Below are positions 1-39,877 of a stretch of DNA of 39,877 bases, one piece after another. Both the position numbers and the translations under genes were made by a program. Below the pieces are notes generated by a model. That model was not told where the DNA came from, made no database searches, and worked only from the letters and a program-made list of their open reading frames with translations. The stretch covers positions 1-39,877 of the forward strand of contig DUUV01000138.1 of the NCBI GenBank assembly GCA_012841375.1. Direction: 5' to 3'. Position 1 is the stretch's first letter. The number at the start of each line of letters is the position of its first letter. This stretch comes from Candidatus Fermentithermobacillaceae bacterium (GTDB lineage Bacteria; Bacillota; Sulfobacillia; Fermentithermobacillales; Fermentithermobacillaceae).

Positions 1-744
1 ATGAATGTCCACGGAGTGAGGCCCGGAGACTCGGTCCTCATGATAGGATCCGGCAACATCGGCCTCATAGTGAGCTACCAGCTACTTCAGGCGGGCGTCC
101 GTGTCGCGGCGGTGGTCGAAGCCATGCCTACTATCGGAGGTTACGCCGTTCACGCCTCCAAAATCCGCAGGCTCGGAATTCCCATCATGACCAGGCACAC
201 CATCAAAGAAGCCTACGGCAAGGAACAGGTGGAGGGGGCCATCGTTTGGGAACTCGATGACAACTGGACCGGCATCCCCGGCACCGAAAAGGACCTCAAG
301 GTCGATGTAGTCTGTCTTGCCACCGGGCTTACGCCCCTAGGCGAGCTTCTGTGGCAGGCCGGAGCAGAGATGGCCTATATCCCCGAACTCGGTGGATTTG
401 TGCCCCTCTACGACGAGTCCATGGAGACCACCAAGAAGGGTGTCTTTGTGGCAGGTGACGTCGCCGGTATCGAGGAGGCGTCGACGGCTATGGCCGCAGG
501 CAGGATGGCCGGACTCTCGGCCGCACGCAGCTTGGGCAAAGTGCCGGATGCCGACTACGCCAGGCTAAGGGACGAGATAGCGGGCGAACTGGAAGGACTC
601 CGGTCCGGGCCGGCAGGCGCCAAGATCTTGAGCGGCATTGCCAAGATGAGGGCGATGGTGCGGTCGGTGGAGACAAGAGGTCTTGCGAAGACGAGTGACC
701 CGGGAGACACGGGCTCCAAGTCAGAGAAGGCGGTGGGAGCATGA
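1..744 (+). CDS. FAD/NAD(P)-binding oxidoreductase, alpha subunit of a multi-subunit amine/amino-acid dehydrogenase (5' truncated)
   Basis: This is the C-terminal half of a pyridine nucleotide-disulfide-type flavoprotein. Seen: a Rossmann motif GSGNIG at residues 16-21 of the visible part, a second dinucleotide-fold signature CLATGLTP near 105-112, and the FAD-binding GVFVAGDVAG at 147-156. The open frame starts at base 1, and the ATG there is probably an internal Met, because the first FAD-binding domain expected of this family is missing; the gene surely begins upstream of the window. The stop overlaps the next start (ATGA at 741-744), indicating translational coupling with the ferredoxin-like, BFD-like and DAO-type genes that follow. 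In sarcosine oxidase alpha, HcnB and dye-linked proline dehydrogenase alpha proteins this subunit carries electrons to NAD or another acceptor. The substrate cannot be read from this fragment. Confidence 0.8.
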   Translation: MNVHGVRPGDSVLMIGSGNIGLIVSYQLLQAGVRVAAVVEAMPTIGGYAVHASKIRRLGIPIMTRHTIKEAYGKEQVEGAIVWELDDNWTGIPGTEKDLKVDVVCLATGLTPLGELLWQAGAEMAYIPELGGFVPLYDESMETTKKGVFVAGDVAGIEEASTAMAAGRMAGLSAARSLGKVPDADYARLRDEIAGELEGLRSGPAGAKILSGIAKMRAMVRSVETRGLAKTSDPGDTGSKSEKAVGA

Positions 745-1253
745 GTACGCTTGTTACGACCGGAGTGCCTTCGGCCCAGGAAATCGCCGGGGTGACTCCA
801 CCCGAGGAAAGGCGCGCCAGAGGACCCTACGCGACCATAGAGTGCTTCCAGCGCATTCCGTGCGATCCGTGCCACCACAGCTGCCGCTTCGGAGCGATAC
901 AGGAGTTCGAGGACATAAACGACATACCCAAGATGGACTGGTCTAGGTGCACGGGATGTGGTTTGTGCGTCGCTGCGTGTCCCGGACTGGCCATTTTCGT
1001 GGTGGACGAGACATACAGCGAGACCGAATGCCTAATCGCCATTCCGTACGAGTTCGCTCCTTTGCCGGCTAAGGGGCAAGAAGTTGACCTTACCGATAGG
1101 GCCGGCATCGTAGTCGCGGAAGGAGTCGTGCAGCGCGTCGTGGCCGGGAAGAAGCCTTCGGGAACCCCGGTCGTCTGGGTGAGCGCGCCGAAGATCATGG
1201 CCACCGTTGTCCGCGGGTTTGCCCTGCGAAAGGAGGCCGGGGTCCATGGCTAA
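741..1253 (+). CDS. 4Fe-4S ferredoxin-type electron-transfer subunit
   Basis: A 170-residue protein with a ferredoxin domain in its first half. Two cysteine groups are visible: C35/C41/C44/C48 and the textbook CTGCGLCVAAC-P block at C70/C73/C76/C80, compatible with two [4Fe-4S] clusters. The remainder has no recognised motif and may be a small beta-rich interaction domain. The ATG overlaps the stop of the upstream flavoprotein by four bases, and the 3' end overlaps the next gene by eight bases, so the four genes are a tightly coupled operon. By analogy with heteromeric dye-linked L-proline dehydrogenases and related oxidases, it should wire the substrate-oxidising flavin subunit to the NAD(P)-type flavoprotein. 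Cytoplasmic; no signal peptide or membrane segment. Confidence 0.85.
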   Translation: MSTLVTTGVPSAQEIAGVTPPEERRARGPYATIECFQRIPCDPCHHSCRFGAIQEFEDINDIPKMDWSRCTGCGLCVAACPGLAIFVVDETYSETECLIAIPYEFAPLPAKGQEVDLTDRAGIVVAEGVVQRVVAGKKPSGTPVVWVSAPKIMATVVRGFALRKEAGVHG

Positions 1254-1536
1254 GACCGATGACGACATCATCGTCTGCAGGTGTGAGGATGTGACTCTCG
1301 GAGAGATCCGCCGCGCCATCGCCGAAGGCGCGACGACAATAGACGAGATACGCCGTATCACGCGGGCGGGGATGGGCCCCTGCCAGGGCCGCACGTGCCG
1401 CCAACTCATAGCTTCCGAGCTGGCCCGGAAGACCGGCAAGCCGGTTGCCGAAGTGTGGCCTTCCACGGTCAGGCCGCCCATGAAGCCCATCACCATGGGT
1501 AGCCTCGCCAAGATCGGAGAGGAGGGTGAAGAATGA
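1246..1536 (+). CDS. BFD-like [2Fe-2S]-binding subunit
   Basis: A 96-residue protein of the bacterioferritin-associated-ferredoxin-like (BFD) [2Fe-2S] family. The four ligands are clear: C11-x-C13 near the N terminus and C46-x4-C51 in GPCQGRTC, the spacing usual for the family. The start at ATG 1246 is chosen because an excellent ribosome binding site (AAAGGAGG, 1229-1236) sits nine bases upstream; a longer in-frame start at 1207 has no such site and would add residues encoded inside the previous gene. The 3' end overlaps the next gene by four bases (ATGA). In related operons this module is either a separate subunit or fused to the alpha flavoprotein, and it adds another redox centre to the dehydrogenase complex. 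Confidence 0.88.
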   Translation: MAKTDDDIIVCRCEDVTLGEIRRAIAEGATTIDEIRRITRAGMGPCQGRTCRQLIASELARKTGKPVAEVWPSTVRPPMKPITMGSLAKIGEEGEE

Positions 1537-2681
1537 GAGGCACGGCCGATGCCGTAGTGATAGGAGGGGGCGTGATCGGCGCCTCCACCGCGTACAACCT
1601 CCTCAAGCTTGGCATGAGGGACGTAGTCTTGTGTGAGAAGTCGACTTTTTGCAGCGGTTCGACCGGACGCTGCGGGGCCGGTGTGCGAGAGCAGTGGGGT
1701 TCCAAGGGGAACTGCCTGTTGGCCAAGGCTGCCATCGATAGGTTTGAGCAACTGGCAGACGAATTGAACTACCCCCACGACCTTGAGTTCAAACAGAAGG
1801 GCTACCTAATGCTCGCCCACACCGAGAAAGAGTGGGATCAGTTTCAGAAGAACGTCGAGCTGCAAAACTCTGTGGGCATCAACGCCAGGCTCTGCACCCC
1901 GGAAGAGGCGCGCCAAATCGTACCGGCGCTTAACACCGAGGGTATGCTCGGAGCTACCTTCAACGCCCGCGACGGGCACGCTAATCCGTTCCATGTGACC
2001 AGAGCATATCTCACCGCCGCCGAGAGGCTGGGGGCAGACATCAATTACTTCACCGAGGTCACCGGCATAGAGGTCAGCGGTGGCAAGGTAAAATCGGTGA
2101 TCACGGACAAAGGAGTCATCGAGACCCCTCTCGTCATAAATGCCGCCGGGCCTTGGGCGAAACCTGTGGGTGAGATGGTAGGCGTAAATTTGCCTCTCTA
2201 CACCCAGCGGCACCAGATCCTCGTCACGGAGCCTGTGGGATGGCTGCTCGATCCGATGGTCATGTCATTTTCCATCGGCATCTACTGCCAGCAGACGCCT
2301 CATGGATCCCTCGTCATGGGGATCGGAGACCCGCAAGAACCCAAGGGTTACGACATAGGCCATTCCTGGCAGTTCCTCCAGGAGATGTGCAGGATTATGA
2401 CCGGTTTGTTGCCCGTCCTCAAGGATGTGCGTGTAGTCCGCCAGTGGTCTGGGCTGTACACCATGACTCCCGACGCCCACCCGATTCTGGGCGGAGTCCC
2501 GGGGCTGGACGGCTATCTTCAGGCAGTCGGATTCAGCGGTCATGGTTTCATGCTGGCACCCGTGGTCGGTGAGATCATGGCCGAGATGGCCATGGGAAGA
2601 GACACCTGCCTCGACGTCAGGAACCTCGATGCGGGGCGGTTTGAGCGAGGAGAGTATAACGTAGAACCGTCGGTGGTCTAG
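1533..2681 (+). CDS. FAD-dependent oxidoreductase of the DAO family (sarcosine oxidase beta / proline dehydrogenase beta-like)
   Basis: A 382-residue DAO-superfamily flavoprotein, a normal length for the family. The N-terminal FAD-binding motif GGGVIG is at residues 11-16, followed by the GSTGRCGAGVR segment seen in sarcosine oxidase beta and glycine oxidase relatives; the C-terminal TPDAHPILGG and GFSGHGFMLAP signatures of the substrate/FAD domain are intact. It should be the catalytic subunit that oxidises a secondary amine or amino acid (proline, sarcosine, glycine or an opine) and pass electrons to the three coupled upstream subunits. The stop is TAG at 2679-2681; immediately afterwards the same frame continues through 48 codons of repeats (separate entry), an odd feature. 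The natural-looking C terminus argues that TAG is the usual stop. Substrate is inferred only by family. Confidence 0.87.
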   Translation: MRGTADAVVIGGGVIGASTAYNLLKLGMRDVVLCEKSTFCSGSTGRCGAGVREQWGSKGNCLLAKAAIDRFEQLADELNYPHDLEFKQKGYLMLAHTEKEWDQFQKNVELQNSVGINARLCTPEEARQIVPALNTEGMLGATFNARDGHANPFHVTRAYLTAAERLGADINYFTEVTGIEVSGGKVKSVITDKGVIETPLVINAAGPWAKPVGEMVGVNLPLYTQRHQILVTEPVGWLLDPMVMSFSIGIYCQQTPHGSLVMGIGDPQEPKGYDIGHSWQFLQEMCRIMTGLLPVLKDVRVVRQWSGLYTMTPDAHPILGGVPGLDGYLQAVGFSGHGFMLAPVVGEIMAEMAMGRDTCLDVRNLDAGRFERGEYNVEPSVV

Positions 2682-2684
2682 GAA

Positions 2685-2828
2685 GAGGTCACTCCGGGGA
2701 AAGAGGTCACTCCGGGCAAAGAGGTCACTCCGGGCAAAGAGGGCACTCTGGGAAAAGAGGCACCCGGGAAAGAGGCACCCGGGAAAGAGGCACCCGGGAA
2801 AGAGGCACCCGGGAAAGAGGCACCGTAA
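2685..2828 (+). repeat. Tandem 18-bp and 15-bp repeats in frame with the preceding gene
   Basis: Four consecutive 18-bp units (first one GAGGTCACTCCGGGGAAA, starting at 2685, 2703, 2721 and 2739) are followed by four identical 15-bp units GAGGCACCCGGGAAA (2757, 2772, 2787, 2802) and a partial fifth unit. All unit lengths are multiples of three. Read in the frame of the upstream DAO-type gene, past its TAG stop, they give repeats of EVTPGK and then EAPGK, ending at a TAA at 2826-2828. The stretch could be a 3'-untranslated minisatellite, or a hydrophilic C-terminal tail reached only by readthrough. It is not a CRISPR array: units are contiguous without spacers. Confidence 0.9.
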
Positions 2829-2836
2829 GGAAAGAC

Positions 2837-2917
2837 GCCGGGCACTGATCGTCGAGTTTGGTCGCGGACATATCCGTCCGGGTCCTTTCTCGCGCCGTTC
2901 GGTGCCCGGCTTGTTTT
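2837..2917 (+). terminator. Long-range stem with T-rich tail, probable operon terminator
   Basis: GCCGGGCAC (2837-2845) is perfectly complementary to GTGCCCGGC (2902-2910), and the stem can be extended inward by three more pairs including one G-U. TTGTTTT follows at 2911-2917. The enclosed 50-odd bases can form a smaller hairpin (CGGA-CATA-TCCG). The arrangement fits the end of the dehydrogenase operon. A structured RNA with another role is possible because the loop is long. The remaining bases up to 3034 hold no gene I can support. Confidence 0.5.
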
Positions 2918-3034
2918 GGCATGAATACTGCACTTCTACTTGTGAAGAGTGGAGGAATCCGATCTACCGACATCGAAGTCTGACTTCATAGGATAGGCCC
3001 GTTCTACAAAGATTCGAATGTAGGAGGGAATCCG

Positions 3035-4228
3035 GTGGAGGTTCAGGCTATAATCGACGAACTGGCGCAGGCAATCCGGCGCCCCATAACCCTTGAGGAC
3101 GCAGGAGGGCGGTTGGTAGCGTATTCAGCCCATGAGCAGCCTGTGGACTCCGTCAGAGTAGAAACCCTCCTCAGAAGAGGCGCGTCAGAGGCGACTCTGA
3201 AGTCGCTCAAAGAGCGAGGTGTGTATGAGTCAATAGAAAAGAGCCCCGGCGTAGCTTTTGTAGAAGGCATTGCCGAGATAGGGTTCTCTCCACGAGTCGC
3301 CCTTGCCCTCAAAGCCGGAGATACGGTCCTCGGATACCTCTGGGTGATAAACGGGAAAACGCCGCTGGCTACCCACGTTGAGCACGCGCTCCTTCGCGCC
3401 AGGCAGCAGCTGGTCCAGGCTCTTCAGAGGCGCGGGGTTACACTTGATGTCAGGCAAAAGCAGCGAGAGGATATCCTCTCCGATCTGGTGCGCGGGGGCC
3501 AGAGAGATATGGACGGCCTTCAGTCGGCCCTCCGGGCCGAGGGATGGTACGGTGAGGCGCCTTTCCAGGTCATGATAGTGCGCGATAAGAAAGGGGGGCG
3601 CGCGCACCAGGTATTCAAGGAGACCGAACCCCTCCTGGGCGAAGCCGTCCCGGCCTCGTTGAGGGGTGTCTTGAGGGATGACGTGGTCGTGATGCTCTCG
3701 GGCGCCGACGTCCAGGGCGTAAATCGCCTGGCTAACGCCATAGCCGACCGGTATGCAAAGATGGGACGGGAAGTCTCGGTCGGCATTGGTGGCGAGTGCG
3801 ATGAACTGGCTCACCTCAAGCGAAGTTACTCGGAAGCCTCGGAGGCCATTGCCTTGGGTGCCAAGTTTCGCTCGGAATCAGGTTGCTTCGACTATCGAGC
3901 CCTGGCGCCCTACGATCTCTTGTCATGCTTGGCGACCTGTAAGAAGCACTCATCATTCGGCAGGGATGCCGTATCCAAGCTTGTGACGTACGACGAGCTC
4001 CATAGATCCGAGCTTTTCGATACCCTCGAAACATATCTGGACTTCTACGGCAGGCGCAAGACGGCTGCCGAGAGGTTGAACATCCACCCAAACACACTCG
4101 ACTACAGAATCCGCAAGGTCCGGGAGCTCACCGGGATGGATCCCGATGATCCTGATTCACGGCTGGTGCTTCATGTGTGGACAAAGGCCATGCGTTTCTC
4201 CCGCCACAGTGTTTTTGCCGAGACGTAA
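3035..4228 (+). CDS. PucR/CdaR-family transcriptional regulator
   Basis: A 397-residue regulator. Residues about 1-135 look like the GAF-type sensor half, the middle (about 165-290) resembles the CdaR GGDEF-like domain, and the C terminus (about 335-390) carries the PucR-type helix-turn-helix, with TAAERLNIHPNTLDYRIRK as the recognisable core. The start is GTG at 3035, preceded by TAGGAGGG at 3021-3028; the ORF lacks a better ATG. Members of this family act as ligand-responsive activators of nitrogen and amino-acid catabolism (for example PutR for proline and PucR for purines in Bacillus). Its position directly downstream of the dehydrogenase operon, on the same strand but after a likely terminator, suggests that it controls that operon. 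The ligand is inference. Confidence 0.87.
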   Translation: MEVQAIIDELAQAIRRPITLEDAGGRLVAYSAHEQPVDSVRVETLLRRGASEATLKSLKERGVYESIEKSPGVAFVEGIAEIGFSPRVALALKAGDTVLGYLWVINGKTPLATHVEHALLRARQQLVQALQRRGVTLDVRQKQREDILSDLVRGGQRDMDGLQSALRAEGWYGEAPFQVMIVRDKKGGRAHQVFKETEPLLGEAVPASLRGVLRDDVVVMLSGADVQGVNRLANAIADRYAKMGREVSVGIGGECDELAHLKRSYSEASEAIALGAKFRSESGCFDYRALAPYDLLSCLATCKKHSSFGRDAVSKLVTYDELHRSELFDTLETYLDFYGRRKTAAERLNIHPNTLDYRIRKVRELTGMDPDDPDSRLVLHVWTKAMRFSRHSVFAET

Positions 4229-4493
4229 TCAAGAGGCGACATTCCTTGAGAGGACCGGGCGGATGAGAACACATTCTACGGTATGCTGGAGTATCCCATG
4301 CGGGTGAAAGCCTACGCCTGGAACAACTATAGGAGCGCCTCTCTGGCGGCCCAACTCGCGAGCCTATCCGGACGGGCGGTCAAACCGGATTTACGTACTA
4401 GTTCTTCTCAAGATGATTTTCGTTTCACCTAACTGGAAGGAAAATCTACCCAAATTGGAGTAGGGGAGAGTCTGAGAACGGGGGGCGGTACTA
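4229..4493. other. Intergenic stretch with a possible short protein remnant
   Basis: No full gene. One frame from 4250 reads openly to a stop at about 4430 and contains a Met at 4283; the 49-residue translation from that Met looks protein-like but has no convincing ribosome binding site and matches nothing I recognise. It may be the decayed end of a gene. No clear terminator or promoter is visible. Confidence 0.35.
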
Positions 4494-6290
4494 ATGATGA
4501 TTGAGTCCCATGAGAACTCAGGACCGGATGAGGTAGTCCGGCAGGAATCAAATGGCCCGGAAAATAGGCCAGAAGCTTTAGCGCAGGTATTTAGGGAATT
4601 TGACGCGAAGTGTGCCGATCTGTCTTTCCGGCTGTCTTCCAGCCGCAAGTATGAGGAAACGGCAGTTATCCCGGGTATCGGGGAGAGAGACTGGGCGAGG
4701 TCACAGTGGCAGGGCCTTCTCAATGAAGCTCAAGCCCTTGAGGCCACCGATCCCGTGCTGTCGCTCCTCAAGGACAATTTTCTAGAGTTCTTATCCGCCA
4801 GGATTTCGGGCGTTGACACTGCCTACAGGCATCCCGCGCGGTTCATGAGAGGTCAGACTTACTTCATTGACCGGCTGTTCCGGCAGGATTCCCGCTCGGC
4901 CAGCGAGCGCTTTCGCATATTCAAGAAGCGGTTCCGGCAGATCGACGAGGTCTGGGAGGGAACCAAATCGTTGATTGGCACTGTACCACCTGACAAGAGG
5001 CGGGAGGTCGCAGTGGCCTGCAGGGTAATGGGCAGGGTAGCCGGCCAACTCGCCGGCAGAGTCCCGCAGTATCTTGGTGGCCTGTCTGACAGCGAGGCGC
5101 AGGATGTTAGAGCAATGCTCCGGAGACTTTCCGCCAAAGCCATAGGATGGGAAGCCGAAGCGAGCAGGGGACGCCTTGGGGCGGTTTCACGCCCCATTCA
5201 GGATAAGAGCCCCGCTCTTGGGCGGGCTTCCGGTTCGGCGTCCGGCGCGGGCCCTCGGGACGAATCTCTTGGCAACCGTTCCTCTGACGAGGCCAGGGCC
5301 GCGTACGAGAGGGTTCTCGGGGAGGAACTCGGTGTTCAACTAAGCGAGCTCTTGAGATGGCACGAGTCGGAGATAGAGGCCACCCGGCAAGAGATGATGG
5401 AGGCAGCCGCCAAGGTGGATGGCAGCGTCAGGACCCCAGGCGATGTATCGGAAATGCTGCTTCGCGTCGCCGGCCCGGCAGACACCGTCGAGGAGATGTT
5501 CCGGCGGATGGAGGAGTATGTCGCAGTCGCCAAAGAGGCCTCAAAGCAGGGGTACGTTGACCTCCCCGAGGAGACTTGCCTGGTAAGGCCAACTCCCGAG
5601 CAGACCCGGGACGACTACCCGTGGGGAGGATACGGTGGGGGCTGCCGGCTGAGACGTCCTCTTGTGGGTGAGTGTTTCTTGAACGACACCAACTTCCGCG
5701 CAGTGACCGACGGTTGGCTCAAGATGATGGCTATCCACGAGTGCTATCCGGGCCATCATGCGCAGTTCGTAAGGTCGGTCCTGGATCCCCTTCCTGAAAC
5801 GGTGGCCATGGGGGCAAGGTCGGTTCCCCTTACGGAAGGTACCGCCCACAGGTCCGAGAAGCTTTTGGAAGGCATATTTCCCGATCCCGCGTTCCCTGTG
5901 TTCGTCCGGCTCCGCCGCCACCATACGGCTGTGAGGATCAAAGCCGATCTATACCTGCACTATTTTGGGAGGCCGGTAGAAGACGCGGTTCAGCTGTATG
6001 TAGATGAGCTCGGGTTCGATTGGAACACGGCCAGGGGCCAGGTCCTGTACCAAGAGAGGAATCCCGGGTATATGACCTGCTACTACTATGGCATGAAGCG
6101 CCTTGAGGAACTTCAGGCCCTGTACATGCCGGACGACAAGGAGTTCACGCGCACTCTCTTCTCGGTCGGGCGGATTAGTCTCGCGAGTCTGGAGAAGTTC
6201 CTGAAACTCGAGCCATCAGACCGGCTGAGATTCCAGACGGGCTTCAGCAGTCTATTGGGCCAGGACGGCCGTGAACCAGCACTCGTCTGA
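4494..6290 (+). CDS. DUF885-family protein, putative metallopeptidase
   Basis: A 598-residue cytoplasmic protein of the DUF885 family, a typical length. The family hallmark, an HE...GHH metal-binding-like motif, is intact at residues 415-422 (HECYPGHH), within a long alpha-helical protein. A second conserved-looking block TEGTAHRSEKL follows about 35 residues later. There is no signal peptide. The start at ATG 4494 has only a weak purine-rich site upstream, and the adjacent ATG 4497 is equally possible. The 3' end overlaps the convergent glycosyltransferase gene by 39 bases. DUF885 proteins are predicted zinc-dependent peptidases related to carboxypeptidases, but the substrate is not known and I cannot assign one here. 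Confidence 0.85.
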   Translation: MMIESHENSGPDEVVRQESNGPENRPEALAQVFREFDAKCADLSFRLSSSRKYEETAVIPGIGERDWARSQWQGLLNEAQALEATDPVLSLLKDNFLEFLSARISGVDTAYRHPARFMRGQTYFIDRLFRQDSRSASERFRIFKKRFRQIDEVWEGTKSLIGTVPPDKRREVAVACRVMGRVAGQLAGRVPQYLGGLSDSEAQDVRAMLRRLSAKAIGWEAEASRGRLGAVSRPIQDKSPALGRASGSASGAGPRDESLGNRSSDEARAAYERVLGEELGVQLSELLRWHESEIEATRQEMMEAAAKVDGSVRTPGDVSEMLLRVAGPADTVEEMFRRMEEYVAVAKEASKQGYVDLPEETCLVRPTPEQTRDDYPWGGYGGGCRLRRPLVGECFLNDTNFRAVTDGWLKMMAIHECYPGHHAQFVRSVLDPLPETVAMGARSVPLTEGTAHRSEKLLEGIFPDPAFPVFVRLRRHHTAVRIKADLYLHYFGRPVEDAVQLYVDELGFDWNTARGQVLYQERNPGYMTCYYYGMKRLEELQALYMPDDKEFTRTLFSVGRISLASLEKFLKLEPSDRLRFQTGFSSLLGQDGREPALV

Positions 6291-7592
6291 GTAGAACTCC
6301 GGCTTTGGGTCTTCCATGAATCCGTGGTTCCTGACGAGTTTCAAGAACCCGTCGAGGAACGGCTCCTTACCCAGCGGGGGGGCGTATGCCGTTTTGGTGT
6401 TTGTCACCTCGAAGCCGGCCTCTTCGAACCAGAGAAGTACATCGTCCGGCGCCGCGCAAGGGCCCCAAGCCGGACGAGGGTAGGTGGGAGGAGGCGCCGT
6501 AAGGAGGAGAGGCAAGAGGCGCGAGAGAGCCCAAGCGTTTCGCACGCACGCCAGCAGTACCCCGCCTTCGGCCAGAAGCGGCTTTAGGCGCTTGAGATAG
6601 GCAACGGGATTAGTCATGCACTCAAGGTGCCAAATGGCGATGACTAGGTCGTATGGCCGGTGAGCCGCCGCTTCCTTGAGACTCTTCAGTATGTGGAGGC
6701 TCGTTCCATCACAGGTGTCAGATTGGCTTCCGGCCAGGCCCGGCTTCCCTGACTCGTGTCCGGCCGGAGTTCCGCAATAGGTGAGTGCCACCGCCCGGAG
6801 GCGGCGGTCCTCCTCTACTCCGGTTGCCAGCCGGGCACCCCTTGCGGCGCACTCCAGTAGTGTGGCGCCTGTCCGGGCTCGTACGTCCAGCACTTTCTTG
6901 CCGGCCACGTCCACGAGGCCAAGGACGTCCCTGCGCGGATGCGCGGCCATCGGGTCATCCAGCCCCCACTTGGTGCACATCCTCCTGGCTTCTCCGTCAA
7001 GTATGCGTACACGTTCCGGCTCGCCTTGCAGCGGGTGTCTCGGACCATTCCTGTGGATATAGACATCGCCGGCGATGTATGCCCTCCGGCCGGAGTGAGC
7101 AAGGCGCAGGCAGAAATCGTCATCGGCAAACCCTTCGGACCCAAACCGCTCATCGAAGCCGCCCACATCAACGAACGCGTCTCTTTTCACCAGCATAGGT
7201 GTGATCGCGATCCTCACCGAGGGTCTCCACCTCGTGGGGTCCGGCGAGAGGACGGTTCCCGGAGTAAGCGCCACCGACGCGTTCTGCAGGCCGGCGGCCA
7301 TATTGCAGAGGGGACCGACCGCTCCCGCGCCCGTACCCTGGGCGCAGGCGATCAGCCGGTCGAGCCATCCGGGACCCGGGACGGTGTCGGCCGTGAGGAA
7401 AACCAGGTACTCTCCGGACGCGGACGAGGCGGCCCGGTTCAGGGCTTCGGGCAAGGTGAGAATTCTTCCGCGGAGGCTCCGGGCAGGCGCCTCCAAGACC
7501 TCATGCTCTTGAGACGTCACCGACTCAATGGTCTCGACACAGTGAGCCAGTTGTTCGCTTCCGTCGAACGAAAACACAATGATGCTTACCAT
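6252..7592 (-). CDS. Fusion of family-2 glycosyltransferase and SAM-dependent methyltransferase
   Basis: A 446-residue two-domain protein. Residues about 1-200 are a GT-A fold glycosyltransferase: opening strand MVSIIVFSFDG, the acidic site in FLTADTVPGPGW standing for the DxD region, and the later GGFDERFGSEGFADDDFCLRL acceptor-side motif split across about residues 143-163. Residues about 218-440 are a class I methyltransferase: the motif I strand KKVLDVRARTG is degenerate (no GxGxG), followed by DLVIAIWHLECM and a KPLLAEGGVLLACVRN post-motif. ATG 7592 has AGAGGGA upstream. It probably modifies a surface glycan or glycopeptide. No other sugar genes are adjacent, so the pathway is unclear, and the weak motif I leaves methyltransferase activity in doubt. 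Confidence 0.8.
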   Translation of the reverse strand: MVSIIVFSFDGSEQLAHCVETIESVTSQEHEVLEAPARSLRGRILTLPEALNRAASSASGEYLVFLTADTVPGPGWLDRLIACAQGTGAGAVGPLCNMAAGLQNASVALTPGTVLSPDPTRWRPSVRIAITPMLVKRDAFVDVGGFDERFGSEGFADDDFCLRLAHSGRRAYIAGDVYIHRNGPRHPLQGEPERVRILDGEARRMCTKWGLDDPMAAHPRRDVLGLVDVAGKKVLDVRARTGATLLECAARGARLATGVEEDRRLRAVALTYCGTPAGHESGKPGLAGSQSDTCDGTSLHILKSLKEAAAHRPYDLVIAIWHLECMTNPVAYLKRLKPLLAEGGVLLACVRNAWALSRLLPLLLTAPPPTYPRPAWGPCAAPDDVLLWFEEAGFEVTNTKTAYAPPLGKEPFLDGFLKLVRNHGFMEDPKPEFYSDECWFTAVLAQ

Positions 7593-7708
7593 ATATACGA
7601 TCCCTCTCGAGGGGCATTCTGCTGCGCATCCGCCACGAGGTCGCGGACCACACTATCCTATGAACCCTTGATCGGCATCGTTACGGCGTTTCGGTCCCAT
7701 TTTGGGAT

Positions 7709-7737
7709 TTCACTTCGCCGCTCAAACGTGGTATATT
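7709..7737 (+). promoter_or_regulatory. SigA-type promoter for the serS T-box leader
   Basis: A -35 box TTCACT (7709-7714) and a -10 box TATATT (7732-7737) are separated by 17 bases, which places the transcript start near 7744, just before the first conserved T-box element. Matches to consensus are 4/6 and 5/6. Confidence 0.6.
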
Positions 7738-7744
7738 CTTCGAA

Positions 7745-8007
7745 AGCCGATGACGGGAGAGTAGGCGCGTGGTTGGGCCTCAGAGAGCCGCCGGACGGTG
7801 AGAGGCGGTGCCGGACACGCGAACGAACAGCACCCTGAGGCGTGAGGAACAAAGGGACAGGTGGCGGCCGTTGCTACCACGTTCGCGAGTATTCCTCACC
7901 GGGTGTTCCCGTTATAGGACATAGAGGCCGCCCTTACCGGCGGCGAAGCAGGGTGGCACCACGAGAGCAGGCGGGTCTCGTCCTTGAGACGGCCTGCTCC
8001 TTCATTT
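7745..8007 (+). promoter_or_regulatory. T-box leader (serine, specifier AGC) controlling serS
   Basis: A canonical tRNA-sensing T-box leader. Seen: the stem I start GATGACGGGAGAGTAG (from 7749), containing K-turn and AGAGTA loop elements; the 3' side of the specifier loop GAAC-AGC-ACC with AGC at 7829-7831, a serine codon; the conserved T-box AGGGTGGCACCACG (7950-7963); and a terminator with GAGCAGGC (7965-7972) paired to GCCTGCTC (7992-7999), an inner GTCTC/GAGAC pair, and a T-rich tail to 8007. The TGGC inside the T-box bulge would pair with the GCCA end of a tRNA with discriminator G, as expected for tRNA-Ser. Uncharged tRNA-Ser should stabilise the antiterminator and switch serS on. Confidence 0.93.
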
Positions 8008-8022
8008 CAGGGGGGTCTGGTC

Positions 8023-9300
8023 ATGTTCGACATAGAGATTCTGAAAAACGACAGGGCAGCAGTAGAGGAGATGTTGAAGAAGCGTTCAACCGAGGCGCCT
8101 CTCGACCGCATACTGGAACTGGACCGGAAGCGCGCAGAGCTGGTCCGGACTGTGAATGTCCTGCGTGAGGAAAGAAACAAGCTCTCAGGACAGATTAAGG
8201 GCATCAAGGACGCGGCCGAGCGGGCAGAGATGATCGAACGCACGCGCGGGATCCGCGACCGGATTTCGTCGGTGGAGAGTGACCTGGCGGGCGTCGAGAA
8301 GGATCTCCGGGACCTCATCGTCTGGATGCCCAACATGCTGGCTCCCGAAGTGCCCTTCGGCGAAGATGAGTCCGGGAATGTGGTTGTGAGGACCTGGGGC
8401 GAGCCCCGCGAGTTCGGGTATAAGCCTAAGGACCACGTAGCCATCGGTGAGAGTCTCGGCATCATCGACATAGCGAGGGCTGCCAAAGTATGGGGTACCA
8501 GGGCCTACTTCCTCAAAGGCGATGCGGTCTTCCTTGAGTTCGCCCTGGTCAGATACGCCTTGGACATACTGGCTGCCGAAGGATTCATCCCGGTTGTCAC
8601 TCCTATCATCGTGAAGGCCGAGATACTCGAGGGTACCCGCCACTACCCGTTTTTCAAAGACCAGATCTACCGCATTGAAGGCGAAGATTCGGGCCTTGTG
8701 GGCACTTCCGAGATACCTCTCGGCGCCATGCACACCGGTGAGATCCTGGACGAGAAGGTATTGCCCCTGAAATACGCCGGTTTCTCGTCCTGCTACCGCA
8801 CTGAGGTCGGTTCGGGCGGGCGCGATGTCCGTGGTCTCATCAGGACCCATCACTTCGACAAAGTTGAGATGTTCGTGTTTGACAAGCCCGAGGACTCCGC
8901 CAAGACCCATGAGTATATGGTGTCAATCGAGGAGCGCTTCTACCGCGACTTAGGGATCCCTCACAGGGTTGTGATGATGTGCTCTGGAGACCTTGGGCCG
9001 GTCGCCTACAAGAAATACGACGTGGAATTCTGGCACCCGTCAGAGTCCAAGTGGAGAGAGATAACGTCTTGCTCCAATTGTACCGACTTCCAGGCGCGGG
9101 GGCTCAATACAAGGTTCAGGCCTGCTGCCGGCGGCAAACCCGAGTATGTCCATACGCTCAATGGAACCGCCATCGCAATAGGTAGGACTTTAGTGGCCAT
9201 ACTGGAGAATTATCAGGAAGAAGACGGCAGCGTGACCGTACCCGAGGTTCTGCGTAAGTATATGCCGGACGGGCTTGCCAAGATCAGGCAGAACCCATAG
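8023..9300 (+). CDS. serS: Serine--tRNA ligase
   Basis: A 425-residue class II aminoacyl-tRNA synthetase that charges tRNA-Ser (and tRNA-Sec where present). Residues about 1-110 form the antiparallel coiled-coil tRNA-binding arm. The catalytic domain shows motif 2 around FSSCYRTEVGSGGRDVRGL and motif 3 in the C-terminal LNGTAIAIGRTLVAILENYQ. Length is normal. ATG 8023 is chosen because it gives the family-typical MFDIEILKND N terminus and has a GGGGGG-rich site at 8010-8015; the longer in-frame start at 7984 would lie inside the terminator stem of the leader. Expression is controlled by the serine T-box just upstream. Confidence 0.97.
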   Translation: MFDIEILKNDRAAVEEMLKKRSTEAPLDRILELDRKRAELVRTVNVLREERNKLSGQIKGIKDAAERAEMIERTRGIRDRISSVESDLAGVEKDLRDLIVWMPNMLAPEVPFGEDESGNVVVRTWGEPREFGYKPKDHVAIGESLGIIDIARAAKVWGTRAYFLKGDAVFLEFALVRYALDILAAEGFIPVVTPIIVKAEILEGTRHYPFFKDQIYRIEGEDSGLVGTSEIPLGAMHTGEILDEKVLPLKYAGFSSCYRTEVGSGGRDVRGLIRTHHFDKVEMFVFDKPEDSAKTHEYMVSIEERFYRDLGIPHRVVMMCSGDLGPVAYKKYDVEFWHPSESKWREITSCSNCTDFQARGLNTRFRPAAGGKPEYVHTLNGTAIAIGRTLVAILENYQEEDGSVTVPEVLRKYMPDGLAKIRQNP

Positions 9301-9320
9301 GTGGCCCGTGCCGAAAGGAC

Positions 9321-9782
9321 GTGCGTGTCTTGAGCGTCGCTATTCCCGTGCACATGAAGAGAGGGTTTCTTGGACCGGTCCCGTTTGTGGTTATCGTTGA
9401 CACATCCAGGACTGCCCTCATCCATGTCGGTAGGAAGCGCTATGAAAACATAATGGCTCCCTTGAGACAAGCGACCTACCTCGACAAGTTGTCCGGGACC
9501 CAGCACGCTTTCGCCGAATATGCGGATAGGCTCGCAGGTGACCCGCTGGAAGAGGTGATCTCACGCCACCCGGGAAGCATAGTGGTCGATAACGACGAGG
9601 TCTTGTCTTTCGCCCTGTCCGCCGGCCATGATGGAAGCACCGGCAGGCCTCAGGATCACTACGGTTTCGCGATCAAGTGCCGCCGCAGGCGATACACGGG
9701 AAGCGTGGACAGGGGGACCGATGTCTCGGGAAAGACCCCGGCGCTCAGGGAGGTATTCGGGGAGCGTTTCCGGCTGGGTTGA
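9321..9782 (+). CDS. Hypothetical protein
   Basis: A 153-residue open frame 20 bases after serS on the same strand, starting with GTG 9321 (weak GAAAGGA nearby; TTG at 9330 is an alternative). Residues about 10-103 have alternating hydrophobic and charged segments like a compact alpha/beta domain, while the last 50 residues are Arg-, Gly- and Thr-rich and less protein-like. I recognise no family. It ends just before a strong hairpin, consistent with a real transcription-unit end. A frameshift near residue 105 is possible because a second plausible frame overlaps there. Function unknown. Confidence 0.5.
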   Translation: MRVLSVAIPVHMKRGFLGPVPFVVIVDTSRTALIHVGRKRYENIMAPLRQATYLDKLSGTQHAFAEYADRLAGDPLEEVISRHPGSIVVDNDEVLSFALSAGHDGSTGRPQDHYGFAIKCRRRRYTGSVDRGTDVSGKTPALREVFGERFRLG

Positions 9783-9820
9783 CTCGGCTCTGTTTCTCGA
9801 TATCGAAATACCGGAATATC

Positions 9821-9856
9821 GAAGGGCCCTGGGTCCTCTTAGGAGCAGGGCCCTTC
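9821..9856. terminator. Bidirectional hairpin between convergent genes
   Basis: GAAGGGCCCTG (9821-9831) and CAGGGCCCTTC (9846-9856) form a perfect 11-bp stem, and the loop can fold further (TCCT/AGGA). It lies between the + strand hypothetical gene and the - strand hppA, as expected for a shared terminator, although the T-tracts on both sides are weak. The rest up to 9937 is a GC-rich, CGCTTG-like low-complexity stretch with no gene. Confidence 0.6.
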
Positions 9857-9937
9857 TCGAGTCCTTACGCTCTTGCGATTGCGCTTGCGCTCCCGCGCTC
9901 GCGCGCCGGTTGCCGGTCTTCTGACGGCGCCTAGGAA

Positions 9938-11938
9938 CTAAAATCCGAACAGCGCGAGTTTGGCGATGAGCGGACCGAACAGGCTGGCGCTCAGGCACAT
10001 GACGGTGATGAGAGTGTTCAGTGACGGTCCTGCCGTGTCTTTGAACGGGTCTCCTACCGTGTCGCCGACGACCGCCGCTTTGTGGGCCTCGGAGCCTTTT
10101 CCGCCGTGGGCACCGTCCTCAATGAATTTCTTGGCGTTGTCCCAGAGCCCGCCTGAGTTGGCCATGAACAGGGCGAAGATGATGCCGGTGATGATGGAGC
10201 CCGCAAGGAATCCTCCCAGGGCGTGAGGGCCCAGGAGAATGCCTACCGCGATGGGAGTCGCGAGACTGAGGATCCCCGGAACCACAAGCTCCTTTAGAGC
10301 CCCCTTCGTGGCTATGTCTACGCACCGGTCTGAGTCAGGCTTCGCTTTGCCCTCGACAAGACCGGGGATCTCTCTGAACTGCCTCCTGATCTCTTCTACC
10401 ATGACAAAGGCGTTCTTGCCGACCGAGAGCATGGTGAGAGCGGCGAACAAGGGAGGCATGATGGAGCCCAAGAGCACTCCTGCCACAACTCCCGGAGACC
10501 GGAGGTCGATGGCAGTGATACCGACCGTCTCTGAGTAGGCCGCGAACAAGGCCAGGACGGTGAGCGCCGCGGCGCCTATGGCGAACCCTTTCGTGATGGC
10601 TTTTGCCGTGTTTCCGGCGGCATCCAGGCGGTCGCAGATCTTGATGGTTTCCTCAGACTCGTGGCCTGCTTCCGCGCATCCTTTGGCATTGTCTACGATG
10701 GGGCCGTAGGCGTCTGCCGAGACGATCATGCCTGTGATGGAGAGCATTCCTACCGCCGCGATCGATACGCCGTATGTACCTGCGACTCCAAAGTGCTCGG
10801 CCGAGAACCACGCCACGATCATCGCCACAACGATGCCGATGACCGACGGGACAGCGCTCACTAAGCCATAGGAGAACCCTCTGATGATCAGGATTGCCGG
10901 CCCGGTAACCGCGCTACCGGCGGTGCTTTGGACAGCCTGGTTGTCTATGTCGGTGTAGTGGTCGGACGTGAAGCCGATCACGATGCCGGCCAGGAGTCCC
11001 GCGATGGTCGGCACGATAAGACCCCAAGGATTGGGTATCTTGATGAGGAACGTTCCGCCGATGGCCAGTATCGAAAATATGATGGTTGTAGCGATGGTTC
11101 CGGTGTTAAGGGCTTTGCCCGGATCGTCGTCCTGCCCAGGACGCACGAAAATCATGCCTATGAGTGAAGAGATGACGCCAATCCCGCCCAGCAGCAGCGG
11201 AAACACTACGTACTGCTCTGTATAGAGGGCCGCGCCCAAGAGCATGACTGCCACGACGCTCGCAACGTAGGAGTCAAAGATGTCGGCTCCTACTCCTGCG
11301 ATGTCGCCCACGTTGTCACCTACGTTGTCGGCGATAACGGCGGGGTTGCGGGGGTCGTCTTCATCGAGGTCGAACTCAACTTTGCCCACAAGGTCGGCCC
11401 CGATGTCGGCCGTCTTGGTGTAGATGCCCCCGCCGGCTTTGGCGAGGAGGGCCAGAGAGCTGGCACCAAAGCTGAAGCCGAGGATAACAGAGGCATCCCT
11501 AAAGATCATGTAGAGGATCGTCATCCCGATGAGGGCCAGCCCAACTACTGAGAGCCCCATGACGCCTCCGGCGAAAAAGCCTACGGGAAACGCCTTGCCC
11601 AAGCTTGTCCTTGCTGCCCAAGCAACTCTGGCGTTCGCCCTTGTAGCGACGTACATCCCTGTGTAGGCTGCCGCTGCCGAACAGCCGGCGCCAAGCAAGT
11701 AGGCCACAGCGTTTTCCCAGCCGAGCGCAAAAAAGATGATTACGGCCACTATGAACGCCAGGCCACCCAACGCTTGGAAAAGCCTTCTGAGGTAAGCCGC
11801 CGCGCCGCTCTGGATTGCCCCCGAGAACTCAGCCATCGCTTCGTTCTCGTTGGCTTGAGTCATTACCCATCTATACAAAAAAACCGCCGCAATAATGGAG
11901 ATTCCGCCCGCGACGAGGGCTGTGAGTTCCCAGACCAT
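9938..11938 (-). CDS. hppA: Membrane-bound proton-translocating pyrophosphatase, K+-independent type
   Basis: A 666-residue integral membrane protein with about 16 hydrophobic segments, the usual size for H+/Na+-PPases. It hydrolyses pyrophosphate and pumps cations across the cytoplasmic membrane. The substrate site DIGADLVGKVE is at 178-188, followed by the acidic DLDEDD and the DNVGDNVGDIAG repeats that bind Mg-PPi. The signature GNTAKAITKG (442-451) has Lys446 and Thr449 at the positions equivalent to 460 and 463, which in this family mark K+-independent, proton-pumping enzymes. ATG 11938 follows a GGGAGG site. The gene stands alone, divergent from thrC. Confidence 0.96.
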   Translation of the reverse strand: MVWELTALVAGGISIIAAVFLYRWVMTQANENEAMAEFSGAIQSGAAAYLRRLFQALGGLAFIVAVIIFFALGWENAVAYLLGAGCSAAAAYTGMYVATRANARVAWAARTSLGKAFPVGFFAGGVMGLSVVGLALIGMTILYMIFRDASVILGFSFGASSLALLAKAGGGIYTKTADIGADLVGKVEFDLDEDDPRNPAVIADNVGDNVGDIAGVGADIFDSYVASVVAVMLLGAALYTEQYVVFPLLLGGIGVISSLIGMIFVRPGQDDDPGKALNTGTIATTIIFSILAIGGTFLIKIPNPWGLIVPTIAGLLAGIVIGFTSDHYTDIDNQAVQSTAGSAVTGPAILIIRGFSYGLVSAVPSVIGIVVAMIVAWFSAEHFGVAGTYGVSIAAVGMLSITGMIVSADAYGPIVDNAKGCAEAGHESEETIKICDRLDAAGNTAKAITKGFAIGAAALTVLALFAAYSETVGITAIDLRSPGVVAGVLLGSIMPPLFAALTMLSVGKNAFVMVEEIRRQFREIPGLVEGKAKPDSDRCVDIATKGALKELVVPGILSLATPIAVGILLGPHALGGFLAGSIITGIIFALFMANSGGLWDNAKKFIEDGAHGGKGSEAHKAAVVGDTVGDPFKDTAGPSLNTLITVMCLSASLFGPLIAKLALFGF

Positions 11939-12032
11939 TTTCGGCCTCCCGAGGGTATGTAATTACCTGTTGCTTGGAAAACCCTTTTTCAATACTACTT
12001 GACGGGCAAATGTATGTCAAAATGGGAGTGAG

Positions 12033-13193
12033 ATGATCTGGCGAATGTCCAAGAGTCTCGACAGCCGCTTGAGGGCGGATGAAACACGGCGCGGCTCAAT
12101 GAGGCCGCTGCCACCCATGGACGGAGGAATGATGGAAGTGGCTTGGAGAGGCGTCATTGAGGAGTACCGCCGGTACATGCCGGTGAAGCCCACCACCGGG
12201 ATCGTCACACTCTTGGAGGGAGGGACACCTCTTATCAGGGCGAGGAACCTGGAGAGGCTCCTTCCGGGCATCCGGGTCTATTTGAAGTACGATGGGCTGA
12301 ACCCTACCGGGTCGTTCAAGGACCGCGGGATGACAATGGCCGTGACTGCTGCCGTGGAGTCAGGGGCGCGGGCAGTGATCTGCGCCTCCACCGGGAATAC
12401 ATCGGCATCGGCGGCAGCCTTCGCCGCGCGGGCGGGGCTCGACTGCGTGGTCCTCATCCCCAACGGGAAGATAGCCTTGGGCAAATTGGCCCAGGCGATC
12501 GTTTACGGCGCCAAGGTGCTGGCGATTCAGGGGAACTTCGACGACGCGCTGGAAATGGTGAGGAAGGTATCGGACAAACACGGACTCACCATCGTGAACT
12601 CGGTGAATCCCTTCCGCATAGAGGGTCAGAAATCAGCCGCTTTCGAGGTCTGCGATACTTTGGGGCATGCTCCCGACTACCTGTCGATCCCGGTGGGCAA
12701 CGCGGGCAACATCACCGCTTATTGGAAGGGATTTAAAGAATATCTGGAGGACGGTCGGATATCCTCGCTTCCCAGGCTCCTGGGTTTCCAGGCCGAGGGC
12801 GCGGCGCCTATCGTCGAAAACCGGGTGTTCCCAAATCCCGAGACTATCGCTACCGCCATCCGGATCGGCAATCCGGCCAGCTGGAAGTCCGCGGTCCTTG
12901 CCCTCGATGAGTCGAAGGGCGCCATAGACAAGATCAGCGACCGGGAAATCCTCAGAGTATACGGCCTTTTGGCCAGCACTGAGGGGGTGTTCGCCGAGCC
13001 GGCTTCGTGCATATCGGTTGCCGGGCTCATCAAGGCCTACGAGGAGGGAAAGGTCGCGGAGGGAAGCAGCGTCGTCTGCGTGCTCACGGGAAACGGCTTG
13101 AAGGACCCGGATATCGCCGTCGGACTGGAAGGCGAGATCAAGCCGGTGCCTTGCGAGCTTCTGGAGATTGAGAAGGCGATTGAGGCGAGATGA
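12033..13193 (+). CDS. thrC: Threonine synthase
   Basis: A PLP-dependent enzyme converting O-phosphohomoserine to threonine. The PLP lysine lies in [11 protein letters not shown] (Lys96 from the start used), with the phosphate-binding loop [11 protein letters not shown] and the glycine-rich [11 protein letters not shown] region following. The start is uncertain: ATG 12033 has GGGAG at 12024-12028, but in-frame ATGs at 12117, 12129 and 12132 would remove about 30 residues with no family counterpart; GGAGG at 12123-12127 serves 12132 with short spacing, and the homologous body begins at the [10 protein letters not shown] segment. It is followed by thrB, giving the last two steps of threonine synthesis. 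No hom gene is in the window. Confidence 0.95.
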
Positions 13194-13331
13194 GAGGGGT
13201 ACCGCGTTTCAGGCAGGTTGGGTTCGTGATGCCCGGGGATGAGCGAACCCCACTTCACATCGCGCCGTTCTTTAGAGACCGGGGTAAGTGCCCCGAGATG
13301 GGTGCCGGACGCAAGGGAGGCGGTCTACCAG

Positions 13332-14345
13332 ATGAGTATTAGGGTGAAGGCCAGAGTGCCTGCTACCACTGCGAATATGGGACCCGGCTTTGACTGCCTG
13401 GGGATGGCCCTCGACTTGTATAACGAAATGGAGTTCGAAGTCGAGGTGGGAGGGGGGAGCCCGGACATAAAGTGGCCTCCGGTGGACTCTCCGGGAACCG
13501 GGCTGGGACCCGGGTTGGAGTGCCAGGCCGGAACACCGCCCGGCAAGAACCTGATCTACCGCTCTTTTGCTCTCACCTTGGACCGCCTGGGTGTGGCTTG
13601 TCATTCGACAAGATTGAGGACGCTGAGAACCGACATTCCCATAGCCAGAGGACTGGGCAGCAGCGCAGCGTGCATAGTAGCAGGCGTCTTGGCCGCGAGG
13701 GAAGTCGCGGTGCAGGTTGGCGCGGGGACGATGAGCCTCGCTCAGGCGATCGACCTCGCGGTGGAGGTTGAGGGTCACCCCGACAACGTGGTCCCCGCCA
13801 CCTTGGGGGGCATGACCGTTGCCGTCTGGACGGAGGAGTCGAGTACGGCTCTTGGGGAAGGTCCGCCTACGGATGAGCACCGACGCCGTGTGGTCCATTG
13901 CCGGATGGATCCTCCCAAGGACCTCACCCTGGCGGCTTTCGTGCCTGACTTCCGGTTGACCACCGAACAGGCCCGGGGCGCGCTCCCTGCTACATACAGC
14001 CGTGAAGACGCGGTCTTCAACATAGGTAGGGCGGCCCTCCTCACCGCCTGTCTGGCGTCAGGAGACTTGAGTCGTCTGAGGACGGCCGCGGATGACCGGA
14101 TCCACCAGCCATATAGGTTGCCGCTCATAGCTCATTCGAGGGACGTGATCGCGGCCGCCAGGGCCGCCGGCTCCGAAGCCGAGTTCGTCAGCGGGTCCGG
14201 GCCCACCATCATGGCCCTGGTGAGAGGAGACGGGAACGCCTTCGCCGCCGAGGTGGCCGGCAAGCTGGCCGGCATTCCGGGAGGATGGGTACTTCACTTG
14301 TTGAAACCCGCGCTCTCGGGAGCGGTGGCCTGGGTGGTGGAGTAA
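13332..14345 (+). CDS. thrB: Homoserine kinase
   Basis: A 337-residue GHMP-family kinase that phosphorylates homoserine to supply threonine synthase. The ATP-binding GHMP motif PIARGLGSSAA is intact, the N-terminal VPATTANMGPGFDCLG block is typical of ThrB, and the C-terminal SGSGPTIMAL motif is present. ATG 13332 was chosen over the longer 13239 start because the protein then begins at MSIRVKARVPATTAN, as in the family, with GGGAGG at about 13315-13320 upstream. The 138-base gap after thrC contains a stem (13220-13226 with 13244-13250) that could modulate expression; both genes are probably one operon. Confidence 0.95.
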   Translation: MSIRVKARVPATTANMGPGFDCLGMALDLYNEMEFEVEVGGGSPDIKWPPVDSPGTGLGPGLECQAGTPPGKNLIYRSFALTLDRLGVACHSTRLRTLRTDIPIARGLGSSAACIVAGVLAAREVAVQVGAGTMSLAQAIDLAVEVEGHPDNVVPATLGGMTVAVWTEESSTALGEGPPTDEHRRRVVHCRMDPPKDLTLAAFVPDFRLTTEQARGALPATYSREDAVFNIGRAALLTACLASGDLSRLRTAADDRIHQPYRLPLIAHSRDVIAAARAAGSEAEFVSGSGPTIMALVRGDGNAFAAEVAGKLAGIPGGWVLHLLKPALSGAVAWVVE

Positions 14346-14564
14346 GGCAGCCGGCGTTCCGTTTGGGTCGCGGGATGTCGTGGGATGACATGGAAGGCCG
14401 CGGAATGACGATGAAGGCTATTGGCCCGGCAGATGTTTCGGGTACAGGAGGAAACGGTTCCCGGTCGGGCGAAAGTATCCATCAGCACAACTGGCCCACT
14501 GAGGTAAGGCACGTAGTGCTGTGGATGGTCGGGACCTCGGGAGGGCCGCAAAGGGGGTTTTCCC

Positions 14565-15539
14565 GTGGACGATCTGGCAAAGCAGATAGAGGAACTGAAG
14601 AAACAACAACAGAGCCTCGGACACGTTTTCGCTTCGCTTCACAAAGCCGTCGACGACCTCATGTGGTACCAGGTCATGCAGGATGTCGCAGTGGTCGATA
14701 GGGTAGTCTACTGCGGGCCGCCTCCCGCCAACACTCTCGCTCAGTCGGCTCAGGACAAGGGCAACCCGCTCAAGATCCGCGCATACACGTTCGTGCCGAA
14801 GAACATAGACCGCAATAAGAAGCACCCGCTCCTAGTGTTTGTCCATGGAGGAGTGCACTCCAACTTCAGTACCGGTTCCGCGCACATCATCAAGGAGATG
14901 GTGACTCAGGGGTACATCGTCATCTCCAGCGACTACCGCGGCAGCACCGGGTACGGCCAGCAGTTCTACAAGTTCATTGACTACGGCGGCCTTGAGATCG
15001 AGGACGTCTATGAGGGCAGGAACTTTATGATCGAGAATGAGCCGTTGGTCGATCCCGACCGCGTGGGCATCCTCGGATGGAGTCACGGAGGCCTCATCAC
15101 CCTCATGAACATCTTCCAGCACCCTGAGGCCTACAAAGTGGCTTACGCCGGAGTGCCGGTCTCCGACTTGGTTGCCCGAATGGGCTACAAAGGAGAGCAT
15201 TACCACTCCCTCTACTACGCGCCGTACCACATAGGTAAGTCGGCTGTGGAGGACCCCTGGGAGTACAAGCGGCGCTCACCTGCGTGGCATGCGGAAAAGC
15301 TCCAGACGCCGCTCCTCATCCACACCAACACCAATGACGAAGACGTCAACGTCCTGGAAGTGGAGCACCTGATCAAGTCGCTGAAGGCTGCGGGCAAGGA
15401 ATTTGAGTACAAGATCTACGAGAACGAACCCGGCGGCCATGTTTTCAACAGGATCGATACCAAACTCGCCAAAGAATCGCGAAAAGAGATCTGGAGGTTC
15501 TTGGCCAAGTATTTGAAGCCCGATTTCCCGGTTGAGTAA
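14565..15539 (+). CDS. Prolyl-oligopeptidase-type (S9) serine peptidase/hydrolase
   Basis: A 324-residue alpha/beta hydrolase resembling the catalytic domain of acylaminoacyl- and dipeptidyl-peptidases. The nucleophile Ser173 is in GWSHGG, the oxyanion region is HGGVHSN, and SSDYRGSTGYGQ is a hallmark of S9 catalytic domains. The acid is probably Asp258 and the base His292 (GGHVF). The usual beta-propeller is absent; instead residues about 1-35 form a charged predicted coiled coil (QIEELKKQQQSL), which may mediate oligomerisation. The start is GTG 14565, with AAAGGGGG upstream. No signal peptide. The 219-base gap before it holds no feature I can identify. Confidence 0.87.
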   Translation: MDDLAKQIEELKKQQQSLGHVFASLHKAVDDLMWYQVMQDVAVVDRVVYCGPPPANTLAQSAQDKGNPLKIRAYTFVPKNIDRNKKHPLLVFVHGGVHSNFSTGSAHIIKEMVTQGYIVISSDYRGSTGYGQQFYKFIDYGGLEIEDVYEGRNFMIENEPLVDPDRVGILGWSHGGLITLMNIFQHPEAYKVAYAGVPVSDLVARMGYKGEHYHSLYYAPYHIGKSAVEDPWEYKRRSPAWHAEKLQTPLLIHTNTNDEDVNVLEVEHLIKSLKAAGKEFEYKIYENEPGGHVFNRIDTKLAKESRKEIWRFLAKYLKPDFPVE

Positions 15540-15547
15540 CGCCCCGG

Positions 15548-15586
15548 GGCCCGAGCCTGATCCTATATGAAGGACGGGCTCGGGCC
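15548..15586. terminator. Bidirectional hairpin between convergent genes
   Basis: GGCCCGAGCC (15548-15557) pairs perfectly with GGCTCGGGCC (15577-15586) around a 19-base loop, between the stop of the S9 peptidase (+) and the end of the PHP-type gene (-). There is no long T-tract, so termination is inferred mainly from position. Confidence 0.55.
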
Positions 15587-15595
15587 TAGGACCTC

Positions 15596-17044
15596 CTATC
15601 CGGCTACCCTTACGAACACCGGGTTAGTCCAGACTTCGGAATCCCGGTGTCTTCTGTGGCCGGTGAAGTCGAACTTCGCCAGGTAGAATGTGCTTGACCT
15701 GGGACACCTGGTTTCAAGCCGAAGGGGCATACCGGGCCGCCCGGGCGTCAGCACCGTCTGTCTTCCGTCTCCCGAGAAGACGGTTATCTTCCTGCATCTT
15801 CTCCCTGCCGATGGATGGTGTTCCAGGGCAAGAGCCAGGGTAGAGCCCGGGTAGGCAGTTACCGTTTCTCCAATTCCCGCGCCGTTCAGAGTGAAAAAAC
15901 CCAAATCCTTGGAGCCTGAAGCCACTGCCCGGCCCGACCGGATGGCACTCCAAACAGACTCCCTGGTCAACGGCCCGGATGTCGCTGTCTCACGGGCGTA
16001 CTCCCTCTGCCCGGGCCTTATCCACGTGAATCCTCTACCTCCTGGTTCCTGGAGGTTGTGGCAGTCAGAATTCGCGAGCCCCACCGTGAAACTGCCCGTC
16101 TTGAGAGTCCGCGCAAGGCCCCGATTCAGCAGCTCAAACCATTTGGATACGGCTTCGGGCCTGGCCCTTCTGGAGCGGTTGATGATCTCCAAGCCCGCGA
16201 GATTCCGCACAGACCAATCGGTCCACTTCTCTCGCCGTTCGTAAGGGTGGGCCGCGATCCCGTATGATAGGGGGCGGTTGTGCCCGTCGATCTGAGCAAG
16301 GAGCCTGCGGGAGTCGAACCCCCGGTTGGAAGGCACCGTTCCCGCCGTCTCCTTCATGTGATAGGCCAGGCAGTGGCCACCATTGGCGACGGCGATCTCG
16401 ACTCCCGGCAGTACCGGCAGTCCGTACTCATCCTCCGCCGCGCGGCACTGGTCGCAGTATCCGCCGCTCATTCCCCATTTGCGTCCGATGCCGTCCTCGT
16501 GATCCGCAATGATTATGAATCCAAAGCCATTGTCCCGGGCGTGGCGGGCACGCTGACTGATGGGGAGGAGGACTACGTCCGGGCTCCACACGGTGTGGAC
16601 GTGTCCGTCTCCGCCGTACCAGCCGGGTACATTGGGCAATGATGTGACTTGGAGCGGTACGCGGATGATCTCCATTGCCTCCCGGCCGGAGACAATGGCC
16701 CTGACCTCGATGGTCGCAAAGGACCCGGTACCGTCATCCATGGGGATGCCATGGACATCCAGCTCGAGGGGTTGGAACGCTCCATGCTCGGAGATCAGGT
16801 TCGTCGTCTCCAAATCTCCCCGGTCGAGGCCTGCCCTTACCTCTTCAGGACGAAGGTGTAGGGCCGTGAGCGGGGAAGCCGTAGTCGCTTCACATGTCCT
16901 TCCGAAGGCCGACACGCTCACCGAGGTCACGAAGCCGTCCCCTTCGCGGGATGCCGCTATCACCGGGATGGAGATGTTTCCGACCGGCAAGCGGTTAATC
17001 TCTATCTCCTCAGGTACAAAGACGACTAGACTGTGCCGGCGCAC
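15596..17044 (-). CDS. CehA/McbA-like metallohydrolase with PHP-type domain
   Basis: A 482-residue protein. Residues about 1-135 are beta-rich without a recognised motif. From about 140 a PHP-type metal-binding domain begins: GDGHVHTVWSPD (His148, His150), then IIIADHEDG (His182) and PGVEIAV, followed by a later SDCHN-type motif (LANSDCHNL). These are the ligands expected for a polynuclear metal centre. Related proteins hydrolyse carbamates, phosphodiesters or other esters; the substrate here is unknown. The start is GTG 17044, preceded by AAGGAGG. The N-terminal half may be a sugar- or lipid-binding module. No signal peptide is evident. Confidence 0.75.
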   Translation of the reverse strand: MRRHSLVVFVPEEIEINRLPVGNISIPVIAASREGDGFVTSVSVSAFGRTCEATTASPLTALHLRPEEVRAGLDRGDLETTNLISEHGAFQPLELDVHGIPMDDGTGSFATIEVRAIVSGREAMEIIRVPLQVTSLPNVPGWYGGDGHVHTVWSPDVVLLPISQRARHARDNGFGFIIIADHEDGIGRKWGMSGGYCDQCRAAEDEYGLPVLPGVEIAVANGGHCLAYHMKETAGTVPSNRGFDSRRLLAQIDGHNRPLSYGIAAHPYERREKWTDWSVRNLAGLEIINRSRRARPEAVSKWFELLNRGLARTLKTGSFTVGLANSDCHNLQEPGGRGFTWIRPGQREYARETATSGPLTRESVWSAIRSGRAVASGSKDLGFFTLNGAGIGETVTAYPGSTLALALEHHPSAGRRCRKITVFSGDGRQTVLTPGRPGMPLRLETRCPRSSTFYLAKFDFTGHRRHRDSEVWTNPVFVRVAG

Positions 17045-17118
17045 GGAGATGCCTCCTTGTGCAGGGGCAAGTCTCGGCCGCCTGCTTATTTCAGTAGTAC
17101 TGCAGAGGACGCAGACGA

Positions 17119-17153
17119 AAGATCCCCGGCGGAAATCTCCACCGGGGGATCTT
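17119..17153 (-). terminator. Hairpin terminator downstream of the tautomerase gene
   Basis: AAGATCCCCGG (17119-17129) pairs with CCGGGGGATCTT (17142-17153, one extra G). Read on the - strand it is followed by TTTCGTC. It lies between the tautomerase stop and the GTG of the PHP-type gene, separating the two. Confidence 0.65.
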
Positions 17154-17246
17154 ATGCTTGAGAGAGCCGGGTTGATACGACCGAAAGCCGGCCCTCAGTC
17201 ATGTTCAATGAGACCGAAGACCGGGAGAGGGCCGCGGAGCCATGTA

Positions 17247-17438
17247 CTACTTTTCCTGATCGCTCCTAAGCACGCCTGCCGTGGCGAAGTTGTCGAAGGA
17301 CATGTCACGGATGATTATACGGACCGCTTCGGGCGGCGCGTTCAACGTCTTGCAGATGGCGTCCGTCACTTCCTTGACCATTGCCCTCTTCTGCTCAACG
17401 GTCCTGCCTTCCAGAAGCTCTATCTGTACGATGGGCAC
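17247..17438 (-). CDS. 4-oxalocrotonate tautomerase-family protein
   Basis: A 63-residue tautomerase-superfamily protein. After removal of Met it begins with Pro (PIVQIELLEGRTVEQKR), the catalytic N-terminal proline of the family. The start is GTG 17438 because AAAGGAGGT lies at the right distance; the upstream in-frame codons from 17459 overlap that site. Arg at the RIIIRD stretch matches the conserved active-site arginine region. Such enzymes interconvert keto and enol acids in aromatic degradation, but many copies in Firmicutes are orphans of unknown substrate, and no degradation genes are nearby. Confidence 0.9.
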   Translation of the reverse strand: MPIVQIELLEGRTVEQKRAMVKEVTDAICKTLNAPPEAVRIIIRDMSFDNFATAGVLRSDQEK

Positions 17439-17597
17439 TTTCCAAACCTCCTTTGTCAACGTTCAACGTTCGGCACGGTGCCGGACAAGGTCATGATAAT
17501 GGCACCGGCGCGCCACCGGCGTCACATTGGAATCCACCGGAGCCATCCCGGGGCCACATCCCACCCCCTGGGGGCAGCTCCCGGCGGGCTCCGAATG

Positions 17598-18926
17598 CTA
17601 CTTGCCGCTCACCGCCATCTTGGCGGTCCTAAAGGACGGCGTTCCCATGTTCGTCCACTTGAGATCCGACGCCACAGCGTCAATCCCCAACAGGATGTCC
17701 TTCAGGTTACCGGCTATGGTGACTTCCCTGACAGGACCGACGAACTGTCCGTCAGTGATCCACCTTCCGGCCGCGCCCACCGAAAGGTCCCCCGAAACCG
17801 GGTTCAGACCTCCGACGGTGATGCCGGATACGTCCATAACCAGGAATCCATTCTTTGTCGTTGCCACCACTTCCTCCAGAGAGAGCGTCCCCGGCTTCAA
17901 GTACAGGTTGCAGGGTGCGGCCTGGACCGCCGTCTGGACTCTTCTGGATGCGTGGCCGGTAGATTTCACTCCGTCCTTGGCTGCCGAGTAACAGTCATAC
18001 ATGAAAGCTTTCAGCACTCCGTCCTCGATAAGGGCCATCTTCTTTCTGGGTACCCCTTCGGCGTCGAACGGAGACGCCCCGTGGCCTTCCACAGCGAAGG
18101 GATCGTCAATCAGAGAAACTAGTTCCGAGGCAACCTTTTGGCCGAGCTTCCCCGCGAACATCGACCGCTTCTTCTGGACAGCCTCACCGGTTAGAGTGGC
18201 GGCAAGCATCTGCCAGATGACCGCGGATATCTCCGGGGAGAAGATCACGGATGCGTCTTGCGACTCAACCGGTTTGCCGCCCAAGAGGCTCAGGGCTTTC
18301 TGGACGGCTTCATCGACCACTTTCTCAGGATTGAGGGCAGCGAAGGAGCGGGAGAACTGGACGCCGTTTCCTGGCTGCATCACTTCGTTATCCGAGGCCA
18401 GGACGTGGCATGAAATAGACGCGCCATTGGACTTGAACGAGACATTGACTCCCTTGGAGTTCACCACCGTGACCGAGCGGGAGTTGGTCCCCACAGTTGT
18501 GCCGAGAACCTTCCGGATCCGGGAATCCTTTTGCTTGGCCATGGCCTCCATACGGAGAGCCATGCGGATCTTGGTCTCGGCCGGTGTATCCACGATGTCC
18601 TGACTCCAGGCGTCAATTGTTGGATACTCGCCTTCGGGGGCGTAGAAGGCTCTCAGTTCGTCGGGGACCGAAATCCTCGCGTTTTCGGCCGCTCTGCTGA
18701 GGGCTTCGCGGGCGCCTTCTTCCGAGACGTCGCTGGTGTATGCGATGCCAAGGGCTTTGTCAACGATGACCCTCACGCCCAGACCTCTTCCTTGAGATGC
18801 CTGAAGGTTTTCGACCTCCCCTTCGTACACCCGACAACCCCAGTTGTTGCTCTCCTCCAGGTAGAGTTCGGTCTCCCGAACGCCGAGAGACGAAGCGTAG
18901 TCAAGCAAAGACTTGAGGTCGACCAC
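17598..18926 (-). CDS. TldE/PmbA-family protein
   Basis: A 442-residue protein of the TldD/PmbA (peptidase U62) family, the non-metal-binding partner of TldD: the HExxxH motif of TldD is absent. The C-terminal DGSLKA-like FMYDCYSAAKDG and GNLKDILLGIDAV blocks are characteristic. GTG 18926 starts two bases after the TldD stop and uses AAAGGAGGGG inside the end of that gene, so the two are translationally coupled. The pair forms a heterodimeric protease that cleaves unfolded or leader peptides (CcdA and microcin precursors in Escherichia coli). No peptide-toxin or RiPP genes are seen here. The longer 19007 start is not needed. Confidence 0.92.
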   Translation of the reverse strand: MVDLKSLLDYASSLGVRETELYLEESNNWGCRVYEGEVENLQASQGRGLGVRVIVDKALGIAYTSDVSEEGAREALSRAAENARISVPDELRAFYAPEGEYPTIDAWSQDIVDTPAETKIRMALRMEAMAKQKDSRIRKVLGTTVGTNSRSVTVVNSKGVNVSFKSNGASISCHVLASDNEVMQPGNGVQFSRSFAALNPEKVVDEAVQKALSLLGGKPVESQDASVIFSPEISAVIWQMLAATLTGEAVQKKRSMFAGKLGQKVASELVSLIDDPFAVEGHGASPFDAEGVPRKKMALIEDGVLKAFMYDCYSAAKDGVKSTGHASRRVQTAVQAAPCNLYLKPGTLSLEEVVATTKNGFLVMDVSGITVGGLNPVSGDLSVGAAGRWITDGQFVGPVREVTIAGNLKDILLGIDAVASDLKWTNMGTPSFRTAKMAVSGK

Positions 18927-18928
18927 GT

Positions 18929-20356
18929 TTAGCCCCTCCTTTCCGCGGAACGTCTTTGTGTGCCTCCAACAGTGATGCGGCGTATCCGGAGGGCCGGTTG
19001 GCCGCATGCCGCGGGCACACTCTGACCGCCCTTACCGCAGTTGCCCGGACCGAAGTCCAGGTCATTCGCCACGGCGTCGATTTCTCCGAGAGTCGTGAGG
19101 CCGTTCCCTACGAGGGTTGCGCCTCTCACTGCGTCGCCCAGCTTTCCATTCTTAATCAGGTACGCTTCTGAAACGTTGAAGACAAAGTCTCCCGTCGCTG
19201 AGTTGACCTGGCCCCCTCTGAGTCCCTTGGCATAGAGTCCATCGGGGGTGTCGGCAAGGATGTCTTCGGCCTTACTGTTGTGAGGAGCGATGAAGGTGTT
19301 GGTCATTCTCGGGATGGCTATGTAGCGGTACGACTGTCTCCTGCCGTTTCCTGTAAACTCATGCTTCCCCTTGATGGCGTTCTTTCGGTCGTACATGTAG
19401 CTTCTCAGGATCCCGTTCTCGATGAGGACGGTCCTCTTGCCCGGATTGCCCTCATCGTCCACTCCAAAGCTGCCCCACTCGTTAGGGATGGTCGGGTCGT
19501 CCACTGCCGTTACGCACTCGTTGGCCACTTTCTGACCTATCTTGCCTGCGAAAACCGACGATCCTCTGAGAATACCATCCGCCTCAAGACTGTGCCCGCA
19601 TGCTTCATGGAACAGGACGCCTCCCCAGCCGTTGGTCATTACGACCGTCATCGGGCCCGAGGGTGCGGGTCGTGCATGTACGTTCACAATAGCTTGTCTG
19701 GCGGCTTCTTTTCCTAGGTCTTCGGGAGTCTTGATGTCCAAAATCTCCAAGCCGCGGGTCTTTCCTATGGTGGCCGATCCGGTCTGCATAACACCGTTCT
19801 TGGCTGCCAGGGCGCCTACATTAAACCTCGAGCGAATCACCGAATCGGCAGCCAAGACGCCTTCGGAGTTGGCGATGGTCGTGTTCCTCACGATCTCGAG
19901 AAGAGCACCCGTCACCTGGCGGATCAATGGGTCGTAGGCTCTCGCGACCTTGTCTGCCCTGAGCAGAAGGTCAGCCTTGACGGCTTTTGTCGTTTCCCAT
20001 GGGTACTGGGCTATGGGGCTAATCACCGGGACCTCGCGTCGCGTCAGGTCGATGGTGTACTCTCCGCGCGCGCCCGAGACGGCCCCTGCCGCAGTCCGGG
20101 CGGCTTCAAGCAGGGCTTTTTCCTCAAGGCTGTCTGTGTAGCAGTAAGATGACGTCTCGCCTTTGACGACTCTTACACCTGCTCCCCTGTCCCGGCCCGA
20201 GTTGACGTTCTCGATCTTCCCGTCTTCCATGGTAAGTGTCTCGGTGGAAGTATCCTCGACGAACACCTCTGCGAAGTCGGCCCCGGACAGCATGGCCGTC
20301 TTCAGCACCTTTTTCAGGAGTTCCTCCGGAACGATGCACTTTGCCTTACCGCTCAC
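18929..20356 (-). CDS. tldD: TldD metalloprotease
   Basis: A 475-residue U62-family metalloprotease. The zinc motif HEACGH is at residues 250-255 (HExxxH) in FHEACGHSLEAD, and the later third-ligand region (C-terminal GGQVNSATGDFVFNV) is also present. Start: GTG 20356, preceded by GGGAGGGGAGG; an adjacent TTG and upstream in-frame codons to 20440 are possible but lack homology. It is followed immediately by tldE. It works with TldE in degrading or processing small proteins in the cytoplasm. The substrate in this organism is unknown. Confidence 0.93.
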   Translation of the reverse strand: MSGKAKCIVPEELLKKVLKTAMLSGADFAEVFVEDTSTETLTMEDGKIENVNSGRDRGAGVRVVKGETSSYCYTDSLEEKALLEAARTAAGAVSGARGEYTIDLTRREVPVISPIAQYPWETTKAVKADLLLRADKVARAYDPLIRQVTGALLEIVRNTTIANSEGVLAADSVIRSRFNVGALAAKNGVMQTGSATIGKTRGLEILDIKTPEDLGKEAARQAIVNVHARPAPSGPMTVVMTNGWGGVLFHEACGHSLEADGILRGSSVFAGKIGQKVANECVTAVDDPTIPNEWGSFGVDDEGNPGKRTVLIENGILRSYMYDRKNAIKGKHEFTGNGRRQSYRYIAIPRMTNTFIAPHNSKAEDILADTPDGLYAKGLRGGQVNSATGDFVFNVSEAYLIKNGKLGDAVRGATLVGNGLTTLGEIDAVANDLDFGPGNCGKGGQSVPAACGQPALRIRRITVGGTQRRSAERRG

Positions 20357-20589
20357 CAATAGCCGAACCTCCCCTCCCGTATTTGTGGACTCCGGTACCG
20401 ACTCATTTCGGCATACGAAGGTTCTATGTGGGAAAGCCATATTCCTCCAGAGGGTGGCTACTCATGGGCCGCAAAGGGCCGTGACAAAGCGGTGGCCAGG
20501 TCTCTGGAACCTGTTCCAGGATGGTGCGTCCTCAGCCGGCGAGAGAAAAGCGGGGAGACCCGTTTACCCGTAGCAGGGGAAGCCCTGCG

Positions 20590-21369
20590 TCACCAGGCAG
20601 TGAACCCGCCGTCTATATACAAGTTCTGGCCGGTGACAAACTTGGACGCGTCACTGGCAAAGTAGACTACAGCGCCTGCGACTTCTTCGGGAGTGCCGAA
20701 TCTCTTGAGAGCGTGGCGGTCTCGAAGCAGTCTGTAGAGTTCAGGCGCTTCTTCAATGGACTTCGTCATCTCGGTCTTGATGAACCCGGGTCCTATGGCG
20801 TTCACCAGGATGCCGTATTTGGCCCACTCGCAGGCCAAAGCCCTGGTCAACACAACGATACCTCCCTTGGAGGCATGGTAGACGCTGGCACCGATCTCGC
20901 TTCCGACCCTTCCGAATATGCTGCCTATATTGATGATCCGCCCGCCGCGCTTGGCTTCGATCATTGCCTTGCCTGCCGCCTGGCTCATAAAGAACAGGCC
21001 TCTCAAGTTGATGGCCATGACCCGGTCCCATTCCTCAACCTTCGTATTCTCGGCAGGCTCGACGGTCCCGGTACCCGCATTGTTTACGAGGATGTCCAGC
21101 CTTCCGAACTCCTTGACGGTCGTAGCCACGGCATTTTTCGAGTCTTCCGGGTTGGATACATCGCACTTCACAAAGATGGACTTCCTGCCCATCTTCGTAA
21201 TCTCATCGGCTGTTGCCTGGTTCCCTGAGCTTATCCCGGTGACAACCACATCGGCTCCATACTGGGCAAGGGCGAGACAGGCGGCCTTGCCGATGCCTCT
21301 AGACCCGCCGGTAACAAGAGCGACGCGCCCTGAAAGGTCAAACATGTCATTGCATTCTGCCTTCGTCAT
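20590..21369 (-). CDS. SDR-family NAD(P)-dependent oxidoreductase
   Basis: A 259-residue classical short-chain dehydrogenase. The cofactor motif TGGSRGIG is at 20-27, the NNAG motif at 96-99, and the catalytic set is complete: Asn121, Ser150, Tyr164 and Lys168 (YHASK). The C-terminal FVTGQNLYIDGG is standard. ATG 21369 is used because GGAGGGG lies upstream and the region before it has no homology. It resembles FabG and gluconate/sugar dehydrogenases; substrate cannot be decided. It stands alone between the TldDE pair and the MinD-type ATPase cluster. Confidence 0.92.
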   Translation of the reverse strand: MTKAECNDMFDLSGRVALVTGGSRGIGKAACLALAQYGADVVVTGISSGNQATADEITKMGRKSIFVKCDVSNPEDSKNAVATTVKEFGRLDILVNNAGTGTVEPAENTKVEEWDRVMAINLRGLFFMSQAAGKAMIEAKRGGRIINIGSIFGRVGSEIGASVYHASKGGIVVLTRALACEWAKYGILVNAIGPGFIKTEMTKSIEEAPELYRLLRDRHALKRFGTPEEVAGAVVYFASDASKFVTGQNLYIDGGFTAW

Positions 21370-21506
21370 CGTGGCACCCCTCCAACACACTATTTGGCAT
21401 AGTGTCTCACCGGCCAAGCCGCTGATGCCCAAGGAGGTAGTGAACCGGGTGGCGGGAGCGCCCACCGGCGAGTGTTGTGGCGTTACCGCTCCACATGAGG
21501 GTTCAA

Positions 21507-22385
21507 TTAGTCTGTGGTGGACAGGCCGTCGACTGTCTTCAAGACCTCGTTCCAGATCGCCCTAATGCTTTCGGCTGCCCGGCCACCCGTTCTGGTGACG
21601 GGGAGTCCAAGAGCCATGGACTTTGGGACTTCTTCGTCAAAGGGTATACCTCCGATGACTCTAAACCGCGGACCGGACATGTCTTCGATCCGTTTCGAGT
21701 TGTCTTCGTGGATGTCGTGCTTATTGATAACGCAGTATGCAGGCACACCGAATCGCTCACATAGGGACAATGCCCGCTTCAGGTCGTGAATGGCAGTGAG
21801 GGACGGTTCGGTGACAAGTAGCGCCGCCGCCGCGTTGGAGAGAGATGCGATCACAGGGCACCCGATCCCGGGAGGGCCGTCAGTTATGATGAGGCGGCGA
21901 GACCCGTTTATTGCCACTTCCCTGGCCTTTTGCCTGACGAGAGCCACGAGCCTTCCCGAGTTCTCTTCTCCCGGTCCCAGCCGGGCGTGGACGAGCGGCC
22001 CTTTCTCGGTTGAAGATATGAACCATTCACCTGAGACAACCGGTCGCATCTCTATGGCGCCCGATGGACATGCCCTGGCACAGAGGCCACAACCTTCGCA
22101 GGAAAGATCATCGATGATTCCCGGGCAGGCGGCGTCAAAACGGCACAGTTGTCCGCAGAGACCGCACTCGACACACTCGGATGGGTCAACAAAGGCCTGG
22201 GAAGAGGCGATGAACGAGTGTCGCTCCATCTCTTCAGGACTGAGGACCAGAGCAAGATTGGCCGCGTCAACATCAGCGTCGCAGAAGACGGCGTCCGTCG
22301 ACAAGTCGGCGAAACCGGCTGTCACCGAGGTCTTGCCGGTACCTCCTTTGCCGCTCAACACCACTATCTCAATAGGTTTTGTCAT
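21507..22385 (-). CDS. MinD-superfamily P-loop ATPase with inserted 2[4Fe-4S] ferredoxin domain (second copy)
   Basis: A 292-residue deviant-Walker ATPase: SGKGGTGKTS at 11-20, the intermediate DADVDAANL, and a DGPPG switch region. Between them sits a ferredoxin domain with two complete cysteine groups, CVECGLCGQLC and CEGCGLCARAC. ATG 22385 overlaps the stop of the upstream ATPase (ATGA), so the two are coupled. This architecture (MinD superfamily P-loop ATPase containing an inserted ferredoxin domain) is widespread in anaerobes but not functionally defined. By relation to Mrp/NBP35 and CooC, it may couple ATP hydrolysis to handling of a metal cluster. It is the last gene of the unit. Confidence 0.9.
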   Translation of the reverse strand: MTKPIEIVVLSGKGGTGKTSVTAGFADLSTDAVFCDADVDAANLALVLSPEEMERHSFIASSQAFVDPSECVECGLCGQLCRFDAACPGIIDDLSCEGCGLCARACPSGAIEMRPVVSGEWFISSTEKGPLVHARLGPGEENSGRLVALVRQKAREVAINGSRRLIITDGPPGIGCPVIASLSNAAAALLVTEPSLTAIHDLKRALSLCERFGVPAYCVINKHDIHEDNSKRIEDMSGPRFRVIGGIPFDEEVPKSMALGLPVTRTGGRAAESIRAIWNEVLKTVDGLSTTD

Positions 22386-23305
22386 CGCTTTGGTCCTCCT
22401 TCCGCTGTGTCTCCCGTTCCCCTTTTCTCTGAGACCATCTGGATGGCTCTATCGAGAATGCCTGAGAACAGGGACTCGAAATTTGGAAGCACTTCCGCGG
22501 CTATGTAGCCGGCTGCCGAGACCCGGGCCATTTCTCTGTCCAGGTGAATCTCGGCGAGGAGTGGAATCTCGTTCGATTCGCAGAATCGCGTGACCCGGTC
22601 GTCACCGATCCCAGCGCGGTTCACTATCACAGCAGAAGGTATCCCGAGTCTGGTCACGGCTTCGTAAGCCAATTGGAGGTCGTGGAGTCCGAAGGGCGTG
22701 GGCTCGGTCACCAAGAGGCACAGGTCGCTTTTCTTTACAGACGCCATCATCGTACAGGAGGTACCGGGTGGTGAGTCGATGATTACCAGCCCGTTCGGGT
22801 CGGCCTCCCGGCGGACGCGTTTTGCGAGAGGAGCTGCCAATGCCTCCCCGGGGTTTAGAATCCCGTGGACGAAATCAATATCCCGGTACGAACCGGCCAA
22901 CCGTACCGGGCCGGTCTGCATTACTCCGATCTTCCTCGGGACCTCTGTAATGCACTTTTCCGGGCACAGGTAAGCGCAGGCCCCACACCCGTGGCAGAGC
23001 TCCGGGAGTACCAGCACTCTCTTGCCGGGTAGAATGGCGTGGAACGCGCAAGCTTCACCGCATAGTCCACATCTTGTGCACCGGGATTCGTCCACCCGGG
23101 GCACCGGTATCTCCACGTCCACAGACCGAGTTAGTTCCGGACGGAGGTAGATGTGGCAATTGGGTTCCTCGACGTCACAATCGAGGAGTTGGATCTTCGT
23201 GTCGCCGGAAGGGCCGCCGGAACGTCGAGCCAGAACCGCAGCAAGGTTGACTGCCACAGTCGTCTTGCCCGTACCGCCCTTCCCGCTCGCTATTGATACC
23301 TGCAC
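22382..23305 (-). CDS. MinD-superfamily P-loop ATPase with inserted 2[4Fe-4S] ferredoxin domain (first copy)
   Basis: A 307-residue paralogue of the next gene, with P-loop ASGKGGTGKTT near the N terminus, CDVEEPN as the aspartate-containing switch, cysteine groups CTRCGLCGEAC and CHGCGACAYLC, and a DSPPGTSC motif. The start is given as GTG 23305 because GGAGG lies seven bases upstream; the ATG at 23311 is only one base from that site. It is separated from the DUF5320 gene by about 150 bases, including a GC-rich hairpin, but no new promoter is evident. The two ATPases are probably partners, perhaps a heterodimer, since MinD-type proteins work as dimers across the nucleotide. Confidence 0.9.
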   Translation of the reverse strand: MQVSIASGKGGTGKTTVAVNLAAVLARRSGGPSGDTKIQLLDCDVEEPNCHIYLRPELTRSVDVEIPVPRVDESRCTRCGLCGEACAFHAILPGKRVLVLPELCHGCGACAYLCPEKCITEVPRKIGVMQTGPVRLAGSYRDIDFVHGILNPGEALAAPLAKRVRREADPNGLVIIDSPPGTSCTMMASVKKSDLCLLVTEPTPFGLHDLQLAYEAVTRLGIPSAVIVNRAGIGDDRVTRFCESNEIPLLAEIHLDREMARVSAAGYIAAEVLPNFESLFSGILDRAIQMVSEKRGTGDTAEGGPKR

Positions 23306-23376
23306 TTGCATACCTCCGCTCAGCGTGTTCATTCTGCTCGTACCAATGCTCAAACCTCCGGTGCCCGGTGGAACTG

Positions 23377-23411
23377 GCCGGGCGACGCACGTCCAGGGCG
23401 CGTAGCCCGGC
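23377..23411 (-). other. GC-rich hairpin between DUF5320 and MinD-type genes
   Basis: GCCGGGC (23377-23383) pairs with GCCCGGC (23405-23411), with ACGC (23385-23388) and GCGT (23400-23403) extending the stem across one mismatch. No T-tract follows on the - strand. It may stabilise or process the mRNA between differently expressed parts of the operon, or act as a weak attenuator. Confidence 0.4.
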
Positions 23412-23453
23412 CGTCGTTTGGTCTTGGAGGCTGTCCGAGAGTGACGGCGAGGT

Positions 23454-23894
23454 TCAGGACTCTTTCTTATCTCCGTCGTCGCCGTTCTTGTCTCGCTTCC
23501 GGGCCTCCTGGATCTCCTGGAGCCGTTCTTTTATGGATTCCAGCTCCTCCTTCAGGAATCTCTCCTCCTCATCGAGGGACTCTGCCGGCGGCTCATAGCC
23601 CCACGGCATTGCCCCGTAGGCATAGGGCGGGGGGACCATCGCGTTGGGGTACCCGTAACCCCGGCCGAATCCCATTCCGCGACCACGGCCTCTCCAAGGG
23701 CCTCTCCAAGGGCCTCTCCAGTATCCGTACGCCCTTCCAAAGCCCATTCCGTATCCGAAACCTCGTCCATAACCCATGCCTCTTTCAACGCCGGGGTTGG
23801 CATATCCGGGGGCACCGTAACCCGCGCAGAACCCCATGCCTCTACCCGTCATAGGCCCCTGGCCCCAAGGACCACTTCTATCTCCTCTTGGCAT
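23454..23894 (-). CDS. DUF5320-family Gly/Tyr/Arg-rich protein with C-terminal coiled coil
   Basis: A 146-residue protein. It opens with the DUF5320 hallmark MPRGDRSGPWGQGPMTGRGM and continues with a low-complexity Gly-, Tyr-, Phe- and Arg-rich central part (repeats such as GYGRGFGYG and RGPWRGPWRGRGRG) up to about residue 85. It ends in a charged predicted coiled coil (FLKEELESIKERLQEIQEA) and an Asp/Lys tail. No cysteine-based metal site: only one Cys. ATG 23894 follows AAGGGGGAA. Family members are recurrently next to NifX-like and MinD/ferredoxin genes in anaerobes; the molecular function is unknown. Confidence 0.85.
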   Translation of the reverse strand: MPRGDRSGPWGQGPMTGRGMGFCAGYGAPGYANPGVERGMGYGRGFGYGMGFGRAYGYWRGPWRGPWRGRGRGMGFGRGYGYPNAMVPPPYAYGAMPWGYEPPAESLDEEERFLKEELESIKERLQEIQEARKRDKNGDDGDKKES

Positions 23895-23940
23895 TTCAAT
23901 TCCCCCTTATCCAATGGTGTTGGGTGTTGCGTCACTGCCT

Positions 23941-24189
23941 CTAGAACCATCTGGCAAACTTACTGTCTCCTTCACGTGACTGCAGGTACCTGCTTCGCCG
24001 ACCGTTTCTTGCACCGTACCCCAATGCAGCGCGGCCTCCGAAAAAGCGGCGCGCGATGCCACTGGCCGAGGCTCCGATGAAGTACCACAAACCGCCCTTT
24101 CGTCCCCAGAAACCTGCGGGGCAGATGCCCGCCTTTCTACCTGTTCCCGGACCATTGCCTTGAGGTCCCGTACCATCAAATCGTGGCAA
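23941..24189 (-). CDS. Small DUF5320-like protein
   Basis: An 82-residue basic protein starting MPRFDGTGPQGNGPGTGRKA when TTG 24189 is used, which matches the DUF5320 N-terminal pattern. AAAGGAGGTGA lies eight bases upstream of that TTG; an ATG at 24198 overlaps the binding site too closely. The middle contains short Gly/Ala-rich and aromatic stretches, and the C-terminal third is Arg-rich. There is one Cys near residue 22 (the GICPAGF segment). It appears to be a shorter sibling of the next gene and has no coiled-coil tail. Function unknown. Confidence 0.75.
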   Translation of the reverse strand: MPRFDGTGPQGNGPGTGRKAGICPAGFWGRKGGLWYFIGASASGIARRFFGGRAALGYGARNGRRSRYLQSREGDSKFARWF

Positions 24190-24266
24190 CACATTCACCT
24201 CCTTTTCGTTTCCTGTCCGGCCGGAACCGGTCGTCTTTCGTACCGGGATCTTATTTGCGGCGCAGA

Positions 24267-24647
24267 TTACTCCTTTTGTTTCCCGGACAGCCCGTGGTGC
24301 GAATCTACGGTTGCGCCGGAATGCTCACGGATTCGTCCCTGTTTGTACGCCTCCAGTGCGTCTTTGACCGTGTCTCCTTCTGGCGAGTACACAAGTATGC
24401 TGGCAGCCGACAGACCTGAGTGGGCGTTGGGGCCGATGTTGCGCGCCAGCACCGCCTCTACGCCATGGGACATAAGGAACTGCACCGTAGCGATAGCAGC
24501 TCCATGGGCCGATGAAGTGGATGGATTGGCGAAAGCCTGAGTATCGCCCGTCTCAGTATCGAACACTATGAAGTGACTGCAGCGTCCGAACCTTGGATCG
24601 ACTTTCGACTCCAGTGAATCACCCTGGGAACAGACTGCGACCTTCAT
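24267..24647 (-). CDS. NifX/NifB-type dinitrogenase iron-molybdenum cofactor family protein (copy 1)
   Basis: A 126-residue protein of the NifX/NifB C-terminal fold (Fe-Mo-co family): MKVAVCSQGDSLESKVDPRFGR at the N terminus split by SHFIVFDTETG, followed by HGVEAVLARNIGPNAHSGL. ATG 24647 is used; the frame extends to 24656 only through a GTG that lies within the GAGGTG binding site. No other nitrogenase genes are in the window, so a role in nitrogen fixation is unlikely. Such orphan proteins are thought to bind metal clusters or their precursors. It heads the second transcription unit, with a strong promoter and a palindrome directly upstream. Confidence 0.9.
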   Translation of the reverse strand: MKVAVCSQGDSLESKVDPRFGRCSHFIVFDTETGDTQAFANPSTSSAHGAAIATVQFLMSHGVEAVLARNIGPNAHSGLSAASILVYSPEGDTVKDALEAYKQGRIREHSGATVDSHHGLSGKQKE

Positions 24648-24685
24648 CGAAGACACCTCACACTTGACTTAATCCGATTCCGTAA

Positions 24686-24699
24686 TGGGTAAGTACCCA
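24686..24699 (-). promoter_or_regulatory. Perfect palindromic operator TGGGTA-N2-TACCCA
   Basis: TGGGTA-AG-TACCCA is a perfect 6+2+6 inverted repeat, five bases downstream of the -10 box and covering the predicted transcription start of the - strand unit beginning with the NifX-like gene. That is the position expected for a repressor site. A related element is at the same place in the other promoter of this cluster. Confidence 0.7.
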
Positions 24700-24704
24700 A
24701 AACC

Positions 24705-24732
24705 ATTCTATCTAGTTATGAATATATGTCAA
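24705..24732 (-). promoter_or_regulatory. Strong SigA-type promoter of the NifX-DUF5320-MinD unit
   Basis: Read on the - strand, -35 TTGACA (24732-24727, 6/6) and -10 TAGAAT (24710-24705, 5/6) are separated by 16 bases in an AT-rich stretch, which stands out against the GC-rich surroundings. It would start transcription near 24698, within the palindrome, about 50 bases before the ATG. Confidence 0.8.
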
Positions 24733-24799
24733 TAACCTTCAAAGAAAACATGGGATTTCTTGAGGGCGATTGAGGAGCGAGGAGAACCAAGGGGGAGAC

Positions 24800-24832
24800 G
24801 ACAAGTGCCCGCCTGGAGGGCGGGCGCTTGTC
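24800..24832 (-). terminator. Strong hairpin terminator after the upstream NifX-like gene
   Basis: GACAAGTGCCCGCC (24800-24813) and GGCGGGCGCTTGTC (24819-24832) form a 14-bp stem with one G-U pair and a five-base loop. Located just downstream of the NifX-like copy 2 and upstream of the next promoter, it divides the cluster into two transcription units. The - strand tail is TCGTCTCC, so U-richness is poor. Confidence 0.7.
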
Positions 24833-24897
24833 AATCAAGGAGATCGCCAGTCAAAGCCAAGAGTCCGCTCGCTTAGGGAGAGACTGCTCAGGCCGAC

Positions 24898-25230
24898 TCA
24901 ATCGTGCTCGCAGGTGCTCTTGCCGAGCTTTAGTGAACCATCGAGATATTTTGAGACGACTTCGTCGACATTTCCTTTAGCTCCGAGCACTACCTCTATA
25001 TTGTTTTGCTCAAAGAGTTGAACGGCTCTCGGCCCCATGCCGCCTGCGATGATGCAGTTCACGCCGTGGGACGCAAGATAGCCTGGGAGGACACCCGGCT
25101 GGTGTCCCGGGTTGGCCAGGGTCGATGAAGCGCCAACCTTCCCGTCCAGCACGTCATATAACTTGTACTCTGGGCAGTGGCCAAAGTGGGCCGAAACTTT
25201 CCCGTTTTCACAAGCAACGGCGATTCTCAA
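24898..25230 (-). CDS. NifX/NifB-type dinitrogenase iron-molybdenum cofactor family protein (copy 2)
   Basis: A 110-residue paralogue with the same fold: MRIAVACENGKVSAHFGHC then YKLYDVLDGKV, and HGVNCIIAGGMGPRAVQLF in the second half. It ends in KSTCEHD. Cys residues at the GHC and CEHD positions could bind metal. The start is TTG 25230, preceded by GGGAGGGG. It is separated from mrp by only 34 bases and is followed by a strong hairpin, making it the last gene of the first unit (DUF134-Mrp-NifX). It probably acts with Mrp in metal-cluster handling; no nif genes are present. Confidence 0.9.
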   Translation of the reverse strand: MRIAVACENGKVSAHFGHCPEYKLYDVLDGKVGASSTLANPGHQPGVLPGYLASHGVNCIIAGGMGPRAVQLFEQNNIEVVLGAKGNVDEVVSKYLDGSLKLGKSTCEHD

Positions 25231-25264
25231 CTTTATCTACCCCTCCCGGATTCTCGAATTATAC

Positions 25265-26098
25265 CTAGCGGCATTCAGAATCCCTAGTCAGACCTACTTT
25301 CTCCACCAACGAGTTGACGATGGTCGCCAGCGTCTCCGGCTTGTATTCTTCGATACGTCCTCTGTCTCCGAGTTCCGAGACCAGGGGATCCAGGGGCAGA
25401 GAGCCCAGGTAGTCAATTCCCATTTCGGCCGCCATCTCCCGAGCCCTTCCGGGTCCGAAAGGCTCCAGTCTCTCCCCGCACTTCGGGCATACCAGCCATC
25501 CCATGTTTTCCACCAGGCCGGCAATGGGAACGCCCATCATCTTGACCATGTTTACCGCTTTCTTGACCACCATGGCCGACAGGTCTTGAGGTGTGGAGAC
25601 GATTACGACCGAGTCCACCGGCAGGGACTGAAGGACGGTCAGCGGGACGTCGCCTGTTCCCGGAGGCAGATCCACAACCATGTAGTCTACCTCGCCCCAA
25701 AGGACATCCGACCAAAACTGCTTCACCGCGCCGGCGATCAGCGGTCCACGCCATATGACGGGTTCATCTTCTCTCTCCACAAGGAGGTTCAAGGACATGA
25801 CGTGTATGCCCGACCGGCTTTTCTCGGGCCTGAGCTGATTCCCGACCGTGGTTGGAGTCTCGGTTACGCCCAGCATTTTGGGAATGGACGGGCCTGTGAT
25901 GTCGGCGTCGAGCAGCGCTACCGAGAGGCCACGCCGGGCAATCTCTGTCGCTATCAGGGATGCTACTGACGACTTCCCGACACCGCCCTTGCCGCTCATT
26001 ACAGCGATCACGTGCTTTATGCTGCTATTGGCTGGCTGGGGCAGTTTCTCGATTCCGGTTGTCTGTCGTTGGGGGCTAGTCGTTCCTGCTTCCGGCAT
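25265..26098 (-). CDS. Mrp/NBP35-family iron-sulfur carrier ATPase
   Basis: A 277-residue Mrp-type ATPase. The P-loop MSGKGGVGKSS is at about 34-44; LDADITGPSIPKMLG, DLPPGTGD and VENMGWLVCPKCGERL are hallmarks, with the CPKC pair being the cluster-binding cysteines at the dimer interface. The N terminus is a short linker (residues 1-25) without the DUF59 domain. ATG 26098 is preceded by CAGGAGTG at good spacing; the upstream in-frame codons to 26149 lie before this site and would overlap the end of the DUF134 gene. Family members transfer [4Fe-4S] clusters to client apoproteins in an ATP-dependent way. Confidence 0.93.
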   Translation of the reverse strand: MPEAGTTSPQRQTTGIEKLPQPANSSIKHVIAVMSGKGGVGKSSVASLIATEIARRGLSVALLDADITGPSIPKMLGVTETPTTVGNQLRPEKSRSGIHVMSLNLLVEREDEPVIWRGPLIAGAVKQFWSDVLWGEVDYMVVDLPPGTGDVPLTVLQSLPVDSVVIVSTPQDLSAMVVKKAVNMVKMMGVPIAGLVENMGWLVCPKCGERLEPFGPGRAREMAAEMGIDYLGSLPLDPLVSELGDRGRIEEYKPETLATIVNSLVEKVGLTRDSECR

Positions 26099-26145
26099 GT
26101 GAGGATCACTCCTGTGTTGTTCTGTGGTGAGGGTCTTACTGAGCG

Positions 26146-26697
26146 TCAAGGCCCACGCCGCCGTCCGAATCCAGGACCCGGGCTCCTGCCGGGCCCATTC
26201 CCGTGTCCATGCCCATGTCTATGTCCGTTGCGCCGACCGCGCCCGCCGCCTGGACCGCCTCCGGGACCGACTGTCTGGAGTTGGTCCGGATGGACTCGGG
26301 CGCCGACGACGTCCTTGCACCCGCATTCCGGGCATGCGGGCTCACTCAAGTTCCGGTCTTCGTTTTTCCATTCAGAACCGCATTTTGTGCAGGTGAAGAA
26401 GAGAGGCGAGATGAGGTAGTTCCCACCCTCAACCCGGAGAGCTTTTCCTTCAATGAGAGCGGACGCGATCTTGTTCCTCGCGATCGTCAAGACCCTTTGG
26501 AAGGTGCTTTGCGCAATCCCCATTCGCTCAGCGCATTGTTCCTGGTCGAGACCGATTAAGTCTTTCAGCCGGATAGCTTCGACTTCGTCGAGGCCTAGAA
26601 CCACTTCCTCAAGGTCGCGCATGCGGACGCCCGCGGGTTTGAAGTAGGTCACACCAGGGCTGAATTCAACCCAACGGGGTTTCACGGGTCTGGGCAT
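26146..26697 (-). CDS. DUF134 helix-turn-helix protein with zinc-ribbon and Gly/His/Arg-rich tail
   Basis: A 183-residue protein starting MPRPVKPRWVEFSPG, the DUF134 pattern. Residues about 35-80 are a sigma-70 region-4-like helix-turn-helix (DEVEAIRLKDLIGLDQEQCA through STFQRVLTIARNKIA). Residues 103-127 form a zinc-ribbon-like cysteine set (C103-x2-C106 and C122-x2-C125 plus C127). Residues about 144-183 are a Gly/Arg/Pro tail with alternating histidines (HRHGHGHG). It is probably a DNA-binding regulator whose Cys/His parts sense metal or redox state, and is the best candidate for recognising the TGGGTA elements. ATG 26697 follows GGAGGGGTGA; an in-frame ATG at 26775 would be nearly leaderless. 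Confidence 0.85.
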   Translation of the reverse strand: MPRPVKPRWVEFSPGVTYFKPAGVRMRDLEEVVLGLDEVEAIRLKDLIGLDQEQCAERMGIAQSTFQRVLTIARNKIASALIEGKALRVEGGNYLISPLFFTCTKCGSEWKNEDRNLSEPACPECGCKDVVGARVHPDQLQTVGPGGGPGGGRGRRNGHRHGHGHGNGPGRSPGPGFGRRRGP

Positions 26698-26778
26698 TGT
26701 CACCCCTCCGATCTGGGACGCATCGCAACCGCATCCTCCGCTTGGTCCGGCGCCAGACGCGGTTGTGTTCTGCATATA

Positions 26779-26817
26779 TACCCATATCAATCTACAACTG
26801 GGCTTTGCGGGTGTCAA
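26779..26817 (-). promoter_or_regulatory. Promoter of the DUF134-Mrp-NifX unit with TGGGTA element
   Basis: On the - strand, -35 TTGACA (26817-26812, 6/6) and -10 TAGATT (26794-26789, 4/6) are 17 bases apart. Four bases beyond the -10 box comes TGGGTA-TA-TATGCA; its first half is identical to the operator of the NifX-DUF5320 promoter and the second half matches 4 of 6. The leader to ATG 26697 is about 85 bases and shows no riboswitch I recognise. Confidence 0.7.
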
Positions 26818-26952
26818 CGGTGTTTGACCAACTTGGGCCGCAACCGGCTCCCGCAAGACATGCGTACTTCTCCGGAAGATCGCTGAGAACGCATGTCCGG
26901 CCCGCCGCCGGTCCAGGGCGGGGCGGCCTAGTCGCTCGCTCCAACTCATTCT

Positions 26953-26981
26953 TTGCGGTGCTCTTCCTTCTATGCTATACT
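26953..26981 (+). promoter_or_regulatory. Promoter of the rimP-nusA-infB superoperon
   Basis: -35 TTGCGG (26953-26958, 3/6) and -10 TATACT (26976-26981, 5/6) with 17 bases between place the start near 26988, shortly before the leader hairpin. It is divergent from the DUF134 promoter; the roughly 130 bases between them carry no other signal I can identify. Confidence 0.5.
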
Positions 26982-27033
26982 GGCTGCGGATGCAGGCAAG
27001 TCGGTAGCTGACAGCGCGGAGCGACGCTTTGGG

Positions 27034-27062
27034 AGTGGGTTCGAAGCCGAAACCCACTTTTT
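27034..27062 (+). promoter_or_regulatory. rimP leader-type hairpin with T-tract
   Basis: AGTGGGTTCG (27034-27043) pairs with CGA-A-ACCCACT (27048-27058, one bulge), followed by TTTT at 27059-27062. This terminator-like hairpin just ahead of rimP resembles the conserved rimP leader described in Firmicutes and could attenuate the operon, perhaps with NusA feedback. The Rfam identity needs a covariance search. Confidence 0.6.
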
Positions 27063-27083
27063 CATGTTATCGGGGTGATCTCC

Positions 27084-27698
27084 TTGGGTAGACGCGAGAT
27101 TGAAGAGAGACTGTTTGCCGACTTTGAGCCCCTGGCGAGGAGCGCCGGCGTGGAGCTCCTGGATGTCGAGATGCTGTCGGAGAACAAGATGACCGTGCTT
27201 CGGGCAACCATCTACCGGCCGGAAGGCATCACTCTCGACGACTGTGCCCGGGCGCAACGCATTCTTAGCGACAGGCTGGACGAGACCGACCCAATCCCGG
27301 GCAGTTATTCATTGGAGGTGTCGTCGCCCGGCATTGAGCGGGTACTGAGACGGCCGAAGGAGTTCGTTATTTACAGAGGTGAGCCGTGCCAGGTGAACCT
27401 GTTTGCTCCCAAAGACGGCAAGAGGGTCTTCGAGGGCAGACTGGTGGAACTGGCGGTTGAGCCGGACGGCGGCGAGACAGTAGTCATTGAGGTAGATGAT
27501 GAGGCAGGTCGCCGTGGGAAGTCCACAGGCGGGAAGTCGGAGTTCAAGGGATCGAACGCGCAAGTGAACGGGAGGAAGACGGAGCCTGTCCCGGGAGATC
27601 GGGCCGGAGGCCGGAGGTTGGTGTCGTTCGACCGCAAGAACGTGAGCAAGGTAAAACTTTTGTATAGAGACGAGAGATTCAAGAAGGGGCGGAACTAA
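27084..27698 (+). CDS. rimP: Ribosome maturation factor RimP
   Basis: A roughly 204-residue protein needed for 30S subunit maturation. The N-terminal domain shows GVELLDVEML and the family motif SLEVSSPGIERVLRRPKEF; the C-terminal SH3-like domain follows. It is longer than the usual 150-160 residues because of a hydrophilic insertion (about residues 140-180, rich in Gly, Lys, Ser and Arg) inside the C-terminal domain. TTG 27084 is preferred because GGGGTGATC is placed upstream of it; GTG 27075 is the alternative and lies within that site. It is the first gene of the superoperon with nusA. Confidence 0.95.
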   Translation: MGRREIEERLFADFEPLARSAGVELLDVEMLSENKMTVLRATIYRPEGITLDDCARAQRILSDRLDETDPIPGSYSLEVSSPGIERVLRRPKEFVIYRGEPCQVNLFAPKDGKRVFEGRLVELAVEPDGGETVVIEVDDEAGRRGKSTGGKSEFKGSNAQVNGRKTEPVPGDRAGGRRLVSFDRKNVSKVKLLYRDERFKKGRN

Positions 27699-27714
27699 GG
27701 GGGAGGCGGGAGCC

Positions 27715-28749
27715 GTGAACGGAGAGATCCTTGTTGCTCTGAACCAACTGGAGCGGGAGAGGGGCATCTCAGTTGACGACCTGATAGAGGCTTTGGAAGT
27801 CGCGCTCTTGTCGGCGTACCGGAAGCATGCCGGAGCTGCCGACAATGTCCGCGTGCAGTTTGAACGCCAAAGCGGTGCCATCAGAGTGCTCTCCCGGCGG
27901 GAGATCGTTGAGGCGGTGAGTGACCCAAAGACCCAGATTTCCCTGGCCGAGGCCCTGGAAAAGGACCCCGGGTACAAAGTCGGGGATTTTATCGAGGAGG
28001 AGCTGGCCGCCAAAGGTTTTGGACGCATCGCGGCACAGACAGCCAAACAAGTGGTCATGCAGAAACTTCGTGAGAAGGAACGGGGCATGATCTACGAAGA
28101 GTTCGCCGAAAGGGAAGGCGACGTCGTAACAGGACAGATAGTACGTGTGGAGCGGGGCGTTGTCATTGTGGACCTGGGCAGGGTCGAAGGGTTTATCCTG
28201 CCGCAAGAGCAGGTGCGGGGCGAGAAGTACAACGAGAGAGACCGGCTCAAGGCATACGTTCTCGAGGTGAGGAAGACCCCCAAGGGCCCCCAGATCCTTC
28301 TTTCCAGGACACATCCCGGGCTATTGAAAAGACTTTTTGAACTTGAGGTGCCGGAGATCCGCGATGGAGTCGTCGAGATCAGAGGGATCGCCCGGGAGGC
28401 CGGGATGCGCTCTAAGGTTGCCGTAAAGGCCGCCCTTCCCGAAGTTGACCCGCTGGGCGCGTGCGTAGGCCCGAGGGGTGCCCGTGTTCAGGCCATCAGC
28501 CAGGAGCTCAAGGGCGAGAGGATCGACGTTATAGAGTGGAGCGATGACCCCCGGGTTTTCGTGGCCAATGCTTTGAACCCGGCGAAGGTCCTCGGGGTCG
28601 ACATTAGTCCTGATGAACGCATTGCCCGGGTGACCGTTGCCGATCACCAGCTTTCGCTGGCCATCGGTCGCGACGGCCAGAACGCCCGCCTTGCAGCCAA
28701 ACTGACGGGACTGAAAGTTGACATCAAGTCGGACCGAGAGAGCCGCTGA
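27715..28749 (+). CDS. nusA: Transcription termination/antitermination protein NusA
   Basis: A 344-residue NusA of standard Firmicute length. An N-terminal RNA polymerase-binding domain (ILVALNQLERERGISVDDLI) is followed by an S1 domain (about 130-200, GQIVRVERGVVIVDLGRVEG) and two KH domains, the second including the SLAIGRDGQNARLAAKLTG signature. The acidic C-terminal repeats of Escherichia coli NusA are absent, as usual in Gram-positives. The start is GTG 27715, preceded by GGGAGGCGGGAG. It regulates pausing, termination and antitermination. Confidence 0.97.
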   Translation: MNGEILVALNQLERERGISVDDLIEALEVALLSAYRKHAGAADNVRVQFERQSGAIRVLSRREIVEAVSDPKTQISLAEALEKDPGYKVGDFIEEELAAKGFGRIAAQTAKQVVMQKLREKERGMIYEEFAEREGDVVTGQIVRVERGVVIVDLGRVEGFILPQEQVRGEKYNERDRLKAYVLEVRKTPKGPQILLSRTHPGLLKRLFELEVPEIRDGVVEIRGIAREAGMRSKVAVKAALPEVDPLGACVGPRGARVQAISQELKGERIDVIEWSDDPRVFVANALNPAKVLGVDISPDERIARVTVADHQLSLAIGRDGQNARLAAKLTGLKVDIKSDRESR

Positions 28750-28819
28750 TATGAAGGTAACCAGGGTAACCATGAGGAGGTTACACGTAAGCATGTAGAC
28801 TTCAGAGGAGGTGGGGGGA

Positions 28820-29098
28820 ATGCCCAGAAGGCTGCCGCAGAGGACTTGCCTGGGCTGTCAGACAGTGAAACCTAAGAGGGAAATGATAAGGATTGTTCGC
28901 ACTCCTCTAGGAGGCCTTATCATAGACGAGACAGGCAAGAAGTCCGGCAGAGGTGCCTACGTGTGTCCCAACTTGGATTGCTTGGAGCTTCTGAGAAAGG
29001 GAAAACGTTTGGAAAGAATTCTGGAAGTCCCTCCGCCTCCTTCTCTATTTGAGGAGCTGCGGGAGCGGATTCTGACAATTAGCGACAACCGGAGGTGA
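28820..29098 (+). CDS. rnpM: RNase P modulator RnpM (YlxR, DUF448)
   Basis: A 92-residue YlxR-family protein. The signature RTCLGC (C10, C13) opens the protein, followed by KREMIRIVRTPLGGLIIDETGKK and GRGAYVC, all typical. ATG 28820 is used; GAGGAGGTGGGGGGA lies just upstream, and the GTG at 28811 is part of that stretch. It binds RNase P RNA and modulates tRNA processing in Bacillus. Its usual companion ylxQ, a ribosomal L7Ae-like gene, is missing: infB starts eight bases later. Confidence 0.93.
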   Translation: MPRRLPQRTCLGCQTVKPKREMIRIVRTPLGGLIIDETGKKSGRGAYVCPNLDCLELLRKGKRLERILEVPPPPSLFEELRERILTISDNRR

Positions 29099-29105
29099 CC
29101 GCCGG

Positions 29106-31535
29106 ATGGCAAACCGCATCCGCGTGTATGAGATAGCAAAAGAACTTGGTGTAGACTCAAAAGATGTGATAACCGCTCTTACCCAGATTGGAGTTCCTGT
29201 CAAAAATCACATGGCCGCTTTGACGGACGAGGCGGCAGAGAAGGTCAAGCAGAGACTGACCACTGCGGCGAAGTCGGAGCGACCACAGAAACCCACAGCG
29301 GGCGCGAGCGCGCCTTCGCGACGTCCGGCCGCCCAGGCGGGTGCAGGCAAGAGATCAGAGCCTCAGGGTTCTCAGAGAACTCCTGGTCAGGCACAGACTC
29401 CCCAGAGATCCGGTCAGACACAGCCTCAAGAGAGGCAAACTCGCGGTCAGGCTCAGAGGCCTACGCCTCAGCCCCAGGTTTCGCAGAAGAGCGCTCCTAG
29501 CGGCACTGCTCCTCAGCCAGGCCAAAGGCCTGCTCCCCAGAGGCAGGGCTCCCAGACGCCAGGGCAGGTTCCCGGACGTGACCCCAGGCATTCGCCTGGC
29601 CCGCAAGGCTCCAGGCAGCCGTATCAAGGCAGAGGAGGGCAACGGTCATATCAGTCGAGGGGTCCCCAGTCCCGCGGCCCAAGGCATGGAGGCGGCTATC
29701 GTGGGCGCCGTCAGGACAACAGGAGTCAGGGGCGAAGGCCTCCCCAGTACCCCGGAGGCGAGAAGCCCGGCGCTCGTAGAGTGACGATCCAAGGTCCCAT
29801 CGGCGTTCGCGACCTGGCGAGTCTGGTGGGCTTGCCCGCCACCAACATCCTGCGAGCCCTCATGAGCGCGGGGATGCTCATAAGCATCAATCAGAACGTA
29901 CCCGCCGAGGTAGCAGTCAAGATCGCCGAGAAACTCGGCTGCATAGTTACGGTCAAGGAACCGGAAAAGACCCAAGAAGAGCTCATTGCCAGCGAACTCG
30001 AGAGGGAAGACGACCCCGAGGTTTCAGTGTTGCGTCCTCCGGTAGTGACCGTCATGGGCCACGTTGACCACGGCAAGACTTCTCTTCTCGACGCTATGAG
30101 GGACACCAACGTCACGGCGAAGGAAGCCGGGGGGATAACCCAGCATATCGGTGCGTCTCTGGTTGAGCACGGCGAAAATCGCATTATCTTCCTCGATACT
30201 CCGGGTCACGAAGCCTTTACGGCTATGAGGGCCAGGGGCGCCAAGGTCACCGACGTGGCGGTGCTTGTGGTCGCCGCAGACGACGGCGTCATGCCCCAGA
30301 CGATAGAAGCCATCAACCATGCCAAAGCCGCAGGAGTCCCCATCATCGTCGCCCTGAACAAGATGGATAAGCCTGGCGTCAAGCCCGACAGGGTCAAGCA
30401 ACAGCTTTCGGACGCGGGCCTTGTCCCTGAGGAGTGGGGCGGGGATACCGTGATCGTGCCTGTCTCGGCCAAGACCAGAGAAGGCGTGGACGACCTTCTG
30501 GAGATGATCGTTCTGGTCGCCGAGATGCAGGAGGTTAAGACCGATCCGACGAGAAAGGGACGCGGCTATATCATCGAGTCGCAGATGGACAAAGGCAGAG
30601 GGCCGGTGGCTACCGCTCTCATAAGGTCCGGGGTCCTGCAGGTGGGCGACGTGATCATAACCGACACCACCTGGGGACGCATAAGGACCATGTTCGATGC
30701 TCGCGGGCGACAGGTGAAGAAAGCCGGGCCCGCCACTCCTGTCGAACTGGTCGGTCTGGAGGAAGTACCTCTGGCAGGAGACATGTTCCTCGTTGTGGAC
30801 GACGAGAAGATCGCCAGAGATGTGAGTGAGCGCAGGAAGACGGCCAGGAGGGCCCAGGAGCTTGAGTCCACCCACACCATGACGCTTGAGGAACTGTTCA
30901 AACGCCAGGAAGAAGGGGTCAAGACCGACCTTTCGGTGATAGTCAAGAGCGACGTCCAGGGTTCTCTTGAGGCTATTCTCCAAGCTTTGGGCAAAGTCAA
31001 GAGCACCGAAGTCAGGCTCAACGTGATCCACTCGGGTGTGGGCGCGGTTATCGAGTCAGACGTGATGCTGGCCAAGGCGTCAGGCAACGCCCGCATCCTG
31101 GGGTTCAACGTCCGTCCGGATGCCGGCGCGAGGAGCTTGGCTGAAGAGCTGGGTATAGAGATACGCACCTATCGAGTGATATACGACCTCTTGGATGACA
31201 TTGACGCTATGCTGAAGGGGCTACTCAAGCCCAAGACCGAAGAGGTGGTGCTCGGCCGGGCCGAGGTGCGCCAGACGTTCCACGTTCCCAGGGCCGGCAC
31301 AGTCGCGGGCTGCTATGTGACCGAAGGAAAGGTCGGCCGCCAGGCGTCGGTGCGACTACTGCGTGACGGCGTCATCGTCTACGAGGGGAAGATGTCTTCT
31401 CTTCGCAGGTTCAAAGATGATGTGTCGGAAGTCAGCGCCGGCTATGAATGCGGTATCGGCTTGGAGAGGTTCCAGGATATAAAGCCGGGCGATGTCATCG
31501 AGGCCTTTACGGTGAGAGAAGTCCCGCAGTCGTAA
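29106..31535 (+). CDS. infB: Translation initiation factor IF-2
   Basis: An 809-residue GTPase that brings initiator tRNA to the 30S subunit. The N terminus (residues 1-50) is an IF2N domain; residues about 50-225 are a low-complexity Gln/Pro/Arg/Gly-rich linker, with a second IF2N domain about 230-280. The G domain starts at GHVDHGKT (318-325), followed by DTPGHE and NKMD. Domains II, III and IV follow to the C terminus. ATG 29106 is preceded by GGAGGTGA. The linker is strongly basic and may help binding to RNA or ribosome. Confidence 0.98.
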   Translation: MANRIRVYEIAKELGVDSKDVITALTQIGVPVKNHMAALTDEAAEKVKQRLTTAAKSERPQKPTAGASAPSRRPAAQAGAGKRSEPQGSQRTPGQAQTPQRSGQTQPQERQTRGQAQRPTPQPQVSQKSAPSGTAPQPGQRPAPQRQGSQTPGQVPGRDPRHSPGPQGSRQPYQGRGGQRSYQSRGPQSRGPRHGGGYRGRRQDNRSQGRRPPQYPGGEKPGARRVTIQGPIGVRDLASLVGLPATNILRALMSAGMLISINQNVPAEVAVKIAEKLGCIVTVKEPEKTQEELIASELEREDDPEVSVLRPPVVTVMGHVDHGKTSLLDAMRDTNVTAKEAGGITQHIGASLVEHGENRIIFLDTPGHEAFTAMRARGAKVTDVAVLVVAADDGVMPQTIEAINHAKAAGVPIIVALNKMDKPGVKPDRVKQQLSDAGLVPEEWGGDTVIVPVSAKTREGVDDLLEMIVLVAEMQEVKTDPTRKGRGYIIESQMDKGRGPVATALIRSGVLQVGDVIITDTTWGRIRTMFDARGRQVKKAGPATPVELVGLEEVPLAGDMFLVVDDEKIARDVSERRKTARRAQELESTHTMTLEELFKRQEEGVKTDLSVIVKSDVQGSLEAILQALGKVKSTEVRLNVIHSGVGAVIESDVMLAKASGNARILGFNVRPDAGARSLAEELGIEIRTYRVIYDLLDDIDAMLKGLLKPKTEEVVLGRAEVRQTFHVPRAGTVAGCYVTEGKVGRQASVRLLRDGVIVYEGKMSSLRRFKDDVSEVSAGYECGIGLERFQDIKPGDVIEAFTVREVPQS

Positions 31536-31570
31536 TAGAGGTCTTAGAGACGCTTTCATTGAGCGGGGTG

Positions 31571-31936
31571 ATGCTCGTGTCGCAGAGGCAAGAGAGAGTG
31601 GCAGCACTTGTCCGCAAGGTGGTTTCCGAGCTCCTCTCTACCAGGATAAAGGACCCTAGGATCGGGTTCACCAGCGTAGTTAAGGTGGATGTGAGCAAGG
31701 ACTTATCCATTGCCAAGGTGTACGTCAGCGTGTTCGGGTCCCAGGAAGACAAAGACCGGACCATGTCGGGGCTACGGAGCGCCCAAGGGCTCATAAGGTC
31801 GGAAGTGGCCAAGACGCTCGGAATCAGGCACGCTCCGGAGATCCAATTCGTCTTGGACCAAGGTATCGAGCACAGCATCAGAGTGTCGAAGCTCTTGAGC
31901 GACATCAAGAAGAGCGAGGAAGTGGAAGGCCGGTGA
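31571..31936 (+). CDS. rbfA: Ribosome-binding factor A
   Basis: A 121-residue KH-fold protein for 16S rRNA processing and cold adaptation. ERVAALVRKVVSELL at the N terminus and KDPRIGFTSVVKVDVSKDLS are classic. ATG 31571 follows GAGCGGGGTG; GTG 31577 is equally possible. Upstream in-frame codons from 31448 lie within infB in another frame. The stop overlaps the next gene start (GTGA), so it is translationally coupled to nrnA. Confidence 0.95.
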   Translation: MLVSQRQERVAALVRKVVSELLSTRIKDPRIGFTSVVKVDVSKDLSIAKVYVSVFGSQEDKDRTMSGLRSAQGLIRSEVAKTLGIRHAPEIQFVLDQGIEHSIRVSKLLSDIKKSEEVEGR

Positions 31937-32940
31937 AGCCGTCGCCCTTTTCCGTGGAGGACGCGCTTTCCGAGATAAAACGGCTCGTTCTCAGGCACCA
32001 CAGTTTCGTGCTCCTGGAGCACCAGAAGCCTGACGGCGACTGCGTTGGTTCGGGGCTTGCTTTGGTTCAGGCTTTACAGAGCCTGGGCAAGCAAGCCCTG
32101 CTTGTCTCACACGACCCGCACCCTGCCGTGTACGATTTCCTTCCGGGAAAAGAGTTCCACACCCGCGCCCAGTACATAGAACCGGAGGATTTCCACGCGG
32201 ATGTCGCCATATTCATTGACTGCACCGACCCCTCGAGAGCGGGGAAGGGTCTCGACTTGGCCGGGGATAGTGTCTGGGTGAATATCGATCACCACGTTTC
32301 CAATTCGGGGTTCGGCGATGTAAGCCTGGTTTGTCCTCAAGCGGCCGCCACCGGAGAGATTATCTACAGGCTACTGGGCACGCTGGACGTCCCCATAACC
32401 AAGGAGATCGCCACTTGCCTGTATGTGGCGATAGCGACCGATACCGGGGGATTCCGGTATCAAAACACAACGCGAGCCACCTTTGAGATAGCCGGTGCGC
32501 TCACCGGATATGGAGCCAATCCGTGGGAGCTCGCCGAGCTTATCTTTGAGACGCGCTCTGTCTCGTCTGTGCTCCTCCTGGGGAAAGCCCTGAACACACT
32601 GAGGGTGTCCCGGGGAGGCAAGCTGGCCACCGTCGCCGTTACCCGGGATATGATGGCGCAGGCAGGAGCTTCGCCCGATGAGACAGAGGGCATAGTGAGC
32701 TACCCGCGTTCCATATCGGGCGTGGAGGTTTCGCTGTTTTTCCGCGAGATGGAAGACGGGAGCGGCTTTCACGTCAGTCTACGCTCACGCTCCAAGGTCG
32801 ATGTCTCGATGATCGCCGTCAGGCTCGGCGGCGGCGGACATCCCCGGGCAGCGGGCGCCCTGGTCGCGGGCACTCTTGAGGAGGCCACACAAAAAGTCCT
32901 GGCTATCTTGGATGAACTTGACATATGGACGGATTCCTGA
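31933..32940 (+). CDS. nrnA: DHH/DHHA1 phosphoesterase, NrnA-like oligoribonuclease/pAp phosphatase
   Basis: A 335-residue DHH-family enzyme, usual in this operon position of many Firmicutes. Metal-binding motifs: HQKPDGDCVGS (motif I), IDCTDPSR (II) and NIDHHVSN (the DHH motif), with the DHHA1 motif GGGGHPRAAG at the C terminus. It should degrade short oligoribonucleotides (nanoRNA, linear dinucleotides) and 3',5'-phosphoadenosine phosphate. GTG 31933 overlaps the rbfA stop, and the 3' end overlaps truB by 16 bases, so all three are translated as a coupled set. Confidence 0.93.
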   Translation: MKPSPFSVEDALSEIKRLVLRHHSFVLLEHQKPDGDCVGSGLALVQALQSLGKQALLVSHDPHPAVYDFLPGKEFHTRAQYIEPEDFHADVAIFIDCTDPSRAGKGLDLAGDSVWVNIDHHVSNSGFGDVSLVCPQAAATGEIIYRLLGTLDVPITKEIATCLYVAIATDTGGFRYQNTTRATFEIAGALTGYGANPWELAELIFETRSVSSVLLLGKALNTLRVSRGGKLATVAVTRDMMAQAGASPDETEGIVSYPRSISGVEVSLFFREMEDGSGFHVSLRSRSKVDVSMIAVRLGGGGHPRAAGALVAGTLEEATQKVLAILDELDIWTDS

Positions 32941-33854
32941 ACATCCTGAAACCCCGCGGCGTGACGTCGCATGATATCGTGGCGGTCGCACGGAGGATCC
33001 TCAGGGAAGACCGTATCGGACACTTGGGGACTCTGGACCCGCTGGCCGTCGGCGTACTGCCTCTCGCCATAGGCGCTTACCGGCGCCTGGCTCAGTATTT
33101 CTTGGTCGAGGACAAGCGGTACCTGGCCGAGTTTACTTTCGGCCTTGCCACCGACACAGGCGATACCGACGGGAAAGTCCAGGCCGATGTGGACGCCGGC
33201 GGCATATCTCGGGACTCTGTGGATGCCGTTCTAGACCGCTACCGGGGACTCATTATGCAGGCGCCTCCCGCTTTCTCAGCCCTCAAGGTAGGAGGCAGGA
33301 AAATGCACGAGCTTGCCAGAGAGGGCATTGTGCCGGGGAAGAAGCCCAGGGAGGTTATGGTCCATGAGCTTTCGCTTGTGGCCTGGCAAGGGGGAAGACA
33401 CCCGGTAGGGCTCTTTGACATGACCGTAGGCAGGGGGACGTACGTACGGTCTCTTGCCCAATCAATAGGAGAAGAACTGGGCTGCGGGGCCGCGGTCTCA
33501 TACCTGCTGCGAGCCCGTAGCGGCAGGTTTCGGCTGAGGGATGCCGTGACTCTCCGGCAGCTCCGCGAGATAAGAGACGCGGGAGAATTGGAGCGCGCGT
33601 TTCCGGACCCCTTGTCGGTGCTGCCCGACTACCCTACGGTCCGCGTGTTGCCCCATGCCCTTAAGAAGATAGGCCACGGCGTGCCCTTGAATTCCACTGA
33701 TTTTGAGGACGACCTGCCCGATTCTTACCGGGGAAGGACTGTCATGGCGGTCTTCTCTGAACCGGGACGCGGCTCTTCCGTAGTCGCTGTCGTTCGCCCG
33801 AAGGGCCCGGACAAGGTGGTTTACGAAAAAGTACTGTATCAGGAAAACGGCTGA
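32925..33854 (+). CDS. truB: tRNA pseudouridine(55) synthase
   Basis: A 309-residue pseudouridine synthase that makes Psi55 in the T-loop of tRNAs. The N-terminal GFLNILKPRGVTSHD and the catalytic GTLDPLAVGVLP (Asp38) are intact; a PUA-like C-terminal region follows (about 245-305). ATG 32925 overlaps the end of nrnA by 16 bases. Length is normal for Gram-positive TruB. Confidence 0.97.
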   Translation: MDGFLNILKPRGVTSHDIVAVARRILREDRIGHLGTLDPLAVGVLPLAIGAYRRLAQYFLVEDKRYLAEFTFGLATDTGDTDGKVQADVDAGGISRDSVDAVLDRYRGLIMQAPPAFSALKVGGRKMHELAREGIVPGKKPREVMVHELSLVAWQGGRHPVGLFDMTVGRGTYVRSLAQSIGEELGCGAAVSYLLRARSGRFRLRDAVTLRQLREIRDAGELERAFPDPLSVLPDYPTVRVLPHALKKIGHGVPLNSTDFEDDLPDSYRGRTVMAVFSEPGRGSSVVAVVRPKGPDKVVYEKVLYQENG

Positions 33855-33861
33855 AAGCGGT

Positions 33862-34893
33862 GTGAGTGTGAGAAAGCTGGTTATGGTCGGTAAGGATTTG
33901 GACAGCGAGGTCTTGCGGGACAGGGTTGTGGCGGCCATCGGCGTGTTTGACGGACTGCATCTGGGCCACCGGGCCCTCATCTCCGAAGCGAAACGGATGA
34001 GTGACGAGATTGGATCACCTGTCCTTTTGATGACCTTTCATCCCCATCCCAGGGTATTGACCGGAGATCCTGAGGGACATGAGAGGCTGCTTACCCCGCC
34101 GGACGAAAAGATGCGCTTGGCAGAAGACTATGGGGCCTCATACTTCCTTTCAATGGACTTCACCCGGGAACTGGCGGCCACCTCTCCGGAGGACTTCGTC
34201 AGAGACTACCTTGTGAGGGGTGTCAACGTTGCCCACGTTGTCTGCGGGTTCAATTTCAAGTTCGGATACAGGGGAAAGGGGACTCCTACCGACCTCCAGC
34301 GGTGGGGGGCCGAACAGGGCTTTGGCGTGACCGTAGTTCCCCCCTTTGAGATCCGGGGAGAAACCGTTTCCAGCACGAGAATTAGAAGCGCCCTCAAGGC
34401 GGGTCACGTCGGAGAGGCCGCTTTGCTCCTGGGCAGGCCCTATTGCCTGTACGGACAAGTAGAGCGCGGTGACGGGAGAGGCCGCCGGATCGGCATCGCC
34501 ACCTCGAATATCTCCGTTCCGCCGGACAAATTGCTTCCTGGAAACGGAGTCTACGCGGCCTACGCCAGATTTCTTAGAGCAGGAGAGATAATCTCTCTTC
34601 CTTCTGTCGTCAACATCGGTACCCGCCCGACCTTCGGCGGAGAGGGAGTGCGCGTGGAGTGCCACATCCCGGGCTTCCAGGGCGTCCTCTACGGCCTGCC
34701 GATGCAGGTCTTCCTTCTCGAAAAGATAAGGGATGAGTTCTTGTTTCCCGACGCATCCTCTCTAGGGGAACAGGTGCTCGCCGACATCGAGTTCCTGCGC
34801 TCAGGCATGGGCCCGGACGGCGCATGGCGCAAGGCCGGTTCGTTTACACTACCCGGGGGCTATGATAGAATGCTGCAAGCAAACTTACCTTGA
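33862..34893 (+). CDS. ribF: Bifunctional riboflavin kinase/FAD synthetase
   Basis: A 343-residue RibF. The N-terminal adenylyltransferase domain shows IGVFDGLHLGHR (nucleotide-binding HxGH-like site) and SSTRIRSAL; the C-terminal riboflavin kinase domain has GVYAAYAR, VNIGTRPTFGG and EVFLLE-like QVFLLEKIRDE. GTG 33862 is used; a second GTG at 33868 is possible, and AAAGCGG is the only upstream site. It supplies FMN and FAD, fitting the flavoproteins at the left end. The last 50 bases contain a promoter for the next genes. Confidence 0.96.
   Translation: MSVRKLVMVGKDLDSEVLRDRVVAAIGVFDGLHLGHRALISEAKRMSDEIGSPVLLMTFHPHPRVLTGDPEGHERLLTPPDEKMRLAEDYGASYFLSMDFTRELAATSPEDFVRDYLVRGVNVAHVVCGFNFKFGYRGKGTPTDLQRWGAEQGFGVTVVPPFEIRGETVSSTRIRSALKAGHVGEAALLLGRPYCLYGQVERGDGRGRRIGIATSNISVPPDKLLPGNGVYAAYARFLRAGEIISLPSVVNIGTRPTFGGEGVRVECHIPGFQGVLYGLPMQVFLLEKIRDEFLFPDASSLGEQVLADIEFLRSGMGPDGAWRKAGSFTLPGGYDRMLQANLP
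34843..34871 (+). promoter_or_regulatory. Internal promoter for rpsO-pnp within the 3' end of ribF
   Basis: -35 TTTACA (34843-34848, 5/6) and -10 TAGAAT (34866-34871, 5/6) with exact 17-base spacing. The expected start near 34878 gives an 88-base leader to rpsO containing a small CACGC/GCGTG hairpin (34904-34920) enclosed by TGAG/CTCA, possibly an S15 autoregulatory site. Confidence 0.65.
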
Positions 34894-34965
34894 GGCTAGG
34901 TTTCACGCTCCTCCGGCGTGTCTCTTGGCTCAGGGCATATGCTCACATCAATGGAGGTGCCTCTT

Positions 34966-35235
34966 TTGACGCTTCATGCTGACCGCAAGAAGAGCATTAT
35001 CGAAGAGTACAGGATTCACGAGACCGATACGGGTTCGCCTGAGGTCCAGATCGCCCTACTCACCGAGAGGATCAACTACCTCACCGAGCACCTTAAGGTG
35101 CACAAGAAAGATCACCACTCAAGAAGAGGATTGCTTCAGATGGTCGGCCAACGCCGCGGCCTCTTGAACTATCTAAACCGGGAAGACCCGGCACGTTACC
35201 GGGCTATCGTGCAGAAACTCGGATTGAGAGGCTAG
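34966..35235 (+). CDS. rpsO: 30S ribosomal protein S15
   Basis: Exactly 89 residues when read from TTG 34966, the standard S15 length, with GGAGGTG at 34953-34959 six bases upstream. Longer in-frame starts (34918 onward) would add 16 unhomologous residues. [19 protein letters not shown] and [21 protein letters not shown] are the S15 signatures that bind 16S rRNA helices 20-22. It is followed closely by pnp, the normal pair. Confidence 0.98.
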
Positions 35236-35259
35236 GATTGGCATAAAGGAGTGTGCTTA

Positions 35260-37455
35260 TTGGACGAACACAGAACATATACGTTTGAGCTTGGAGGCCG
35301 GATTCTCACTCTAGAGTTCGGCAAAGTCGCGAAGCAGGCAAATGGGGCAGTATTGGTGAGATACGGAGAGACCACAGTGCTTGCCACGGCTACCGCATCT
35401 AAGCAGCCAAGAGAGGGAATCGACTTCTTCCCGCTTACCGTGGACGTGGAGGAGAGGCTCTACGCCGTCGGACGGATTCCCGGCAGTTGGGGGCGCAGAG
35501 AAGGGCGGCCGCCGGAGAAAGCGATCCTCCAGGCCAGGGTGACGGACCGTCCCATACGCCCGCTCTTTCCCAAAGGCCTCAGAAATGACGTTCAGGTTGT
35601 CGTAATGCCCCTTTCTATAGACCACGACCACTCTCCCGAGATAGCGGGGATGATTGGTGCATCGGCGGCGCTGACCGTGAGCGATATCCCGTGGGAAGGA
35701 CCCATGGGCGCCGTAGACATTGGTCTTGTAGACGGTCAGTTTGTGATAAACCCGGTTGTGGAGGATGTTGAGAGAAGCGATCTCCGCCTCACGGTAGCCG
35801 GGACCAAAGACGCTGTCCTCATGGTGGAAGCCGGGGCGAACCAGGTCTCCGAGGACGTGATGGTTGACGCCATCATGTACGGGCACGAGGTGATCCGGGA
35901 GATCTGCCTGTTTCTCGAAAAGGTCCGCGAGGAAGTCGGCAAGCCCAAGTTCGAGCCTGTCTTGTACTTGCCCGGCCAAGACATCGTGGAAAGGGTTGCC
36001 GAGCTCGCCACGCCCAAGGTACGGCAGGCCATAAGGGTGGAAGAGAAGCTCTCCAGAGAGTCGTTCATCGAGGACATCTTGCAGGAAGTCTATACGGAGC
36101 TGGGCGAGGAGTTCGCCGAGAGGGAAGCGGAGATCTCGGAAGCCTTCCATTCAGTGCTGAAAGCCGAAGTCAGGGGGATGATCCTCGAGACCGGCAGGCG
36201 CCCCGACGGGCGCGGACCCGACGATATCAGGCCCATCACCTGCGAGGTGGCGGTTCTGCCGCGCGTCCACGGGTCCGCCATCTTCACGAGAGGTCAGACT
36301 CAGGTCATGAGTATCGCGACTCTCGGCGCGAAAGGCGATATTCAAGAACTGGATACGACGGGTATTGAGGAGACCAAGAGATACCTGCATCACTACAACT
36401 TCCCGCCCTACTCGGTCGGCGAGACAAGGCCCCTGAGAGGTCCCGGCAGGAGAGAGATCGGGCACGGCGCCCTTGCCGAGAGGGCCCTTCTCCCGGTGGT
36501 TCCCGGTGAAGAGGAGTTCCCCTACACCATTCGCGTGGTGTCCGAGGTGCTTGAGTCCAACGGATCGACTTCAATGGCCTCGGTCTGCGGGAGCACGTTG
36601 TCGCTTATGGACGCCGGAGTGCCGATAAAGGCCCCCGTAGCGGGGATCGCCATGGGTCTCATAAAAGGCGATGACAAGACCGAGGTCCTCACCGATATCC
36701 AGGGCATGGAAGATGCCTTGGGAGACATGGACTTCAAAGTCGCAGGGACCAAAGAAGGCGTGACTGCGCTCCAGATGGACATCAAGATTGCCGGAGTCGA
36801 CAGGAGCGTCCTGACCACCGCCCTCGACAGGGCCAAGAAGGCCAGGCTGTTCATCTTGGGCAAGATCTCCGAGGCTATACCCGCTCCAAGAGAACAGCTG
36901 TCCGAGTACGCGCCGCGCATTATCGTGGTCAATATCGACCCCGATAAGATCCGCGACGTGATCGGTCCGGGAGGCAAGACCATCAACAAGATCACGGCTG
37001 AAACCGGCGTCAAGATAGACATTGAGCAGGACGGCCGTGTGTTCATTGCCGCTCCCGACATGGAGAGCGGAGACAAGGCCAGGGAGATCGTAGAGACCCT
37101 TACCAGGGACATTGAGGTCGGAAGGACCTACAAAGGCAAGGTTACCCGGCTGGCCTCCTTCGGCGCATTCGTCGAAGTCCTTCCCGGAAAGGAAGGGCTC
37201 GTGAGGACACCTGAGGCAGCCCTGGAAGACGTCCACAGAATTGAGGATGTCATGAATGTCGGCGATGAAGTCCTTGTGAAGGTAATTGAGATCGACCATA
37301 TGGGTCGCGTCAATCTCTCCAGGCGGCAGGCTCTTGGCGGCGCTCCCGCGCCCAGAGAGTCCCGCGGCGATAGAGACGGAGGACGCGGTGACCGCAGGCC
37401 CCAGTGGCGCAGGGACGGCAATCGCAATGGACGAGACAGGGACAGGTCGCGTTAG
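35260..37455 (+). CDS. pnp: Polyribonucleotide nucleotidyltransferase (PNPase)
   Basis: A 731-residue phosphorolytic 3'-5' exoribonuclease. Two RNase PH domains flank a helical domain ([12 protein letters not shown] in the first; [15 protein letters not shown] in the second), then a KH domain ([16 protein letters not shown]) and an S1 domain ([20 protein letters not shown]). The S1 segment after EGLV reads [12 protein letters not shown] where HISQL-type residues are usual, a small divergence. The tail from about 698 is an Arg/Asp/Gly-rich stretch. TTG 35260 is chosen because AAAGGAGTG is positioned before it; the GTG at 35251 lies inside that site. Confidence 0.97.
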
Positions 37456-38320
37456 ATTGAGGCTGGGCATCCACGTGTCCATAGCGGGCGGAATGGCCAA
37501 GATGGCCGAGAGGGCCGTTTCGCTGGGATGCGAGACCGTCCAGATCTTCTCCAGAAGTCCCCGGGGAGGGAAGGCCAAGGACCTTTCCCTTCCCGATGTC
37601 GAGAAGATGAAGGAGATCCTGGCTGAGAACGATATCCACCCGTTGGTTGTACACATCCCCTATTTTGTCAACCTGGCGTCGAGCGATCCGGACAAGAAAG
37701 GCTATTCAGTTGAAGTCCTGGTGGAGGATCTCGAGAGGACCGAGCTGCTTGGCGGACGCTACCTGGTAACCCACATCGGCCACAAGCGAAAGGACGAGCC
37801 CCTTCCTGCGCCTGATGCGCTTGCCCGGGTGCTCTTGAGCATCGAGGAGGCTCTGGACCGGTACGATGGACCTGTCAAGATACTCCTTGAGAACACCTCC
37901 GGTATGGGCCAGGAGATAGGATCCTGTTTCGAAGAGCTGGGTTCTCTCATCAGGAGCTTTCCCGAGGAAAGGGTCGGCGCGTGCCTGGATACGGCCCACG
38001 CTTTCGGCGCCGGATATGACCTGAGGGGCACCGACGGTGTGCGGAAGATTATGACAGCCTTCGATGATCATGTCGGATTGTCGAGGCTCTGCGCCATGCA
38101 CCTCAATGACAGTAAGGGCGAACTTGGATCGCATATGGACCGGCACGCCCATATCGGTCAAGGGCACTTGGGCGAGGAGACCTTCCGGGCTCTCCTCGAA
38201 AGCCCGCTGCTTCCCGACGATCTTCCAGGCCTGCTTGAGACGCCTATCGACGATCACGCCGACGACATTGGGAATATGAAAAAGATCCGGAGCCTGAGCG
38301 ACCGTCCCGGTGCTTTTTAG
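37427..38320 (+). CDS. nfo: Deoxyribonuclease IV (endonuclease IV family)
   Basis: A roughly 297-residue AP endonuclease of the EndoIV TIM-barrel family. [14 protein letters not shown] at the N terminus, [33 protein letters not shown] and [22 protein letters not shown] are the trinuclear zinc-site blocks, all intact. The start is uncertain: ATG 37427 overlaps the pnp tail by 29 bases; TTG 37457 directly after the pnp stop would begin at the homologous region. It repairs abasic sites in DNA. Coupling to pnp suggests expression with the translation operon. Confidence 0.95.
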
Positions 38321-38425
38321 GAAGCGCTGTAGCAGGTACTTGACAACATTTCCCCAGGTAGAACCCCATGCCGATTGAGTGAAGAATCCTGTCGATCCCC
38401 CTTCCCAGTTTCGACAGCATGCGTT

Positions 38426-38431
38426 TATAAT
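38426..38431 (+). promoter_or_regulatory. Consensus -10 box before the Spo0E-like gene
   Basis: A perfect TATAAT at 38426-38431, about 85 bases before the Spo0E-like coding region. No convincing -35 box at 16-18 bases (TCCCAG is the 17-base candidate), so activator help or another sigma factor may be involved. Confidence 0.4.
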
Positions 38432-38512
38432 GGTTCTGCGAGACGCGACCTTCCAGTTACTAGATAAGCGGATGGTGCTCGCAAGCCATATTAGGGAGGG
38501 TTCGCCGTAGGC

Positions 38513-38695
38513 ATCAGCGAAGAAGAACTCCGGAGGGAGATCGAAACGCTTCGATGCCAGCTGAACGAGAAGGTCGGAGACCGGTACAACAGAGCGAAGA
38601 TACAGGCAGCTGGCATGGACAGCTCTCGCCTGGACAGTCTTATCTGCAAGTGGCTGAGCATTCAGTGCCAAACAGAAAAAAGAGATTCCAGGTGA
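38513..38695 (+). CDS. Spo0E-like aspartyl-phosphatase small protein with non-standard start
   Basis: A 60-residue reading frame whose translation resembles the Spo0E/YnzD family: EEELRREIETLRCQLNE helix, then the signature SSRLDSLICKWLS (S-x-x-L-D with hydrophobic continuation). Family members dephosphorylate Spo0A-P and restrain sporulation. No ATG, GTG or TTG exists between the in-frame TAG at 38492 and the conserved region. AGGGAGGG at 38492-38499 precedes GTA 38507 and ATC 38513, so either a rare AUC-type start is used or the sequence carries a base error. A strong hairpin follows the stop, as for a real small gene. Confidence 0.6.
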   Translation: MSEEELRREIETLRCQLNEKVGDRYNRAKIQAAGMDSSRLDSLICKWLSIQCQTEKRDSR

Positions 38696-38703
38696 GAAAC
38701 ATC

Positions 38704-38726
38704 GCAGGCAGAAAAGCCTGCTTTTT
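38704..38726 (+). terminator. Intrinsic terminator after the Spo0E-like gene
   Basis: GCAGGC (38704-38709) and GCCTGC (38716-38721) with an AGAAAA loop, followed directly by TTTTTGTTT. A textbook Rho-independent terminator on the + strand. Confidence 0.85.
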
Positions 38727-38751
38727 GTTTCCCCCCGGAAATCACGCGTCC

Positions 38752-39075
38752 TCAGAGACGGTTCTTGCCTACCGGGATGACAGGCGACAGGATCGCCAGA
38801 CAGATTGAGAACAGCGCCACTGGGTCAAACTGGGTGCCCCACACCGTCGCCTGCATAGGGACCGGCACCTTGAGGAATTCGGCCATCGCGGAGAGTCCCA
38901 GATAGACGCCACCCGCTATCGCCACGAAGTCCTTAATGGCTTCGGACAACGGTGAAGACCTCTCCTCGTACGAGATCTTCCGTTCTCTAGCGGCTTGTAT
39001 GCGGTTCACTCTCACGGCCATGGATATGTAGACCGCGGTGAGGACGAGGATAATCGCCAGAATAATGTTCCACAC
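38752..39075 (-). CDS. Small hypothetical membrane protein
   Basis: A 107-residue protein with a strongly hydrophobic N-terminal segment (WNIILAIILVLTAVYISMAV, residues 2-21), a positively charged stretch after it, and two further hydrophobic segments (about 48-68 and 84-101). This gives a likely two- or three-pass membrane topology. GTG 39075 is preceded by AGGGGGTGA at good spacing. No family recognised and no neighbour on this strand. Function unknown. Confidence 0.65.
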   Translation of the reverse strand: MWNIILAIILVLTAVYISMAVRVNRIQAARERKISYEERSSPLSEAIKDFVAIAGGVYLGLSAMAEFLKVPVPMQATVWGTQFDPVALFSICLAILSPVIPVGKNRL

Positions 39076-39206
39076 GGGCGTTCACCCCCTACTTGTACTT
39101 ATGGCGGATGGGACGGGTTTATGATTCCGGGTTCGCATACCCCAGGTGAATCCCGCGCGCGATTGGAGGAGAGACTAGGTGAGAGATCCACCACGGAGGT
39201 GCAGAG

Positions 39207-39692
39207 ATGGCAAGAACCGTACTGGGAGTTTTCGATTCGGCAGAGCAAGCTGAACGAGCAGCGGGTGAACTGCAGAGAAGAGGGTTCGACCGCAAGGAGA
39301 TCTCTATAGTCGCCAAGGAAAGTTCGACCAGAGGCGGCAGCGACGATCGCGGCGAGACCACGATGGGGTCTCAAATCTCGGGCGGAGTCGCTACCGGCGG
39401 CGCCATAGGAGGGGCTGCGGGGCTTCTCGCCGGGGTCGGAGCGCTGGCGATACCGGGCATCGGGCCGTTGGTCGCCGCAGGCCCTATCGCAGCGGCTCTC
39501 AGCGGGGCCGTCACCGGAGGCATTGCAGGCGGACTTATCGACTGGGGTATCCCGGAGGAATCGGGAAGGCGGTATGAGCAGAGGGTCAAGGAAGGCAAGA
39601 TCGTGACGGCCGTCAAGTCCGATGACGACAAGGTCGAGGACGCCGCCGATATCCTGAGGCAGAACGGCGCCTACGATGTAGAGACTCACTAG
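39207..39692 (+). CDS. YflT-like general stress protein with glycine-zipper domain
   Basis: A 161-residue protein. Residues 1-40 (MARTVLGVFDSAEQAERAAG, then RRGFDRKEISIVAKE) match the YflT/general stress protein 17M-type N-terminal domain. Residues about 60-112 are a long hydrophobic glycine-zipper segment (GGAIGGAAGLLAGVGAL and continuing), which could associate with membranes. The C terminus (GKIVTAVKSDDDKVEDAADI) is a second small repeat-like domain. ATG 39207 follows GGAGGTG. The role is inferred as stress protection only. Confidence 0.8.
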   Translation: MARTVLGVFDSAEQAERAAGELQRRGFDRKEISIVAKESSTRGGSDDRGETTMGSQISGGVATGGAIGGAAGLLAGVGALAIPGIGPLVAAGPIAAALSGAVTGGIAGGLIDWGIPEESGRRYEQRVKEGKIVTAVKSDDDKVEDAADILRQNGAYDVETH

Positions 39693-39711
39693 CGTGAAGA
39701 GACGACCAAGG

Positions 39712-39735
39712 GGGCGGCCTTTTCGGAGGCCGCCC
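39712..39735 (+). terminator. Hairpin terminator after the stress protein gene
   Basis: GGGCGGCC (39712-39719) pairs with GGCCGCCC (39728-39735), loop TTTTCGGA, 20 bases after the stop. The downstream T content is modest (ATTGTCG). Confidence 0.75.
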
Positions 39736-39794
39736 ATTGTCGTTGAAGAGGTATGAGTAAGATGTTCGTGGGGTTTTAGGAGTGAAAAGAAGGC

Positions 39795-39851
39795 GAGAGG
39801 CCGTTGATCCCGAAGTGTTGAGTTTGGACAACAAACACAAGGGGGCCTCTC
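39795..39851. repeat. Inverted repeat GAGAGGCC / GGCCTCTC in front of the edge gene
   Basis: An 8-bp inverted repeat (39795-39802 and 39844-39851) brackets 41 bases directly before a candidate start codon. It could be an mRNA hairpin sequestering the ribosome binding site, as seen in transposase genes, but the window ends too soon to tell. Confidence 0.45.
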
Positions 39852-39854
39852 ACA

Positions 39855-39877
39855 GTGATAGAACTTCGTCAGACCAT
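39855..39877 (+). CDS. First codons of a gene running off the window
   Basis: GTG 39855 follows AAGGGGGCC and opens a frame MIELRQT cut by the window end. Nothing can be said about the product; a mobile-element gene is one possibility given the inverted repeat in front. Confidence 0.35.

Follow-up and report, generated by a model that had tools for sequence, protein, structure and literature searches.

The palindrome shared by the two promoters of a NifX/Mrp/MinD/DUF5320 gene cluster is very likely (probability roughly 0.84) the operator of the DUF134 protein encoded in the same cluster, which would repress both transcription units; binding, dimerisation, repression and the signal are all inferred. 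DUF134 itself very probably binds DNA and regulates its own gene together with these metal-cluster genes, most likely by repression, a reading that has no binding, footprint or expression data behind it. The sites, their conservation and the covariation between operator bases and protein residues are shown here by computation. By the window we mean the whole stretch of DNA analysed, 39,877 nucleotides of contig DUUV01000138.1 from a Candidatus Fermentithermobacillaceae bacterium (assembly GCA_012841375.1) with a genome of 2.37 Mb, in which the dyads were recorded on the minus strand.

The cluster consists of two co-directional units on the minus strand, DUF134-Mrp-NifXa (26697 to 24898) and NifXb-DUF5320a-DUF5320b-MinD1-MinD2 (24647 to 21507), each with its own sigma70-type promoter. 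These promoters, P_nifXb and P_DUF134, are the two top promoter-like sites in a 7-kb stretch (11/12 and 10/12). A previous sequence-only reading had placed TGGGTA-N2-TACCCA five bases past the -10 box of the promoter at 24705-24732 and TGGGTA-N2-TATGCA four bases past that of the promoter at 26789-26817, which held to the base, and had given both a perfect TTGACA -35 box, which held as well. Its claim that a single element is common to both promoters and lies over the start site was also confirmed and could be extended: the element is a 22-bp dyad with an ATAT centre, present in three copies rather than two, copy A on the -35 box of P_nifXb having been missed (Table 1). Divergent from the DUF134 unit, positions 27075-31535 of the plus strand hold a translation/transcription operon of the rimP-nusA-ylxR-infB type, as read from the ORF sequences.

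Table 1. Promoters, predicted operators and genes of the cluster (positions in the window)
Feature	Position	Strand	Basis or remark
P_DUF134, promoter of the DUF134-Mrp-NifXa unit	26789..26817	-	Consensus match only; TTGACA 26817-26812, 17-bp spacer, TAGATT 26794-26789, then four bases, TGGGTATATATGCA 26784-26771
P_nifXb, promoter of the NifXb-DUF5320-DUF5320-MinD-MinD unit	24705..24732	-	Consensus match only; TTGACA 24732-24727, 16-bp spacer, TAGAAT 24710-24705, then five bases, TGGGTACTTACCCA 24699-24686
Predicted DUF134 operator in P_DUF134, GATATGGGTATATATGCAGAAC	26767..26788	-	Abuts -10 box, covers predicted start site; core 26771-26784 as in the sequence-only reading
Predicted DUF134 operator copy A in P_nifXb, GTTATTGACATATATTCATAAC	24715..24736	-	Contains -35 TTGACA
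Predicted DUF134 operator copy B in P_nifXb, GTTTTGGGTACTTACCCATTAC	24682..24703	-	Begins one base beyond -10 box; includes perfect 14-mer 24686-24699
DUF134 protein, 183 aa	26146..26697	-	Pfam PF02001, E=2.9e-24; proposed autorepressor
Mrp/NBP35-type P-loop NTPase (Fe-S carrier family)	25265..26098	-	PF10609, E=3e-92
NifX/ORP-like protein a (Nitro_FeMo-Co)	24898..25230	-	PF02579, E=6.6e-21
NifX/ORP-like protein b, leads second unit	24267..24647	-	PF02579, E=4.9e-23
DUF5320 protein a	23941..24192	-	PF17253, E=2.3e-7
DUF5320 protein b	23454..23894	-	PF17253, E=3e-24
MinD-type ATPase, two 4Fe-4S motifs (Orp3/Orp4-like)	22382..23353	-	
Second MinD-type ATPase, 4Fe-4S motifs	21507..22385	-	

Matches to the 14-mer with up to three mismatches are no more frequent in the window than chance predicts (8 against 10.2 expected); the 14-mer alone is therefore weak evidence and was dropped as such, and the original inference rested on position. 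In its perfect form, TGGGTA-N2-TACCCA occurs once in the 2.37-Mb genome. The regions upstream of DUF134 in relatives carry a longer dyad centred on ATAT, giving a 22-bp palindrome, RWWWTKRRYATATRYYMAWWWY; within the same family, genus g4 has GTTATCGATATATATCGATAAC at this site, and L056, from a different family of the class, has the perfect GATATGGGTATATACCCATATC. Since longer dyads are found in these and in the same-genus genome G001, TGGGTA-N2-TACCCA is the core of a local form. The local operator core is very likely TATGGGTATATACCCATA and the wider form ATTATGRRCATATGYYCATAAT, again without binding data. With up to two mismatches, the 22-bp pattern has five matches in the genome, of which three are in P_nifXb and P_DUF134, and its reversed control has none anywhere in the 2.37 Mb. 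The two matches outside the promoters overlie coding sequence: one (C39:6549) lies inside a phage-tail-like frame and was judged a chance match, and the other (C89:16541, equal to L222:2542-2563), with two mismatches, overlies the start codon of gdhA (glutamate dehydrogenase) and is probably chance as well.

All three window sites are retained in the genus-mate G001 (L035), where the operator of P_DUF134 recurs with near-identical sequence in the equal place, copy B is conserved and copy A is identical. Copy A fits the family pattern without a mismatch, better than copy B does. The centres of the two copies are 33 bp apart, or about three helical turns, a phasing that is only approximate. The Mrp promoter of L032 likewise has two operator copies, and an arrangement overlapping the -35 box as in copy A is also found there and in L061/L099. 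Conservation in relatives upstream of DUF134 and NifX genes, which the sequence-only reading had named as a check, was thus found.

The operator accompanies DUF134 far beyond this family. Using a motif model without base preference at positions 9 and 14, a score of at least 10 and a limit of 300 bp upstream, it was detected in front of 113 of 264 non-redundant DUF134 genes, as against 1.2% of Markov-shuffled upstream regions, in members of the Bacillota, Chloroflexota, Desulfobacterota and Nanoarchaeota. Loci held out from the first set, after which those of the latter three phyla were sampled, carried it in 56 of 135 cases (new Bacillota 9/40, Desulfobacterota 30/48, Nanoarchaeota 7/28 and Chloroflexota 10/19). 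De novo, the most enriched 8-mer was GCATATGC (37 of 262 upstream regions vs 1.85 expected) and the most enriched dyad TTATG-N10-CATAA (27 upstream regions vs 0.2 expected). The site centre most commonly lies at +6 from the predicted start, the place of the two elements first read in the window, and nearly all other sites fall within the core promoter (-35, spacer, -10 or start site); this discrete placement may partly reflect the resemblance of the motif itself to the -35 and -10 hexamers. At the same score, more than half of the DUF134 genes have no detected site; possibly some of them are internal in operons and others use diverged sites. DUF134 genes of the SRHTFGR type (His at 64; L423, L421, L425, L446 and L453) have upstream dyads of a different kind, CTCATTTGAGC and GGCTTATTCTC, and could perhaps represent a third specificity class.

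The identity of the binder is best indicated by the operator bases themselves. Gln-adenine and Arg-guanine are textbook pairings. With the motif model blind at positions 9 and 14, proteins with Q63 went with T9/A14 in 27:0 cases and those with R63 with C9/G14 in 76:0 (Fisher 2e-25), a further ten sites (one Q63, nine R63) having mixed or other bases. The rule was recorded before the held-out loci were examined, in which it held 12:0 for Q63-T/A and 41:0 for R63-C/G (p=4e-12); a further set gave 19 C/G and one other for R63, and one T/A for Q63. Mutual information across 96 residues and 11 half-site positions was highest for the pairs 63-9 (0.69) and 67-8 (0.56), against a permutation maximum of 0.28, and in the AF2 model residues 63, 67 and 71 follow one another at intervals of one turn along the predicted recognition helix. 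Three genomes (G543, G647 and G670) each carry both DUF134 types, every gene with its matching operator. The window protein has Q63, and both sites of the sequence-only reading are T9/A14, fitting the class; copy A is mixed C/A because TTGACA fills that half-site. On the best tree of the remaining DUF134 domain, Q/R and T/A-C/G each changed at least five times. Only one joint contrast lies entirely on well-supported branches, and the Fisher values therefore overstate independence: few of the residue switches can be counted as fully independent on this tree, and phylogenetic independence is limited. DUF134 is the best-supported binder, because the operator precedes DUF134 genes across phyla and its bases covary with recognition-helix residues. 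This cross-phylum placement and covariation support the earlier proposal of DUF134 as regulator and autoregulator, for which there are no binding data, and the window gene does have a 22-bp operator within its own promoter. That the two promoters share one operator also agrees with the claim of repression by one regulator, of which the repressive sign is only inferred.

The window protein is a full member of its family (85.9 bits to PF02001 vs a gathering cut-off of 27). It has, as had been read, a helix-turn-helix (HTH; recognition helix AQSTFQRVL, with Q63 and Q67), a CxxC..CxxC ribbon and a His/Gly/Arg-rich tail, and its AF2 model has a pLDDT of 82; a Cys ribbon follows the HTH in 130 of 305 DUF134 matches. 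When the complete model was used for a fold search, zinc-ribbon proteins (HypA, MCM) made up most of the matches, with poor rmsd, and only matches over 40-50 residues of the HTH (DeoR, sigma region 4) were tight. The nearest solved relative is the DNA-binding domain of Bacillus subtilis DeoR (SorC/DeoR subfamily, PDB 7bhy/8r7y; E=1.6e-5, 0.6-0.7 A over 40 residues), in which R34 and R39 touch bases (PMC11229326); these align with DUF134 residues 63 and 68, matched by their five-residue spacing. The two share the HTH and an SRPT-x-x-R recognition helix, and the DeoR half-site TTGAACA resembles DUF134 operators of the TGAACA type. Unlike DeoR, DUF134 has an N-terminal PRPxKxRxVxFxPxVTYFKPAG segment and a Cys ribbon or NifX-type domain in place of the sugar-binding SorC effector domain, which is absent from the window protein (its only Pfam matches are DUF134 and, weakly, an HTH model). 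Fusions of DUF134 to a C-terminal NifX/Nitro_FeMo-Co domain occur in several phyla (L073, L038, L396, L398, L088, L170, L289, L286, L293, L172, L090, L087, L091 and L196/L197), five of them confirmed by Pfam (L073, L088, L170, L197 and L090).

Besides DUF134, sites within clusters precede genes for NifX (window, L035, L047), Mrp (L032, L050) and DUF5320 (L060). Sites also occur away from DUF134: on other contigs than its own before DUF5320 genes (G041, G093) and a NifX gene (G043), and in G008 about 306 kb from it, directly behind a TTGACA...TATAAT promoter and before a DUF5320-like gene, so called only from the Gly/His-rich start and charged tail of its product, which has no Pfam match at 0.01. 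Candidate sites in G012, G009 and G004 (1024015) and one shared by G014/G015 lie inside coding frames and were rejected. Perfect sites number ten in 154 genomes of the class, all in DUF134-positive genomes, and where DUF134 is missing from a genome of the family, so is NifX. In the family's genera g3 and g4 (L034, L036, L041, L042, L043), a FeoA-like frame ends just upstream of DUF134; read by eye, this is at most a hint of a possible link to iron.

The gene content resembles the ORP operons of Desulfovibrio vulgaris, which comprise a NifX-type ORP, Mrp/NBP35 and two MinD-type ATPases with 4Fe-4S motifs and are controlled by sigma54 with a cognate regulator (PMC6345978); a NifX-type protein, Mrp and two Fe-S MinD proteins likewise occur together in the window. 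In contrast to the divergent sigma54 promoters of those operons, the co-directional units of the window have strong sigma70-type promoters (no sigma54 scan was made) with a putative DUF134 operator. MrpORP has two domains (NTPase and Di-Nase), whereas the window Mrp is a ParA-type NTPase only, without a C-terminal NifX domain. Some DUF134 sites share a TGAACA-N2-TGTTCA-like core with ArsR/SmtB operators, but those of the window and most others have different flanks and accompany DUF134 rather than ArsR genes. At four loci (L239, L243, L246, L253), ArsR-type genes have TTGAACATATNTTCAA-like dyads in front, which are likely ArsR autoregulatory sites resembling R-type DUF134 operators; the genome-wide pattern also catches such sites of similar core.

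Among the rival explanations, the one that survives best, though unlikely, is that DUF134 binds as an activator or dual regulator: the sign cannot be read from sequence, and copy A lies over the -35 region. Against it, sites fall on the -35 box, spacer, -10 box or start site, and the two window promoters, each with a perfect TTGACA, do not require an activator. A second rival, that another regulator with a similar site (e.g., an ArsR/SmtB-type metal repressor) is the binder and DUF134 merely one target, draws on matches to the class pattern that precede ArsR-type genes and share the TGAACATATNTTCA core. We consider it very unlikely, as just one of the 46 loci that bear a site and span at least 6 kb has an ArsR-like gene nearby and the window has none, operator bases covary with DUF134 residues, and the site tracks DUF134 across phyla and among paralogues within one genome. 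It is also very unlikely that only the 14-bp TGGGTA-N2-TACCCA matters and copy A is a coincidence of TTGACA. The bases of copy A are indeed constrained by the -35 hexamer, but its exact match to the family pattern and identity in G001 speak against coincidence, as do the -35-overlapping sites in P_DUF134 of L061 and the Mrp promoter of L032, which have no TGGGTA half at that position. Chance occurrence of short AT-rich palindromes near promoters, for which the lack of enrichment of the mismatched 14-mer could be cited, is all but excluded by the shuffle controls, the residue covariation and the held-out phyla, the last of which refute it.

In the preferred reading, DUF134 would bind the 22-bp palindrome, probably as a dimer with one HTH on each half-site, the recognition helix reading the centre-proximal bases through residue 63 (positions 9/14; Q for T:A, R for C:G) and residue 67 (position 8). 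Bound protein would cover the -10-to-start region of P_DUF134 and P_nifXb, and in P_nifXb the further site that overlaps the -35 box, 33 bp from the first, would tighten control, so that DUF134 may repress both its own unit and that led by NifXb. It is the position of the palindrome, over the start region and the -35 box, that leads us to infer repression and autoregulation. A metal or Fe-S-related signal would presumably lift the repression via the Cys ribbon or NifX-type proteins; sensing of metal or cluster state is inferred from the CxxC..CxxC ribbon, the His-rich tail and the DUF134-NifX fusions, and the response to iron or oxidation suggested by the sequence-only reading remains an inference. 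A bolder reading, less likely than not, makes DUF134 a repressor that senses and feeds back on a metal-sulfur cluster pathway of anaerobes: NifX/ORP-type proteins, fused to it in some lineages, would signal to the HTH whether cluster or metal is bound, and the HTH would thereby release a conserved operator common to bacteria and archaea.

A search of the open-access literature (subscription papers were outside its scope) found no functional study of DUF134, UPF0251, COG1342 or PF02001. The family, which occurs in bacteria and archaea, has no assigned function, and the present analysis proposes for it a DNA site, a residue-base code resting on two residues, and a regulon. How the genes for NifX/ORP, Mrp, MinD and DUF5320 are controlled, in a metal-cluster pathway of anaerobes that is still poorly understood, can thereby be put to a direct test, and the DUF134-NifX fusions point to a possible sensed partner or signal.
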